Assembly (NCBI GenBank): GCA_905182025.1
Contig: CAJJAA010000009.1
Coordinates: 1-64,000, forward strand
Length of the DNA: 64,000 nucleotides
Origin: an uncultured OM182 clade bacterium
GTDB taxonomy: Bacteria; Pseudomonadota; Gammaproteobacteria; Pseudomonadales; Azotimanducaceae
Direction: 5' to 3'
Both the position numbers and the translations under genes were made by a program. The first letter of the stretch is position 1. Every line of letters begins with the position of its first letter. The notes beneath the pieces were generated by a model, which did no database searches, had not been told where the DNA came from, and saw only the letters and a list, made by a program, of their open reading frames with translations. Positions 1-64,000 of this stretch are shown here, piece after piece.

Positions 1-329
1 CTACCCCTCGGGTTCGCCTCTACATCGTGAATCTTGCCAAGAAAATGTGCCTCTGCGCGCAGATCCAAGCCAATCTCCTCCATGGTTTCCCGTTCGGCCG
101 TATCACGCAAAGAAAGATCGTGGTCTTCATAATGCCCACCAGGAAACGCCATTTGCCCAGACCAAGGGTCGCCTTCTTTTGTCGACCGCAAAATAAATAA
201 TGCTTCCGTATGGCTCGGCAATGGGCGCAGGATAGCCGCGACCGCTGCGTGTCGTGTGTTCTTCTTTGGTTGGAACGTACGTTCATCGTCGTGCAACGAA
301 CGCTTGATGTTATCGATACTTAACGGCAT
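1..329 (-). CDS. NUDIX hydrolase, CoA-pyrophosphatase-like (3' end cut by window)
   Basis: The first 109 codons of a gene reading leftwards out of the window. The start is the ATG at 327-329, preceded by a GGTGGGG ribosome binding site. Residues 62-88 carry the NUDIX signature: FPGG, then RETMEEIGL with the metal-binding REXXEE glutamates. The spacing from the FPGG glycine to the RE is one residue longer than in MutT, as in the CoA diphosphatase (NudL-type) branch, so hydrolysis of CoA or a similar nucleoside-diphosphate derivative is the best guess. The C-terminal substrate part is missing, so the substrate is inferred only. It is divergent from the M48 peptidase gene. Confidence 0.8.
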   Translation of the reverse strand, partial: MPLSIDNIKRSLHDDERTFQPKKNTRHAAVAAILRPLPSHTEALFILRSTKEGDPWSGQMAFPGGHYEDHDLSLRDTAERETMEEIGLDLRAEAHFLGKIHDVEANPRG

Positions 330-486
330 TTTGCCCCACCTGCTTGGTCGCAGGGATTTGTTGTGAAAGTGAGTTTATGTAGGACATACTATGTCGACTG
401 AAAATGATTCTCAAATTCAATATTCGGCGATGAGCTCAATAAAGACATACCGATCGTTGGGTTAGCCATTTAGATCGGATACGTAC

Positions 487-2052
487 ATGTCGAAATCACG
501 CAAAAAAACACCCGCTACAAACAACCTGAACAGATTTTTACTCATCATCGCCCTGTCGACTACTTTTGGTCTGAGCGGTTGCGCCGTCAACCCTGTGACA
601 GGCAAAAACGAGCTTTCGTGGATATCGACTGATGATGAGATCAACATCGGTCGTCAGCAATATCTGCCGTCGCAACAGTCTCAGGGCGGCCAGTTCCTCG
701 CTGACCCCGCTTTGAACGACTATATTAATGAAGTAGGCAAACGAGTCGCCAATGCAGGTGACCGTGACTTACCTTATGAATTTGTTGTTCTCAATAATTC
801 AGTGCCGAATGCCTGGGCGTTACCCGGTGGCAAAATTGCTATCAATCGTGGTTTGTTACTCGAACTTAAAGACGAGGCGGAACTCGCGGCGGTCCTTGGC
901 CATGAAGCTGTCCATGCTGCCGCCAAGCACGGCGCCAACTCACTTCAGCGTAGCCAGATTATGCAGGGTCTTGTCGTTGCCACGTCAATCGGCGCTTCAA
1001 CCACAGACTATGGAAACTACATTGTCGGCGGAGCCCAGGTCGGGGCTCAAATGATAGGGCAAAAATATGGACGCGATGCAGAACTTGAAGCTGACTACTA
1101 TGGTATCAAATACATGAGTCTGGCCGGCTACGAACCCGCCGCCGCGATTGGATTACAACAGACATTCGTCAGGCTCTCAGAGGGACAGGCATCGAGCTGG
1201 ATTGATGGTTTGTTCGCAAGCCACCCGCCATCACAGTCTCGGGTTGAGGCAAATCGTACAACAATCGCCGAGCTCAACTTACCGAGCGGTGAACGCTATG
1301 CAGACCGCTATCAACAAAAAATTCGCTTCATTTACGACAACCGCCATGCGTACAAGAAAGCCGATGTCGCCTCCTCCACCGAGGATTTGACGCAAGCGCA
1401 TGCTTTAGTAAAGGCAGCAATAAAGTCCGTGCCGACAGAGGCAAAGTTTTCGGGACTCCAGGGCAACATCTATTTCCAACAGAAAAAATTCGACCAAGCA
1501 AAGACATCATTCAATCAAGCCTTAGCTCTGGACGATAGTTATTACGAATACTATCTAGGGCGCGGCTTAACATACCAACAACTTGGTAATGCTGAAGCCG
1601 CCAGGCAGGATTTGATTCGCAGTCACCAATTGCTACCAACCGCGGTATCCAGTAACGCGCTGGGGCGACTCGCGCTTACACGGGGTGATCGAAGAGAGGC
1701 TAAACAGTATTTTCAAATGGCGATGGGCAGCAACAGCCCAACAGGCGAGTCAGCATCAAACAATTTCATGCTGTTAGATATCCCGGACAACCCAAGTCTG
1801 TACATCGGCGTCAGCGCCACAACCTCTGAAGATCAACAACTCATCGCCCTACTCAGCAACAAGACTAATATCAATATGACTGACATTCAGATACAAGTCT
1901 CTGCTCAAATCGATGGCCAAGCATTACAGCGCGACTTTAGACTTAAGTCGTTGAACGCTAAAGCGTCTCTGTCATTAACGACAGGGTGGAAGGCGGCCAC
2001 CTCCATCACAAATGTTTCAATCCAGATACTCGATGCCAATGTGTCTCAGTAG
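487..2052 (+). CDS. M48 family metalloprotease lipoprotein with TPR repeats (BepA/YfgC-like)
   Basis: 521 aa. A lipoprotein signal peptide ends in the lipobox LSGC with the lipidated Cys at residue 32. The M48 zinc site is HEAVH at 139-143, followed by a DAELEADYYG segment that supplies the third ligand Glu. Residues from about 290 to 410 read as tetratricopeptide helices (for example the stretch around YYEYYLGRGLTYQQLG). This architecture is that of periplasmic BepA/YfgC-type peptidases, which in Escherichia coli assist or degrade outer-membrane proteins such as LptD and BamA during assembly. The residues after about 420 look like a small beta-rich domain of unknown role. Monocistronic; its stop faces the ABC/M1 gene across a hairpin. 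The family is certain, the exact orthology less so. Confidence 0.88.
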   Translation: MSKSRKKTPATNNLNRFLLIIALSTTFGLSGCAVNPVTGKNELSWISTDDEINIGRQQYLPSQQSQGGQFLADPALNDYINEVGKRVANAGDRDLPYEFVVLNNSVPNAWALPGGKIAINRGLLLELKDEAELAAVLGHEAVHAAAKHGANSLQRSQIMQGLVVATSIGASTTDYGNYIVGGAQVGAQMIGQKYGRDAELEADYYGIKYMSLAGYEPAAAIGLQQTFVRLSEGQASSWIDGLFASHPPSQSRVEANRTTIAELNLPSGERYADRYQQKIRFIYDNRHAYKKADVASSTEDLTQAHALVKAAIKSVPTEAKFSGLQGNIYFQQKKFDQAKTSFNQALALDDSYYEYYLGRGLTYQQLGNAEAARQDLIRSHQLLPTAVSSNALGRLALTRGDRREAKQYFQMAMGSNSPTGESASNNFMLLDIPDNPSLYIGVSATTSEDQQLIALLSNKTNINMTDIQIQVSAQIDGQALQRDFRLKSLNAKASLSLTTGWKAATSITNVSIQILDANVSQ

Positions 2053-2066
2053 ACTTGAGTAGAGAA

Positions 2067-2087
2067 GCCGGCTAACAATAAGCCGGC
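2067..2087. terminator. Inverted repeat between convergent genes, possible bidirectional terminator
   Basis: GCCGGCT (2067-2073), a 7-nt loop, and AGCCGGC (2081-2087) form a 7-bp GC-rich stem exactly in the 36-bp gap between the convergent M48 and ABC/M1 stop codons. There is no clear T-run on either strand, so it may be a weak terminator or an RNA 3'-end protector. Confidence 0.45.
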
Positions 2088-2088
2088 C

Positions 2089-5000
2089 TCACAATGTCTT
2101 AACATTATCCTCAGGGTTTCGATCGATGAGTTTGTTCAGCGGATCGATGCCTACGGAGAGTGGCTTTTCTGCCACGCGGATTTTAAATGTCATCGTCGAC
2201 TGATCAACTCGATGCTTCTCGAGATAGATCAACTGCGGGGTTTCATGCAGTCCCTGCTTCTCACCAAACACGCCAATGTCAATCCAGCTTTCACCCAGGC
2301 TGACTTCTGTTTCTTGCCCGTTATCGTCTGCTTCGAACTTAAGCGCCTGCACGTCAATGCTGACCTCATACTCAGCCGCCGCAATCGCCTCAACGTTAGC
2401 CTCAGTAACACTCAGATCAAAAATCACAATTTTCTCAAACAGATCAGTGATCATAGACTGATGTTCAGGTTGCGCTTTTTCTCGCAGTAGTTTGATTAGA
2501 TCCTTAGAGGTTGGATACGGCGCGCCTTTGAATGCGTAATTACCAATGAACTCCGCTAGCGCTTCATTAACTTTCTCTTCACCGATATAGTCCTGCAATG
2601 CGTACATCACGACACTACCTTTTCGATAGTGTATATAGGGTTGGTTTTCGACCAAGTATAGTGGCTGCTCGCCAATAATTTCACCGCCTCGACCGCGAAG
2701 ATAGTTATCCAGTTCGAACTCAAGAAATCGTTTCATCTGCTCTTTGCCATACTCTTTTTCCATTACCATCAAAGCAGAGTACTGCGACAGAGTTTCAACA
2801 ATCATGCTCGAGCCTTGAACATCAGCGCCAAGAACTTGATGAGCCCACCATTGATGCGCCAACTCATGCGCCGTGACATAGAACACATAATCGATTTTCT
2901 TTGGATCTGTCAGATCGGCAGTAAAACCTATCGATTCAGAAAACGGAATCGTATTAGGGAATGATTGGGCAAATCGGCCCTGAAACCGAGGAAACTCCAT
3001 AATTCTGAATTGACGGTATTGGTACGGTGAAAAATTTTTCGTGAAATATTCTAAGGACTTTTTAGTTGATCGCACCATCGTATCAATGTTGTAGGCATGT
3101 CGATAATATATCTCAATCGCGACGTCTTGCCAGTTATCTTTCAGCACTTGGTAATCAGCCGATACAAAGGAATAGTAATTCCATATCGGCGCGTCCGTCT
3201 TATAGTGAAAGTAAGCTCTATCATCCTTGACCCACTGCTTCTCGATGTAACCTGGCGCAATGGCTGTTTGATCAGCACTCGTCGAGACTATGGTTTCAAA
3301 TTGAATTCTTGACCCACCCAAGCCACTTCTACTCCAAGCAGACTCATCATCAATCTTCGACATCCGCTGTATCGGCTCTAGGCCCTGCTGGCGGCGGTGA
3401 TTGTTATCCTGCAACTCACCACCTGATTGATAGCCAACAAGCGGGAAGAAATCCTGATTGTTAACAAACGTGCCATTTCTGGCTAGCTTGACGCTATGCC
3501 CATTATTCGTAAACCCAGGGGTCAACCAATCGACGGCGAAATCCATGCGGACCGTTTGGCCTGGCTGAACGGGCTTATCGAAACTATAGATTCGATAGTA
3601 ATGTTCTTCGTCGTTAACCGTTAACTGTGCACCAGCCAGTTCAATAGACGCCACCGTCGGACCCGGCGAGAACGAAAGATGCAACGCCGATATTGGCCCA
3701 GCCTGATTATTGATCAGGTCATAATAACCGACGAGCCTTAGCTCCTGCTCATTCGGGTAAATATCTACCTCAGCAAAAACGTTAGATACCTCCAAAGCAG
3801 GCATGTGTTCATACTGTTTATAACGCTTCTCATATTCCGCACTCAACGCTTTATAATCATCAAGCGTTAGGTACTGATTAAGAATATTCGCATTGTAGTA
3901 AAGGAAGCCACCAACCCCGGCCCAGGATAAGGCAAAGGTTGCGATCAGACATTTTACGAAGGCGGTGTTCCTTTGCTTAGCTACACGCAGGCGTTGTCGC
4001 CAGTTAATTTCTGCGCCCCTGGGCCATAATAAATGTGCGGCAATAAGTAACAAGCAACCAAAAAGACCTGCGTAGAGTGTTTGCCAGATATAGGGGACGA
4101 GATTTTGACTATAGCCGGTGAATTCAGAATAGACGGGTGTTACTTGACCGATACGATACAGACGATGTTCAAAACCCAGCGCAGGCATCATCATCAGGTT
4201 TGTCACAACGAGGACGATCGTGAGAAACATAGTAATGTATTTACTTCTCGTCACGACATAGAAAAATACGGCCATTACGATCATCAGGTAGTAAGGAATC
4301 TGAAAGAAAAACAACAGACCTTTGGCGTAAAGCAGTAGCTCAATATCCGTAAACCCCTTATAGAGCTGCACGCCAATCGAGGCTATTGTTGCCGCCAACA
4401 TCATACAAAAAACAATGAGCAACAGCGTCGTTATCTTAGCTGCAATCATGATCCAATTTGGGAATGGCATTGAATCAATAATGTCATTCACCTTCACTGA
4501 CCGTTCTCTCACCAGTATTTCAGCGGTGTAGTAAATCAGCACAAACAATAAGGCGAGCGAAAAAGAAGCATTAATAACCCCAACAAGGTTATATGTAGAG
4601 GCATACAGAGATGTACCAAACGCATTCTCTAAACTACCAAGCGCACCAAAAGTCACCTGCATCAAGCCAAACAGCAGAATGACAATAAACGGAACGCTCT
4701 TGACGACACTCAAGGTTTCCAGCTTCGTCTGCGACAAACATTGCAACAGTTGGGTTTTAATCCCATAGGATGGATTAGCAATGGATACGCTATAGTCTTT
4801 CTGAGCGAACGTTGTCGCGGAATCGATTCCTTTATTAGCAACATGGCCGGCTTTCTTCGTCTTAAAGCTGAAAAATTTCTTCGTGCCTTTATCGAGCGAA
4901 AAAGGAAACAAGGGGTAGGCACTCACCAACGCCAACACAGCAACGCTCATCCAGATAATCCGGTTCAATATGACGGTGCCGTCAATTTTTGGCAGTTGTT

Positions 5001-5686
5001 CATTCTTTTCGAACACCGTCCAATAACGCGTCGCCTCCTCCAGCGACGTAATACCAAAAGGATCGAGAAAGCTTACGAGCGCAACAGTGTCTTTTTCACT
5101 ATAACTATCGAGCAAAATACTCAGCATCAATAGACCAACAGCGACGACGTAAGTTGTCATGACACTTCTCGTCACAGTACTGACAAAAAAGAAAAGGCTC
5201 GCCATAATGAATACGTTGGGCAAACCGATGACTAAAGTGCTATATAAATACGGCTCAAATCTGAAAGATCCAACTCGTTCAGCATCCAGCCAAGGCATTA
5301 ACTCACCAACCATAATACCCAAGACACCACTAACATAGATGACGATGGTGATCAGTAAAGAGCCGAGGTATCGTCCGTAAACATAATCGAATTTCTTTAT
5401 GGGCCGAGACAGAAATAGTTCCGCCGGTACCTAGCTCGAAATCTCTTATTACCGCGTTTGAACAAAACGCAATCGCTGCGAACATCGAAAACGCACTGAT
5501 CATCGACACCACCATCATGATGGTATAGGGAGAATTGATATTGACGTTGGCTACACCATCGCCGATCTGAACGTTAGGGCTTGTCGTCGCAAGAAAAAAG
5601 AGTATAAAAAACGTGCCCGACAAAACGTATAACAAGTACTGTTTGCGGTGATAGTTCAGTTCGAATTTCAGGATGTCGAGAAACAT
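2089..5686 (-). pseudogene. ABC transporter permease / M1 aminopeptidase fusion, interrupted by a single-base frameshift
   Basis: Two adjacent reading frames encode one protein of about 1190 aa. The first (start 5686) gives an N-terminal membrane segment ending properly at RDFELGT; the second frame resumes with ELFLSRPIKKFDY and runs to 2089. One extra base at about 5421-5426 (plus strand ttccgccgg) separates them. The protein has about a dozen hydrophobic segments in its first half, then an extracytoplasmic M1-type domain with HELAHQWW (zinc HExxH, about 2854-2868) and the downstream ETLSQY glutamate. The canonical GxMEN exopeptidase motif is replaced by a SFPNTIPFSE segment. It lies 70 bp after its ATPase partner, forming an exporter operon; the substrate is unknown. 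It may be a true pseudogene or a sequencing error. Confidence 0.85.
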
Positions 5687-5756
5687 GAAAAATCCTTTTT
5701 ATGTCGCGTCGAAATTGATTTACGCTTCAAAAAAGCCTAAGCGAATCAAGCAAAAA

Positions 5757-6638
5757 TTATATTGAGACAGAAATCCCGTGACCCAATAGGGTTGCGAAAT
5801 AGACATCCTCAAGGTCAACACTCACTTCCGTGAAACCCTCTGGTTTGTCGTCGGCCAAGACATGAATAATGGTTTCACCCTCTGCCAAGTGCGACAAGAT
5901 AACGCGATAGTTGTCCCGATAATCTTGCATTTCATTGCGGTGGATTTTTTTGCTCCACACGCCGCCCCGAATGCTATCGATCACGTCTCTAGGTTTACCG
6001 CTTAACAGAATTTCACCGGCACCTAATATGGCCATGCTTGAACAAAGGTCGCTGACATCATCAACAATATGGGTTGAGAGTATGACAACGATATTTTCTC
6101 CGATCTCTGCCAATAGATTATGGAATCGATTTCGTTCAGACGGATCCAAGCCCGCCGTCGGCTCATCGACAATAATCAGTTTAGGATTACCAATTAACGC
6201 CTGCGCAATACCAAAACGTTGCTTCATACCGCCCGAAAAAGTATCTATGGCAGAATTTCGGACGTCGTAAAGATTGGTTTGGTGCAGCAATGCTTCCGCA
6301 ATCTCTTTGCGCTCGCCTTTGCCCGTTATACCCTTTAAGACAATAAAATGATCCAACATGGCGGCGGGGCTAATTTTTGGATATACCCCAAAGTCCTGCG
6401 GAAGGTAGCCCAGAACCCGCCGTAAACTTTCCTTATCTTCCAGAATATTAATGTCATCGAGTTGCGCCGTACCTTGATCCGGCTCCTGAAGGGTGGCAAG
6501 TATTCTCATTAAGCTCGATTTGCCCGCACCGTTGGGCCCTAGCAAGCCGAACATGCCCTTATCAACTTCGAGGCTAACACGATTCAGAGCTCGCACCCCA
6601 TTATCGTAAGTCTTTGATAATTCACGAATTGTTAACAT
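5757..6638 (-). CDS. ABC transporter ATP-binding protein
   Basis: 293 aa nucleotide-binding subunit. Walker A GPNGAGKS at 34-41, Q-loop Gln81, signature FSGGM at 134-138 and Walker B LIIVDEP at 154-160 with the catalytic Glu159 all look intact. The last 80 residues form the C-terminal extension common in drug/antibiotic-type (CcmA-like) export ATPases. It is the first gene of a two-gene operon with the permease/M1 fusion downstream, so it should energise that permease. What is moved is not evident; such ATPases paired with M1-fused permeases are described only as transporters of unknown substrate. Confidence 0.92.
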   Translation of the reverse strand: MLTIRELSKTYDNGVRALNRVSLEVDKGMFGLLGPNGAGKSSLMRILATLQEPDQGTAQLDDINILEDKESLRRVLGYLPQDFGVYPKISPAAMLDHFIVLKGITGKGERKEIAEALLHQTNLYDVRNSAIDTFSGGMKQRFGIAQALIGNPKLIIVDEPTAGLDPSERNRFHNLLAEIGENIVVILSTHIVDDVSDLCSSMAILGAGEILLSGKPRDVIDSIRGGVWSKKIHRNEMQDYRDNYRVILSHLAEGETIIHVLADDKPEGFTEVSVDLEDVYFATLLGHGISVSI

Positions 6639-6943
6639 TATTCCCTCTATTCATTCGTTCTGGATACACTCAGCATCGATTAGACGTAAAACGACTTTGT
6701 ATAAATGCCAAGGCCGCTCAGCCCTTACTCACTGAACACCATCCGTTTTAGTGAACTACTGTTGTATCTATGTATATCACATAGCTAAAATAGCACATAG
6801 TTGAAATATCTTAACTGCCCCCTGCGTCGATCGGAGTATTTACAACGACAGAAGGACGCAGGCAGCCAAAAACTTCAACCACCTCGCCTGTTTGACGTGA
6901 AATTCACGCATTTAGTTACATTTGGAAGCGCATATCTGATTGA
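6639..6943. other. Intergenic region, 305 bp, no gene seen
   Basis: Between the sulfatase stop and the ABC ATPase start, both on the minus strand. It must hold the promoter of the ABC operon. It is AT-rich around 6770-6800, with a directly repeated CACATAG. The perfect TCTGAT-TG-ATCAGA palindrome near 6935-6950 overlaps the sulfatase stop. No reading frame longer than trivial and no RNA gene were recognised. Confidence 0.5.
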
Positions 6944-8452
6944 TCAGAGAATACCTAGACGCTCAAATTGCTCCTTAGGTGCCTGCATCTCGGTTAAGGC
7001 CACCCGCAATAATTCAATCATATTGTCCTCCAACTTCTCGCCAACCCGATTTTCAGTTTCCGTCGGGTCAAGATCGAGCCGATACAGATGATGGTTATCA
7101 ATTTTGGGGTTCATTGACCAAAAAGGTAATAGATCCCCTTGTTGGAAGGGCTGCCTGATAACTGGAATGTCTGAACCGGGCATGTAATCCAGATAAGCGC
7201 GTTTGTCGGGGTTGGGCAGACGCACCGACGGCATTGTCGGTATCGGCATCGTAGACCAGCGATTTGACCACATCGATAGGGGAAAACCTGACCCAACCGG
7301 CGCACGAGCATACTTATTGGTGCCGTCTTGTATCTGCACCCACTGCCCATAAATACCGCCAATTGCCCATTGCCTTATCTCAGTTTTCTCACCGTAAACC
7401 AGCGGCAAGAGGGATTTACCATGGGTGATATATTCAACATCAACACCGAACAGATCCGCCAATGTGGCATGAATATCAACATTGGTTGTCAGTGCATCAA
7501 CCTCTTTTGCCTCGATACCAGGACTGGCGACCATCAAAGGCGTGTGTCCCATGGTTTCGTATTGTGGCACGCGCGGCTTGCCCCAAATATCTTTTTCACC
7601 AAGATAATGACCATGATCTGTACAGACGATGAAGAGGGTGTCATCCCAAAGATTGGAGTTATCCATCTCGTCGAGAATCTTGCCGAACCAATGATCAATC
7701 ATACTGAGCTTTGAACCATAGTTGGCGCGAATGTGTTGGCCCTCTCTTTCTGAAAGCTTGCCATTCTTGACGCCATCTACCGCATAGGGAGGCCAGATCA
7801 TTAGCTCATCCTGCCAATCGGGATCGTACTTATTTGCCCAGGGTGCTGGTGTATCGAAGGGTTCATGGGGATCAAACTCGTCAACGAACAGCATGAAGCT
7901 GTCTAACTCTTTACCGTGTTGTGCCAACCATTCGGCTGTTGCCTTCATGGTTTTAGGACCGGGAAAATCAAGTTCATCTTTGAACCAGGTACGATTCAAA
8001 TCGTAATGACGTTTGCCACCCTGTGCTGGCAAAGCAGGCGTTCCAAGCCAAGAAGTGTCAGCCCGAGTCTTCCAAGGATCACCTTCATGTCCTCGCGTGT
8101 ATTCCCAAGAGTAAAAGTCCGTGTGGTAATTTTCGCCGCCGACTTCAAACAAGTGCGGGTGATCAGAAAATAGATGTGTCGGGATACCCATTTTGCGAAG
8201 GTAATGGGTGATAGGCCGCTCCCAGAGTTCAATCGAGCCCCATGGCCGCCAAAGGAAATCCATTGCACCTACTAAAATGTCGTGGCGAGCAGGCATACAT
8301 GGAAGTGAGCCCGTGTAATGATTATTAAACTTTACGGATCTAGCGGCGAATCGATCGAGGTTAGGCGTCAAAAATTCTTCACCACCATAACATCCCAACA
8401 TATGTCGGTTGAGGCTATCGAGAAGTACAACTACGGCTTTTTTCGGTTTCAC
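6944..8452 (-). CDS. Sulfatase / alkaline-phosphatase superfamily hydrolase (formylglycine type)
   Basis: 502 aa. The sulfatase signature CxPxR is present as CMPAR with Cys52, the residue converted to formylglycine by the sulfatase-modifying enzymes. An N-terminal metal Asp lies in VVVLLDSLNRH and the C-terminal metal site in CTDHGHYLGEKD. No signal peptide is visible, so the enzyme appears cytoplasmic, unlike most polysaccharide sulfatases. Substrates could be small sulfate or phosphonate esters; the fold does not distinguish arylsulfatase from phosphonate monoester hydrolase. No formylglycine-generating enzyme or anaerobic sulfatase maturase is in this window. It stands alone with long flanking gaps. 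Confidence 0.87.
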   Translation of the reverse strand: MKPKKAVVVLLDSLNRHMLGCYGGEEFLTPNLDRFAARSVKFNNHYTGSLPCMPARHDILVGAMDFLWRPWGSIELWERPITHYLRKMGIPTHLFSDHPHLFEVGGENYHTDFYSWEYTRGHEGDPWKTRADTSWLGTPALPAQGGKRHYDLNRTWFKDELDFPGPKTMKATAEWLAQHGKELDSFMLFVDEFDPHEPFDTPAPWANKYDPDWQDELMIWPPYAVDGVKNGKLSEREGQHIRANYGSKLSMIDHWFGKILDEMDNSNLWDDTLFIVCTDHGHYLGEKDIWGKPRVPQYETMGHTPLMVASPGIEAKEVDALTTNVDIHATLADLFGVDVEYITHGKSLLPLVYGEKTEIRQWAIGGIYGQWVQIQDGTNKYARAPVGSGFPLSMWSNRWSTMPIPTMPSVRLPNPDKRAYLDYMPGSDIPVIRQPFQQGDLLPFWSMNPKIDNHHLYRLDLDPTETENRVGEKLEDNMIELLRVALTEMQAPKEQFERLGIL

Positions 8453-8794
8453 AATTATTCCCGTTATGTTTGCAACACAATAACCCAGCCCAACAACGAT
8501 GCAAATCGGCGATAGAAAGAAAGTCTAATTGACGTCGATCCTTTTACGCTTTATGACTGTGACGGACTATAAACATTGGGATGCTTGCTGGGTTCGCATC
8601 TAAAAGCGATGAGCACCTTATCGATAAAAATTGCGTGAGCCAAGCAGGCTAGGACGACCACCTATAAGGCTTGCGCACTTGGTGATAGGTTACGGTCTGG
8701 CGAAGTCGTTTTAGTATCTTTTTCAACAGCCATTCACAGTCCCTGTGGCCTCTGTGTAAGATAGTCTCCTTTTAATACAGACTGTGAGAATGCG
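8453..8794. other. Intergenic region, 342 bp, divergent promoters expected
   Basis: Lies between the divergent sulfatase and cytochrome b genes. A perfect 10-bp palindrome TTATCGATAA is at 8618-8627, a possible operator. No conserved gene or RNA was recognised on either strand. Confidence 0.45.
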
Positions 8795-9601
8795 TTGGCA
8801 TTAGGGTCAAAAACAACAACTGACAAAAAACGCCCAACACTAATTTGGGATATACCAACCAGAGTCTTTCATTGGCTTCTGGTGCTGGCCGTAAGCATCT
8901 GCCTTTATACGGGTTTCTTCGGGGATTTCGAGGCGATCGATTATCATATGCTTTCAGGCTATGGCGTGCTGACATTACTTCTCTTTAGGTTCGCTTGGGG
9001 CTTAACATCAAAGGGCAATGCACGTTTCTCAACGTTCACGCCACAACCAAGCAGCGTATTAGCCTACATTAAAGGCATACACACCCCAGCGCATAACAGC
9101 CACAACCCACTCGGTGCTCTCAGCGTTTTTGCAATGCTGATACTGCTGCTGTTACAAGCGGGGACGGGTTTATTCGCTAACGATGATATTTTTACTGAAG
9201 GGCCGTTAAGCCATTTAGTCAGCTACGAAACGAGCCTACAGTTAACCTCAATTCACAGCATCAATCGCTGGCTGCTGGTGGGACTTTTGGCGACGCACAT
9301 CGTCGCGATCTTATTTTACGACCTGTTCAAAAAACAAAGACTGTCTATTGCAATGATTTCAGGCAGTCGCGTCGCGGCAGAGAAAACAGCAGAAGAAAAA
9401 TCGATGCAGCCGATTTCTAACGAGCAGATAACGAACGAAAACAAAGCGAGCGTCAATATTGTCATTGAAGTGACCAACATCGAGGCAAGTATCACTGGTG
9501 AATCGAATGCATCGACACCCCCTCAACAGCAACTCTTACTCGCCTCGATTTTGTTTGCAGTTAGTGGATTACTGGTCTACGGGCTCGTTACCTATATTTG
9601 A
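8795..9601 (+). CDS. Cytochrome b561-like membrane protein with C-terminal extension
   Basis: 268 aa by a TTG start at 8795; no in-frame ATG precedes the first helix and the TTG is poorly supported by a ribosome binding site. The first 180 residues form a four-helix b-type cytochrome of the cytb561/Ni-Fe-hydrogenase b subunit type, beginning WDIPTRVFHWLL. Candidate haem ligands are His26, His51, His154 and His168. Such proteins pass electrons between quinones and a periplasmic c-type cytochrome. Unusually, a polar Glu/Asn/Ser-rich linker (about 190-246) and a fifth hydrophobic helix (247-266) follow. The convergent neighbour encodes a cytochrome c', a plausible partner. Confidence 0.82.
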   Translation: MALGSKTTTDKKRPTLIWDIPTRVFHWLLVLAVSICLYTGFFGDFEAIDYHMLSGYGVLTLLLFRFAWGLTSKGNARFSTFTPQPSSVLAYIKGIHTPAHNSHNPLGALSVFAMLILLLLQAGTGLFANDDIFTEGPLSHLVSYETSLQLTSIHSINRWLLVGLLATHIVAILFYDLFKKQRLSIAMISGSRVAAEKTAEEKSMQPISNEQITNENKASVNIVIEVTNIEASITGESNASTPPQQQLLLASILFAVSGLLVYGLVTYI

Positions 9602-9617
9602 TGTACACCTGTGTAAA

Positions 9618-10058
9618 CTATTCTTTCTTATAGTCGTCGTGACAACCCTTACAACTTCCACCGAGCTGCTTTACCGCACCGCCGATGTTCGCCATATCGC
9701 CGGCATTGGCAACCACAGCAAAATTATCAGCAGCTGCAACAAACTTATCCATCGCCATCTTAAAATCTTCGGGCTCTTGCCAAATATTAGCTTTGGCATT
9801 TGTCTTGCCGGTATCAGTACCTTCAGGGAAAACGTGCGGGGCAACCTGCGCAATGCTGGCCATACCATTGGCATGCAATTTAAGATCTTCCATATGTACA
9901 CCACCACGGAGAATCGTACCGATGCTGCCCATGTGACCGCCAACAACTTTCATGACCGCCTTTCGATACTTTATTTCTGACTCTGCATCCGCCAGGGTTA
10001 GTTGACTGACCATCAACGCCAAACCAACAACACAAACCTTACCTATCATACGATACAT
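9618..10058 (-). CDS. Cytochrome c' (class II cytochrome c)
   Basis: 146 aa. A signal peptide (cleavage after ADA, about residue 25) precedes a four-helix-bundle domain. The haem motif is at the very C-terminus, CKGCH at 136-140, the hallmark of class II cytochromes c. These periplasmic proteins bind a high-spin haem and often bind NO or CO, or act as electron carriers to b-type cytochromes. A GGAG ribosome binding site precedes the start. The gene faces the cytochrome b561-like gene with 16 bp between stops; the pairing recurs in proteobacteria and suggests a joint redox role, which is inference. Confidence 0.9.
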   Translation of the reverse strand: MYRMIGKVCVVGLALMVSQLTLADAESEIKYRKAVMKVVGGHMGSIGTILRGGVHMEDLKLHANGMASIAQVAPHVFPEGTDTGKTNAKANIWQEPEDFKMAMDKFVAAADNFAVVANAGDMANIGGAVKQLGGSCKGCHDDYKKE

Positions 10059-10340
10059 ACTTCCTACTCCTCGCCCGCCATAACTTGGGCTCGATAATTA
10101 ATTTACGTCCCTGTGAGCAATACGACGCAATAGCCGGCGCTTTGTTGCGCATCGAATGTTACTCCGAGTAATCGTTATATCATTCATGGGGCCAACAAAG
10201 AAAGACCATCGCCGAGGCGTGAACGATCTGAAGGCATTTTTCGGCCGCCGCACGTGACACCCTTATCCTTCCTATTCACGGTACCCAAGCAATCATACCC
10301 AAACATCTGATGATGACTCGCGAGTATTCACACTCGGCAA
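10059..10340. other. Intergenic region upstream of xseB and cytochrome c'
   Basis: Together with the xseB promoter this makes a 342-bp divergent gap. I see no open frame of note and no recognisable RNA structure. It should hold the cytochrome c' promoter, but no convincing pair of boxes was found on the minus strand. Confidence 0.4.
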
Positions 10341-10369
10341 TTGACCTTTCTTGTATGCCTCAGTATTGT
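10341..10369 (+). promoter_or_regulatory. Sigma-70-type promoter of xseB-ispA-dxs
   Basis: TTGACC at 10341-10346, a 17-bp spacer, and TATTGT at 10364-10369. Five of six and four of six positions match the consensus. Transcription would start at about 10376, some 25 nt before the xseB ATG. Confidence 0.6.
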
Positions 10370-10400
10370 GGCCACTCCTTAGAAATGACACCTCACCGAC

Positions 10401-10640
10401 ATGCCTGCCAAGAAGAGCTTCCCCTTTGAAGAATCCCTCGCCCGCCTAGAATCACTGGTCGAGAAAATGGAATCCGGCGACCTTTCTCTAGAGGATTCGC
10501 TAAAAACATTTGAAGAAGGCATCAAACTGACGCGCGAATGCCAACAGGCCCTCAAGACCGCCGAACAAAAGGTCAATTTGTTAATCGAACAAAACGGCGC
10601 GGTTGATAGCCAGCCCTTTATCGAAACTAATAATGAATGA
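10401..10640 (+). CDS. xseB: Exodeoxyribonuclease VII small subunit
   Basis: 79 aa, the usual length for XseB. The N-terminal part reads FEESLARLESLVEKMESG followed by LEDSLKTFEEGIKL, the coiled helical-hairpin signature of the family. It assembles in several copies with XseA to form a nuclease that degrades single-stranded DNA from both ends; xseA is not in this window. It heads the xseB-ispA-dxs operon, a standard gammaproteobacterial arrangement, and its stop codon overlaps the start of ispA by 8 bp, so the two are probably translationally coupled. Confidence 0.95.
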   Translation: MPAKKSFPFEESLARLESLVEKMESGDLSLEDSLKTFEEGIKLTRECQQALKTAEQKVNLLIEQNGAVDSQPFIETNNE

Positions 10641-11505
10641 AATTTTTCAGCCCTATCGTGATCGCGTTGATGAAAATCTAAAACGGTTTTTAAACCTCAA
10701 GGAGATCCCCGCACCACTTCGGGAAGCAATGATCTACGGTGTTTTCAACGGCGGAAAGCGTATTCGACCTCTGCTGGTTTATATGGCGCTCGATGCTTTC
10801 GATGGCAATATCGCCCATGCTGATGCAACCGCCAGTGCAATAGAGATGATTCACGCCTATTCCCTCATTCATGATGATCTACCTGCCATGGACGATGATG
10901 ACTTGCGGCGCGGCAACCCCACTGTCCATATAAAATATGATGAAGCAACCGCGATCCTTGCCGGTGACGCGCTGCAGGCCCGTGCAATAGAATTAATTGC
11001 CGACGATGAGTCAATCAGCGCAGAGACTCGCATCGCATTAATCAAATTGATCACTCATGCGATCGGTCCTGCCGGCATGGTGGCTGGACAGTCAATTGAT
11101 CTGGCTGCTGAGAACAAAACAATTTCAGAATCAGAATTAGTTAACATGCACCGTCGCAAAACGGGCGACCTTATTTCCGCCAGCGTTATGTCTGGCGCAC
11201 TCATTGCCGGTGTCGATGACGAAATGACTCAGTGTTTCAGTCGGTTTGGTTACGCCTTGGGCCTAGCTTTCCAGGTCAGAGATGACATTTTGGACGAAAC
11301 AGGCGACACAAATGTCATGGGCAAGGCTAAGGGGTCGGATCAATCCAACAATAAGGCGACGTTCACATCCAGCCATGGACTTGACTATGCCACAGCTCAG
11401 CTCGATTCACTTCGCCAACAAGCTATCGACGCATTGAGCCCCCTGGGTAGCAACGCACAACCTCTGATCATGCTGGCTAATTTCGTTGCGACCCGAGACC
11501 ATTGA
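10633..11505 (+). CDS. ispA: Farnesyl diphosphate synthase (geranyltranstransferase)
   Basis: 290 aa from the ATG at 10633, inside the end of xseB; an upstream in-frame non-ATG start would give ten extra residues and is less likely. The enzyme condenses isopentenyl diphosphate with dimethylallyl and geranyl diphosphate to make farnesyl diphosphate in the cytoplasm. The GKRIRP substrate motif is at 41-46, the first aspartate-rich motif DDLPAMD at 81-87 with LRRG following, and the second, DDILD, lies in QVRDDILDETGD. It feeds from the product pathway of the next gene, dxs, towards undecaprenyl phosphate and quinone side chains. Confidence 0.95.
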   Translation: MNEIFQPYRDRVDENLKRFLNLKEIPAPLREAMIYGVFNGGKRIRPLLVYMALDAFDGNIAHADATASAIEMIHAYSLIHDDLPAMDDDDLRRGNPTVHIKYDEATAILAGDALQARAIELIADDESISAETRIALIKLITHAIGPAGMVAGQSIDLAAENKTISESELVNMHRRKTGDLISASVMSGALIAGVDDEMTQCFSRFGYALGLAFQVRDDILDETGDTNVMGKAKGSDQSNNKATFTSSHGLDYATAQLDSLRQQAIDALSPLGSNAQPLIMLANFVATRDH

Positions 11506-11602
11506 TCAAACTTAACTTGTTCAATACAACGATTATAGTTTCCTGATGGCAGCTCCCAAAGGTCATACTTTACAGCGCAATTTGGTGTAGAATTCCGCTC
11601 CT

Positions 11603-13570
11603 ATGTCTACACGCAGCTTCGACGAAATTCCGCGCACCCGACCGGACACCCCACTACTTGATAAGATCCAGGCTTCCTCGGATATTCGAGGACTTAACCC
11701 TGAGCAGCTAGATCAACTCACGGATGAACTGCGACACTTCCTGATCTACACCGTTGGTCAAACCGGCGGTCATTTTGGCGCCGGCTTAGGGGTTGTTGAA
11801 TTGACGGTTGCGCTTCACTATGTGTTCGATACACCTTTAGATCACTTGGTTTGGGATGTCGGACATCAAACCTATCCGCACAAAATTTTAACCGGCCGTC
11901 AAGAATCAATGCACTTGCTGCGACGTCCTGATGGTATTGCGCCGTTTCCAGTCAGAGTCGAGAGTGAATACGACACTTTTGGCGTCGGCCATTCCTCTAC
12001 GTCAATCAGCGCTGCACTTGGCATGGCCATCGCATCTCGCATGCAACAAAAAGATCGCCGCACTGTAGCGGTCATTGGCGATGGTGCGATGACGGCTGGA
12101 CTCGCCTTCGAAGCACTGAACCATGTTGCTGACACGGAGGCGAATTTGCTCGTGATACTGAACGACAATGCCATGTCGATTTCGCAAAATGTCGGCGGTC
12201 TGTCGAGATACTTCGCACGGATATTAAGCTCACGTCTTTATCTTTCGATGCGGGAAGGCAGCAAAAAACTCTTAAGTAGAATACCTCGCGCGTGGGAGTT
12301 CGCACGTCGAACAGAAGAACATATGAAAGGCATGGTTGTACCCGGCACGTTGTTTGATGAACTAGGCTTTAACTACATGGGACCGATTGATGGTCACGAT
12401 TTACATTCTCTAATACACACCCTGGAGAATATCCGCGATTTAAAGGGCCCGCAATTTCTCCATGTCATTACCCAGAAGGGGCGCGGTTATACGCCGGCTG
12501 AAAACTCTACCGACGGTACCCACTCGCTCTCAAAACTTGAATCATCTGTCGATTCAGCTCCCAATCCGGAAACTACAGCGCAGAAACCTCTCGGTGAAAA
12601 TCGAAAGATACCGACGTTTTCAAATGTCTTTGGGCAATGGTTGTGTGATGTCGCCAAGGGTGACGAACGATTAGTTGGCATAACGCCAGCGATGAAAGAA
12701 GGATCCGATTTAGTCGCCTTTGCGCAGGAATATCCTGATCGTTACTATGACGTTGCGATCGCAGAGCAACACGCCGTGACCCTCGCAGCAGGCTTAGCCT
12801 GCGAAGGTGTCAAACCCGTCGTCGCTATCTATTCAACTTTTCTGCAAAGAGCCTACGACCAGCTGATTCACGATGTTGCTATTCAGAATCTCGATGTCAC
12901 ATTTGCAATTGATCGCGCCGGCTTACTCGAAGACGGACCGACACATTCTGGCGCCTTTGATCTTTCGTTCCTACGATGCATACCTAACATGATTGTAATG
13001 GCGCCGTCAGACGAAAATGAAGCGCGATTGATGCTGCACACCGGCTACTGCCACGAAGGTCCAGCGGCGATCCGATATCCAAGAGGAAAAGGTACAGGGG
13101 TTGACGTTGATACTGAATTAGCAGTGCTCGAAATCGGTCGCGCCAAATCTGTCCGACAAGGTAGCACTGTTGCGATACTCTGCTTCGGTTCTCTATTGGC
13201 AAACGCGAAGATTGTTGCAGAGGAACTCAATGCAAGCCTAATTGATATGCGCTTCGTCAAACCGATCGATAAAACAGCCATCGAACTTGCCGCAGCACAG
13301 CACCAACTCATCGTTACTATTGAAGAAAATACCTTGTCCGGTGGCGCGGGCTCAGCCGTCAATGAATTCATCGTCAACGCCAACATAGATACAAAGATAA
13401 TGAATCTAGGTATCCCTGATGAGTTCATTCATCAGGACAAGCCAATAAATATGTTGTCTGCCTGCGGCTTAGATGTGAAGGGTATTCGAGCGTCGATTGA
13501 GGCTAGGCTTGCGTCAATGTCTCTGCAGACAACCGAGGACTCCCCGCAAACCGTGATCAATCCTCACTAA
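11603..13570 (+). CDS. dxs: 1-deoxy-D-xylulose-5-phosphate synthase
   Basis: 655 aa transketolase-family enzyme. It joins pyruvate and glyceraldehyde 3-phosphate to make DXP, the entry step of the MEP isoprenoid pathway and a precursor of thiamine and pyridoxal phosphate. The thiamine-diphosphate motif starts with GDG at 159-161 and ends with the ND of [10 protein letters not shown]. The transketolase pyrimidine domain contains [10 protein letters not shown] with the catalytic Glu, and the C-terminal domain follows. A 97-bp gap separates it from ispA, so an additional promoter is possible. It is slightly longer than the Escherichia coli protein because of a hydrophilic C-terminal tail. Confidence 0.96.
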
Positions 13571-13649
13571 CGGCCATCGACGCAGTTCGCTTCACATAAC
13601 CGCATCATTCAACGGCCCACGCGCGCGAGCGCAAAACCTGCTACTGAGA

Positions 13650-14252
13650 TTACTCTTCAGCTTTACCGCTCAGAAGATGGCCCAGCTTATTAACTTTCGT
13701 TGCCAGATATTTCGCATTATGGTCATTGTGGCCCGTTTCCAAAGGCACTCGATCGATTACTTCAATACCTAGTTTACTGAGCGCTGTTACCTTAACGGGG
13801 TTATTGGTCATCAACATGATCTGCTTAATACCAAAGTGTCCAAACATGTTTTTGACGATTGTGTAATCGCGAAGGTCTGCATCGAAGCCGAGACGCTCGT
13901 TTGCCTCAACCGTATCCGCGCCTTGATCTTGCAGCTCATACGCCCTGACTTTATTAATTAGGCCAATACCACGCCCTTCTTGCCGTAGATAAAGAATCAT
14001 GCCGCGACCTTCTTCGGAGATTCGCTGCAAAGCGCCCTGTAATTGGGCGCCACAGTCGCAGCGCATACTAAAGAGCGCATCGCCGGTTAAACACTCGGAA
14101 TGGACACGGCAAAGCACCGGATCACCGGTTGTTACATCACCTAACGTGATCGCAATGTGCTCTTGACCTGTTTCTGAATCTTCAAAACCATGCAGCATAA
14201 ACTCCCCGAAAGGTGTCGGTAGCTTCGATGATGCGACATAAATAGCTGTCAC
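13650..14252 (-). CDS. ribA: GTP cyclohydrolase II
   Basis: 200 aa stand-alone RibA, without a fused DHBP synthase domain. It opens GTP to 2,5-diamino-6-ribosylamino-pyrimidinone phosphate, the first step of riboflavin synthesis. The zinc site is [10 protein letters not shown]...RCDCG with Cys54, Cys65 and Cys67; the [13 protein letters not shown] loop and TNNPVK follow. It lies near the nrdR-ribD-ribH operon but is separate from it, as in Pseudomonas. Because it lacks a RibB domain and no ribB is present nearby, DHBP must be made by a gene elsewhere. Confidence 0.95.
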
Positions 14253-14383
14253 TGTGAACTCCTACATTGCGAGGGCGGATTCTATCAGGACTTTGCAGCT
14301 TCTAGCCACAGGCCTTTGTCCGGAATCACGTTACATAAGGTATGTCTAACTTCGTCATTGCCTTCAAACAGCTCGCAGAGACG

Positions 14384-15127
14384 CTAGTATTTGCCGGTCA
14401 ATTGCAACACACCGCGATTTTCACTAATCTCGACATTCCTTAAAAACGACATACCGAGAAGTATATCTTTGGGGAAATCCCCTGTAAGTACCGCAGCTTT
14501 GACATTGTTGACCTTAATGCCACCGACTTGAACTGTACTCAGAATCACCTCGCGGGATTCCACTAGGCCGCTTGCGGTTGTCGCCTGTAGCAGTCGGCTA
14601 GAAGAGTAATCAAGCCCCAATGAGTCAGCCATGGGGGTATTTAGGGCGATGATATTGGCGCCCGTATCTACAAGAAATGACACTGAACGACCATTGATGC
14701 TGCCGCGGGTTTTGTATTGGCCAGTTTTGTTGAGCAACACTGAGACTGTCTGGCTAACCGGTGTTTTGAATTCCGCACCAATGCGACTACTCAGATTCAG
14801 CCGATGCTCTTGATCGCCGATGAGAACGACAGCTTGTTTGCTGTCAGCACTGACTAAAAAGACGCCGAGGTCAGATGTTTCACCGACCCGCAAGAGTACG
14901 TCCTTACCGTCAATTTTCAGCATGGCCGAATTCTTGAAAAGACCCAATACATCGATATCGATGGCGAGGCTAACAACCGAATATGCGCTAAGGATAGCCA
15001 TTACCGATAAGCGGCAAAGCAGCTTTTGCGATCCTTTAGCGAACCGACCAAAGAAGTATGCAGTAAGCCTACCAAACGTGCTGATGCCGTCGAGGCCATC
15101 GGTTTTTTTGCTAGCAGACAGCATCAT
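14384..15127 (-). CDS. Retropepsin-like aspartic protease, membrane-anchored
   Basis: 247 aa from the ATG pair at 15122-15127, which overlaps the pgpA stop as ATGA; a longer frame to 15169 would run 46 bp into pgpA and is less likely. A hydrophobic segment at about 36-56 anchors the protein in the inner membrane or acts as an uncleaved signal. The catalytic motif is FLVDTGAN with Asp154, Thr155, Gly156, and ILLGMSFL is the hydrophobic-hydrophobic-Gly element of single-lobe aspartyl proteases (clan AA, retropepsin-like). Such enzymes act as dimers in the periplasm; substrates are largely unknown. It is the last gene of the nrdR-to-pgpA run. Confidence 0.82.
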   Translation of the reverse strand: MMLSASKKTDGLDGISTFGRLTAYFFGRFAKGSQKLLCRLSVMAILSAYSVVSLAIDIDVLGLFKNSAMLKIDGKDVLLRVGETSDLGVFLVSADSKQAVVLIGDQEHRLNLSSRIGAEFKTPVSQTVSVLLNKTGQYKTRGSINGRSVSFLVDTGANIIALNTPMADSLGLDYSSSRLLQATTASGLVESREVILSTVQVGGIKVNNVKAAVLTGDFPKDILLGMSFLRNVEISENRGVLQLTGKY

Positions 15128-15609
15128 GTCAGCCAACTCTGTGAATATGCCAGCAATTGAATGAGACAAAAACTAATAAGGCCTGCGACGACATCATCTA
15201 CCATAATCCCAACGCCTCCTTTGACGTGCTTATCAATCCATCCTATGGGCCAAGGCTTTACAATGTCAAAAAATCTGAACAACATAAAACCAATAATGAT
15301 CCAGTGAATACCGCTAGGAAGCATGAAGAGCGTTATCCACAAACCCACAAACTCATCCCAAACAATACTCGCAGGATCTTTGACCCGCATGTCATCAGCG
15401 ACTATTTGGCATAACCAGCAACCAAAAATGGCAGCCGCGATAACGAACACTGCATAGCCCAGGTCGCCGAACTGAACGAGCAACAAATACACAGGAATCG
15501 CTGCAAGCGTACCAAAGGTGCCCGGTGCTTTTGGCGCCAAACCGCTGCCAAATCCAAGCGCCAGAAAATACCAGGGATTAGTGAATGTCTTGATGGTTTT
15601 GGATTTCAT
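15124..15609 (-). CDS. pgpA: Phosphatidylglycerophosphatase A
   Basis: 161 aa membrane enzyme that removes the phosphate of phosphatidylglycerophosphate to give phosphatidylglycerol. Family motifs are all present: GSGLAPKAPGTFGTL near the N-terminus, DPASIVWDEFVGLW in the middle, FRFFDIVKPWPI, and GIMVDDVVAG near the C-terminus. Four hydrophobic segments are predicted. It overlaps thiL by 4 bp (ATGA) and its stop overlaps the next gene's start, so the three are likely translated in a coupled way. Confidence 0.95.
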   Translation of the reverse strand: MKSKTIKTFTNPWYFLALGFGSGLAPKAPGTFGTLAAIPVYLLLVQFGDLGYAVFVIAAAIFGCWLCQIVADDMRVKDPASIVWDEFVGLWITLFMLPSGIHWIIIGFMLFRFFDIVKPWPIGWIDKHVKGGVGIMVDDVVAGLISFCLIQLLAYSQSWLT

Positions 15610-16580
15610 TTAAAGTGAGTGTAACCCCTTAAACCGGCATCTGTCGCATAATCGGTCATGGCAATGCCCTCGGCATCATGAACTATCAAGTCAGCCCCAG
15701 CAGTAACATGCCCTACCCTCGTAAGCACTAGGTCATCATTGAGGTTGGCAATTTTCTTACGCAACGACTTGGGCGCCGTAAAGCATAATTCGTAGTCATC
15801 ACCACCCGAAGCGGCGGCGGCCAGTGCCGCATCGTGACCAAGCAGGTTCGTCAGAGAGCTGGATACGGGTAGCTTTTCTAGCTCTATACAAGCGCCGACG
15901 GAACTTGATTTCAAAATATGTGATAGGTCAGCCAAAAATCCATCAGACACGTCAATGCACGCTGACGCTAAACCCGTTAAAGATTGTCCCAAGCTAATTC
16001 TCGCCGTCGGTGATTGATAACGATTTAACAAAGGTGACCTGAAACCCGCTGTGTCTTCGATGTTCTCCAAAACCATTTTGAGACCACCAGCAGCATCGCC
16101 CAAACAACCACTGACATAAATATCATCATCAACGTGCGCGCCAGATCGTAACAACGCCTCACCAGCGGAGACTCGACCCATAATCGTAACAGTGATTGAT
16201 AGAGGACCCTTAGCAAGATTACCTCCGACCAAGGGCATCTGATTATCCTGGCTCACTGCAGCAAGGGTCGATGAGAATTCTGACAGCCAAGAATCGTTTA
16301 CTTCGGGTATCGTCAATGCGACCGTATAGCTGTGCGGCGTTGCACCCATCGCAGCCAGATCGCTGAGATTAGCCCCCATTGCTCTAGCCGCTGCAACAGT
16401 GCCACTTGCCTGCATAGGGAAGTGTACGCCTTCGATTAATGTATCAGTCGACACACAGAATTCTTCACCAGGCGGTAGCTTCAACACCGCGCAATCATCG
16501 CCTGAATCGACACTCACCAAATCGTTGGTGAACTTATTGTCGCGTTGGAAATAACGGCGAATTACTTCGAACTCGTCCAT
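15606..16580 (-). CDS. thiL: Thiamine-monophosphate kinase
   Basis: 324 aa, PurM-like fold. It phosphorylates thiamine monophosphate to thiamine diphosphate using ATP. The N-terminal metal/ATP motif SGDDCAVL (Asp28, Asp29), the MGANLSDLAAMGA segment, and SGGDDYELCF in the C-terminal half are characteristic. It sits between nusB (23 bp upstream) and pgpA, a common gammaproteobacterial order. The product is the cofactor needed by the dxs product nearby, but this is not a regulatory link. Confidence 0.95.
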   Translation of the reverse strand: MDEFEVIRRYFQRDNKFTNDLVSVDSGDDCAVLKLPPGEEFCVSTDTLIEGVHFPMQASGTVAAARAMGANLSDLAAMGATPHSYTVALTIPEVNDSWLSEFSSTLAAVSQDNQMPLVGGNLAKGPLSITVTIMGRVSAGEALLRSGAHVDDDIYVSGCLGDAAGGLKMVLENIEDTAGFRSPLLNRYQSPTARISLGQSLTGLASACIDVSDGFLADLSHILKSSSVGACIELEKLPVSSSLTNLLGHDAALAAAASGGDDYELCFTAPKSLRKKIANLNDDLVLTRVGHVTAGADLIVHDAEGIAMTDYATDAGLRGYTHFK

Positions 16581-16603
16581 TGCATTCTTCTCATCGGGTT
16601 TAT

Positions 16604-17065
16604 CTAACGACGCGCATACTCAGCTTCGCGGTGAATCTTCGCAAGACTGTCCAAGACGGTATTAACCAACTTATGACTTTCAGATGCGCCGAATTGTTTC
16701 ACCAATTCTACGCCTTCGTTTATCACGACCCGGTATGGAACATCGACACGATGCATAAGCTCGAACGCACCAATTTTAAGTGCGGCTGTTTCGACGGGGT
16801 CCAGCTCTTCAAACTTTCTGTCCAGTTGAGGCGTCACCTGCGCAATTAGCTCTGACCTATTCTTCGCGATACCTATAAGAACATCATGCAAATACTCGGT
16901 ATCTACACGCTTCATGTCATGGTCCTGGCGAAACTGGGTCTCGACTTCAGCAGCCGTCGTGCCTGTCATATGCATTTGATAGAGTGCTTGCAGCACGAAC
17001 CGCCTGGCTTTGCTACGCGCAGCAGGAGAGTTCTTTATGTTGACAACTTTTTTGTTAGCGGCCAT
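16604..17065 (-). CDS. nusB: Transcription antitermination factor NusB
   Basis: 153 aa all-helical protein. With NusE (S10) it binds boxA RNA to promote antitermination in rRNA operons. The N-terminal ARSKARRFVLQALYQM and the C-terminal VINEGVELVKQFGASESHKLVNTVLD are typical of the family. An extra basic N-terminal leader of about 14 residues precedes the fold. The start overlaps the ribH stop by one base. Confidence 0.95.
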   Translation of the reverse strand: MAANKKVVNIKNSPAARSKARRFVLQALYQMHMTGTTAAEVETQFRQDHDMKRVDTEYLHDVLIGIAKNRSELIAQVTPQLDRKFEELDPVETAALKIGAFELMHRVDVPYRVVINEGVELVKQFGASESHKLVNTVLDSLAKIHREAEYARR

Positions 17066-17532
17066 CAGTTTAGCTTGCGCATCAAGCTAACCATTTCCAA
17101 AGCTGACATTGCCGCATCGGCGCCTTTGTTACCTGCCTTAGTGCCGGAACGTTCAATCGCCTGCTCGATGGTATCTGTCGTTAACACACCAAACGCGATA
17201 GGCAGGTTCTCTTCAAGGGAGATCCGCGCTATGCCACTGGCACATTCACCCGCAACAAAATCAAAGTGAGGCGTTCCACCTCTAATCACAGCACCTAAGG
17301 TAATAATCGCATCACATGACTTGGACTGTGCAACCCGCTTAGTCGCCAAAGGCATTTCGAACGCGCCGGGAACGCGAACAACACTAATATTGTCCTCACT
17401 AACGCCATGGCGCTTGAGGGTATCTATTGCTCCTTCAAGCAAGCTTTCAACGACGAAGCCATTGAATCGTGCAACCACGATTGTGAACTTCGCCGTTGCT
17501 GCTGAAAAATCACCTTCTACTATTTTGATCAT
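17065..17532 (-). CDS. ribH: 6,7-dimethyl-8-ribityllumazine synthase
   Basis: 155 aa from the ATG at 17530-17532, which is preceded by a strong GGTGGGAAAG ribosome binding site; a GTG 15 bp upstream lies inside that site. It condenses DHBP with the ribitylaminopyrimidine to make lumazine, the penultimate step of riboflavin synthesis. Recognisable elements are [31 protein letters not shown] with the catalytic His, and [11 protein letters not shown]. The normal neighbours upstream (ribE/ribC and ribB) are absent; ribD is directly next, 118 bp away. Confidence 0.95.
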
Positions 17533-17650
17533 AATCTTTCCCACCAATTCCTAATTTTTATCATGTGCTACTTTGACTGACATGTGTACATCTTGAACGC
17601 TCTTTCTCGAAGCGTCATCCCATCCGTAATCGTAAATTATCGCATCCAGC

Positions 17651-18784
17651 TCAACGCTTACGGCAAAGTGTCATGCGAACATCTGCACCGACCTGACGCT
17701 GATCTGTAAATTCGAGATCAAAGCTCTGACTCATGCTTTCGATGTTTAGGTCAACCAGCGATCGTCCGCTCGCGCCCAATAATTTTGGTGCAATGTAAAT
17801 AATAACCTCATCCACTAGCTCCGCTTCAATCAAGCTCGCAGACAAGCTCGCACCGCATTCAAACAGCACTTCATTACAGTCATCTTCTGCCAACTTCGTC
17901 AAAAGACTTTTTAAGTTAACCCGCGCCTTACCATCTTCCGGCAACGACAATAGGTTGTATGCATTGTACTCGGCGCGACGCTTTTCACTAACACCTTCGC
18001 AGCAAGCAAGTACGGTAAATGGATTAGCAAGAAGCTGCGAATGCTTCGGTGTTCTTAAGTTTGAATCGACGATCACAATTCTTCTTTCAATCTCACTTGC
18101 CAGTTTTGCGTCGTCGACATCGAGTTCCGACGCTCGAACAGACATTTGCGGGTCATCGTCAATCACCGTTTGCACACCGGTGACGATAGCAGAGCTTCTC
18201 GCCCTCAATCTTTGCACATCCTTACGTGCTTCCGGGCCGGTTATCCATTTACTTTCACCGTTAGCGAGGGCCGTCTTACCATCCATGGACATGGCCAGTT
18301 TTAAACGCGTGTAGGGCATACCTGATTCAAACTTTCGAATATGGCCTGGATTGAGTTTACGATTTGATTGTTCCAGCATGCCATTCACAACTTCAATGCC
18401 AGCCTGCTTGAGAATCTCAAAACCCTTACCGCGATTCTTAGGGTGCGGATCCTCCATGCCACAAACAACCCTACTCACACCTGCTGCCACCAACGCCTCA
18501 GCGCAGGAACCTGTTCTGCCGGTATAGCTACAAGGTTCTAAAGTGCAATAGGCGGTGGCACCTTTAACATCAGTTTTTGCCGCCGCCAGTGCATTGGCTT
18601 CGGCGTGGCCCGTGCCTGTCAATCGGTGATAACCGCGCGAAATAATCTTTCCGTCTTTTACTAAAATGCATCCCACGCGAGGGTTTGGGTGCGCAGTATA
18701 TAAACCACGCTCTGCTTCTCGTATGGCTAATGCCATAAAATGGAAGTCGATTTGCGTCACTGGGCTCTGTTTATGATTGCTCAT
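17651..18784 (-). CDS. ribD: Bifunctional diaminohydroxyphosphoribosylaminopyrimidine deaminase / 5-amino-6-(5-phosphoribosylamino)uracil reductase
   Basis: 377 aa. The N-terminal zinc deaminase domain has HAE at 60-62 and [11 protein letters not shown] with Cys85 and Cys94. The C-terminal half (from about 155) is the NADPH-dependent reductase (RibD_C), with [13 protein letters not shown] and the [12 protein letters not shown]-like [10 protein letters not shown]. The two steps follow GTP cyclohydrolase II. It overlaps the end of nrdR by 14 bp. Confidence 0.95.
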
Positions 18785-19271
18785 CGGTAGGCTCGTCTGG
18801 TGCTTTAATATCTTTCGAAGGATTGTCCCTCAATCGATCGATCTCCTCACTAAACTCATCGACATCCTGAAAACTACGATAAACGGACGCAAACCGCACA
18901 TAGGCGACATCGTCCATCTTGCGAATTTCGTCCATAACAATTTCGCCAACAACCAGCGTTTTGACTTCACGTTCACCTGTCGCTCGAAGTTTATGTATGA
19001 TGCGATTCAACAATGACTCAATGTTTTCCAAACTCACCGGCCGTTTCTCGAATGCTCGCAGAACACCATTTCTTAGCTTTTCTTCATCAAATGGCTGTCT
19101 GACACCGTTGGACTTAATCACCCTCGGCAAAACCAATTCTGCAGACTCAAAGGTTGTAAATCGCTCACCACACTCCTGGCATTCACGTCGCCGACGCACT
19201 TGATCACCTTCAGCGACGAGTCTCGAGTCGATTACCTTGGTCTCACTGTCACTACAGAATGGACAATGCAC
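18771..19271 (-). CDS. nrdR: Transcriptional repressor NrdR
   Basis: 166 aa. A zinc ribbon uses Cys3, Cys6, Cys31 and Cys34 (CPFC...CQEC), followed by an ATP-cone domain that binds ATP/dATP ([21 protein letters not shown]). NrdR represses ribonucleotide reductase operons through NrdR boxes; no nrd genes are in the window. The C-terminal tail after about 150 is acidic and variable. First gene of the nrdR-ribD-ribH-nusB-thiL-pgpA-protease run, divergent from ettA. Confidence 0.96.
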
Positions 19272-19506
19272 GCATTACACCTCTTAATTTTGCGCGTATT
19301 CTACTCTAATCGTTGGCCTAATACATGGCGCGCGATAAGCGTCGATCTCAGGCTTTTGGGTTAGAAACAGACACCTAAGGCCGGCGCTTGTTTATCAACT
19401 TATCGGACTCGTCCTAACGATCCCAGTCCAATCGCGTTCAAAAACATCAGACACGTTCTTTTCGGCGAAGCTTTGATAGACTGTCCGTTTTCGTCGGAGA
19501 ACATCC

Positions 19507-21177
19507 ATGGCTCAGTACGTTTACACCATGTCCCAGGTCGGCAAGGTTGTGCCCCCCTCTCGCACCATATTGAAAGATATTTCTCTGTCATTTTTTCCCG
19601 GCGCGAAAATTGGTGTTCTGGGATTGAATGGTGCAGGTAAATCTACGTTGCTGCGCATTATGGCGGGCGTTGATACAGATTATCTCGGTGAAGCCCGGCC
19701 GCAACCCGATTTGAAGGTCGGCTATTTACCGCAAGAGCCAGAGCTTGACCCCAATAAAGATGTTCGAGGCAATGTTGAAGACGGCGTGCGTGAGATCAAA
19801 GATCTACTTGATGAGTTCAATGCGATTAGTGACCGGTTTGCCGAACCCATGTCGGATGATGAGATGGCGGAACTATTGGAAAAGCAGGGTGAATTACAAA
19901 TCAAAATTGATGCCGTCGATGCTTGGGACCTAGAGCGGAAGATGGAAATTGCAGCCGACGCACTCAGGTTGCCACCCTATGACGCCGATGTGACCAAGCT
20001 GTCAGGTGGTGAAAAGCGGCGCGTCGCTCTTTGCAGACTACTGATGTCGAACCCCGACATGTTGTTACTTGATGAACCAACCAACCACCTCGACGCAGAA
20101 AGCGTTGCCTGGCTCGAAAGGTTCTTGAAGGATTTTGCCGGTACCGTCGTCGCCATTACACACGATCGCTATTTTCTCGACAATGCGGCTGGCTGGATAC
20201 TGGAACTCGACCGAGGCTACGGCATTCCGTATGAGGGTAATTATTCCGATTGGCTCGAGGCGAAGGAAAAACGCCTAGCGATCGAAGACAAGCGCGAGGT
20301 AACTCGACAACGTTCCATCAAAACGGAACTTGAATGGGTACGGACTCAACCTAAGGCCAGGCAAGCGAAAAATAAAGCCCGCTTGGCACGCTTCGATGAA
20401 CTCAATTCGCAACAGTTTCAAGAAAGAAACGAAACCCTAGAACTCTACATCCCGCCAGGTCCCAGACTCGGCGACCTGGTCCTAGAGGTAGACCACGTCA
20501 ATAAGGGTTTCGGCAATGATCTGCTTTTAGAGGATTTAAGTTTCACTGTTCCAAAAGGTGCGATCGTTGGCATTATCGGCGGTAATGGCGCAGGTAAATC
20601 CACATTGTTCCGTATGATATGTGGCGATGAGCAACCGGACTCGGGCGAGATTCGGCTCGGTGAAACCGTGGTACTCGGCTATGTCGACCAAAGCCGAGAT
20701 GATCTTTCGGATGATAAAAATGTTTGGCAAGAGATATCTGAAGGGAACGATATTCTTCATATTGGCCGATACGAAACCTCTTCCCGAGGCTACGTAAGCC
20801 GGTTCAACTTCAAAGGCTCGGATCAACAAAAACTGGTTAAAGATCTCTCCGGTGGCGAACGTAATCGCGTGCATCTAGCGAAACTGCTGAAGAAAGGCGC
20901 GAACTTCTTATTGCTTGATGAGCCAACAAATGATTTGGATGTTGAAACCTTACGCGCCCTCGAAGATGCCATAGAAGCTTTTCCAGGCACTATCATGGTG
21001 ATATCCCACGATCGGTGGTTCCTCGATAGGGTTGCTACTCACATCCTTGCGTTCGAAGGGGATAGTAAAGCGGTCTGGTTCGATGGTAATTATTCAGAAT
21101 ACGAAGCTGATCATCAAAAAAGGACCGGCGACAAAGGTGCAACACCAACACGGGTCCGCTACAAAAAACTCGCTTGA
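19507..21177 (+). CDS. ettA: Energy-dependent translational throttle protein EttA (ABC-F)
   Basis: 556 aa with two ABC domains and no membrane segments. First Walker [10 protein letters not shown] at 39-47 with LSGGEKRR; second GGNGAGKST with LSGGERNR. Each Walker B is followed by EPTN, and the inter-domain linker and arm typical of EttA are present. It binds the ribosomal E site and gates the first elongation step according to the ADP/ATP ratio. It stands alone between nrdR and radA, on the opposite strand to both. The order is not that of the Pseudomonas blocks on either side, so a rearrangement boundary lies here. Confidence 0.95.
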
Positions 21178-21217
21178 TTACGACCCTATAGCGCTGAAGC
21201 TCAGAGTCAGGCTGCGC

Positions 21218-22573
21218 TTACTCGATTGCAGTTAAAGCTTCAGATAGCCTCGAGACGCCGATCACCTGCATACCAGGGATCGGCTTCTTGGGTAGATTTT
21301 GTTTTGGCACCACGGCTCTTTTAAAACCATGTTTGGCTGCTTCTCGAATCCGTTCCTGGCCGTTAGGCACCGGCCGAATTTCCCCCGACAAGCCAACCTC
21401 GCCAAAACAAATCATGTCCAGAGGTAGCGCTTTATTGCGGAAACTCGAAACGACCGCAAGCAACATCGCCAGGTCTGAACTTGTTTCCGCGACGCGAATA
21501 CCGCCGACGGCATTCACAAAGACATCCTGATCACCCACCTGCAAACCGCCATGGCGGTGTAATACCGCCAGCAGCATGGCTAATCGATTCTGCTCAAAAC
21601 CAACTGCAACACGCCGAGGGTTACCCAAAGCGCTGCCATCAACTAAAGCCTGCGCCTCGACTAATAACGGCCGCGTGCCTTCCCAAACAACCATCACGAT
21701 AGATCCTGGCGTTGGCTCTTCATCACGGGATAAAAATATAGCGGAAGGATTCGATACTTCGATCAAACCTTTCTCTGTCATCGCAAAAATACCGAGCTCG
21801 TTCACAGCGCCAAAACGATTCTTACTGCTGCGCAGTGTTCGATAGCGAGAGTCATCGCCTTCCAGCATCACAAAACAATCGATCATGTGCTCGAGAACTC
21901 GGGGTCCAGCGAGGTTACCTTCTTTCGTGACATGACCAACAAGGAGCAACACGGTGTCGGTCTTCTTTGCATGTTGAATCAAGGCCGACGCGCTTTCACG
22001 CACCTGCGTAACACCGCCTGGGGCTGAATCGACATCATCAAGATGCATGACTTGAATAGAGTCAATCACAATCAGTTTGGGTTTTAGGTCATCCCAAACA
22101 GCCAAAATGTCTTCGACACTGGTTTGCGACATAACTTTCAAATCATCCATGGGTAGATTCAATCGTCTTGCCCGCATCGCAATTTGTGCAAGACTTTCCT
22201 CACCGGTGATATATAAGGCGGACTGCTTGCTCGCCAATAAGCACATTATTTGAATCAACAAGGTGCTTTTACCTGCACCCGGGTTTCCAGAAATAAGCAC
22301 CGCAGAGCCAGGCACCAAACCACCGCCTAAGACCCGATCAAATTCCTCAATGCCTGTTTTTAAACGGGGCGCATCTTCAATGGAAACTTCAGACAATGAC
22401 TTGGTCGACTCTAACTGACCCGCATAACCTTTACGGCGCGATTTCGTTGCGGTTGAATCGACACTCAAACTCGATAGCGTATTCCACGCCTTACAGTCAT
22501 TACACTGACCTTGCCACTTGGCGAACTCAGACCCACAGTCGCCGCACACATATACCGTCTTACTCTTCGCCAT
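21218..22573 (-). CDS. radA: DNA repair protein RadA
   Basis: 451 aa. The N-terminal zinc finger has Cys10, Cys13, Cys24 and Cys27. Walker A GNPGAGKST is at 96-104, and the RadA-specific KNRFG motif (SSKNRFGAVNELG) follows. The C-terminal third is a Lon-protease-like (LonC) domain without the protease dyad context. RadA is a RecA-like ATPase that drives branch migration in recombination. Its start codon overlaps the alr stop region, so alr and radA are probably co-transcribed. Confidence 0.95.
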   Translation of the reverse strand: MAKSKTVYVCGDCGSEFAKWQGQCNDCKAWNTLSSLSVDSTATKSRRKGYAGQLESTKSLSEVSIEDAPRLKTGIEEFDRVLGGGLVPGSAVLISGNPGAGKSTLLIQIMCLLASKQSALYITGEESLAQIAMRARRLNLPMDDLKVMSQTSVEDILAVWDDLKPKLIVIDSIQVMHLDDVDSAPGGVTQVRESASALIQHAKKTDTVLLLVGHVTKEGNLAGPRVLEHMIDCFVMLEGDDSRYRTLRSSKNRFGAVNELGIFAMTEKGLIEVSNPSAIFLSRDEEPTPGSIVMVVWEGTRPLLVEAQALVDGSALGNPRRVAVGFEQNRLAMLLAVLHRHGGLQVGDQDVFVNAVGGIRVAETSSDLAMLLAVVSSFRNKALPLDMICFGEVGLSGEIRPVPNGQERIREAAKHGFKRAVVPKQNLPKKPIPGMQVIGVSRLSEALTAIE

Positions 22574-23712
22574 TAGTTTTGATAAATCCTTTTAACTCGC
22601 CCGGTTAGTCCGGTCATTAGAGTATAAGCAATGGTGCCCGCGTGTTCGGCGATTTCATCGATCGGTAAATCGTTTCCCCAAAACTGGATGTGATGGCCGG
22701 GCTCTACCTGGTCATCAGCCGCGAGTAAAACGTACAGCAAATCCATAGAAACTCGTCCAACCAAACGTCGCCGTTGGCCATTGACCAGCACAGGCGTTCC
22801 TTGTGGCATCTCTCGGGGGTATCCATCACCGTAGCCCAAGCCAACAACAGCAACCCGACAGTCAACTTCTGCGCGCCAGATACTGCCGTAGCCAATCTCT
22901 TCTCCCGCGCGTATTTGACGGGTGCTGATAACCGGCGCCGACAAGGTCATGCCGGGTAAAAGTTGTTGCCCATCTTTCATTAGGCTGCCTGATGGTCCAC
23001 CGGCTGATCCGCTGCTGCCATACAGCATGATGCCTGGTCGTATCCATTGCAGATGACTCATCTGGAGCTGCATTGTAGCTGCCGAATTGGCAAGTGCCTG
23101 CTCCGTGTTTTCTGCAAAATTGCGCAACATGGAATTAAAGTGATTAAGTTGTATCTCGTTGAGCGGATGTAACTGATTGTCTGCATTCGCCATATGGCTC
23201 ATGACACCAACAATATTGAGTTGATTAAGCTTACTCACAGACTGCGACAATTGCTTTTCATCAAAGCCTAATCGATGCATCCCCGAATCCAGTTTGATCC
23301 AAACAGGCATGCTCGTAAAGGAAGCACGCTGTTGCTGATTGCCTTCAAGATCGACTAATAGCTCAAGCTGTTCGACGCAATGCACCACAGGCACGAGGTT
23401 ATGTTGCAGACAAAGATTGTATTCCAGCACGCCAAGAAACCCCTCGAGAATGACAATCGGCTTATTACAACCGGCCTGCCTTAACGTTATAGCTTCGTGG
23501 ACTCGCGCCACTGCAAGGTTGTCAGCTTCTTCTAAGATGTTTGCAATCGGCTGTGCACCATGGCCGTATCCATCTGCTTTTATAACCGCCATGACTTTAC
23601 TTTGTGGCGCGAGAGACTGGGCAATTCGAAAATTGTGAAGAATATGGTGCAGATGAACCCAAGCAACAGGCTGATTAACCCCGTGTTGGTTTTCTGTGGT
23701 TAAAAGCGGCAT
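22573..23712 (-). CDS. alr: Alanine racemase
   Basis: 379 aa from the ATG at 23710-23712; a longer frame would run into dnaB and is rejected. It converts L-alanine to D-alanine for peptidoglycan. The pyridoxal phosphate Lys45 lies in AVIKADGYGHG, and EEIGYGSIWRA carries the catalytic Tyr loop of the C-terminal beta domain. It is 10 bp downstream of dnaB, as in Pseudomonas and Escherichia coli. Confidence 0.95.
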   Translation of the reverse strand: MPLLTTENQHGVNQPVAWVHLHHILHNFRIAQSLAPQSKVMAVIKADGYGHGAQPIANILEEADNLAVARVHEAITLRQAGCNKPIVILEGFLGVLEYNLCLQHNLVPVVHCVEQLELLVDLEGNQQQRASFTSMPVWIKLDSGMHRLGFDEKQLSQSVSKLNQLNIVGVMSHMANADNQLHPLNEIQLNHFNSMLRNFAENTEQALANSAATMQLQMSHLQWIRPGIMLYGSSGSAGGPSGSLMKDGQQLLPGMTLSAPVISTRQIRAGEEIGYGSIWRAEVDCRVAVVGLGYGDGYPREMPQGTPVLVNGQRRRLVGRVSMDLLYVLLAADDQVEPGHHIQFWGNDLPIDEIAEHAGTIAYTLMTGLTGRVKRIYQN

Positions 23713-23722
23713 GACACCCCTA

Positions 23723-25105
23723 CTATTCGTAATCGTAATCGCCGTAACCAATCGCCAGGTCTTCAAACTTAGTGTACTGGCCAATAAAGGCGAGTTTTCG
23801 TCGCCCGATGGGTCCATTTCGCTGTTTGAGGATAATCACTTCAGCAATACCCTTCTCGGCATCTTCGTGATAAACCTCGTCTCGGTAAATGGCCAAAATA
23901 ACATCTGCATCCTGCTCAATCGCACCCGACTCTCGAAGGTCCGACATGATCGGCCGTTTGTCCGGTCGTTGCTCCAAACCCCGATTGAGCTGAGACAACG
24001 CAACGACAGGGCAATTAAATTCTTTTGCGAGGCCCTTTAATGATCGACTGATTTCCGATATTTCAGTTGCTCTATTTTCAGAACGAGCCCCACCCGACGC
24101 CTGCATTAGCTGGATATAGTCAATCACGATCAAACCGAGGTCACCGTGCTCACGCACAACACGTCTGGCCCTTGATCGCATTTCAGATGGCGAAAGTGCG
24201 GCTGAGTCATCGACCAGCAAAGGCTTGTCGTTGAGTAACGTGACAGCAGACGTCAGCCGAGGCCAGTCCTCATCACTCAGTTGTCCACTACGAATTTTTG
24301 TCTGATCTATGCGTCCTAAGGATGAGAGCATTCTCATCACCAACGAGTCTGCCGGCATTTCCATACTGAATATCAATACTGGCTTGGTGCCTGAGATAGC
24401 TGCGTTCTCGGCGATATTCATCGCAAATGACGTTTTCCCCATCGAAGGTCGACCGGCAACCACAATCATATCACCTGGTTGCAATCCCATTGTCATCTCG
24501 TCAACTTCCTTGAAACCCGTGCTGAGCCCCGTTAGCGCACCCTTGGTTTCGAATAACTCGTCGATTCGTTTAACCGTGTTCGTTAACAGCGTATTAACAA
24601 TCTGAGGACCACCTTGGCTTGGGCGCTCATCACCAATCTTGAAGACACTCGATTCAGCCAAATCGACCAGCTGCGCCGCCGTTCGACCTTGAGGATTAAA
24701 TCCCGCGTCAGCAATGTCATTAGCAACCGATATGAGTCCTCTAACGGTTGCCCGTTCTGCAACAATTTCGGCATAGGCAACAACATTCGATGCCGTTGGC
24801 GTATTGCTCGCGAGTTCAGACAGATAGGCTATTCCGCCAACATTTGTTAGCTCATTGACGCCTTCAAGTGACTCAGAGATGGTGACAATATCCAGGGGCT
24901 TATTCTTCGCAACCAAATCGGCCATGCAACGAAAAATGATGCGATGATCGCCTCGATAAAAGTCATTTGCTGTAATGATACTCTCGAGTCTATCCCAAGC
25001 GTTTTCGTCCAGCATCAAGCCGCCAAGAACGGACTGCTCTGCTTCAAGAGAATGCGGTGGGATTTTTAATGAAAGTGTCGAAGTTTCGTCTGATGCAATG
25101 GCCAA
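23723..25105 (-). CDS. dnaB: Replicative DNA helicase DnaB
   Basis: 460 aa hexameric 5'-3' helicase that unwinds the fork and recruits primase. The N-terminal helical domain runs to about 150. The RecA-like domain has Walker A GRPSMGKT at 218-225 and LIVIDYIQLM as Walker B; the SDLRESGAIEQDAD segment carries the arginine-finger region. No intein is present, although this gene is a common intein site. Two DnaA-box-like sites lie 80-100 bp upstream of the start (see promoter entry). Confidence 0.97.
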   Translation of the reverse strand: MAIASDETSTLSLKIPPHSLEAEQSVLGGLMLDENAWDRLESIITANDFYRGDHRIIFRCMADLVAKNKPLDIVTISESLEGVNELTNVGGIAYLSELASNTPTASNVVAYAEIVAERATVRGLISVANDIADAGFNPQGRTAAQLVDLAESSVFKIGDERPSQGGPQIVNTLLTNTVKRIDELFETKGALTGLSTGFKEVDEMTMGLQPGDMIVVAGRPSMGKTSFAMNIAENAAISGTKPVLIFSMEMPADSLVMRMLSSLGRIDQTKIRSGQLSDEDWPRLTSAVTLLNDKPLLVDDSAALSPSEMRSRARRVVREHGDLGLIVIDYIQLMQASGGARSENRATEISEISRSLKGLAKEFNCPVVALSQLNRGLEQRPDKRPIMSDLRESGAIEQDADVILAIYRDEVYHEDAEKGIAEVIILKQRNGPIGRRKLAFIGQYTKFEDLAIGYGDYDYE

Positions 25106-25183
25106 CGGATTGAACTCTGAAAAGAGGCGAATGAAAGTTTCCCCAGCTTACTTCAGGCTGGCAAATTTGTCAGTGCATAGTGT

Positions 25184-25203
25184 TGTGGATTACTTGTGGA
25201 TAA
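25184..25203 (-). promoter_or_regulatory. Two tandem DnaA boxes upstream of dnaB
   Basis: On the minus strand, TTATCCACA (25195-25203, perfect consensus) and TAATCCACA (25184-25192, one mismatch) are 11 bp apart, one helical turn, in the same orientation. They overlap a weak TTGAAA-17-TAATCC promoter candidate. This is consistent with DnaA control of dnaB or with DnaA titration. Confidence 0.5.
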
Positions 25204-25448
25204 CGTCAATTTCAATCTTTTTAACAATGAAAATACGTTTTGACGCTTCGGGGTTTGAGCCACTTTTGATAAGTGTTTGAGTCAATCAGCGCTAATGATC
25301 AATTGAAAATCAGCGCATCAGTGCGGCGACAGGGCCCATTTATGCTGGCAAGCGTGCTAGACGTTTGTCAGCGCTTGCATCGATTAATGGTCACTGTTGA
25401 TGATGACTTTTAGGCGAAGTTTTAGAAAAGTACAGACTCGAACCTAAA
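25204..25448. other. Intergenic remainder between dnaB and rplI
   Basis: No gene is seen. AATCAGCGC occurs at 25284-25292 and 25308-25316, with a related GTCAGCGC at 25367-25374. A short stem CACTT-TTGAT-AAGTG lies near 25261-25275. The role is unknown. Confidence 0.4.
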
Positions 25449-25470
25449 AGCCACAAAGCTCGTCGTGGCT
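25446..25470 (-). terminator. Terminator after rplI
   Basis: On the minus strand AGCCAC, a 10-nt loop, and GTGGCT form a 6-bp stem at the rplI stop, followed by TTTT. It would end the rpsF-rpsR-DUF2232-rplI transcript. Confidence 0.55.
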
Positions 25471-25918
25471 ATTCTTCGGTTATAACACCGACTTTCAAGA
25501 CGGCCGTAACTTCAGGGTGGAGTTGAATATTGATTTCAAACTCACCCAATTCACGAATTGGACCTGCTGGCATTTTAACTTCGCCTTTGTCGATAGCGAC
25601 AGACTTAGCAGCAACAGCTTCAACAATATCTCGTACGGTAATTGAACCGAACAATTTACCCTCTTCACCAGCCTTCGTCGCAATTGTAATGCTCAACGCT
25701 TCGACTTCAGTCGCACGCTTCTGCGCAACGGCATGCTTTTCGTCTGCAATACCCTGCAGCTCGGCACGTCTTGCTTCAAAGGCAAGCACGTTTTCCGCTG
25801 TCGCGGAAACAGCTTTATGATGCGGAATCAGATAGTTTCTACCAAAACCTGCTTTGACATCAACCTTGTCACCTAACTCACCAAGATTGGAAATATTTTC
25901 TAACAGAATGACCTGCAT
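25469..25918 (-). CDS. rplI: 50S ribosomal protein L9
   Basis: 149 aa, standard length. The N-terminal domain contains MQVILLENISNLGELGDKV and GFGRNYLIP, the RNA-binding signature, followed by the long connecting helix and the C-terminal domain beginning GKLFGSIT. Last gene of the ribosomal protein operon. Confidence 0.97.
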   Translation of the reverse strand: MQVILLENISNLGELGDKVDVKAGFGRNYLIPHHKAVSATAENVLAFEARRAELQGIADEKHAVAQKRATEVEALSITIATKAGEEGKLFGSITVRDIVEAVAAKSVAIDKGEVKMPAGPIRELGEFEINIQLHPEVTAVLKVGVITEE

Positions 25919-25922
25919 TTTC

Positions 25923-26813
25923 TCACTCCTCTTTCGCTCGTCGAAGAAATTTTCTTAAATCAAACCAGCTATCCATAAGTGCGGTCGCAACCAACACTGG
26001 TGTAACAAGCTGGAACATAAATATCATCATTAAATAGAAACTGATTAACCAGCTTCTAGACAGACTCTTTTCAGCCACTGTCCAATGCACAAGCGCAATA
26101 GACGCCAATACCATGGGTAGTGTTATTAAACCGATCCACTTTTGTAACGGCGCAGATGTAAACACCCCGATACTCATCAGTATGACAATCACTGCGATCA
26201 AAGCAGAAGCAATGATGGGTGATAGTCGTAAACCTTTAAACTCTTCCCCAAAACCACCGGGGTTGTACAGTGCGCTTTGCCACCATCTGGCTAGCACCAA
26301 AAACAAAACCATATTCAGTGCAATGCCCACTGCGAGTGACCCAAACACCATGTTATAGGCCTGCTCGTAGGTTAATAGCAGCGCCTGAGTCTGATTCGCC
26401 TGCGATTCAGCTTGCGCCTGCAGTTCAGCTATCACAGCCATGTACGATTCGGCGATGCCGGCGATCATTTCACCTGACATGAGTTCAAGCAGTAACGCGC
26501 TAACCCCCGCTACAACGACGCTGGCTGCAATCGTCAACTCCCATGAAGCCGACGTTCGCAAGACATAAGCAAGTCCTACCGTACCTATCAAAACCAACAT
26601 CAAGAATACTTGTCCATACAGGAAAAGTAATACGATCAGCGGTAGGCAACTCCACAACAGGACATAAACACCTTCGCTTATGCCCTTTCGTAGTACGATC
26701 AAACCAAGTACGGCACCTGAAACCCAATAAAAAGGGGGTAACAGAACACCAAACACGCAAACACTAATCGCCTGAAGTCTGCCGCGCATGACAAATTCAG
26801 CAACTGCACGCAT
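25923..26813 (-). CDS. DUF2232 (YybS-like) integral membrane protein
   Basis: 296 aa with about eight hydrophobic segments and short loops. The position between rpsR and rplI is where Pseudomonas and related genera carry a DUF2232 gene. Its function is not known; proximity to rpsR/rplI suggests co-transcription only. The residues at 120-150 form an Ala/Gln/Glu-rich amphipathic helix (LQAQAESQANQTQ) in an otherwise hydrophobic protein. Confidence 0.75.
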   Translation of the reverse strand: MRAVAEFVMRGRLQAISVCVFGVLLPPFYWVSGAVLGLIVLRKGISEGVYVLLWSCLPLIVLLFLYGQVFLMLVLIGTVGLAYVLRTSASWELTIAASVVVAGVSALLLELMSGEMIAGIAESYMAVIAELQAQAESQANQTQALLLTYEQAYNMVFGSLAVGIALNMVLFLVLARWWQSALYNPGGFGEEFKGLRLSPIIASALIAVIVILMSIGVFTSAPLQKWIGLITLPMVLASIALVHWTVAEKSLSRSWLISFYLMMIFMFQLVTPVLVATALMDSWFDLRKFLRRAKEE

Positions 26814-26824
26814 GGTTATCCCGC

Positions 26825-27052
26825 TTATTTGTGGCCGTCAGTGTAAGGCAGCAACGCTAGGTATCGAGCGCGCTTGATTGCCTTGGCTAACTGCCGCTGG
26901 TACTTGGCTTTTGTACCGGTAATCCTGCTAGGCACAATTTTTCCCGTTTCCGAGACATATTGCTTGAGTGTTTCGATATCTTTGTAATCGATTTCAGTGA
27001 CGCCTTCGGCGGTGAATCGACAATACTTTCGTCTTCTATAAAAACGTGACAT
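26825..27052 (-). CDS. rpsR: 30S ribosomal protein S18
   Basis: 75 aa. [10 protein letters not shown] at the N-terminus, then [22 protein letters not shown] and [20 protein letters not shown] are the S18 signature. It pairs with S6, encoded immediately upstream, and the S6:S18 complex binds the platform of the small subunit. A lone Cys in the N-terminal region shows it is the non-zinc-binding (C-minus) form. Confidence 0.97.
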
Positions 27053-27063
27053 ATATCCTCCGA

Positions 27064-27516
27064 TTAACCTTCACTTGGGACGGTATCACTCGCGGCTTCA
27101 GCAGGTGCTGATTCCTCAGTGACAGCGTCATCTTTAACTTCTACTTTTGGCGCTTCCGTTTTAACAACATCACGCTCTTTCTTCTCACGGCTCTCACGTT
27201 CGACCTTCATGATCGGTGAGTCACCATCAACAGGGCCCTTGCGGCCAAGAATCAAGTTACGGATAACAGCATCGTTAAATCTGAAGGCCGTATTAATTTC
27301 TTCAAGCACATCTTGAGTACATTCAATATTCAATAGAATGTAATGCGCCTTGTGAATTTTGTTAATTGGGTATGCCAGCTGGTGTCTACCCCAATCTTCA
27401 ACCCGGTGCATCTTGCCACCGCCGTCGACGATAAGTGTAGAGTAGCGTTCAATCATTCCTGGGACCTGTTCGCTTTGATCAGGATGCACCAGAAACACTA
27501 CTTCGTAATGTCTCAT
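27064..27516 (-). CDS. rpsF: 30S ribosomal protein S6 with charged C-terminal tail
   Basis: 150 aa. Residues 1-100 are the ferredoxin-like S6 domain ([14 protein letters not shown] ... [13 protein letters not shown]). Residues 101-150 are a low-complexity tail, basic then acidic (Lys/Glu then Glu/Ala/Ser), longer than the Escherichia coli tail that receives glutamates from RimK; here the tail ends in SEG rather than EE. First gene of the rpsF-rpsR-DUF2232-rplI operon. Confidence 0.96.
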
Positions 27517-27553
27517 TATAAGACTCCTCTTGGGTTAATGCTTCCCAGTGACT

Positions 27554-27570
27554 CGCGTCCTAATGACACG
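27554..27570 (-). promoter_or_regulatory. rpsF leader hairpin, candidate S6:S18 autoregulatory motif
   Basis: In the 80-nt leader CGTGTC-loop-GACGCG forms a 6-bp stem preceded by CC, so that a CCG precedes the stem, and a GGG...CCC element and the AAGAGGAG ribosome binding site follow. Leaders of rpsF in many bacteria bind the S6:S18 complex at a CCG-containing stem. The match to that motif is from memory. Confidence 0.45.
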
Positions 27571-27604
27571 GCTTTGGTGAAGCAAGGAGAAAATAGGGAC
27601 GCGC

Positions 27605-27633
27605 ATTGTAGTGAAACGCCAGTGCTGATGCAA
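27605..27633 (-). promoter_or_regulatory. Promoter of the rpsF operon
   Basis: On the minus strand TTGCAT, 17 bp, TACAAT, followed by a GC-rich GCGCG discriminator of the kind found at stringently controlled ribosomal promoters. Transcription would start near 27598. Confidence 0.55.
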
Positions 27634-27672
27634 TAGCCACTATTTCCGCCGCGAATCAACTGCGGTTTTCGG

Positions 27673-28440
27673 CTAGCTAGCTTTTACAAGGCGCTGGCGC
27701 TGGACTTCATAGAGACATATGCCGGCCGCTACAGAGACGTTGAAACCACAGCTTTCGTTTTGCATCGGTATCTTTGCAAGAAAGTCACAGGACTTAATGG
27801 TCTTTTGCCGCAAACCTTTCTCCTCGGAACCCATCACAACAGCAATATGGCCGCAAAGATCAACATCCGATAAGGCTTGGTCTGTTTCAAGCAGCGTGCC
27901 CACTGTCCAGATACCCATTTTTTGCAATGTCTCGATACACCTTGCCAAATTGGTGACTTGCACCATTGGTACGATCGATGCGCCACCACTCGCCGTCTTG
28001 ACCGCCGCCTCATTGAGCGGCGCACTATTGTCTTTGGGTACGATCACAGCCATTGCGCCTAAAGTCGCAGCACTGCGTAAACAGGCACCAAGGTTGCGCG
28101 GGTCTGTGACGCCATCGAGGATTAGTAGTAAGGACTCACTTTCGTCCGAGACCTTTTTTTCCAACAGGGTGTAGAATTCGTTTTCAGTTCGGGTACGTAG
28201 TGGACTGACCTCCAAGCCCACTCCCTGGTGATTAACCTGAGTATATTCTTCGAATTCTCTGTCCGTCACTTTAAGGATCGCTAGACGTTTCGAGTTCGCC
28301 AGATCGACGAGCGCTTTTAATCGTGCAGACAACTCTCCGTCACGAATCAACAGCCGACTCACACCTTCCTTACCGGACTGAAGCCTGCCTTCGACAGAAT
28401 TTATACCGAAAATTCTTTCTACTACTTCGCTCTCTGACAT
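27673..28440 (-). CDS. rlmB: 23S rRNA (guanosine-2'-O-)-methyltransferase RlmB
   Basis: 255 aa from the ATG at 28438-28440; a longer upstream frame overlaps rnr and is rejected. SPOUT-family enzyme methylating G2251 of 23S rRNA. The N-terminal substrate-binding domain starts ESEVVERIFGINSVEG. The knot region has LDGVTDPRNLGACLRSA, VVMGSEEKGLR and IPMQNESCGFNVSVAAGI, the three SpoU motifs. It is 7 bp after rnr, the usual rnr-rlmB operon. Confidence 0.95.
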   Translation of the reverse strand: MSESEVVERIFGINSVEGRLQSGKEGVSRLLIRDGELSARLKALVDLANSKRLAILKVTDREFEEYTQVNHQGVGLEVSPLRTRTENEFYTLLEKKVSDESESLLLILDGVTDPRNLGACLRSAATLGAMAVIVPKDNSAPLNEAAVKTASGGASIVPMVQVTNLARCIETLQKMGIWTVGTLLETDQALSDVDLCGHIAVVMGSEEKGLRQKTIKSCDFLAKIPMQNESCGFNVSVAAGICLYEVQRQRLVKAS

Positions 28441-28447
28441 ACGACTA

Positions 28448-31024
28448 TCAACGTCCCTTGGGCTTATCACCAGCTGTATTTTTCGGTCCACGACTCAATT
28501 TTGGCTTGCGTGCTTTTCCTTTCTTTGCCTTCGCGGAGCCCTGCGCTGCATTCTGACTCGCGCCCTCTTTGGCTACCTTAGGCGCACCAGTTGCCGCGCT
28601 CTTCGGTTTCGAGGACTTGGACTTTGCTGCTTTTGTTCTGGCCACATTGGATTGGGGCTCAGCTTTTTTACGTCGATCAGGTTTGCCTCTTTTCCGCTTG
28701 GAATCAGTTTTCTTGGCAACATCGCTTTTTTTGGAACGATTGCGGCCAGGCTTTTTGTCGAAACTCTTGCCCGTCGGCGCTTTCCTGGCTAACGGTGAAT
28801 GACTCACCAGCTCAAAATCTATCTTCCGTTCGTCAACATTAACGCGGGATATTTGCGCCTGAACACCATCACCCATGCCATACACCTCATTGGTGCGTTC
28901 ACCGACTAAACACTGCGCACCTTGATCGTACTGGTAGTAATCGCCCTTGAGTGTGCTGATGTGCACCAGACCCTCAACAAAGATGTCATTAAGTTCAACG
29001 AAGAAACCAAATTTAGTGACGCCCGTGATGACACCTTCCAGAATATCGCCAACGCGATCACTGACATAGTCACATTTGATCCATTCCAACACTTCATATA
29101 CTGCTGCCTCAGCGCGTCGCTCCGTGTAGGAGGTTTGCACGCCAAGGTTAACCATTTGCGCTTTGTCATAGGGGTAGAAATTATTTTTCGACGCACTACC
29201 CAGTCGCAGTGTTGTCTTATCTTCGTTATTACTGTGGATGACCGATTTAATCAATCGGTGTGTCAGCAGATCAGGGTAACGTCGAATAGGCGACGTAAAA
29301 TGCGTGTACTCTTGATAGGCTAGGCCGAAATGGCCTTCGTTTTCGATCGAATACACCGCTTGGTTCATTGAGCGCAATAACGATATTTGCAGTACTCTAC
29401 CGTTTTTTAGTTCTCGCAATCGTTCCGATACCTGCTGGTAATCCTTTGGCGTAAGCTCATCCCCGACAGAAAAAGGCACGTCAAAACGCGACAGGAATTC
29501 CGCGAGTTGCTCTACTTTTCCAGGCTCAGGTGTTGCGTGGACCCGAAATAGTCCGGGCTTTTTGTGCCGCGTCACAAATCGCGCGGCACTGACATTCGCA
29601 CAGAGCATGCACTCTTCAATAATCCGGTGCGCTGTGTTTCTCGCCCTGGGAACAACGCCTTGAACGCGACCATCGGCTGCAAACTGAAACTGTAGCTCCG
29701 CTGAATCGAAGTCGATCGCGCCTCGCTGATGTCTGACCTTGATAAGCACGTTGTACAGGTCGTGCAAATCATCAAGTTGACCAACCACGTTGGATAGCTC
29801 ACTTCGCGTTTGCAACGCATCAGAGTTACCCGTTAAAGATTTGTCGCCTATCGCTCGGGCAACCTGAGTGTAAGTCAGTCGGGCATGAGAATGGATGACA
29901 CCTTCATAAAATTGGTAGCTCGACACGGTACCTTTGGCAGAAATTGTCATCTCGCAAACCAACACCAGTCGCTCGACATCAGGTTTTAAGGAGCAAAGGC
30001 CGTTAGATAGTTTCTCCGGCAACATCGGTACAACGTATTGCGGAAAGTAAACCGAAGTGCCGCGTTCACTTGCGGCTTGATCCAAATCGGAGTCGTTGGT
30101 TACATAGTGCGCAACATCGGCAATGGCCACATAGAGCCGCCAACCGCCACTGTCTTTTTTCTCACAGTAAACTGCATCATCAAAGTCGCGGGCATCTTCA
30201 CCATCGATTGTGACAAAGGGTAATTCAGTGAGGTCGAATCGATTTCGTTTATCCGACGGCCGCACGTCAATCGGCATGCCGTCAACCGCCTCAATCACGT
30301 CGTCTGAGAAATCAATCGGTATGTCATGGTTGCGTAATGCAATATCGACTTCGATGCCCGGCGTTAGATGATCGCCGAGTACTTCAACAACCTGCGCCGT
30401 TACAACACCACGTTTGCCTGGTTGCTCTACTATGTCCGCAACGACTATTTGGCCCGCCTTAAAAGGCAACTTGGCCGTTGAACCGGTATTGAGCAAAACC
30501 TCGTGATTGATTCTATTATTCAAAGGCTCAAGTAAATGTTGACCATTTTCCATGTAGTATCGGCCGACCAGTTGCTGCGTCTTGCGCTCCAGTACCTCTA
30601 CGATTTCGCCCTCACTGCGACCACGCCGATCTTTTCCCCTGACCCGAACCTTAGCGATATCACCGTGGATGACCTGACGCATTTGTCTGAGAGTCAGAAA
30701 GATGTCTTCCGTGTCGCCCTCCTGAATGAGAAAACCATAACCGTCAGAATGTGCGCTGATTTTGCCGGTTGGAAAATCCTTATTGGTCGCAATCGCAAAC
30801 ACATTTCGTCGGTCTACATCCAGCTGGCCGTCTCGAACCATCGCCCGCAATCTTGTCTGTAGCGCTTCTCTTTCTTCCGGCTGTTCGTGATTTAGCGCAG
30901 TCGCAAGTTGTTTAAAACCCATCGGTTCATCATGTTCAATTAAACAAGCGAGGATATGCTCTCGACTCGCTATCGGATTCGAGTAGTTCTGAGCTTCCCT
31001 TTGTGCAAACGGATCTCTTTTCAA
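28448..31024 (-). CDS. rnr: Ribonuclease R
   Basis: 858 aa 3'-5' exoribonuclease that degrades structured RNA. An N-terminal helix-turn-helix, cold-shock domains, the RNB catalytic domain with GEDARDFDDAVY and its metal aspartates, and an S1 domain (EGVITGVTKFGFFVELNDIFVEGLVHIS in parts) are in the usual order. Residues 746-858 form a 113-residue Lys/Arg/Ala/Ser-rich tail, longer than that of Escherichia coli, probably RNA- or ribosome-binding. The gene diverges from the tRNA-Leu gene. Confidence 0.96.
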   Translation of the reverse strand: MKRDPFAQREAQNYSNPIASREHILACLIEHDEPMGFKQLATALNHEQPEEREALQTRLRAMVRDGQLDVDRRNVFAIATNKDFPTGKISAHSDGYGFLIQEGDTEDIFLTLRQMRQVIHGDIAKVRVRGKDRRGRSEGEIVEVLERKTQQLVGRYYMENGQHLLEPLNNRINHEVLLNTGSTAKLPFKAGQIVVADIVEQPGKRGVVTAQVVEVLGDHLTPGIEVDIALRNHDIPIDFSDDVIEAVDGMPIDVRPSDKRNRFDLTELPFVTIDGEDARDFDDAVYCEKKDSGGWRLYVAIADVAHYVTNDSDLDQAASERGTSVYFPQYVVPMLPEKLSNGLCSLKPDVERLVLVCEMTISAKGTVSSYQFYEGVIHSHARLTYTQVARAIGDKSLTGNSDALQTRSELSNVVGQLDDLHDLYNVLIKVRHQRGAIDFDSAELQFQFAADGRVQGVVPRARNTAHRIIEECMLCANVSAARFVTRHKKPGLFRVHATPEPGKVEQLAEFLSRFDVPFSVGDELTPKDYQQVSERLRELKNGRVLQISLLRSMNQAVYSIENEGHFGLAYQEYTHFTSPIRRYPDLLTHRLIKSVIHSNNEDKTTLRLGSASKNNFYPYDKAQMVNLGVQTSYTERRAEAAVYEVLEWIKCDYVSDRVGDILEGVITGVTKFGFFVELNDIFVEGLVHISTLKGDYYQYDQGAQCLVGERTNEVYGMGDGVQAQISRVNVDERKIDFELVSHSPLARKAPTGKSFDKKPGRNRSKKSDVAKKTDSKRKRGKPDRRKKAEPQSNVARTKAAKSKSSKPKSAATGAPKVAKEGASQNAAQGSAKAKKGKARKPKLSRGPKNTAGDKPKGR

Positions 31025-31044
31025 TGTTTGGTACCTATGGGTGA

Positions 31045-31073
31045 TTGACAGATTGAAGGTGCCTTAGTAATCT
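31045..31073 (+). promoter_or_regulatory. Promoter of tRNA-Leu
   Basis: TTGACA at 31045-31050, a 17-bp spacer, TAATCT at 31068-31073, then a GC-rich GCGCCTCCC discriminator, 14 bp before the tRNA. The perfect -35 and discriminator fit stable-RNA promoters. Confidence 0.65.
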
Positions 31074-31086
31074 GCGCCTCCCTCAT

Positions 31087-31173
31087 GCCGAGGTGGTGAA
31101 ATTGGTAGACACGCTAGCTTCAGGTGCTAGTGGGGGCAACCCCGTGGAGGTTCAAGTCCTCTCCTCGGCACCA
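31087..31173 (+). tRNA. tRNA-Leu (CAG anticodon)
   Basis: 87 nt including encoded CCA (31171-31173). The acceptor stem GCCGAGG pairs with CCTCGGC, discriminator A. The D-loop is of the leucine type with GGTAGACACG. The anticodon stem CTAGC/GCTAG encloses TTCAGGT, giving CAG, which reads CUG. A long variable arm GGGGGCAACCCC follows, and the T-arm TGGAGGTTCAAGTCCTC is complete. Confidence 0.97.
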
Positions 31174-31498
31174 TATATGCGCACTATATCGTAACAATAA
31201 CTATCGTAGCTTCTGACAATTTTGTGCTCGGTAATCAAAAATCTTTCTGATTCGCACTTGCTCGTACTAACCTAGTCAGCACTCATCGCTATGCGAACAT
31301 CGCGTTTAAAACAGCTAAATTGATGATTCAAACACGGACGCATGCGAGATACATTAGTCCGTTCTTTGTTGCGACGCCAGCGACGTTTTAGCCAAGCCTT
31401 ATGACACCTCGCCGTTTGACACCCCGTCGTTAGATATCGATTCGCTAGAAAACCTACGAACCGGTATGACTCAACCCTGATAACCCCGCAGAGCAGGA
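31174..31498. other. Intergenic region, 325 bp, no gene seen
   Basis: Between tRNA-Leu and the purA stop. No terminator with a clear T-run was found for either neighbour, and the longest frames are a few tens of codons without family resemblance. Confidence 0.45.
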
Positions 31499-32767
<1,269 letters not shown>

Positions 32768-32814
32768 CTATGGCCGCCGACTCACTGTGTCGACGTGGCG
32801 CCATTGTATTCAAA

Positions 32815-33999
32815 CTAATCATTGCGTCTCAATGACCATTCATTGCCAGCCTCGATCAACGTGAATTCACATTGCGCGGCCTCTCCTTCAATAACGACAT
32901 AGCCTTCCTGCCGCAACTCACAGATTTTTTCCCATCGTCGATCAACAGAACTTAGCCCATACGCGACGCTAACCTTTCCCGGCCCCACATTTCCAATCGC
33001 GGGCTGCTCACCGAGGTGCTTAACAAGCGTTTTAATATCTATATCAAAACCTGTTGCGCCGCGGGCTCGACCAAAAACATCACCAACGTCATCATATCGA
33101 CCGCCTTTAGCAATCCTTGTACCGGTACCGGTCAAATAGGCTGCGAAGACAATACCCGTATGGTAGTTGTATCCACGCAATTCACTCAGATCGAAATAGA
33201 TATCAACATCTACGTGTCTGGATGCAATTGATTGACTGACCTCAGCTAGGTTATTAAGTCGCTGTAGGATGCCCGGATAATCTTTAAATAGTGTTTTGCC
33301 TTCCTCAAGAACTGCTAAGTCTCCACATAACCGAGGCAGTTGTGAGATTAATTCTGATAACTCGTCAGATAGGTTCAGCGTCTTAACTTTTTCATCCAGA
33401 TCCGGCAACGCCTTGTTTTGAATTAGCTCAAAGAGCTGCCTTTCATCAACATCGGAGATATCCGCGGTTTGAATCAAGTCTCGGTACACGCCAACATCAC
33501 CGAGTTCTAGGTGCAAACTTCGACCGGCTTGTCGACCCACCGAACCGACTGAGGCGAGCATTAAACTGACGATTTCCAAATCACCATTCGACCCCGTATC
33601 GCCGAACAACTCAGCCCCAACGCTGATGGGCGTTCTGGACGCTAGCATGTTGTCGGCTTTCGCATGCAAGACTGTGCCTGCATAACATAAGCGAACATTG
33701 CCCGGATTGTTAAGGCTATGCGCATCAATACGCGCTACCTGAGGCGTAATATCAGCAGTGATACCCATCATCCGACCGGACACCTGGTCCGTTATCTTAA
33801 ATGTTTTTAAGTCTAGGTCGGTTCCTGTGCCCGTCAGCAATGATTCAAGAAACTCAACCATAGGCGGAATGACAAGCTCGTAACCCCAAGACTCAAAGGT
33901 ATCCAGTAGCTGTCTGCGGACTTTTTCCAACGTCGCAGCGGTAGGTGGTAAAACTTCGTCTACCCCGTCCGGTAGCAGCCATCGATTAACAATGTTCAT
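32815..33999 (-). CDS. hisZ: ATP phosphoribosyltransferase regulatory subunit
   Basis: 394 aa HisRS-like protein without the tRNA-binding and full catalytic function. Recognisable parts are LPDGVDEVLPPTA near the N-terminus, ADITPQVARIDAH as motif 2-like, and RGYNYHTGIVF (HisA-like motif). It activates the short HisG in the first step of histidine biosynthesis; hisG is not in the window. Its presence means the short-form HisG is expected elsewhere in the genome. Confidence 0.94.
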   Translation of the reverse strand: MNIVNRWLLPDGVDEVLPPTAATLEKVRRQLLDTFESWGYELVIPPMVEFLESLLTGTGTDLDLKTFKITDQVSGRMMGITADITPQVARIDAHSLNNPGNVRLCYAGTVLHAKADNMLASRTPISVGAELFGDTGSNGDLEIVSLMLASVGSVGRQAGRSLHLELGDVGVYRDLIQTADISDVDERQLFELIQNKALPDLDEKVKTLNLSDELSELISQLPRLCGDLAVLEEGKTLFKDYPGILQRLNNLAEVSQSIASRHVDVDIYFDLSELRGYNYHTGIVFAAYLTGTGTRIAKGGRYDDVGDVFGRARGATGFDIDIKTLVKHLGEQPAIGNVGPGKVSVAYGLSSVDRRWEKICELRQEGYVVIEGEAAQCEFTLIEAGNEWSLRRND

Positions 34000-34015
34000 T
34001 TGTAGCCATCGCTAG

Positions 34016-34213
34016 TTAGTTAATTATGTAAAGTAGTCCGGTGCCAATCATCATGCTTAAAAAGCCAATAATTCTAAGTGTCCGATTATCGACTTCAGCA
34101 ATGTTTGCGACCATCTCTTTCCAGCTTGCTGGAGCAAGAAAAGGCATCATACCCTCAATGACCAGCACGAGGCAGAGGGCAATCCCGAGCTCATGCCACA
34201 TTCTTTGGACCAC
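34016..34213 (-). CDS. DUF2065 small membrane protein (YjeT-like)
   Basis: 65 aa with two hydrophobic segments and a short hydrophilic loop (SWKEMVANIAEVDNRTLR). DUF2065 genes lie between hflC and purA/hisZ in many gammaproteobacteria. The function is unknown. Translation may begin at the second Met (residue 5). Downstream of the hflC terminator, so it probably starts the hisZ transcript. Confidence 0.85.
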   Translation of the reverse strand: MVQRMWHELGIALCLVLVIEGMMPFLAPASWKEMVANIAEVDNRTLRIIGFLSMMIGTGLLYIIN

Positions 34214-34360
34214 AGCTTCGTTGTGCCATAAATTGCCGCGCCATCAATGATTTATGTCTTACCTGCTCGCCTTGAACTGTCTCACGGTCGATATCAAGTT
34301 CACCGCGTCATCATCGCTTACCTGCCCAAAGACCGTTAATACAAGCTTTTGAACGACAAA

Positions 34361-34386
34361 AAAAACCGGGGATTACCCCGGTTTTT
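34361..34386 (-). terminator. Strong Rho-independent terminator after hflC
   Basis: AAAAACCGGGG (34361-34371), loop ATTA, CCCCGGTTTTT (34376-34386). On the minus strand the 6-bp GC stem is followed by an eight-T run. Flanking TTTTGAAC (34347-34354) and GTTCAAAA (34387-34394) could extend the stem past a short bulge. It could also act in the plus direction. Confidence 0.9.
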
Positions 34387-34403
34387 GTTCAAAACGAATT
34401 CTA

Positions 34404-35273
34404 CTACTGAGTGCTCTTATTTAGATACTTAAAGAAGTCACTATTTGGCTGAATAAGCAGAATATCGCCACGATTAGAGAACGTACGCTTATAGGCCGTC
34501 ATACTTCGATAAAATTTGTAGAACTCTTTATCTTTATTGAAAGCATCCGCGTATATAGAAGCAGCTTGCGCATCCCCATCACCTCGAATCCCTTCCGCTT
34601 CAGCATAGGCTTGAGCAAGTACAATTTCTCTCTGCCTGCCGGCATCAGCACGCACCCCTGCAGCGAGTTCTTGACCCTGGGCTCTATGCTCCCTTGCCTC
34701 AATATCTCGCTCTGTGTTCATTCGAGCATAAACCGACTGACTCACTTCAGGCGGCAAATCGATTTTCTTAACGCGAACATCAACGATTTCAACACCTAAT
34801 TCTAGCCGCGCTACTTCATCAACTCGCTCGGTCAACACATTCATCAGCTGATCACGCTCACCCGACACAACTTCGTGCAGACTTCGCTTACTGATCTCGT
34901 TTCGAAGACCGTTGTTGATACGCTGTCGCAACAGGTTCTCCGCTCGCGTTTCATCACCGGAAGTCGATGTATAGAAAAGCTCAGCATCACTGACTCTAAA
35001 CTTAGCAAACGAGTCGACGATCACAGCCTTTTTCTCCAACGTCAGAAAGCGTTCTGGGGGAGCGTCAAGAGTGAGCACCCTAGAATCAAACTTCGTCACG
35101 TTATTGATGAAAGGCTTTTTCAAATGCAAGCCAGGCTTAATATCACTCTCAACCACTTCACCAAACTCTAGCAACACAGCACGTTCGAGCTCTGTAACCA
35201 CATAAAGTGAATTGACTATGACCACTCCTACTAACAGCGCAATGAAGGCGCCGACAAATCCTTTAGATGACAT
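34404..35273 (-). CDS. hflC: Protease modulator HflC
   Basis: 289 aa SPFH/prohibitin-family protein. A single N-terminal transmembrane helix at about 6-26 is followed by a periplasmic PHB domain and a coiled-coil tail rich in Ala/Glu/Gln (about 185-240). HflC with HflK forms a large inner-membrane cage around the FtsH protease and restrains it. Its start overlaps the hflK stop by one base, so the pair is coupled. Confidence 0.95.
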   Translation of the reverse strand: MSSKGFVGAFIALLVGVVIVNSLYVVTELERAVLLEFGEVVESDIKPGLHLKKPFINNVTKFDSRVLTLDAPPERFLTLEKKAVIVDSFAKFRVSDAELFYTSTSGDETRAENLLRQRINNGLRNEISKRSLHEVVSGERDQLMNVLTERVDEVARLELGVEIVDVRVKKIDLPPEVSQSVYARMNTERDIEAREHRAQGQELAAGVRADAGRQREIVLAQAYAEAEGIRGDGDAQAASIYADAFNKDKEFYKFYRSMTAYKRTFSNRGDILLIQPNSDFFKYLNKSTQ

Positions 35274-36424
35274 TAGTTTCTATCCCTCCGACTAACAGAA
35301 CGGCGATTTGCATCGGTTCGGTCAGTAACTGCTGAACCATTTGGCGAGTAATTTGAAGCGCGATCATCATTGCCGCTTCTATTTTCCATAAGTTTATCGA
35401 GAGGAAGGTAGAGCAAATTATTGCCACCTTCGACATCGATCATGACCTTGGTGCTATTCGACATGACAGACTCTAACGTGTCGATATAAAGACGTTCTCG
35501 CGTTACCTCAGGGGCAAGCTTGTACTCTGTGTACAATTGGTTAAATCGCGACGCCTCACCTGACGCTTCCGAAACAACCCGCGCTTTATAACCCGCCGCT
35601 TCCTCAAGCATACGCTGAGCTTCACCACGTGCTTCCGGAATGATTTGATTCGCATAAGCATCAGCCTCATTACGGAATCTTACTTCGTCTTCTTTGGCCT
35701 TAATTACATCATCGAACGCGGCGCGAACAGCATCCGGTGGCGCAGTCTCGTCGATGTTCACCTGGGTTACCAAAATTCCGGTGCCATAGCGATTCATGTA
35801 ATCTTGAATCCTGACTTTGACCTGCGCGCCTAGTTGAGCACGACCTTCGGTCAAGACTTCGTTCATGACAGCACTACCGACTTCATGACGCAGTGCGCTT
35901 TCAGTCGCCTGAATCAAACTAACGCCGGGGTTTCTTACTTCTAGCATGTAAAGTTTGATGTCAGAGATCACATACTGCACGGTCATATTGACAACCTTGA
36001 CGATGTTCTCGTCTTCGGTCAGCATTTCCGAGTCGATTCGAATATCTCGTACCTTGGTGGTATTTTCAATCAGCACTTGATCGATAATCGGCGGATTCCA
36101 GTGCAGGCCAGGCATAATAACCTCATCCTGCAATTCACCGAACCGCAGCACTACGCCACGCTCCTGTTGATCAAGCTGGTAAACCCCCATGACGCCCCAG
36201 ATAATAGCCAGAGCAACAGCCAATAAACCAAATACGCTCCAATTAAAAGACGCACTAGGACCTGAACCACCGCCCGAACCGGCCTTACCGCCTCCGAACA
36301 TGCCGGCCAGACTACTTTGAAACTTTCGAAAAGCCTCATCAAGATCTGGTGGCCCTTGGTCATCGCGATTACCCCAGGGGTCTTTATCACCCTTGTCACC
36401 GCCGCCCGGCTCATTCCACGCCAT
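35273..36424 (-). CDS. hflK: Protease modulator HflK
   Basis: 383 aa. A Gly-rich cytoplasmic N-terminus (about 1-60) with a GGG-containing stretch, one transmembrane helix at about 62-82 (FGLLAVALAIIWGVMG), then the PHB domain, coiled coil, and a polar C-terminal tail. It forms the HflKC complex with the next gene product. Confidence 0.95.
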   Translation of the reverse strand: MAWNEPGGGDKGDKDPWGNRDDQGPPDLDEAFRKFQSSLAGMFGGGKAGSGGGSGPSASFNWSVFGLLAVALAIIWGVMGVYQLDQQERGVVLRFGELQDEVIMPGLHWNPPIIDQVLIENTTKVRDIRIDSEMLTEDENIVKVVNMTVQYVISDIKLYMLEVRNPGVSLIQATESALRHEVGSAVMNEVLTEGRAQLGAQVKVRIQDYMNRYGTGILVTQVNIDETAPPDAVRAAFDDVIKAKEDEVRFRNEADAYANQIIPEARGEAQRMLEEAAGYKARVVSEASGEASRFNQLYTEYKLAPEVTRERLYIDTLESVMSNSTKVMIDVEGGNNLLYLPLDKLMENRSGNDDRASNYSPNGSAVTDRTDANRRSVSRRDRN

Positions 36425-36632
36425 AATTTTCTCCGTTGTATTTCCCTAGGGGAAAAGCCGACATTCTCCCACTTTTGGGCGCGTTGTCATACCTTTCCGC
36501 TGAAACATTAATCTTGAACTCAGCCAAGAGACTTTGTCCAAGCGTGAATCGCAATTAATCCGTATCTTTATTTTGTTGTCTATTTCACTTAGTTATTTAC
36601 GCTGTTGTCTATTTTCGGTTCTCTATTTTGTA

Positions 36633-36658
36633 GTTAAGAGTTGTCGTTAAGAGTTGAC
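36633..36658. repeat. 13-bp tandem duplication at the hflX stop
   Basis: GTTAAGAGTTGTC (36633-36645) is followed directly by GTTAAGAGTTGAC (36646-36658), 12 of 13 matching. The second copy contains the hflX stop codon. A related TTGTTGTCTATTT is repeated about 30 bp away. Confidence 0.8.
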
Positions 36659-37993
36659 AACATCTTTCATCCAAGGCTCTTGATCATCACGTGAATCAGC
36701 GATACCCAGATCAGAAAACTGCATACCTGCCTGACTAATAAGCTTTCTTAGACTATTGGCCTCCAGACGAACCTGCAGACATTGCCTACCTTCGTCATCG
36801 ACTGACTCACCAACGACCGCACTCAACTCGAACAGTTGAGCGCGAAACTTGCCTTGCCCCGGCGGTAGCTTCAGCGTCGTTTCAGTCATCTCTGAAGACA
36901 GCCGTGCCGAGATAGCTGACAGTAGTAGCTCTAAACCTTCGCCGTTCAATCCTGACACCCAAACGCGATAGGGCTCACCCTGCTCATCCAAGTCAACACG
37001 GGGCGCCTCATCAGTGAGATCGACTTTGTTGTAGACCAACAACTGAGGCACCTTATCCGCATCGATTTCAGTCAAAACGGCATTCACTTCCTCATGATGC
37101 AGTATTTTTTCGGGGCTAGAAGCATCAACCACATGTAGCAAAAGATCCGCCTGCTTCACTTCTTCCAACGTGGCGCGAAAAGCATCTATTAGTCCGTGCG
37201 GCAACTGGCGGATGAACCCTACTGTGTCGGTCAAAATGGATTTACCAAGGTAAGGCAATTCCAATTGTCTGATTGTAGGATCAAGCGTCGCGAATAACTG
37301 GTCTGCTGCATGGACATCCGTGGCGCACAGCGCATTAAATAATGTCGACTTACCCGCATTCGTATAGCCTACCAATGAGACGGTTCTTATATCTGCTTTT
37401 TGCCTACCGCGACGATTTTGTTTGCGTTGCTTGCGAACCTTGATCAGTCGCTGGTTAATATTTTTAATCCGGGTATGAACTAATCGCTGATCGGTTTCAA
37501 GCTGTGTTTCACCTGTACCCGTCACGCCCATTGAGGAACCCTGTCCTCTACCTGAACCGCCTCTCTGTCGATCAAGGTGGCTCCAACCACGTACGAGTCG
37601 GGTCGAGGAGTGCTGAAGTTGCGCAAGTTCAACTTGCAACTTACCTTCATGGGTTCGCGCCCGTTGCGCAAAGATATTGAGAATAAGCCCTGTGCGCCCG
37701 AGCACCCTGCGCTCAAACGCCTCTTCCAGGTTTCTCTCTTGGGTTGGGCTAAGCTCCTGATCAAACAAAATCAGCTCAGCGCCGACTTCATCTGCAATTA
37801 AGCGAATTTCCTCAAGTTTGCCGCTGCCTATGTAGGTCTTCGGATCCGGGTTTCGCTTCTTTGCGGTAACTTCCGATACCGCATTCAAACCAGCGGACAC
37901 GGCAAGCTCTCTCAGCTCTTCGACAGTGGCATCCTGAGCTTCGATATGAACTAGTAGCGTCTGTGTACCGGCGTCTGGCCGCTCAAAAAACAA
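36647..37993 (-). CDS. hflX: Ribosome-associated GTPase HflX
   Basis: 448 aa. An N-terminal HflX-specific domain with TYIGSGKLEEI, a Gly-rich linker (GGSGRGQGSSMGVTG), and a G domain with Walker A GYTNAGKST at 209-217, DTVGFI (switch II) and NKVDL (G4). HflX binds the 50S E-site area and splits stalled or stress-hibernating ribosomes. It is downstream of hfq; its stop lies inside a short tandem duplication. Confidence 0.95.
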   Translation of the reverse strand: MFFERPDAGTQTLLVHIEAQDATVEELRELAVSAGLNAVSEVTAKKRNPDPKTYIGSGKLEEIRLIADEVGAELILFDQELSPTQERNLEEAFERRVLGRTGLILNIFAQRARTHEGKLQVELAQLQHSSTRLVRGWSHLDRQRGGSGRGQGSSMGVTGTGETQLETDQRLVHTRIKNINQRLIKVRKQRKQNRRGRQKADIRTVSLVGYTNAGKSTLFNALCATDVHAADQLFATLDPTIRQLELPYLGKSILTDTVGFIRQLPHGLIDAFRATLEEVKQADLLLHVVDASSPEKILHHEEVNAVLTEIDADKVPQLLVYNKVDLTDEAPRVDLDEQGEPYRVWVSGLNGEGLELLLSAISARLSSEMTETTLKLPPGQGKFRAQLFELSAVVGESVDDEGRQCLQVRLEANSLRKLISQAGMQFSDLGIADSRDDQEPWMKDVVNS

Positions 37994-38152
37994 TGGCTAT
38001 ACCTATAACAGTGGCTCTCACTATGTGTAGAAAAGAAATCTGAACAGCTGGAAAAATATTCAGCCACCCTATTGCCGACGAAGCCCAAACCGGGGCCTAG
38101 ACTTCATTTGTTAGTTCGGTCGAACTTCGATCAAGGCATCAATAAAGCGATT

Positions 38153-38395
38153 CTAGTCTTCGTTTTCTTCGTCGTCCATGCTTGGCATCTTGACATTTCG
38201 AGATGGAACCACGGTCGATATCGCAGATTTATAAATCATCTGATTGACTGTATTTCTTAGCAAAATCACAAACTGGTCAAAGGACTCAATTTGTCCTTGC
38301 AGCTTGATGCCGCTGACCAAGAATATGGATACCGGCACCCGGTCCTTGCGAAGTTGGTTTAAGAAAGGGTCTTGTAATGATTGCCCTTTTGACAT
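38153..38395 (-). CDS. hfq: RNA chaperone Hfq
   Basis: 80 aa from the ATG at 38393-38395, preceded by AGGAG; a longer upstream frame lacks a ribosome binding site. The Sm1 core [22 protein letters not shown] and Sm2 are intact. Compared with the Escherichia coli protein, position 57 of YKHA is Ser rather than His, and Asn28 is Ser. The rim has Arg16, Lys17 and Arg19. The tail ends in an acidic DDEENED tip, of the kind that displaces RNA from the rim. Downstream of miaA and upstream of hflX, the usual order. Confidence 0.95.
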
Positions 38396-38410
38396 GAGAT
38401 TCTCCTTTTG

Positions 38411-38444
38411 CCCCAAATGGGGGTCGTCGACAAAAAGTGTCGAC
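38411..38444 (-). promoter_or_regulatory. Two hairpins in the hfq leader
   Basis: On the minus strand GTCGACA-CTTTT-TGTCGAC (38426-38444) forms a 7-bp stem and CCCCATTTGGGG (38411-38422) a second, 3-8 nt before the AGGAG ribosome binding site. Hfq is autoregulated at its own leader in Escherichia coli, so this pair is a plausible regulatory structure. It is not a terminator, having no T-run. Confidence 0.45.
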
Positions 38445-38503
38445 CTAAAAAATTTTACAGCAATCCGATCATAAAGGTCTGGCTCGTCCTCACTAACCTG
38501 CTG

Positions 38504-39508
38504 TTAATCTAATATGCTGCCTACCTGCAGAATTTTCAAGGCCTCAGCAGTATTTGTAGTCTGAATTTGATGGATATTTTTCCAGCCCCTAAGCCAAGTA
38601 TATTGACGTTTAGCAAGCTGCCGAGTCGCAATAATGGCTCGCTCGATCATTTCATCGTAACTTAGATCGCCCGCAAGATAGCTCCAGGCTTGTCGATAAC
38701 CTACCGCCTTAATGGCGGGCAGATTAGCGGAAAGATCTCCTCTAGCACAGAGCGCCTCTACCTCAGCAAGAAAGCCGAGCTCGAGCATTTGATGAAATCT
38801 TGCAGCGATCTTTTTGTGCAGCAGCGCCCTGTCGGGCGGAATAACCGCAATTTCAACTAACCTGAAGGGACAAGCTGGCATCTCTTTTGATTGCCAGTAC
38901 GTCAGTGAGTGGCCACTAATTTGGTAGACCTCCAGCGCGCGCTGCAGCCTTTGAGGGTCATTTTCGTGAATTCGAGCAGCAGCAACAGGATCGACTTCCT
39001 CGAGTCGTTTGTGCACCGCTGGCCAACCCTGCTTTTCAGCAAACGCTGCTATCTCTCGACGAATCCCTTCATCAGCAACAGGCATCTGCGCCAAGCCATC
39101 TTTGAGCGCTTTGAAATAAAGCATCGTTCCGCCGGTCAGCAACGGAACAGCTCCCCTAGCGCGTATTTCGGCCACTTTGACAAGCGCGTCAGCTCGAAAG
39201 TCAGCTGCAGAGTAGGGTGTCGCAGGATCCCGAATGTCGAGTAGGTGATGCGGTATTTCCTGCCTAAGCGCGGCATTGGGTTTCGCTGAGCCGATATCCA
39301 AACCCTCATAAACTTGCGCAGAATCCACCGTGATAATTTCAGCCGGCACCCTTCGCGCAATTTCTATCGCCAAATCGCTTTTACCGCTAGCGGTCGGTCC
39401 CATGATGCAGACCGCCGATAATCGCTGGGATGACTCGTCAGAGTTATCGCCTAAGGTCTCCTGTCCGGTATTTGCGCCTGCGCCCTGCCCACTCACGGCT
39501 GCAGCCAA
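38504..39508 (-). CDS. miaA: tRNA dimethylallyltransferase
   Basis: 334 aa. It transfers the dimethylallyl group to A37 of tRNAs reading UNN codons. P-loop GPTASGKS at 37-44, DSAQVYEGLDIGSAKP, and GGTMLYFKAL are the family signatures. A polar N-terminal extension of about 25 residues precedes the P-loop, possibly a mis-set start. The start is 2 bp from the mutL stop. Confidence 0.94.
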   Translation of the reverse strand: MAAAVSGQGAGANTGQETLGDNSDESSQRLSAVCIMGPTASGKSDLAIEIARRVPAEIITVDSAQVYEGLDIGSAKPNAALRQEIPHHLLDIRDPATPYSAADFRADALVKVAEIRARGAVPLLTGGTMLYFKALKDGLAQMPVADEGIRREIAAFAEKQGWPAVHKRLEEVDPVAAARIHENDPQRLQRALEVYQISGHSLTYWQSKEMPACPFRLVEIAVIPPDRALLHKKIAARFHQMLELGFLAEVEALCARGDLSANLPAIKAVGYRQAWSYLAGDLSYDEMIERAIIATRQLAKRQYTWLRGWKNIHQIQTTNTAEALKILQVGSILD

Positions 39509-39510
39509 TG

Positions 39511-41370
39511 CTACTGACCCCTCATAAAAAGACTATCCAATTCACTAATGCTTTGTTGCGTCCAGGTGGGTCGACCATGGTTACATTGGCCGCTTCGCTC
39601 AGTCTCTTCCATGTCTCGCAGTAATGCATTCATCTCTGGAATAGTCAGGCGACGGTTCGCTCTGACTGATCCGTGGCAAGCCATTGTCGACAGTATTTCA
39701 TCCCGGTGTTGCATAACTCTGGCGGTTGAGCCGTATTCAATCAGATCCGACAGGACGTCACGAATAAGCGTTTCGGCGTTACTGTTACCCAACATCACAG
39801 GTATTGCTCGAACAACAATAGACTCTTCCGATACCCGCTGCAGATCGAGACCCAAATCATATAACGGTTTTTGATTGTCCTCAGCTGCTGTACATTCCTT
39901 TTCGCTCAAGGCCATGGCAAGCGGCACCAACATGGGTTGCATCTTGATGCCCTCACTGTCACTTGCTATTTTCATTCGCTCATAAGTGATTCGCTCATGG
40001 GCGGCATGCATATCAACAATAATTAAACCATGCTCGTTCTGTGCAAGAATATAAATGCCATGCAACTGTGCGATGGCGTATCCAAGCGGCGGAATATCGG
40101 CATCTGCCTCATTTTGAAAAGGATCTATCTCGCCAGATGTACTGCCACTTGACGACATCAGGCTGCCATATAGCTTGGCCTGCTCTCCAATCCGCACCCT
40201 TTCGGCTGCGTGACCTGCTGCTGAATTTCCATTGCTCGGGGCCGCACCGAACCGAATGCTTGACTGTGTTGGGTTGGCGCCAAATTGCTCGAAGCCTGAC
40301 CTGCCAGCAACATCGCTATTGCCTTGCGGGTCAACGACTCCCGCCTCAGGCCTAACCTCCGCCAATGCACGATGAATACTACGGAATAAAAAGTCATGCA
40401 CCTGTCGGCCTTCGCGAAAGCGAACCTCGTGCTTGGTTGGGTGTACATTGACATCAACAAACTTTGGATCAATCGTCAGATGCAGAACAAACGCAGGGTG
40501 CCTACCGTGGTACATGACGTCCTGATAACCTTGCTTTACAGCATGTACGACTAACTTGTCGCGAATCATCCGATCGTTGACATAGAAATATTGCTGATCG
40601 GGCTGGCTTCGAGATGCGGTTGGCAATCCTATCCAGCCTCTCAATTTAATGCCGGCTGAACCCTGCTCTGCCACCACTTCGTTTTCTAAATAGATGGAGT
40701 TCTCGAGAAAAGGCTTACCTAATACTGCTGCGACCCTGAGCGACTCGTCCTGATTACTAACAACTGGGTAATGGCGCAACTGCTTGCCATTGTGCCGAAG
40801 AACAATCGAAACATCCGGGTGACTCAAACTAACCTTACGGACAACCTCCTCAATTTTCTGAAGCTCGGTGCGTTCTGTCCTCAGGAACTTGCGTCTTGCA
40901 GGCGTGTTGAAAAATAGATCCTTCACTTCAACGCTCGTACCCTGCGGATGTGGTGCTGGGGTTATTTCTGGCTGCATGTCAGCCCCGGACACCGTAATAC
41001 TCCAACCATCCCGACCTGCCTGCGCATTACTCGTCAGCGTGAGACGCGAAACCGACGCTAAGGATGCCAATGCCTCGCCCCTAAAACCTAAGGTTGCGAT
41101 TGCCTCAAGATCATCGGCCGTCTCAATCTTGCTGGTCGCATGACGACTCAATGCAAGCGTCAAATCTTCAGCATGCACGCCATTACCGTCGTCTCGAACT
41201 CTGATGAGTCTTGTGCCACCGGCCTCCAGGTCAACCTCAATTCTGCCGGCTTTGGCATCCAAACTATTTTCCAGCAGCTCTTTGACCACTGAAGCCGGCC
41301 GCTCAACAACCTCACCGGCGGCAATCTGATTCGACAATCTCGGGCTGAGCTGATTAATTCGCTTGTTCAT
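39511..41370 (-). CDS. mutL: DNA mismatch repair protein MutL
   Basis: 619 aa. The GHKL ATPase N-terminus has ELLENSLDA at about 31-39 (catalytic Glu34), DNGxG and GFRGEAL. The C-terminal domain carries DMHAAHERITYE at 453-464, matching the DxHA-x2-E-x4-E endonuclease motif of MutL proteins in MutH-lacking bacteria, with CNHGRPT (zinc/endonuclease site) near the end. MutL links MutS recognition to strand nicking; no mutH is in the window. Confidence 0.95.
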   Translation of the reverse strand: MNKRINQLSPRLSNQIAAGEVVERPASVVKELLENSLDAKAGRIEVDLEAGGTRLIRVRDDGNGVHAEDLTLALSRHATSKIETADDLEAIATLGFRGEALASLASVSRLTLTSNAQAGRDGWSITVSGADMQPEITPAPHPQGTSVEVKDLFFNTPARRKFLRTERTELQKIEEVVRKVSLSHPDVSIVLRHNGKQLRHYPVVSNQDESLRVAAVLGKPFLENSIYLENEVVAEQGSAGIKLRGWIGLPTASRSQPDQQYFYVNDRMIRDKLVVHAVKQGYQDVMYHGRHPAFVLHLTIDPKFVDVNVHPTKHEVRFREGRQVHDFLFRSIHRALAEVRPEAGVVDPQGNSDVAGRSGFEQFGANPTQSSIRFGAAPSNGNSAAGHAAERVRIGEQAKLYGSLMSSSGSTSGEIDPFQNEADADIPPLGYAIAQLHGIYILAQNEHGLIIVDMHAAHERITYERMKIASDSEGIKMQPMLVPLAMALSEKECTAAEDNQKPLYDLGLDLQRVSEESIVVRAIPVMLGNSNAETLIRDVLSDLIEYGSTARVMQHRDEILSTMACHGSVRANRRLTIPEMNALLRDMEETERSGQCNHGRPTWTQQSISELDSLFMRGQ

Positions 41371-41496
41371 TGATATGTACTTCCTTAACCCTTTTCGTTG
41401 CCAATATGATCAAAGTGCTGTCCGCTATGTGCTGGTACTCGCATCCATAATAGCCACATCGACCTGGACCATTTCGATGACAAAAATTTAGCTACG

Positions 41497-41524
41497 ACAA
41501 TTCAATTACAACAATTCAATTACA
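41497..41524. repeat. 14-bp tandem duplication between amiB and mutL
   Basis: ACAATTCAATTACA occurs twice back to back, followed by three more bases of a third copy, in the 185-bp gap between the mutL start and the amiB stop. Confidence 0.85.
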
Positions 41525-41555
41525 ACATCGCTACTTAGTAAGAGTCTGCAGCAAC

Positions 41556-42959
41556 TTAAATTGTGGGGATTTTCAAAACCTGCCCAATTCTTATATTGGC
41601 GTTATCTAAACCATTAACACTCATAATTTTTTTTGTTGAAACTCTGTGTTTATCTGCAATACCCGAGAGTGTATCACCCCTGACAATCTTGTATGTCGCC
41701 AGCTGACTCACTCCACCTCGACGTTTCCACGCGAAATATGAACCCTCGGGAGGGTCACTTTTCATGTATTGATTAACGCCGGTGAAAATCGCCCGCGCGA
41801 TTTGATCTTGGTGCTTGGCAGATTTCAACTTTTTGGACTCAGCGGGGTTGGTGATGAAACCTGTCTCAATCAGCAGCGAAGGGATATCAGGTGATTTAAG
41901 TACAGCAAAAGCTGCTTGCTCAACGCGTGCCTTATGCAACTTGTTGATGGGCTTAATTTCTTTAAGAACATTTCTGCCCATTTCAAAACTCGCAGCGAGA
42001 CTTGCATCCATAGCAAGATCGAGCAGGACACCAGCAAGTAAATCATCCTTGTCATCCATGCTAATAATACCTGCGCCGCCAATGAGATCAGCGCGATTTT
42101 CTTTCTCAGCCACCCTCTTCGCCGCCTCGCTCGTTGCTCCCCTTTGCGATATGGCGTAGACAGATGCCCCCGATGCATGGGGAGATTTGAATGAATCCGC
42201 ATGGATTGAGAGGAACACATCAGCCCGACTCTGATAGGCAAGCTGAGTTCGTTTTTTTAAGCCAACATAGTAGTCACCGGTACGAATCAATACGACCTTG
42301 TAACCTTGCTCACGCTCAAAGTACCGCTTGAGTTTCTTCGCTATTGCCATAACAACAGTCTTCTCGTAGAGCTTGCCTGGTCCTATCGCACCAGGATCAT
42401 CGCCCCCATGTCCAGCATCAATAGCGATGACAACATCTCTCATCTGTCGCGAGATTTGATTGGCTTTTTGCACCACCGGCGCAACCTGCTGCTCCTCCGT
42501 ATATAGATCGATAACGAGGCGATCACCATATTGCAAAATGGGATTGAGAACGAAGCTGCTTGGTTTGACGCGCTTTGAAAGATCAAGCACAACCCGAAGA
42601 TCTTTGTTATCTCTAACGGCCGCGCGTAAACCAGTGATTGGCGTTCCTTTGGTTACCACGTCACTAATATCGACATTAAGGCCAGCGTCTTCAATATCAA
42701 TGACAAGCCGCCTCGGGTTTGCGAGGCTAAATATTCGGTGTTCGACAGGCTGACTTAGATCGAAAACGATTCGAGTTCGCTCAGGTGATTGACGAACACG
42801 CACGCTTTCGATCGAAGTGGGCGCGGCCGAAGCTGATGCAACGAAAAGCGACAAGCCGCCTAACGTCGTCAGAGTCACCGTCTTCAATAAAACAATGCCA
42901 ACCGCCAATTTCAAACATCTATTCTTCAATACGTTTGCTCTCATCACCCTTATCTTCAA
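41556..42959 (-). CDS. amiB: N-acetylmuramoyl-L-alanine amidase with AMIN and LysM domains (AmiB-type)
   Basis: 467 aa periplasmic enzyme cleaving the MurNAc-L-Ala bond during septum splitting. A signal sequence (about 1-46) is followed by an AMIN domain at about 48-155, which targets the septum, and the Amidase_3 domain with His184 and Glu199 (DAGHGGDDPGAIG ... YEKTV) as zinc ligands plus SIHADSF. The C-terminal LysM repeat (about 424-467) has GDTLSGIADKH. AmiC-type enzymes lack LysM, hence the AmiB call. Between mutL and tsaE, as in Pseudomonas. Confidence 0.93.
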   Translation of the reverse strand: MKIRVMRANVLKNRCLKLAVGIVLLKTVTLTTLGGLSLFVASASAAPTSIESVRVRQSPERTRIVFDLSQPVEHRIFSLANPRRLVIDIEDAGLNVDISDVVTKGTPITGLRAAVRDNKDLRVVLDLSKRVKPSSFVLNPILQYGDRLVIDLYTEEQQVAPVVQKANQISRQMRDVVIAIDAGHGGDDPGAIGPGKLYEKTVVMAIAKKLKRYFEREQGYKVVLIRTGDYYVGLKKRTQLAYQSRADVFLSIHADSFKSPHASGASVYAISQRGATSEAAKRVAEKENRADLIGGAGIISMDDKDDLLAGVLLDLAMDASLAASFEMGRNVLKEIKPINKLHKARVEQAAFAVLKSPDIPSLLIETGFITNPAESKKLKSAKHQDQIARAIFTGVNQYMKSDPPEGSYFAWKRRGGVSQLATYKIVRGDTLSGIADKHRVSTKKIMSVNGLDNANIRIGQVLKIPTI

Positions 42960-43056
42960 AGTCTTGCTTTTAAAACTATTGAACGTCGGGTTTTGAAGTT
43001 CGATTCTGATTCTAGTTTTGAGCCACGACTCATCTTAAAATTAGAACTCACAAGGG

Positions 43057-43656
43057 TTAGCAATAAGTTAACGATTGCTGCTCCGCGTCCATCAAGAGAC
43101 TATTGAGATTGCGCAGTGCTTGTCGTCCTGTTTCTGTTTTTGCCTCAAAGGTATATTGACGCGCATCGTTGTTATTCATCTTGGTCTGTTGTTCTGCTGA
43201 TAGTTGTTCTGATGATAGTTGTTCTGATAATAATTGTGCTGATGATTGTTCTAATGCCAACGGTTCTAACAATACCGGCTCGATTGATAGCAAAATATCG
43301 CAATCCGGCAGGTATCCACTACCTTTTTCAGGCCACTCAATAAGACACAATGCATTTTCATTGAAGTAGTCATCAACGCCCAAGTATTCTAACTCTTCAG
43401 GATGACCGAGTCTGTACAAATCAAAATGATAAACTTGACCCCGGCCTAATTCATAGGGCTCAACCAAGGTAAAAGTCGGACTCTTAACGGCGTCCAAAAA
43501 ACCCAAGCCTCGCATAAAGCCTCTTACAAAAGTGGTTTTACCTGCGCCCAAATCACCCTCAAGATAGATAACACCGCCAGCGCCTATCGCCGTCGCAAAC
43601 AGACCTGCGACGAACATCGTATCCTCTTCTGATGCACCGATAAGCTTAATTTCCAT
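43057..43656 (-). CDS. tsaE: tRNA threonylcarbamoyladenosine biosynthesis protein TsaE with repeat insert
   Basis: 199 aa, about 45 longer than the Escherichia coli protein. The P-loop GDLGAGKTT is at 34-42 and the FDLYRLGHPEELEYLG and LCLIEWPEKG motifs follow. TsaE is the ATPase that cycles the TsaB-TsaD complex in t6A37 formation. Residues about 131-157 come from a 15-bp tandem repeat encoding a QLSSE-like pentapeptide, unlike anything in the family, placed after IEPVLLEPLAL and before the final strands. The start overlaps the nnr stop by 11 bp. Confidence 0.93.
   Translation of the reverse strand: MEIKLIGASEEDTMFVAGLFATAIGAGGVIYLEGDLGAGKTTFVRGFMRGLGFLDAVKSPTFTLVEPYELGRGQVYHFDLYRLGHPEELEYLGVDDYFNENALCLIEWPEKGSGYLPDCDILLSIEPVLLEPLALEQSSAQLLSEQLSSEQLSAEQQTKMNNNDARQYTFEAKTETGRQALRNLNSLLMDAEQQSLTYC
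43187..43262. repeat. 15-bp tandem repeat inside tsaE
   Basis: About five units of the type TAGTTGTTCTGATGA (43201-43215, 43216-43230, 43231-43245, with degenerate flanks from 43187 and to 43262). The unit length is a multiple of three so the frame is kept. Confidence 0.85.
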
Positions 43657-45208
43657 TCACTAGCCTTCGAATTTCAGGATAAAGATCTGTCGCCATTAAG
43701 CCTCGCGGGCCCAGTCGAGTGGCGCAGGCATCCGCTGCTTTACTGTGAACGACAGCGCCTAACGTTGTTGCCTGGGTCAAACTACAGCCTTGCGCCACCA
43801 AACCACCGATGACGCCGCTGAGGACATCACCCATACCGGCAGTTGACATGCCTGGGTTGCCATAGGGGCACAAGAAGACATCATCACTATTGCAGATCAA
43901 GGTTCCTTGGCCTTTTAGCAAAATGTTTCCACCATAGATTTGCTGAATTTCCATGACCGAGCTAAACCGGTCAAATTGAACATTTGGCAGGTTAGACGAT
44001 TCATAAGTGTCATTATTCTCAACAGCGCCCTGCAATAGATGCGTCGCCTCGCCAGGATGCGGCGTCAATACCCAATGGTTGTTAACGCGCGGCACCCTCG
44101 ATAAGCGCGACAGCCAAATGAGGCCGTCAGCATCAATGACCATCGGCAAATCGGCTTGGATTGCACGGCCAAACAATTGCTCGGACCATTCACTTCGCCC
44201 CAGACCCGGGCCAATGACCATGCAACTTGCTTTATCAATTAACGTATCAAGAGCTGCAGCGTCTTTAACGCCCCGCACCATCAACTCAGGATGCATCGTT
44301 CCAAGATACGCGGCATGGGCCGGGTGCGTCGCAATTGTCACAACCCCAGCACCGGCTCTCATAGCCGCCGCGGCTGACATCAGTATTGCGCCAGACATAC
44401 CTTCATCGCCACCAATCAGCAACAGATTACCAAAGGAGTTTTTGTGGCTATTACCGCGTCGCTCGGGAAAATCTGAAAAAAGCGTCGCGTAGTTAAGCCG
44501 CACAACAGCCTTGCCGACTTTGGTGAAGATATCCTCAGGAACGCCGAGAGAGTCATACCGCATCTCACCCACATAATCTGGACCGTCGAGGGTCATCAGG
44601 CCGCGCTTCATACCGATAAAACTGACCGTCACATCCGCTCGCACCGCTACCCCAAGTACCTGTCCCGTATCAGCCGATATCCCGGAGGGTATATCGACGC
44701 TAAGCACGCGGGACGGGTGATGGTTGATCATATCTACTGCCTCCGCAAACTGCGGACGTATCTCACCGGAGGTCCCGGTTCCTAGTAGTGCATCAACAAT
44801 TACTTCGACCTCATTGAGCTTCGCTTGGCGAGGATCATCAATAAATTCGATATCTCGATGGCAGCACATCTCGTAACCTTGACGCGCATCTGGCGACAAT
44901 TTTTCAGGATTGCCTAGCTGCACAATAGTGACCTGCACGTTCTTTTCTGCCAGAAAAGCCGCAATAAAGTAACCATCTCCAGCGTTATTGCCACTGCCAC
45001 AAAAAACCGCAACGCGGGTCGTGCCTCGCCAGTGATGGAATAATGCATCAACACATGCCTGTGCGGCTCGCTTCATTAACAACAACCCAGGGAGCTGATG
45101 CTCTTCTATTGCGATTCGATCCAGTTCACGAACCTGGCCGGCCGTGTACAATGTGTTGGGTAGTTTCTGAAATTGACTGTCATGCATATTGGATTGCGCG
45201 CTACTCAA
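43646..45208 (-). CDS. nnr: Bifunctional NAD(P)H-hydrate epimerase / ADP-dependent dehydratase
   Basis: 520 aa. The N-terminal YjeF_N epimerase has GSGNNAGDGYF and SVDIPSGISADTG. The C-terminal ribokinase-like dehydratase has VIGPGLGRS and GNPGMSTAGMGDVLSG. Together they repair NADHX and NADPHX, damage products of nicotinamide cofactors. Upstream of tsaE, with an 11-bp overlap. Confidence 0.95.
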   Translation of the reverse strand: MSSAQSNMHDSQFQKLPNTLYTAGQVRELDRIAIEEHQLPGLLLMKRAAQACVDALFHHWRGTTRVAVFCGSGNNAGDGYFIAAFLAEKNVQVTIVQLGNPEKLSPDARQGYEMCCHRDIEFIDDPRQAKLNEVEVIVDALLGTGTSGEIRPQFAEAVDMINHHPSRVLSVDIPSGISADTGQVLGVAVRADVTVSFIGMKRGLMTLDGPDYVGEMRYDSLGVPEDIFTKVGKAVVRLNYATLFSDFPERRGNSHKNSFGNLLLIGGDEGMSGAILMSAAAAMRAGAGVVTIATHPAHAAYLGTMHPELMVRGVKDAAALDTLIDKASCMVIGPGLGRSEWSEQLFGRAIQADLPMVIDADGLIWLSRLSRVPRVNNHWVLTPHPGEATHLLQGAVENNDTYESSNLPNVQFDRFSSVMEIQQIYGGNILLKGQGTLICNSDDVFLCPYGNPGMSTAGMGDVLSGVIGGLVAQGCSLTQATTLGAVVHSKAADACATRLGPRGLMATDLYPEIRRLVNGN

Positions 45209-45380
45209 CTTTCATGGGCTAACGATCGGGTTGATCGTTATCATTATCTAAAAGGTTTTGTCAGATTTCAAAGGTTACATCAACCCCGATCATATTAGTT
45301 TCTACAGGAACCTACACCGTATCATCGACAGAATAACTGTCTTAACCAGCGAGCAGCTAGCGCTAAATCCCTTGAGCATT

Positions 45381-46490
45381 ATGACTGAAAAATCCACACA
45401 AACACTTCCCTATCAAGATCTGAGGGAAAAGATTGAGCTTTGGAGCCAAGATCTGGGCTTTCAGCAAGTGGGCGTTGGCGACACGGATGTCGGTGAACAC
45501 GAAGGCCATCTCAAGCGCTGGCTGGAGAAGGAGTTTCACGGTTCGATGAGTTACATGGCAGCTCATGGTGACAAACGATCTAGACCAGCAGAATTAGAGC
45601 CCGGAACGCTGCGAGTCATTTCGCTGCGAATGAATTACTTACCTGAAGGCACCGATCCGGTACGTATTCTGGACACATCGGATAAAGCCTACATCGCGCG
45701 CTACACAATGGGACGGGATTACCACAAGGTGATTCGGAAAAAGTTGGTGAAGCTTTGGAAGGAAATCGAAAAATACCTAAACACAAATGCACTACCTGAA
45801 TTCCAAGGTAGGGTATTTACCGATAGCGCCCCCGTTCTTGAAAAGGCGCTTGCCGAGAAAGCCGGGCTGGGCTGGGTCGGTAAAAATACTCTGCTGCTCA
45901 ACAGAGATGCGGGCTCTTGGTTTTTTCTCGGGGAAATTTTTACCAATATACCGCTGCCGGTTGATGAACCTTATGGTACAGATCATTGCGGCACTTGTTC
46001 GGCCTGCATCGATGTTTGTCCGACCCAAGCCATCATTGCACCCTACCAGCTTGACGCACGACGGTGTATTTCCTATCTGACGATAGAACATAAGGGCAGT
46101 ATTGATCCTGCATTGAGGAAAGGCATCGGCAATCGGATCTTCGGCTGCGATGATTGTCAGATCTACTGTCCCTGGAATAAGTTCGCCCAACCGACAAACG
46201 AGCCAGACTTCTCGCCTCGACATCATTTAGACCAAAGTGGTTTGGCAGATCTATTTAAGTGGACTGAAGCAGAATTTTTATCGAAAACGCAAGGTTCTGC
46301 CATTCGGCGAACGGGATACGAGGGTTGGTTACGTAATATCGCCGTCGCGCTGGGTAACGCTAGCTATAGTGCAGAGATCGTGTCGCTTCTGGAGCAGCGC
46401 CGGCACAGCGCGTCTGAATTAGTGCAAGAACATATTGACTGGGCACTGACGCAACAAATGCAAAAACAAACGCCAAAGCCGGTCGATTAA
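45381..46490 (+). CDS. queG: Epoxyqueuosine reductase QueG
   Basis: 369 aa from the ATG at 45381; an in-frame TTG at 45258 would add 41 residues with no family similarity and is rejected. Cobalamin- and Fe-S-dependent enzyme making queuosine in tRNA. Two 4Fe-4S clusters are seen in CGTCSACIDVCPTQAI and in CDDCQIYCPWN. The last ~80 residues are the HEAT-like part. Divergent from nnr. Confidence 0.95.
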   Translation: MTEKSTQTLPYQDLREKIELWSQDLGFQQVGVGDTDVGEHEGHLKRWLEKEFHGSMSYMAAHGDKRSRPAELEPGTLRVISLRMNYLPEGTDPVRILDTSDKAYIARYTMGRDYHKVIRKKLVKLWKEIEKYLNTNALPEFQGRVFTDSAPVLEKALAEKAGLGWVGKNTLLLNRDAGSWFFLGEIFTNIPLPVDEPYGTDHCGTCSACIDVCPTQAIIAPYQLDARRCISYLTIEHKGSIDPALRKGIGNRIFGCDDCQIYCPWNKFAQPTNEPDFSPRHHLDQSGLADLFKWTEAEFLSKTQGSAIRRTGYEGWLRNIAVALGNASYSAEIVSLLEQRRHSASELVQEHIDWALTQQMQKQTPKPVD

Positions 46491-46525
46491 CGCTTCTGAA
46501 TTAGCGCTCGTTAACGAAAGCCCGG

Positions 46526-47068
46526 CTAAAGTTTGAAAAAAGTCGATCGATAGTAGCGCAATTCCTCAATGGACTCTCTGATATCGTCAATAGCGCGGTG
46601 AGCCCCCTTCTTCGAGAAGCCTTCATATACATCTGGCCGCCAGCGTACCGCAAGTTCTTTTATGGTGCTGACGTCGATACTTCTGTAATGCAGATATTCT
46701 TCGATCTCATTCATATAGCGATGCAAGAATCGCCTATCCTGGCCAATCGTATTGCCGCAGAGTGGCGAGCAACGCGGATCAACATGCTGTTTGATGAAGT
46801 CGAGTGTCGTTCTCTCAGCCTCAGATTCACTGACGCCCTGCTCGCGTATTCTTTCCAGCAGACCCGACTCGGTATGGTGTGTCATATTCCATTCGTCCAT
46901 GCTATCAAGCAACAGTTGATCCTGGGCAACATAGACGACGGGGCCTTCCTCAATAACATTCAAAGAAGAATCCGTGATGATTGTGGCCATCTCGATGATG
47001 CGATCGACTTCCGGGTTCAGACCCGTCATTTCAAGGTCCATCCAGACCAGTTTTTCAGAATAACTCAC
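46526..47068 (-). CDS. orn: Oligoribonuclease
   Basis: 180 aa DEDDh 3'-5' exoribonuclease that hydrolyses di- to pentaribonucleotides, including pGpG from c-di-GMP. Asp11 and Glu13 lie in WMDLEMTGL and the remaining acidic and His residues are in CGNTIGQDRRFLHRY and HRAIDDIRES. Since the window also holds fimX, a c-di-GMP receptor, turnover of pGpG by Orn is relevant to that pathway. Convergent with queG. Confidence 0.96.
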   Translation of the reverse strand: MSYSEKLVWMDLEMTGLNPEVDRIIEMATIITDSSLNVIEEGPVVYVAQDQLLLDSMDEWNMTHHTESGLLERIREQGVSESEAERTTLDFIKQHVDPRCSPLCGNTIGQDRRFLHRYMNEIEEYLHYRSIDVSTIKELAVRWRPDVYEGFSKKGAHRAIDDIRESIEELRYYRSTFFKL

Positions 47069-47316
47069 AGAATTTCCAAGCGTGTTTTTATAGCGGCTAT
47101 GTTAACGAAAAAAAAAATCCCCGTCCCGTAAACTTGCATACTCATTGCATTTCTCCGTTCATCTCTCCGGGATAGACATAGGGTGCCACGTATAGAACCA
47201 CTTAAAAAACGGCGCACAGCCTATTCTTACGACCTCAACACACAAGCCGACATAAACTTCTTCTCCGCAGCGTCTTAACGTAGAATGCGGCACCATCACA
47301 GAAAGAGTACCGAACC

Positions 47317-48117
47317 GTGCTACCGCTATTGCTAGAACCTGCTTCACTGCTCGAACATCTTAGTGATGAGAACATTCTGATCATCGACCTTTGCACAACT
47401 GAATTATATAAACAGGTCCATTTGCCCGGCGCGATACACGTCACGCCTCAGGAAATTGTATCGGGTATTGGACCCGCAGTCGGTAAACTTCCGCCATTGG
47501 AGCGACTCCAAGCGCTATTCAATCGCATCGGTTATGACTCAAACAAACACATTATCGTTTATGACGACGAAGGCGGTGGCTGGGCTGGGCGTTTTATTTG
47601 GACCTTAGATGTTATTGGTCACGACAAGATGTCTTACCTAAACGGTGGTATGCACGCTTGGTTAGCCGAAAAACTTCCCGTCAACAATGAGATCCCTGAA
47701 ACAACGCCAACCCACACCACTCTTACTATAAATAGTGCCTATATCGCCACGCAACAGGACGTGTCCGACAGTTTGGATAGGCAGGACACGAACATCTGGG
47801 ATGCACGTTCGGCGCTAGAGTATTCCGGCCAGCGAAAGTCATCCGCCAGATCAGGACACATTCCAGGCGCAATTAATTTCGATTGGATGGATGTGATGGA
47901 CCCAGCTCGGGATTTTAGAATTCGGGCCGACATTAAGCAGGTGCTGGCATCGCATGGCATCACCGGCGACAAGCCGATCATTACCCATTGCCAAACGCAT
48001 CATCGCTCTGGCCTGACTTATCTCGTTGGTAAGATATTGGGCTTCAACATTCGAGCCTATGATGGTTCATGGGCAGAATGGGGCAACGATTCAACTACCC
48101 CTATTGAAACGAGTTAA
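47317..48117 (+). CDS. rhdA: Thiosulfate sulfurtransferase (RhdA-type rhodanese)
   Basis: 266 aa, GTG start. Two rhodanese domains; the active-site loop of the second is CQTHHR with the catalytic Cys225, the distinctive loop of Azotobacter vinelandii RhdA rather than the CRKGVT of mammalian-type enzymes. It transfers sulfane sulfur; a role in Fe-S or redox protection has been proposed for RhdA. Followed at once by psd, as in Pseudomonas. Confidence 0.9.
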   Translation: MLPLLLEPASLLEHLSDENILIIDLCTTELYKQVHLPGAIHVTPQEIVSGIGPAVGKLPPLERLQALFNRIGYDSNKHIIVYDDEGGGWAGRFIWTLDVIGHDKMSYLNGGMHAWLAEKLPVNNEIPETTPTHTTLTINSAYIATQQDVSDSLDRQDTNIWDARSALEYSGQRKSSARSGHIPGAINFDWMDVMDPARDFRIRADIKQVLASHGITGDKPIITHCQTHHRSGLTYLVGKILGFNIRAYDGSWAEWGNDSTTPIETS

Positions 48118-48122
48118 CGAAA

Positions 48123-48929
48123 TTGTTTTTACTCTTACAAAAAATCGCCCCTCAACACCTTCTGTCCCGCATCGTTGGCTGGGTTGCCAACTGCCAAATA
48201 GCATTGATAAAGAATATCTTTATCAACGTCATTATATGGAAATTTGATGTCGATGTGTCCGAGGCAGAACGACAGAAAGCTGAGGAATTCAAAAGCTTTA
48301 ATGACTTCTTCACTCGCACCTTGAAGCCAGGCGCACGCCCCATATCGGGCTTGTATTGTTCACCCGCCGATGGCGAAGTCTCCGAAGCTGGTACTATTAG
48401 CGACAACCAAATACTTCAAGCCAAGGGCTTAAGTTATTCGTTAGAAAAACTCTTAGCAAACAAAGATGTTGAAGCTTATCGAGACGGCAGCTTTATGACG
48501 GTTTACCTCGCGCCAAAAGATTATCACCGCGTTCATTGCCCCATGGACGCAACATTAGTTGATGCCCGTTATGTGCCCGGTAAGCTTTTCTCAGTTAATC
48601 AATATACAGCCGCTAATCAGCCGGACCTGTTTGCTGACAACGAACGCTTGATCATGCAGTTTGAAACCCTGCATGGGAAAATGGCGGTCATCATGGTCGG
48701 CGCGATGATTGTCGCTGCGACTCAGCCTGTTTGGCGAGATCAGCCCTATCGTGCAAAAACATTCAAACAAGAGAGCTTCGAGTCGCCTTTGCAGTTTAGA
48801 CAGGGTGATGAACTTGGGTTATTCCAAATGGGTTCGACGGCAATTGTTGTTTTGGAGAACGCTGTACAGTGGCAGCAAGTGACCGGCACATCATTACGTA
48901 TGGGCGAGGCTATCGTCATCGCAGAATGA
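48123..48929 (+). CDS. psd: Phosphatidylserine decarboxylase proenzyme
   Basis: 268 aa by a TTG start 5 bp after rhdA. Inner-membrane enzyme making phosphatidylethanolamine. The self-cleavage site is GST with Ser238 (FQMGSTAIVVL), which becomes the pyruvoyl group of the alpha chain. SPADGEVSE and YHRVHCP motifs are present. Shorter than the Escherichia coli enzyme but complete. A later start would remove the first hydrophobic segment. Confidence 0.93.
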   Translation: MFLLLQKIAPQHLLSRIVGWVANCQIALIKNIFINVIIWKFDVDVSEAERQKAEEFKSFNDFFTRTLKPGARPISGLYCSPADGEVSEAGTISDNQILQAKGLSYSLEKLLANKDVEAYRDGSFMTVYLAPKDYHRVHCPMDATLVDARYVPGKLFSVNQYTAANQPDLFADNERLIMQFETLHGKMAVIMVGAMIVAATQPVWRDQPYRAKTFKQESFESPLQFRQGDELGLFQMGSTAIVVLENAVQWQQVTGTSLRMGEAIVIAE

Positions 48930-48952
48930 GTGCCTGTTTGACGGATTTAGCA

Positions 48953-49924
48953 TCAAGCAATTGAAAAGGGAAATGCCAGCACGTCTTCAAGACTTTGTGA
49001 GTTCGTTAGACACATGAGTAATCTATCGATACCCACGGCAATCCCGGCACATTGCGGCAATGAATCCATCGCTGACAACAGACGGTTATCTAGCTGCCGC
49101 GTTGGCTTGCCATCTTCCTTTCTTTGCTTGTTGTCCTTTTCCGCCCGACCTACCAGCTCACTTGAATCCAACAGCTCGTCATAAGCATTAGCAATCTCCA
49201 AACCATACCAATACATCTCGAACCTTAACGCAACATCCTCGCCATCCACCTCACCCGTCTTGGCAAGAGCAGCCTGAGATATTGGGAAGCCAGTAACAAA
49301 GTGGGGTGACATCAAAGATTTTTCGATACCCTGCGAGAACAGTAAATCCCGAACATCATCAAGCTGTTTAGCGCCTTCAGCAGCGCCCAAGTGCTGAACA
49401 CTCTGAGGGAATTCACGATGGGCGAGGATTAACAATTCTCTAACATCTACTTGGTGCGGGTTTAGATTAAACCTCGCTTCGAACAGTTGATGATATGTCA
49501 CCCGTCTAGGCACCGACCATACTACGCCAAAATTCGTCGCCAACAGTTCCACTAAATGCTGCAGCTCATCCATTAAACCGGATAACGATGTATTCGGTCG
49601 ATACCATTCCAGCATCGTGAATTCAGGGTTATGGCGTTCACCCTCTTCTCCCGCCCTAAACGCTGGACAAATCTGATAAATAGGACCAGAGCCTGCTGCG
49701 AGCAGTCGCTTCATGGCGAACTCCGGCGATGTTTGTAAAAACATTTCGCCCTGATGCGTCGCGACACTCAGACTTTCAATATTAGGGTCTGTGACAGTAT
49801 TAGCCGCCAGCACCGGCGTTGTGACTTCGATTATCTGCCGAGACAAAAAATACTGCCTGATGACTGTCAGCATCTGCGCCCTAGCATGAATGATTTCAAG
49901 GCTCGCCGCCGGCTCAAAACTCAT
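48953..49924 (-). CDS. epmA: EF-P lysine ligase EpmA (GenX/PoxA)
   Basis: 323 aa from the ATG at 49922-49924, the family length; an upstream frame runs into efp and is rejected. Class II lysyl-tRNA-synthetase-like protein lacking the anticodon domain. It attaches (R)-beta-lysine to Lys34 of EF-P. Motif 2 has RAGEEGERHNPEFTMLEWYR and motif 3 VGIDRLLM. Downstream of efp, 55 bp away. Confidence 0.95.
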   Translation of the reverse strand: MSFEPAASLEIIHARAQMLTVIRQYFLSRQIIEVTTPVLAANTVTDPNIESLSVATHQGEMFLQTSPEFAMKRLLAAGSGPIYQICPAFRAGEEGERHNPEFTMLEWYRPNTSLSGLMDELQHLVELLATNFGVVWSVPRRVTYHQLFEARFNLNPHQVDVRELLILAHREFPQSVQHLGAAEGAKQLDDVRDLLFSQGIEKSLMSPHFVTGFPISQAALAKTGEVDGEDVALRFEMYWYGLEIANAYDELLDSSELVGRAEKDNKQRKEDGKPTRQLDNRLLSAMDSLPQCAGIAVGIDRLLMCLTNSQSLEDVLAFPFSIA

Positions 49925-49979
49925 TGGCGAAAACAACTTATTGTCGGTGCGCGCTGCATGATTCGTTGCTGGACTCGTT

Positions 49980-50552
49980 TTAGGACTTTGCGCGACCTTG
50001 GTATTCGGCCGTTCGCGTATCGATACGTAATACTTCGCCAATGTTAATAAACAAAGGGACTTTCACAACAGCACCTGTACTCAAGGTTGCAGGCTTGGTG
50101 CCTCCCTGCGCCGTATCACCCTTCAAGCCCGGATCCGTATCGGCCACTTCGAGCTCAATGAAATTAGGTGCAGCAACATTAATGGGGTTGTCATTCCATA
50201 GTGTGACGGCATATTGTTCCGTCTCCTTAAGCCATTGCAATGATTCACTGACCGCTGCTTTATCGGCACCTAACTGCTCATAACTGCCATCTGTCTTCAT
50301 GAAATGCCAATACTCACCGTCCGAATAGACATACTCCATCTCGTATTCCATTACGTCGGCGCCTTCTAGGGATTCACCGGATTTGAACGTGCGCTCCCAT
50401 ACTCTGCCATTAATCAGGTTTCGCATTCGCACGCGACTAAAGGCTTGGCCTTTACCCGGCTTAACAAACTCATTTTCCAAAATTGAACAGGGATCGCCGT
50501 CCAACATTACTTTGAGACCCGATTTGAATTCATTGGTAGAATAAGATGCCAT
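49980..50552 (-). CDS. efp: Elongation factor P
   Basis: 190 aa, three beta-barrel domains. The modified Lys34 lies in KPGKGQAF, the sequence modified by EpmA/EpmB. It rescues ribosomes stalled at polyproline. The C-terminal [20 protein letters not shown] is typical. The presence of epmA and epmB on either side fits the beta-lysylation pathway rather than the rhamnosylation (EarP) pathway of Pseudomonas. Confidence 0.97.
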
Positions 50553-50583
50553 TTAACTTCTCTTAATAGTGTACAAAAAATCT

Positions 50584-51627
50584 ATGATACCGTTAACCGA
50601 TGTCAGTTTGCAGGTTCTTTCAACAAATCAAGCGCTAGATCAAGCCCTGGATTCTGATATAGATTCAGAACCGGCGTCATGGCAACGGATCGTCAATGAA
50701 TCGATTCGAGATATCTCAGCCCTGTTAAACGCGCTGGCATTGCCCGATCAGTCGCATTATTCTAACTTTCCGATTTTGGTGCCTACGCCCTATCTAGCAA
50801 GAATCGAACGCGGCAACCTCAATGACCCGCTGCTGAAGCAGGTGATGAGTTCAGCCAAAGAACTGGATGACATACCCGGTTACGTCGAGGAGCCTTTACA
50901 GGAATCTACTTTCGCAAAAACAACCGGTCTTATTCAAAAATATCACGGTCGCGTGTTACTCATTGTGACGGGCAGTTGCGCCATTAACTGCCGATATTGT
51001 TTCCGTCGTCACTTTCCTTATCAGAAATTTCAGCCCACCAGTCAGGATTGGCAACGTATTATTGATGAACTCATCAGTGATACGAGCATCAATGAAGTTA
51101 TCCTGTCGGGCGGGGATCCACTGATGATGTCAGACAAGCGACTTAAGTGGATTATTCAACAGCTTGAGACAGTACCCCATATCGATACCGTCCGAATTCA
51201 CTCAAGGTTGCCGGTCGTTATTCCCCAGAGGATCACCAAAACACTGATAGAAACGCTGGTTGAATCGAGATTAAAAGCGGTGCTTGTCACCCACATTAAT
51301 CATCCTCAAGAGCTTGATGAAGCTGTCTCAAACGCAATGTTAGCGCTGCAACGTGCCGATGTTCTTCTGCTCAACCAAAGCGTATTGCTAAAGGATATAA
51401 ACAACGATGCTGAGGTTCTTAGCACCTTGTCGCGAAAATTATTTAAAGCAAACATCCTACCGTATTATCTCCATGCGCTGGATCCTGTCGCAGGCGCGGC
51501 CCATTTTGATGTGCCTGATAAGGAGGCAGAGGCAATCATGTCGATCTTGCGAGCATCACTGCCAGGCTATCTGGTACCCAAATTGGTAAGGGAAGTCCCT
51601 GGCCAACCCTCTAAGTCACCATTATAG
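50584..51627 (+). CDS. epmB: EF-P beta-lysylation protein EpmB (lysine 2,3-aminomutase)
   Basis: 347 aa from the ATG at 50584; a GTG at 50569 would add five residues. Radical-SAM/PLP enzyme that isomerises (S)-alpha-lysine to (R)-beta-lysine before EpmA ligation. The radical SAM cluster is CAINCRYC with Cys132, Cys136 and Cys139, and SGGDPLMMSD follows. The start lies only 31 bp from efp, divergently, so the promoters overlap. Confidence 0.95.
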   Translation: MIPLTDVSLQVLSTNQALDQALDSDIDSEPASWQRIVNESIRDISALLNALALPDQSHYSNFPILVPTPYLARIERGNLNDPLLKQVMSSAKELDDIPGYVEEPLQESTFAKTTGLIQKYHGRVLLIVTGSCAINCRYCFRRHFPYQKFQPTSQDWQRIIDELISDTSINEVILSGGDPLMMSDKRLKWIIQQLETVPHIDTVRIHSRLPVVIPQRITKTLIETLVESRLKAVLVTHINHPQELDEAVSNAMLALQRADVLLLNQSVLLKDINNDAEVLSTLSRKLFKANILPYYLHALDPVAGAAHFDVPDKEAEAIMSILRASLPGYLVPKLVREVPGQPSKSPL

Positions 51628-51682
51628 CGAGCTCTTAACCTATCACCTATTATCTTGGAACAAGCTCACAAAGGCTCATATC

Positions 51683-51691
51683 TGGTATAGT
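51683..51691 (+). promoter_or_regulatory. Extended -10 promoter element of fimX
   Basis: TGGTATAGT: a TG dinucleotide one base before a five-of-six -10 box. There is no good -35. It lies about 30 nt before the fimX ATG. Confidence 0.4.
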
Positions 51692-51720
51692 AAACCTATG
51701 AAAGAAGAAATAATGTGTAA

Positions 51721-53805
51721 ATGAGCAGTAAAAAACCTGTCAGGCTGTTGATCCTTGAAGCTTCACAAAATAGAGCTGAAGAGCTTATTGTGTTGTTACG
51801 CAAGGCTGGCCGAGCAACGCGCGCGCACCAAATTGAATCAGCCGAGGATCTCCAAAACCAGCTAAAGGAACAGAAATGGGATTTGTTATTGGGCGTGTCC
51901 GAAGCCAATGATCTGACTATGGAGCAAGCTATTGGAATTATCCGTGAATCAGAGCGAGACATTCCGATAATCCTCATTGCCGAAGGCCGTGACCCTGAAT
52001 CAATTACCGCGGGACTAAGATTAGGCGCACTGGACGTCGCCCTTGATGATGATGATGAGCGGCTCACAATGATAATAGAGCGAGAGCTATCAAACCTCTA
52101 TCATCGCCGGGAAAGACGTCGAGCAGAGAAAGAAGTCAGTGAGATTGATCGGCGAAACCAATTATTACTCGCAAGCTCAACCGCGGCGATCGGCTATGTG
52201 CATGAAGGGATGCATATTTACACGAACAGCACCTACTCCAAGATGTTTGGCTATGAAGATCCTGATGATTTCGCAGGGATTCCGATCATAGATCTAATCT
52301 CATCATCGGATCAGGGAAAATTTAAAGCGTTTCTGAAATCTTACGATAAGAATGAGTCTGAATCAGAGGAATTCATCTGTGTAACGAGTGAAGACAAGCA
52401 AATCACAGCGAGCCTATCTCTGTCTCCTGCGACTTACGATGGCGAATCCTGTACTCAAGTAATCTTCAAAGTTAGCAGCGATGCTGACACGGCTTACGAA
52501 GAACGCATCAAAGAGCTTTCGAGCCAGGATCTTCTTACAGGGTTACCCAACCGCGCATCTCTAATCGAACAGCTTGACACTGCGGTGGACAAATCAAGTA
52601 ACCAGGGGCAAGCATCGATACTGATGTACATTAGTATCGACAACTTTGCCAAGCTGAGAACTGAGGCGGGAATATCCAATGCCGATCTAGTTCTTGCAGA
52701 TCTTGCCAATCTGTTAGCGGAACTTACCGCAGAAGAGCATCTCATCGCGAGGTTTGGTGATGATGTGTTCGCACTGCTTTACAACAGCGGCGACAAAGAA
52801 GCGGCGGCACAAATGGCAGAAAATCTGCGCGGCCAAGTAGAAGAACGTATGTCGGATGTGGCAGGTAAATCTTACCAATCAACGACCAGTATCGGCTTAG
52901 CATTAGTCTCAGAAAGTTCTTCCAGCGCTGAGGACGTAATATCCCGAGCCTACCAGGCCTGTACATCCATGGAGAGTGGAAACGGCGTTAATTTCTACCA
53001 AGCAGCCGAAGTGAAGATGGGTGAAGCAGGCGTGTCACTTACCTCGGAAAACATAAAGGACATGATAAAGACAGCCATTGAAAACAATGCCTTCAAACTC
53101 ATGTTCCAACCGATCATCAGCTTACACGGTGACGATGACGAACAATTCGAGGTTCTTTTACGCCTAGTAGATGACGACGACAATGAGCTCCTACCAGGTC
53201 AATTTCTGGGTCCCGCCGAAGATGCGGGGCTACTTGAGAAACTCGATCGCTGGGTAATCCTACAGTCGATAAAAATGCTGTCTGAACATCGTAGTACTGG
53301 CAGTAAGGCGAAACTCTTTATTAACCTCACCCATAAATCGATGTCTGACGAAACCTTTTTGCCTTGGATGAGTGTTGCGCTGAAAGCTGCAAAACTCCCC
53401 AGCGACGCAGTCATCCTGCAAATACATGAAAGCGATGCAACCGCATATATCAAACAGGCTGCGAGCTTTACTAAAGGCATGTCAGCGCTTCACTGCAAAA
53501 CCTCCATCAATCACTTTGGCTGCTCTCTAAATCCAATGAATCTGCTGAAGCACCTCACACCTGATTTTGTTAAGTTAGACGATTCTTTTGCTCAGGAGAT
53601 TGATCAGAGTGAAGAGAAGCTCGCCGAACTAAAAAAAATGGTTACGTCACTACAAGAAACCGGCGTTCTAACGGCCATTTCCGGCATCGAAGACCCGATG
53701 ATTCTCTCAACGCTTTGGCAAGCGGGTATTACTTTCATCCAAGGTTACTATTTATCACCGCCGCTCGAAAACATGGACTATGATTTCGCTTCAGAAGACA
53801 CCTGA
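51721..53805 (+). CDS. fimX: FimX-like c-di-GMP receptor, REC-PAS-degenerate GGDEF-degenerate EAL
   Basis: 694 aa, close to the length I recall for Pseudomonas aeruginosa FimX, with the same neighbourhood (psd upstream, serB downstream). REC domain (about 7-120) lacks the phosphorylatable Asp: DLLLGVS takes the place of the usual D-LLD. PAS domain about 140-255. The GGDEF site reads GDDVF (346-350), comparable to GDSIF in FimX. EAL is EVL (477-479), and the DDFG loop has HFGC. So it should bind, not make or break, c-di-GMP. FimX controls type IV pilus assembly; no pil genes are here. Confidence 0.85.
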   Translation: MSSKKPVRLLILEASQNRAEELIVLLRKAGRATRAHQIESAEDLQNQLKEQKWDLLLGVSEANDLTMEQAIGIIRESERDIPIILIAEGRDPESITAGLRLGALDVALDDDDERLTMIIERELSNLYHRRERRRAEKEVSEIDRRNQLLLASSTAAIGYVHEGMHIYTNSTYSKMFGYEDPDDFAGIPIIDLISSSDQGKFKAFLKSYDKNESESEEFICVTSEDKQITASLSLSPATYDGESCTQVIFKVSSDADTAYEERIKELSSQDLLTGLPNRASLIEQLDTAVDKSSNQGQASILMYISIDNFAKLRTEAGISNADLVLADLANLLAELTAEEHLIARFGDDVFALLYNSGDKEAAAQMAENLRGQVEERMSDVAGKSYQSTTSIGLALVSESSSSAEDVISRAYQACTSMESGNGVNFYQAAEVKMGEAGVSLTSENIKDMIKTAIENNAFKLMFQPIISLHGDDDEQFEVLLRLVDDDDNELLPGQFLGPAEDAGLLEKLDRWVILQSIKMLSEHRSTGSKAKLFINLTHKSMSDETFLPWMSVALKAAKLPSDAVILQIHESDATAYIKQAASFTKGMSALHCKTSINHFGCSLNPMNLLKHLTPDFVKLDDSFAQEIDQSEEKLAELKKMVTSLQETGVLTAISGIEDPMILSTLWQAGITFIQGYYLSPPLENMDYDFASEDT

Positions 53806-53847
53806 TTATTTATCTGGTTCCACCTTTAGGCACGAGCATAAGCGGTG

Positions 53848-55095
53848 TTACATATTCACATCAAATTCAGGCGGCTTTTGAGCATCTAGAACCGCCGCAT
53901 CTCGGTCACGAATACCCATCAAGTATAAAATACTGTCTAACCCCATCGTCGAAATCGATTGCTTGGCATTCTGCCTGACAATCGGTTTTGCGTGAAACGC
54001 AATGCCCAACCCCGCGGTAGCGAGCATGAGTAGATCATTCGCACCATCTCCGACGGCAATCACTTGCTCCATCGATATATTTTCTTGGCTCGCAAGTTCT
54101 TTTAGTAACTCAGCTTTCATTTTAGCATCGACGACAGGGTCGATTACTCTACCGCTCAGGACACCATCTTCAATTTCGAGTTCATTGGCATAGACATAGT
54201 CTACCCCCAATCTTTGCTGTAGAGCCTTAGCGAAATAGGTGAACCCACCAGAGAGGATCGCTGTCTTGTAGCCAAGTTTGTTTAACATTTCAAAAAGGTG
54301 TTCGACACCTTCCGTCAATGGTAAGGATGCCGCAACTTGCTGTAAACACGCCTCATCGAGCCCTTTAAGCAAAGCAACTCGCTGCCTCAAACTGTCGGAA
54401 AAATCGATTTCGCCACGCATCGCACATTCGGTGACCTCCGCCACCTGCGCACCAACACCCGCGAGTATCGCCAACTCATCAATCACTTCCGTGGAGATCA
54501 ACGTAGAATCCATGTCGAAGGCAATAAGACGTCGATTTCTTCGAAAAATACTGTCTTCCTGCACCGCGATATCAATATCCCATTCGCCACTCACCGTCAT
54601 CAGCGCTGCGCGAAATTCGGTTGAATCATGAGGTCGCCCCTTCAAAGAGAACTCGACGCAGGCTTTCACGGCGTCATCATCGGCGACGAGCGGAACACGG
54701 CCGGATAATCGAACAATCGCATCAATGTTTAAGCCGTGATTAGCAACAACGCGGCTGACCTCTGCAATGTGAGTAGATTTAATACGACGAGCAAGTAAGG
54801 TAAGTATAAATCTTGATTGACCCTGCGACTCAACCCAATCATCGTAGCTCTCCTCGAGCACGGTCGAAAATTTCACTTTGACACCGAGCGAAGTGGCGCA
54901 GGCCAAAATACGATCATGGATCGCTTTATTATCCGCAGGCAAATTAACCAGCAAACCGAGGTTTAGATGGTTGTGAATGACAGCCTGACCGATATCGAGA
55001 ATATCAATATCGAACTGTCCAAGTAGCTCGGTAAAGGAGGCGGTTACGCCAGGTCGATCCTCACCGGACACATTGAGGAGCACTAAATCAGCCAC
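53848..55095 (-). CDS. serB: Phosphoserine phosphatase SerB with two ACT domains
   Basis: 415 aa, longer than Escherichia coli SerB but similar to the Pseudomonas form. Two ACT-type domains at about 3-80 and 95-175, then a HAD domain with DMDST at 194-198 (nucleophile Asp194, acid Asp196), SGGFTYFA and GDGANDLLML. It dephosphorylates phosphoserine in serine synthesis; the ACT domains suggest amino-acid control. Convergent with fimX. Confidence 0.95.
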   Translation of the reverse strand: MADLVLLNVSGEDRPGVTASFTELLGQFDIDILDIGQAVIHNHLNLGLLVNLPADNKAIHDRILACATSLGVKVKFSTVLEESYDDWVESQGQSRFILTLLARRIKSTHIAEVSRVVANHGLNIDAIVRLSGRVPLVADDDAVKACVEFSLKGRPHDSTEFRAALMTVSGEWDIDIAVQEDSIFRRNRRLIAFDMDSTLISTEVIDELAILAGVGAQVAEVTECAMRGEIDFSDSLRQRVALLKGLDEACLQQVAASLPLTEGVEHLFEMLNKLGYKTAILSGGFTYFAKALQQRLGVDYVYANELEIEDGVLSGRVIDPVVDAKMKAELLKELASQENISMEQVIAVGDGANDLLMLATAGLGIAFHAKPIVRQNAKQSISTMGLDSILYLMGIRDRDAAVLDAQKPPEFDVNM

Positions 55096-55196
55096 TTTTA
55101 CATCCTATCGGAAACAAATAGAACATTATCCTTCATCTCATAGACAATGAGAAACACCAATCGGTGAAGCTTCACCATTGGAAGAACACATTTGGG

Positions 55197-55202
55197 TATA
55201 AT
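55197..55202 (+). promoter_or_regulatory. Perfect -10 box upstream of the serB-parC membrane protein
   Basis: TATAAT at 55197-55202. No good -35 is seen at 16-18 bp. If used, transcription starts near 55209, which makes the ATG at 55231 the first usable start of the downstream gene. Confidence 0.4.
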
Positions 55203-55230
55203 GATACTCCGCAACGGTTATTTTAATACT

Positions 55231-56304
55231 ATGGGATCAAGCAAAGCCAAACTTCGAACACTCTTGTTTCTCTTGAGTCCGTTGCTACTCAGTGCATTAG
55301 TGTCCAGCTATCTCATTGTCAGCATTGCCTCAGAAGAACTGCAGTCGCAGGCAAATCGTTTTGGACAGGGCGTAACAGACCATCTCGCCATTTTGGTTTC
55401 AGACCATCTGGTGGCGAACGATCGCTTAAGTCTAAATGTCTTGCTGGCGGAACTAATGAAGAAAGACAATTTCGATTACGCCTCGGTTCTGGATAGCAGT
55501 GGAAATCTGGTGGCACAAGCTGGCAGGCGCACATCAAATTCACGCATGTTTTCTCAACAGGTCACATCCCAAGATTCCGTCATGGGAGCGGTTCAAACCG
55601 GATTTCGAATCGATATGCTTGAGACGCGAATCAATGGCCTGCTGATGGTATGTTTATCAGCACATGCGTTATTGATCGCCATTGTTGGTCTTTTAATTTA
55701 TTGGTATGGAGACTTGTTGTATCTATTGGTTGCCTTAAAGCACTCAATCACGACAAAAAAACCATCGAATTCTACAGTCGACATAGAGGCTAACGAGCTC
55801 GTTATGGAGCGGACGTTTTTGGTATTAAAATTACGCCCAGCACGATTACTGGCGCAAAATCTGCCGAAAATTCATCAAGCACTTTCACTTTACGGAGGCC
55901 GAGTTGAACAGGTAGGAGACGATCTGCTGGTAACATTTGATCAAGCCAATCAACTCTTTCAAGCCGTCTGCTCTGGATTACTGACAATCGAGTTATTCGG
56001 CCATACGAATATTCATATCAAAGCCGCGTTACATCAGGCGAGAGATGCCAATGACGATGTCGCTGTCGAGAAAGCAAGGAAACATACGAGCTATCTTGCA
56101 TCAATGGCCGAAGAAAGTTTCCTCACCAGCAAACAAGTAGCAACCCTGCTGCAGATGACCGACAGCGAATCAAACGCTGAAAACTACCAGCTTACAAATT
56201 TTCACAGCACAATGACGCCTGACGGTGAGGTTTATATTATTACTGGACTTGAAAACCAGGCCTTGATCGAAGCGCAGGCGCTCAAACTCAACGATCGAAC
56301 GTAG
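55231..56304 (+). CDS. Two-helix membrane protein with degenerate cyclase-like cytoplasmic domain
   Basis: 357 aa from the ATG at 55231; ATG 55201 and a TTG at 55192 are alternatives. Transmembrane helices at about 9-33 and 136-158 bound a periplasmic segment of about 100 residues with a PAS/sensor-like SVLDSSGNLV stretch. The cytoplasmic part contains LYGGRVEQVGDDLLVTF (Gly222, Gly223, Gly229-Asp230-Asp231), which fits the GG...GD...F pattern of class III nucleotide cyclase domains, followed by NIHIKAALHQ. The strand expected to carry the first metal Asp (FLVLKLRP) has none, so catalysis is unlikely. The locus matches a Pseudomonas hypothetical gene between serB and parC. Function unknown. 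Confidence 0.7.
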   Translation: MGSSKAKLRTLLFLLSPLLLSALVSSYLIVSIASEELQSQANRFGQGVTDHLAILVSDHLVANDRLSLNVLLAELMKKDNFDYASVLDSSGNLVAQAGRRTSNSRMFSQQVTSQDSVMGAVQTGFRIDMLETRINGLLMVCLSAHALLIAIVGLLIYWYGDLLYLLVALKHSITTKKPSNSTVDIEANELVMERTFLVLKLRPARLLAQNLPKIHQALSLYGGRVEQVGDDLLVTFDQANQLFQAVCSGLLTIELFGHTNIHIKAALHQARDANDDVAVEKARKHTSYLASMAEESFLTSKQVATLLQMTDSESNAENYQLTNFHSTMTPDGEVYIITGLENQALIEAQALKLNDRT

Positions 56305-56472
56305 TTGTCAGCAAGAGATATTGAAACCGCCACTCGCGTATGTCTCGAGACAAACACTTCAACAGAAAATCGCCATCAGCCACTACTTTAACGCATCGAG
56401 ATAAACGTCAAAATAATTTCAGCGAGACCCTCTGTTAGCAACTAAAAGACAATCTCGCCTCAACTCTGCGCC

Positions 56473-58725
56473 CTATTGCGGTCGTTCGAGTTTAACGGCA
56501 TCAACCTTTTGGAAACCACGCGGCAATTTCAATCCGCGTCGCGCACGCTCACCCTGATAATGTTCAAGATCTGCGATTTTTAAGCTGAGGTGCCGTTTGC
56601 CGGAATAGACAATAATAGTATCGACTTCAGAGAATACTAAAACAAAACTCATCATTTCCAGCCGATCGGCTACTCGAGCCTTTGGTATACTCATCATTTT
56701 GACGCCTTTACCTCGCCCAAGCACAGGCAGTTCCGATAAAGGAAAGATCAACATTCGACCCTCATTGCTGATCGATGCCACGTACTCGTGCTTTATATCC
56801 GTTACCAGTGAGGGCTGATTGGTGACACCTCCCTTGGGCACCGACATGAGCGACTTACCGGCCTTGTTCTTGGTTATCATGTCTGCAACAGTCGTAACAA
56901 AACCATAACCGGCATCACTGGAGACAAGATACTGCTGATCCAGTTCACCGGTCACCAAACCCGTAAAGCTCGCGCCGGGGGCCGGTTTGACACGGCCGGA
57001 CAAGGGCTCCCCTTGACCCCGAGCTGAGGGCAACGTGTGGCATGCGATCGCGTAGGCTCTACCGGCTGAATCTAAGAAAACGGCATCTTGATTTGATTTA
57101 GCCGGCGCCGCGATTAAAAACCCATCACCGGAGCGGTAATTAAGTTCCGTCGCGTCGACCTCGTGTCCTTTCGCCGCGCGAATCCAACCTTTCTCTGACA
57201 GCACAACGGTAATGGCTTCCGTTGAAATGAGGTCTTTCTCTTTAAAGGCGGCCGATTCTTCACGCTGCACGATAGGAGAGCGCCGTTCATCACCAAAGGC
57301 TGCAGCGTCTGCCATGATTTCTTTTTTTATAAGCGTTTTAAGTCGAGCCTTTGAGTTGATCGTTTTTTCTATATCGGCTCGCTCAAGATCTAACTCATCC
57401 TGTTCACCCTTGATTTTGATCTCTTCTAGTTTTGCCAGTTGACGCAACCGCAGGTCCAGAATCGCATCGGCCTGAATTTCTGAGATGTTGTAACGCTGGA
57501 TCAAGGCTTGCTTAGGTTTTTCTTCGGTACGAACAATCCGAATGACTTCATCAATATTAAGGTAGGCGATCATCAAGCCTTCCAGGATATGTAGTCGATC
57601 AAGAATCTTCTGCAGCCTGAAATTAAGGCGTTTCAACACAGTATCTGTTCTAAATGTTAACCACTCATTGAGCAGTTCAGCGAGCGGTTTCACCGCCGGT
57701 CGTCCATCAAGGCCAATCAGATTAAAGTTAACTCGATGGCTGCGCTCAAGATCGGTTGAGGCGAATAGATGCCCCATTAGGCCATCAAGATCAATCCTAT
57801 TAGATCTCGGAACAACAACGATTCGGGTAGGATTTTCGTGATCTGACTCGTCACGGAGATCGACAACCATCGGCAATTTCTTCGCCTGCATCTGAGCCGC
57901 TATCTGTTCAAGAATTTTTGTACCCGATACTTGAAACGGCAAAGCCGTAATGACGATCTCACCGTCTTCGATAAGATAAACGGCGCGGGTTTTGACAGAG
58001 CCTTTACCTGTTTCGTAAATCTGCTGTATATCTTCCCGGCTAGAAATTATCTCTGCTTCGGTCGGAAAATCAGGCCCCTGAATATGCTCCAAGAGTTCTT
58101 TGGTTGTCGTCTTAGGCTTGTCCAACAACCTTATGCAGGCGCTGGCAACTTCGTTTAAGTTGTGCGGAGGGATGTCCGTCGCCATGCCAACAGCAATACC
58201 AGCGCCACCGTTAAGCAATATATTTGGTAACCTAGCAGGTAAATTTACCGGCTCTTCCCGTGTGCCGTCAAAATTCGGAATCCAATCGACCGTGCCTTGC
58301 GCCAACTCACCCAACAAAACTTCTGCATAGCGGGTTAATTTCGACTCTGTATATCGCATTGCTGCGAAAGACTTTGGATCATCCGGCGCACCCCAGTTAC
58401 CCTGTCCATCGACCAGCGGATAGCGGTAAGTGAAGGATTGTGCCATCAACACCATCGCTTCGTAACTAGCCGCATCACCATGCGGGTGAAACTTACCAAT
58501 GACGTCGCCAACGGTTCTCGCAGACTTAGCATATTTCGCATCCGCCGTAAGTCGCAATTCTGACATCGCGTATACGATGCGACGCTGCACCGGTTTTAAA
58601 CCGTCACCAATAAAAGGCAAGGCTCTATCATTAATTACGTACATAGCGTAATTGAGATAAGCACTTTCTGTATACTGCTTCAGCGAAATTGTTTCTATGT
58701 CACCAGTATTCGTCGTTTCACTCAT
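56473..58725 (-). CDS. parC: DNA topoisomerase IV subunit A
   Basis: 750 aa. The type IIA cleavage domain has the catalytic Tyr125 in [10 protein letters not shown], and the C-terminal pinwheel has the usual repeated blades. In the quinolone-resistance region, [12 protein letters not shown], the residue equivalent to Escherichia coli Ser80 is Ala85, while Glu89 (Glu84 equivalent) is kept. It decatenates daughter chromosomes with ParE, encoded 53 bp upstream in the same operon. Confidence 0.96.
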
Positions 58726-58778
58726 ATTTCATTTTTCCAATAGGCAATCGTTTATACGAATGCACTGTTGTTTTACTT

Positions 58779-60681
58779 TTATAAAATCTCGGCCTGATCG
58801 CCTTTCTTTTCTAGCCAAATTTTTCTATCGCCGCTGCGCTTTTTGGCGAGCAACATGTCCAACATTTCTGTCGCCTCAGCGGTTGACTCAACCGTTAGTT
58901 GCACAAGCCGACGCGTATCTTCTGCCATTGCAGTCTCACGCAGCTGCAATGGGTTCATTTCACCTAGGCCTTTAAAACGCTGAACACTGACTTTACCTTT
59001 CTTCTTTTCCGCTTCGATCAAATCCAAAATGCCCTGACGCTCCGATTCATCCAGCGCGTAGAAAACTTCTTTGCCAACGTCGATTCTGTATAACGGTGGC
59101 ATCGCCACATACACATGCCCGTGTTTCACGAGTAAAGGGAAGTGCTTCAAAAACAACGCAATAAGCAAGGAGGCGATATGAAGTCCGTCGCTATCGGCGT
59201 CTGCCAGAATGCAGACTTTGCCATAGCGAAGCCCTTCAAGGTCGGTACAATCTGGATCGATACCGAGCGCAACAGAAATATCATGAACTTCTTGAGAGGC
59301 GAGAATCTGACTCGAATCAACCTCCCAGGTGTTTAGAATTTTTCCACGCAGAGGCATGATCGCTTGCGTTTGACGATTGCGCGCTTGTTTGGCGCTACCG
59401 CCAGCCGAATCACCTTCGACAAGAAAGAGCTCACCCTGCATTGCATCTTGGCAAGAACAATCTGCTAGCTTTCCTGGCAATGCCGGTCCAGCGGTGACTT
59501 TCTTGCGAACAACTTTTTTACCGGCACGAAGTCGAGCTTGAGCATTATTGATAGCAAATTCAGCGAGGGCTTCAGCTTCTTTTGTATGCTCATTCAGCCA
59601 CAGGCTAAAACTATCTTTGGCGACGCCGGAAATAAAGGTCACGGCCTGTCTCGAATTCAATCGCTCTTTCGTCTGTCCAGAAAATTGCGGGTCCAACATC
59701 TTCGCCGAAACGACATAACTACAGCGCTCCCAAATATCTTCTCCGGAAAGCTTTATACCTCGAGGAATGAGATTTCTAAACTCACAAAATTCTCGCAGCG
59801 CTTCCAACAAACCTGTTCTAAGGCCGTTAACGTGAGTACCACCCTGAGTCGTTGGAATCAAATTAACATAGCTCTCAGTGACCTGATCACCGCCTTCAGG
59901 AAGCCATTGCACGGCCCAATCAACCGCTTCATCATTGCCCGCCATAGAGCCGACGAATGGCTCTTCTGGAAGTACTGTAAAACCCTCCAATGCAGCCCCT
60001 AAATAATCCCTTAGACCGTCTTCAAAATACCATTCGTATTCGCTTTCTTCTGCTTTAGCGGCCGTATCGTTGGTGAAGATCACTCTCAAACCAGGACACA
60101 ACACCGCTTTGGCTCGCAGCAAATGGATCAATCGCGACACCGAGAACTTCGGAGAGTCAAAATACTGTGGGTTAGGTTTGAAATTAATCAAAGTGCCCGT
60201 GTTGCGCTTGCCAACCGTGTCCTTAACGGCAAGTTCGGTGGCTTTCAGGCCATCCTTGAAAGCCATGTGATGAAGATTGCCGTCACGTTTTATATAGACT
60301 TCAAACTGCTCAGACAGAGCATTAACGACTGACACGCCTACGCCGTGCAGGCCGCCGGAAAAACGATAGTTATCGCTGTTGAATTTTGCACCGGAATGCA
60401 ACTTGGTCAGAATCAACTCAACACCCGACACTTTTTCTTTCTTGTGGATATCAACGGGCATGCCTCGGCCATTGTCGCCCACCGACATAGACCCATCTTT
60501 CCTCAAGGTGACCCTAATCTCGCGTTGCGAACCCTTCGAGGGCCTCATCAACACTATTATCGATCACCTCTTGGGCTAAATGATTCGGTCGAGTTGTATC
60601 GGTATACATACCTGGCCGCTTCTTAACTGGATCCAGCCCTTCAAGGACTTCAATGGAATCAGCTTTATAGGTCTTCGCCAT
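58779..60681 (-). CDS. parE: DNA topoisomerase IV subunit B, frameshifted near the N-terminus
   Basis: Expected about 633 aa. From the ATG at 60679-60681 the frame reads [20 protein letters not shown] and on to [11 protein letters not shown], then meets a TAG at about 60510. Another frame continues at [15 protein letters not shown] to 58779, so one extra base lies at about 60515-60535 (the GAAGGGTTCGCAACG stretch). All motifs downstream are intact: [41 protein letters not shown]. As parE is essential, a sequencing or assembly error is likely. parC follows. Confidence 0.9.
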
Positions 60682-60805
60682 AATGCGTTGCTTCTAATCT
60701 AATTGGTTCAAATAGTGGGATACAATTGAGCAGTGACAAAAATCAAAGCGCATTGTCAGGCGTAATTACCTGATTACAATTGCCTCGAATTTGTTCGTCG
60801 TGGAG

Positions 60806-60814
60806 TGTGGATAA
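60806..60814 (-). promoter_or_regulatory. DnaA box upstream of parE
   Basis: TTATCCACA on the minus strand, a perfect 9-mer in the 244-bp gap between the DUF1249 gene and parE, about 125 bp before the parE start. The same orientation as the boxes upstream of dnaB. Confidence 0.45.
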
Positions 60815-60925
60815 CAACACCGTGAATCAATCCTACACGCCCAATCTCGCTTTTGTGGGCGAAAATTATAACCTCTCTGCTCTGGCAAAAGAGACAGTTT
60901 TCTAAAGTATTTGAAAGGTACCGAG

Positions 60926-61486
60926 CTAGAAGACTGGAATTTTTTCCAAGCTATGTCCATTTTCAAAACAGTATTTTAAGAGCTCCCCAAGATACTTGTT
61001 TAGCTGCGACTTCTCATCTGGCTGGAACATATTTTGATTCGGTGTTTGATAACGGTACTTGAAGTTCCTATGCCGCTCGAAACTAATCACCTCCGCTGAA
61101 CATATATCGTGGTATACCCTCACCTGCAAAGTTGGCCACTTCACCCAAGGCTTGTCCTCAACATCGGACACTTTGACTTTCAACATGGTGGTATAGGGAC
61201 AACGTTCTTCGATCTCGATGGTGACAACCGCGCCATCACTGGTTCGACCTCGGACCACGTCTGGCAATGCGCTAGCTGAGCTTTCCGCAGAGCAACTGTT
61301 CGCCGCCACCCGTGTCTGACTGGCTAATCCAGCGTCGCTCGACTTCAGCGCCAATTTCTCTACACCGAATTCAACCTGTTCATCTTCACTCATGCGCGGA
61401 AACAACTGATACAAGCGAATGTAATTCGCATCGCATTCGGCCATATCGGAGACGAGGTCCGGAATGTATCGTCGTCGTTTATACAT
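60926..61486 (-). CDS. DUF1249 protein (YqiB-like)
   Basis: 186 aa from the ATG at 61484-61486, where the sequence MYKRRRYIPDL resembles the YqiB N-terminus; a TTG at 61510 would add eight residues. DUF1249 genes accompany parE-cpdA-nudF in Escherichia coli and Pseudomonas. Conserved tracts are ECDANYIRLYQLFPRM and VRVYHDICSAEVISF. An insertion of about 40 residues (Ala/Ser-rich, around 60-95) is not seen in the Escherichia coli protein. Function unknown. The usual cpdA and nudF neighbours are missing here. Confidence 0.82.
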   Translation of the reverse strand: MYKRRRYIPDLVSDMAECDANYIRLYQLFPRMSEDEQVEFGVEKLALKSSDAGLASQTRVAANSCSAESSASALPDVVRGRTSDGAVVTIEIEERCPYTTMLKVKVSDVEDKPWVKWPTLQVRVYHDICSAEVISFERHRNFKYRYQTPNQNMFQPDEKSQLNKYLGELLKYCFENGHSLEKIPVF

Positions 61487-61707
61487 CTGTTTCGTTAACT
61501 CATTTTCCAACTAAAATTTGACATCAGCATCCGCTGCTTCGCCATCGACATCAAATGAGCCTACCACAATTTCTAGCATACTCGACCTCAACGATACCCA
61601 CGCCCTACACGAATGCCCTCACCAAAGGTATACGCGCGAACGGGCAAGATAAATCAACTCAGTCTAATTTTGGTGTAAATATTAAAACAAATGCGACACA
61701 GCCATGA

Positions 61708-62979
61708 TTATTGCAAATGCGGTAATAAGACTTGCTCAACCCGATCCAGTGCGCCTCGATTTGCCTGCATAACCCGCAACGCTGCTTCTGACATTTGTTT
61801 ATGTAATCGTGAGTTGAGTTCGATTTCACGCCAATCTGCGGCCAACTCGCTCGGCTGGGTTATCTTCATTGCGCCGCCTTCAACGAACTGCTCGGCAATA
61901 TCTTTTATGTTCCTCAAGTAACCGCCCATCAGAATCGGTATACCAAAGTGGGCAGGCTCCATTGGGTTATGTCCACCCACATCGACTAAGCTTCCACCAA
62001 CAAAAGCACTGTTGGCAATACTGTAGAAATACAACAATTCGCCTAACGTATCGATCAGATACACTTTTGTTTTGGGCATGATATCTCGACCACTGGAATG
62101 ACGTTGAACAGGCAGCCCCGCCTGCTCGCACAATTTAAAAACCGCGTCCGCTCTGGCTGGATGGCGCGGCGCGAGCACTAATATAGCGTCTTCACTGAGT
62201 CCCATTTGTTTGAATGCGCGCAGCACAACATCTTCTTCTCCATTGTGGGTACTGGCAGCAAGCAGTACAGGTCGACCCGTAAATTTCTGTTGCAGCGCTG
62301 TTTTCCGCGTCAAAAGATCGTCGGGCAGTTGCAGGTCGAACTTTACGCTGCCGGTTACATGCAGACCTTCAGTTGAGACACCCAGTCGTTTGAATCGCTC
62401 GCCCTGCAATGCACTCTGAGCGCATACACAGGTCAGCTGATTGAACATAGGGCGACTTAGCAGGCTGATGCGCGCGTAACCCGCCGCAGACTTCTCTGAC
62501 AGTCGCCCGTTAACCAGTATGCTTGGGATTTTTTGTCTAGACACCTGATGGAGCATATTGGGCCACAGCTCTGTATCGACAATAATCAAAGCTTTTGGCT
62601 TCGTTCGAGCCAGAAACCGTGAAACGGCATTCGGCAAATCATAAGGCACATAGGCATGCGTGACAGACTCACCACCGTCAGGCAGCAGCAACGACTCAAC
62701 CCGCTCTCTGCCGGTTGGCGTCATGTTCGTCACTATGACGCGATGGCCCAATACAACCAGCCGCTTTACCAGAGGTGTTATCGCTATCGTTTCGCCGGCT
62801 GAAACCGCATGCACCCATATCGGATTGTCATGCCGCGCCGGTAAAAAGCCAAACCGCTGGGATAGGTCATCAGCATAACGGGGCTCTCGACGAGAACGCC
62901 AATACACTCTCAGCAAGACGATGGGTGTCAGGCAATAAAATAGTATGCTGTACAAGAAACGAATAATGGCGGTTTCCAA
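61708..62979 (-). CDS. waaA: 3-deoxy-D-manno-octulosonic acid (Kdo) transferase
   Basis: 423 aa, N-terminal membrane anchor (about 7-27) then a GT-B fold. It adds Kdo to lipid IVA in lipopolysaccharide synthesis. The catalytic Glu63 lies in WVHAVSAGET, matching Glu60 of the Escherichia coli enzyme, and GGSLVDVGGHNPMEPA is the CMP-Kdo-binding segment. This marks the cell as a Gram-negative with lipid A. Confidence 0.95.
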   Translation of the reverse strand: METAIIRFLYSILFYCLTPIVLLRVYWRSRREPRYADDLSQRFGFLPARHDNPIWVHAVSAGETIAITPLVKRLVVLGHRVIVTNMTPTGRERVESLLLPDGGESVTHAYVPYDLPNAVSRFLARTKPKALIIVDTELWPNMLHQVSRQKIPSILVNGRLSEKSAAGYARISLLSRPMFNQLTCVCAQSALQGERFKRLGVSTEGLHVTGSVKFDLQLPDDLLTRKTALQQKFTGRPVLLAASTHNGEEDVVLRAFKQMGLSEDAILVLAPRHPARADAVFKLCEQAGLPVQRHSSGRDIMPKTKVYLIDTLGELLYFYSIANSAFVGGSLVDVGGHNPMEPAHFGIPILMGGYLRNIKDIAEQFVEGGAMKITQPSELAADWREIELNSRLHKQMSEAALRVMQANRGALDRVEQVLLPHLQ

Positions 62980-63255
62980 TGAGTGAGTGATCGTTTTTAT
63001 AGACCATCACAATATAAGGAAATTACAACGCAAACCAGCGACACAATATTGATATACTTAACTATCCTGCTTTTCAGAGCCCTCATCTGAGTAATCAGGG
63101 ACCATTGTGGATCTTTTTGTGAGTCGCCGCTTCAAACAAGCCACGCTTTTAGGCAATTGATATCGCACAGTCCAAGGCGCGTTATTAAGGACTGAACAAC
63201 ACAGATAATAAAGCCACTCGCTTAGTTGAGCGACACCGGAGAGATAAACAATAGT

Positions 63256-64000
63256 ATGACGCAACATTCTGCACAGATTGCCATCATCGGCGGAGGCATC
63301 TCGGGTCTATGGCTACTCAACAGCTTGCGCAACGCTGGCTACGATGCAGTCTTATTTGAGAAAAATGCGCTGGGTTCGCAACAAACTTTCGCCTCTCAAG
63401 GCATGATACATGGCGGCATTAAATACGCGCTGGGCGGCTTTACCACCCCCGCTTCAGAAACAATCGCGAACATGCCATCCGTCTGGCGCGCCTGTATTGC
63501 TGGTCAAGGGCCCGTTGACCTGAAGAACTTGAGTCTACTGTCAGAAGACTACTTTTTGTTTTCTGACGGCTCACTCTCCTCCAAAGTGACCGGTTTTTTT
63601 GCGAGCAAATCTCTTCGAGGCAGAATCAGCGCGTTGTCTAAAACAGATTATCCTGAAGTATTTGCCGACAGTGGTTTCAAAGGGTCACTTTATCAACTGC
63701 AGGATATCGTGATTGATACACCGGCGTTGATCAGCAAACTCTCGCAGCAGCAGGCAAACTATATTTATCACGCGGAACCTCAAGTTGTGACACATGATGG
63801 TGAGGTGTCCCATCTGCAGTTACCCAATGACCAATCACTAAAAGCCGACCGCTACATCTTTGCTGCCGGCGCTGGAAATGCGCATTTACTTACCGGTACC
63901 GCACTCGAAAACGCCAAAATGCAGACTAGACCCCTGCAGCAAGTCATGTTGAAAGGTCGGCTTCCTTCAATTTACGCTCACGCCGTGAGTCTCAAGACTG
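63256..64000 (+). CDS. FAD-dependent oxidoreductase (3' end cut by window)
   Basis: The first 248 codons of a gene that runs off the window. The start is ATG 63256 with GGAGAG 12 nt upstream. The dinucleotide-binding GGGISG lies at 12-17 (IAIIGGGISGLWLLN), the ADP-ribose Glu ends the second strand (VLFEKN), and YIFAAGAGNAHLL is the typical later FAD contact of DAO-family oxidases. The position after waaA matches a Pseudomonas aeruginosa oxidoreductase that I recall (PA4991), whose substrate is not known. Confidence 0.8.
   Translation, partial: MTQHSAQIAIIGGGISGLWLLNSLRNAGYDAVLFEKNALGSQQTFASQGMIHGGIKYALGGFTTPASETIANMPSVWRACIAGQGPVDLKNLSLLSEDYFLFSDGSLSSKVTGFFASKSLRGRISALSKTDYPEVFADSGFKGSLYQLQDIVIDTPALISKLSQQQANYIYHAEPQVVTHDGEVSHLQLPNDQSLKADRYIFAAGAGNAHLLTGTALENAKMQTRPLQQVMLKGRLPSIYAHAVSLKT

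Follow-up and report, generated by a model that had tools for sequence, protein, structure and literature searches.

The window, a 64,000-nucleotide stretch of DNA from an uncultured OM182 clade bacterium, carries a gene for a membrane protein of 357 aa in the interval between serB and parC. The gene, referred to below as the pseudo-cyclase gene, and its neighbours are as follows.

51721..53805, forward strand: fimX, encoding a PAS-GGDEF-EAL protein (ORF list and domain match)
53848..55095, reverse strand: serB, divergent from the pseudo-cyclase gene (name from the original prediction and conserved context)
55231..56304, forward strand: pseudo-cyclase receptor gene, 357 aa, with an ATG start and a TAG stop (56302-56304)
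56473..58725, reverse strand: parC, convergent to the pseudo-cyclase gene (name from the original prediction)

The original prediction had placed an ORF at this position between serB and parC, and its coordinates hold, from the ATG at 55231 to the stop codon at 56302-56304. The ORF list offers an alternative TTG start 39 bases upstream, but in L039, the closest relative, a Met codon aligns with the ATG at 55231. The closeness to fimX that had been pointed out is also real, with one gene, serB, in between, and the arrangement is widely kept: fimX, serB, the pseudo-cyclase gene and parC are grouped in 11 of the 15 first stretches (eight by tblastn and three by profile), the remaining four lacking at least one of the four genes, partly because the contig or stretch ends. 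Read by eye from its translation, FimX itself looks degenerate, its GGDEF motif reading GDDVF and its EAL motif EVL. Outside the window, the same genome encodes two cyclases that match PF00211 (G000:C9:87858-88415 and G000:C18:7573-8115), and the host probably has, on this sequence evidence, cyclic nucleotide signalling that is independent of the 55231-56304 protein. One of the two (L156) has a complete motif set by eye.

The protein divides into a membrane and periplasmic half and a cytoplasmic half in an AlphaFold2 model built from eight input sequences (mean pLDDT 80.2; pTM 0.46 for the whole chain). The models bear out the proposed periplasmic domain between two helices, in that two hydrophobic helices flank a strand-rich part.

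55258..55326, forward strand: first membrane helix, approximately residues 10-32; hydrophobic, inside model helix 3-61, ends placed by eye
55327..55635, forward strand: periplasmic Cache/PAS-like domain, approximately residues 33-135; model m38fd17825d7a, pLDDT 84.2
55636..55704, forward strand: second membrane helix, approximately residues 136-158; hydrophobic, inside model helix 128-171, ends placed by eye
55735..55809, forward strand: linker, residues 169-193; pLDDT below 50 at 169-190
55810..56250, forward strand: degenerate class III cyclase-homology domain, residues 194-340 (model, structure matches and hhalign)

The predicted C-terminal domain has a cyclase fold. VIA comparison of residues 188-346 matches 6sir (Z 17.2, rmsd 3.6, 146 aligned) and 3r5g, P. 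aeruginosa CyaB (Z 17.1, rmsd 3.6, 150 aligned), and all 50 of the matches listed are cyclases, with Z from 17.2 to 15.9. Foldseek gives 4wp9 (Ma1120) as the best match of the model (E 7.0e-7), and nucleotide cyclases account for 39 of the 46 matches at E≤0.001, the other seven being DosP (three), PA0861 (two), a WalK model (one) and 4u64 (one). Fold and order of elements are therefore predicted to be alike in this domain and in the class III adenylate/guanylate cyclase catalytic domain (PF00211; CyaB 3r5g, RhGC 6sir, Ma1120 4wp9). The original prediction had described a degenerate domain of this kind and had named comparison with cyclase folds as the check; the outcome was cyclase-like, and the unrelated fold that would have spoken against it did not appear. 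Folded alone, the periplasmic part has 4u64, the periplasmic output domain of a LapD orthologue, in first place (Foldseek 1.8e-4; VIA Z 12.4, rmsd 2.9, 113 aligned), tied with CitA (Z 12.2). Searches with the 55231-56304 protein itself returned neither HAMP nor PF00211 from Pfam, no match from a sequence search of the PDB and no relative among the viral contigs scanned; a Pep3_Vps18 match (E 0.086) was taken as chance.

Profile comparison by hhalign used as its reference 22 PF00211-matching domains from the pseudo-cyclase genome and relatives. The eight-sequence subfamily of the 55231-56304 protein alone reaches 7.7%, the pseudo-cyclase family (19 rows) 97.9% (E 3.6e-12), a set of 71 degenerate rows 99.2% (2.2e-18), family f39 (six rows) 99.9% and three intact rows 100%, with controls against the GGDEF and EAL domains of the neighbouring FimX at 0.0-1.1%. 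Because the subfamily scores 7.7% against 97.9-100% for the wider sets, its link to cyclases runs via intermediates, and since the subfamily is barely recognisable by sequence and has no PF00211 match, the cyclase assignment rests on the fold model together with these intermediates.

Catalytic positions come from aligning 80 homologues with MAFFT, the intact protein L136 serving as guide, and the roles assigned to the aligned positions are those that we take to hold for class III cyclases. The GG...GD...F pattern and the IHIKAALHQ strand that had first suggested a cyclase are present (Y221-G222-G223, G229-D230-D231 and F236; residues 262-270), and so is the defect described with them, the strand for the first metal Asp reading F-L-V-L-K200-L with no acidic residue. 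Five of the six catalytic positions are replaced, setting the domain apart from intact homologues at the same locus, which score with PF00211. Of the two metal-binding Asp, the first (D1) has become K200 and the second (D2) survives as D230, the only catalytic residue kept; Q227 and V277 stand at the places of the substrate Lys and Asp/Thr, and K284 and Y288 at those of the transition-state Asn and Arg. Four of these positions can be followed through the 11-member clade of the protein.

55828..55830, forward strand: K200, replacing the first metal Asp; K in 10 and R in one of 11 clade members
55918..55920, forward strand: D230, aligned with the second metal Asp; retained in this protein and D in four of 11 clade members
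56080..56082, forward strand: K284, replacing the transition-state Asn; in all 11 clade members
56092..56094, forward strand: Y288, replacing the transition-state Arg; in all 11 clade members

The 'GD' lacks family-wide conservation, the D230 column being D in four and acidic in eight of the 11 clade rows. Eight residues are invariant in the clade (P203, L250, K284, Y288, L289, A290, V334 and L345), and 17 of 156 columns are conserved in at least 10 rows; three of the six former catalytic columns are among the 17, a modest enrichment of conserved residues at former catalytic positions (hypergeometric P 0.018). Across the 80 homologues, all four metal and transition-state residues are kept in three (L136, L123 and L153), two in four, one in 18, including the 55231-56304 protein, and none in 55, with the catalytic columns of distant rows hanging on uncertain alignment and single kept residues possibly due to chance. 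In family f39, five of six rows have Glu at D1, Arg at the Lys place and Asp at D2, and the sixth (L115) keeps D1, Lys and D2, with His and Gln at the Asn and Arg places.

Matches to the 12-row profile A1 occur in 222 of 293 genomes of the order, many of those listed covering only the N-terminal half, which is common to other sensors. Among 60 serB-anchored stretches, the same profile finds a homologue in 41 and none in the other 19; no gene separates serB from parC in nine of the 19 (9/60 overall), so the gene can be missing. One stretch without an A1 match (L078) holds a further divergent homologue recognised by eye only. In family f38 (L097:3162-4487 and L106:3125-4555), the neighbour of serB is not the pseudo-cyclase gene but one for a 440-480 aa membrane protein that, judged by eye, resembles DedA and PAP2 proteins. 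The position beside serB is otherwise stable: 74 of the 80 homologues lie within 650 bases of a divergent serB, two are farther away (L032, 4.7 kb; L143, 1.8 kb), and SerB is absent from the fetched stretch in four (L028, L138, L140 and L142). With parC in reach, 37 of 41 non-intact rows end no more than 353 bases from it, and the three intact rows are 1.1-1.5 kb away. A profile scan with A3 gave seven loci. Four of them, L039, L040, L044 and L045, duplicate L024, L026, L028 and L025 and do not enter the set of 80.

The three intact homologues (L136, L123 and L153) are themselves located between serB and parC, and a fourth intact copy, L210, from the same genus as L123 and outside the 80, adjoins serB. 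As the 80 rows mix serB-anchored stretches (one intact, L123, among 41) with gene-anchored ones, three intact in 80 is not an estimate of frequency. In a quick-search tree, unrooted and with many long branches, the three intact serB-locus proteins cluster with three intact copies from elsewhere (SH-aLRT 100), so that orthology of the intact and degenerate serB-locus proteins rests on position more than on the tree; the intact copies at this locus may reflect replacement by another copy.

HAMP is matched in four of the 80 homologues, the three intact proteins and L142. Beyond the order, PF10144 is matched in 23 of 184 genomes of the class, and 14 of 18 stretches fetched from such genomes contain a class III cyclase with HAMP. 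Thirteen of these 14 have complete motifs, counting L194, whose first motif was missed by the motif pattern and whose Asp is present in the translation; L204 has Lys for Arg. Of the 14, 13 match SMP_2 at E≤0.001, L208 being the exception, and parC and a FimX-like gene flank the cyclase in five (L193, L194, L197, L200 and L206). The remaining four stretches comprise a 215-aa Smp-like ORF (L192) and three in which the same kind of periplasmic domain is joined to other outputs (L201, L202 and L209). By eye, the proteins at L201:5040-6344, L202:1048-2889 and L209:2827-5304 join it to PAS, histidine kinase-like and GGDEF-EAL parts, which makes it a shuffled sensor module.

A lipoprotein gene adjoins, on the same strand, each of the 17 cyclases formed by the three intact serB-locus proteins and the 14 from outside the order; the neighbour protein has a lipoprotein-like start and, in several cases, weak TPR matches. 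The lipoprotein profile, built from seven of the 17 loci that it matches and thus giving 10 independent matches, finds none beside the other 77 homologues, including the 55231-56304 gene, in stretches that extend at least 1.1 kb downstream and in which a very divergent lipoprotein could escape it. The Fisher value for lipoprotein against intact site is 1.2e-5, which is no true probability, the homologues being kin by descent. One intact copy, L166, has no lipoprotein within its stretch. The lipoprotein is found in 62 of the 293 genomes (E≤1e-8) and in none of 13 sampled genomes of the pseudo-cyclase's family, and by reading of the listed coordinates it adjoins an A1 or PF00211 match in at least 26 of the 62. 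Among 20 of these 26 that were fetched, every neighbour is a cyclase that shares this architecture and has all six residues (D, K, D, T, N and R); the stretches were chosen for closeness of the lipoprotein profile (A7) match and the A1 or PF00211 match, so they test the intactness of the neighbour and not how often the neighbour is a cyclase. Lipoprotein and complete, predicted working active site appear to go together, and the 55231-56304 protein has neither.

Intact cyclase and lipoprotein look like a two-gene cAMP signalling unit. Such a unit, with a Cache-HAMP-class III cyclase followed by a TPR-like lipoprotein that has an invariant Cys near its start (A7), was seen recurrently (L136, L123, L153, L163, L164, L193-L200, L203-L208 and L210-L229). 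YfiN pairs with the lipoprotein YfiB, and the unit recalls that pair, but with a class III cyclase. In the portions of the literature available to a search, queries for such a pair and for degenerate cyclases gave no paper on this unit.

Among known systems, SMP_2/YtjB (PF10144) is related to the 55231-56304 protein in its N-terminal membrane and periplasmic part and is likewise divergent from serB. The 55231-56304 protein scores 17.7 bits (20.7 in the genome search) against a PF10144 cut-off of 28.9, which the relatives G002 and G031 pass. E. coli YtjB/Smp (L158:4149-4790), a 214-aa divergent neighbour of serB, scores 231.7 bits with SMP_2 and has no cyclase match; the profile of the 80 homologues detects it (3e-20), and 11 of the 80 are themselves members by the NCBIfam YtjB model. 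The 215-aa relative at L192:4983-5627 is also divergent from serB and lacks a cyclase domain. The difference between the two groups lies in the cyclase-like half, present in the 55231-56304 protein and absent from YtjB. For LapD the likeness lies in the periplasmic fold, where CitA-type sensors come equally close, and the N-terminal part is matched by NCBIfam DgcN/YfiN, the only NCBIfam match (E 5.1e-4, residues 19-114 only), which also matches 22 of the 80 homologues. In both comparisons the cytoplasmic part differs, being cyclase-like and not GGDEF-EAL; neither HAMP (Pfam) nor a degenerate GGDEF-EAL (Pfam, and NCBIfam for the C-terminal part) was found.

The f21 homologues L104, L107 and L126 are taken here to be Pseudomonas-like, and by analogy with them PA4961 of P. 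aeruginosa would have a cyclase-like half. In the accessible text of two papers, PA4961 appears with a PAS/Cache domain at 53-166, tabulated next after FimX (PA4959) (PMC8694187), and as 'uncharacterized' in P. aeruginosa, where PA4960 is serB (PMC7044273). A search for PA4961, YtjB/Smp and degenerate cyclases met, within the sources as far as they were accessible, no study of the pseudo-cyclase gene.

The predicted fold, the missing catalytic residues and the conserved locus with its intact relatives are consistent with a non-catalytic receptor remodelled from a receptor-type adenylate cyclase, which we consider the likely identity of the 55231-56304 protein; judged by its residues, it can hardly synthesise cAMP or cGMP. 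The ancestor would have combined a Cache/PAS periplasmic domain, two membrane helices, HAMP, a cyclase domain and a companion lipoprotein, and the serB-parC copy would have lost the HAMP linker, the catalytic residues and the lipoprotein. The absence of HAMP and lipoprotein points to abandonment of an earlier outside-in route. The fixed K200, K284 and Y288 suggest a rebuilt putative binding pocket, which may have been remade for a ligand or partner protein rather than having merely decayed, and a membrane-anchored dimer could relay a signal between the periplasmic domain and the former active site without turnover. The pocket may bind a nucleotide, as the original prediction proposed. Because Smp consists of the membrane and periplasmic part only, the functional core probably lies there, and the absence of a cyclase domain from Smp suggests that the periplasmic half is able to function on its own; the cyclase-like domain would then probably serve this core as a regulatory or dimerisation module. 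Most naturally, a receptor cyclase would have become inactive in one branch and shed its entire cyclase domain in another, a direction of loss that we infer, the tree being unrooted.

The alternative that survives best, unlikely though it must be taken seriously, is that function resides wholly in the periplasmic and membrane domain, with the cyclase-like domain no more than a vanishing scaffold or dimerisation piece, Smp having none. The graded series from intact proteins to those with none of the four catalytic residues is in keeping with such a relic, as is E. coli Smp with its lack of a cyclase domain. Selection speaks on both sides. Between the 55231-56304 protein and L039 (85% identity), dN/dS is 0.084 overall, 0.037 at residues 28-128, 0.32 in the linker (169-193) and 0.082 at 194-340, values that are rough because dS is 0.8-1.1; FimX, SerB and ParC of the same two genomes give 0.045, 0.022 and 0.014. 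The half under stronger constraint varies by pair, the periplasmic one in this pair, as a relic would have it, and the cyclase-like one in L042/L043 (0.166 for the first 170 residues and 0.064 for the last 160); two f21 proteins give 0.243 for the first half and 0.338 for the second. Both halves of the 55231-56304 protein are under purifying selection, and the values of 0.082 and 0.064 for the cyclase-like part argue against a vanishing domain, as do the eight residues invariant in all 11 clade members.

Far less probable is an active cyclase of unusual chemistry, with another metal or product, or a half-site donor to another cyclase of the host. The retained D230 and predicted fold fit such an activity, and the two PF00211-matching host cyclases would be available as partners, but D230 is D in only four of the 11 clade members. 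In a class III dimer one chain supplies both Asp and the other supplies Lys, Thr/Asp, Asn and Arg; of the first set the 55231-56304 protein lacks D1, and of the second it lacks Lys, Thr, Asn and Arg. Either half of a composite site would thus be incomplete, and an active composite site with a host cyclase was rejected on residues. A diguanylate-cyclase-type (GGDEF) identity for the C-terminal domain is scarcely credible: GGDEF and class III cyclases share a palm-like core, DgcN/YfiN is the only NCBIfam match and Foldseek also returns structures with GGDEF domains further down (5xgd, 5.3e-4), but the DgcN match is confined to the membrane and periplasmic part, the best fold matches are class III cyclases, and hhalign gives no match between C-terminal profiles and the FimX GGDEF domain (0.1 and 1.1%).

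A bolder form of the non-catalytic receptor reading, which we regard as rather improbable, holds that the serB-locus homologues, Smp included, are remains of the two-gene unit of Cache-HAMP adenylate cyclase and lipoprotein, and that in the lineage of the 55231-56304 protein the dead active site gave rise to a LapD-like inside-out receptor on a cyclase fold. LapD is an inside-out pseudo-enzyme receptor. Here a metal-free basic pocket, in which K200/R205 of one chain would face R283-K284/Y288 of the other, would control the periplasmic domain from inside, next to FimX.

The class of system was already known; the literature searched, as far as it was accessible, held no study of this pseudo-enzyme branch, whose intact relatives share its locus. 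With the non-catalytic receptor reading, an uncharacterised gene that adjoins serB in many families of one order gains a testable identity, and the membrane half of a receptor adenylate cyclase is suggested as the origin of PF10144 ('bacterial virulence factor haemolysin', Smp). Ranging from intact through half-degenerate and fully degenerate proteins to ones without the domain, the homologues make up a natural series in which one could look for the step that abolished catalysis and for the function that persisted.
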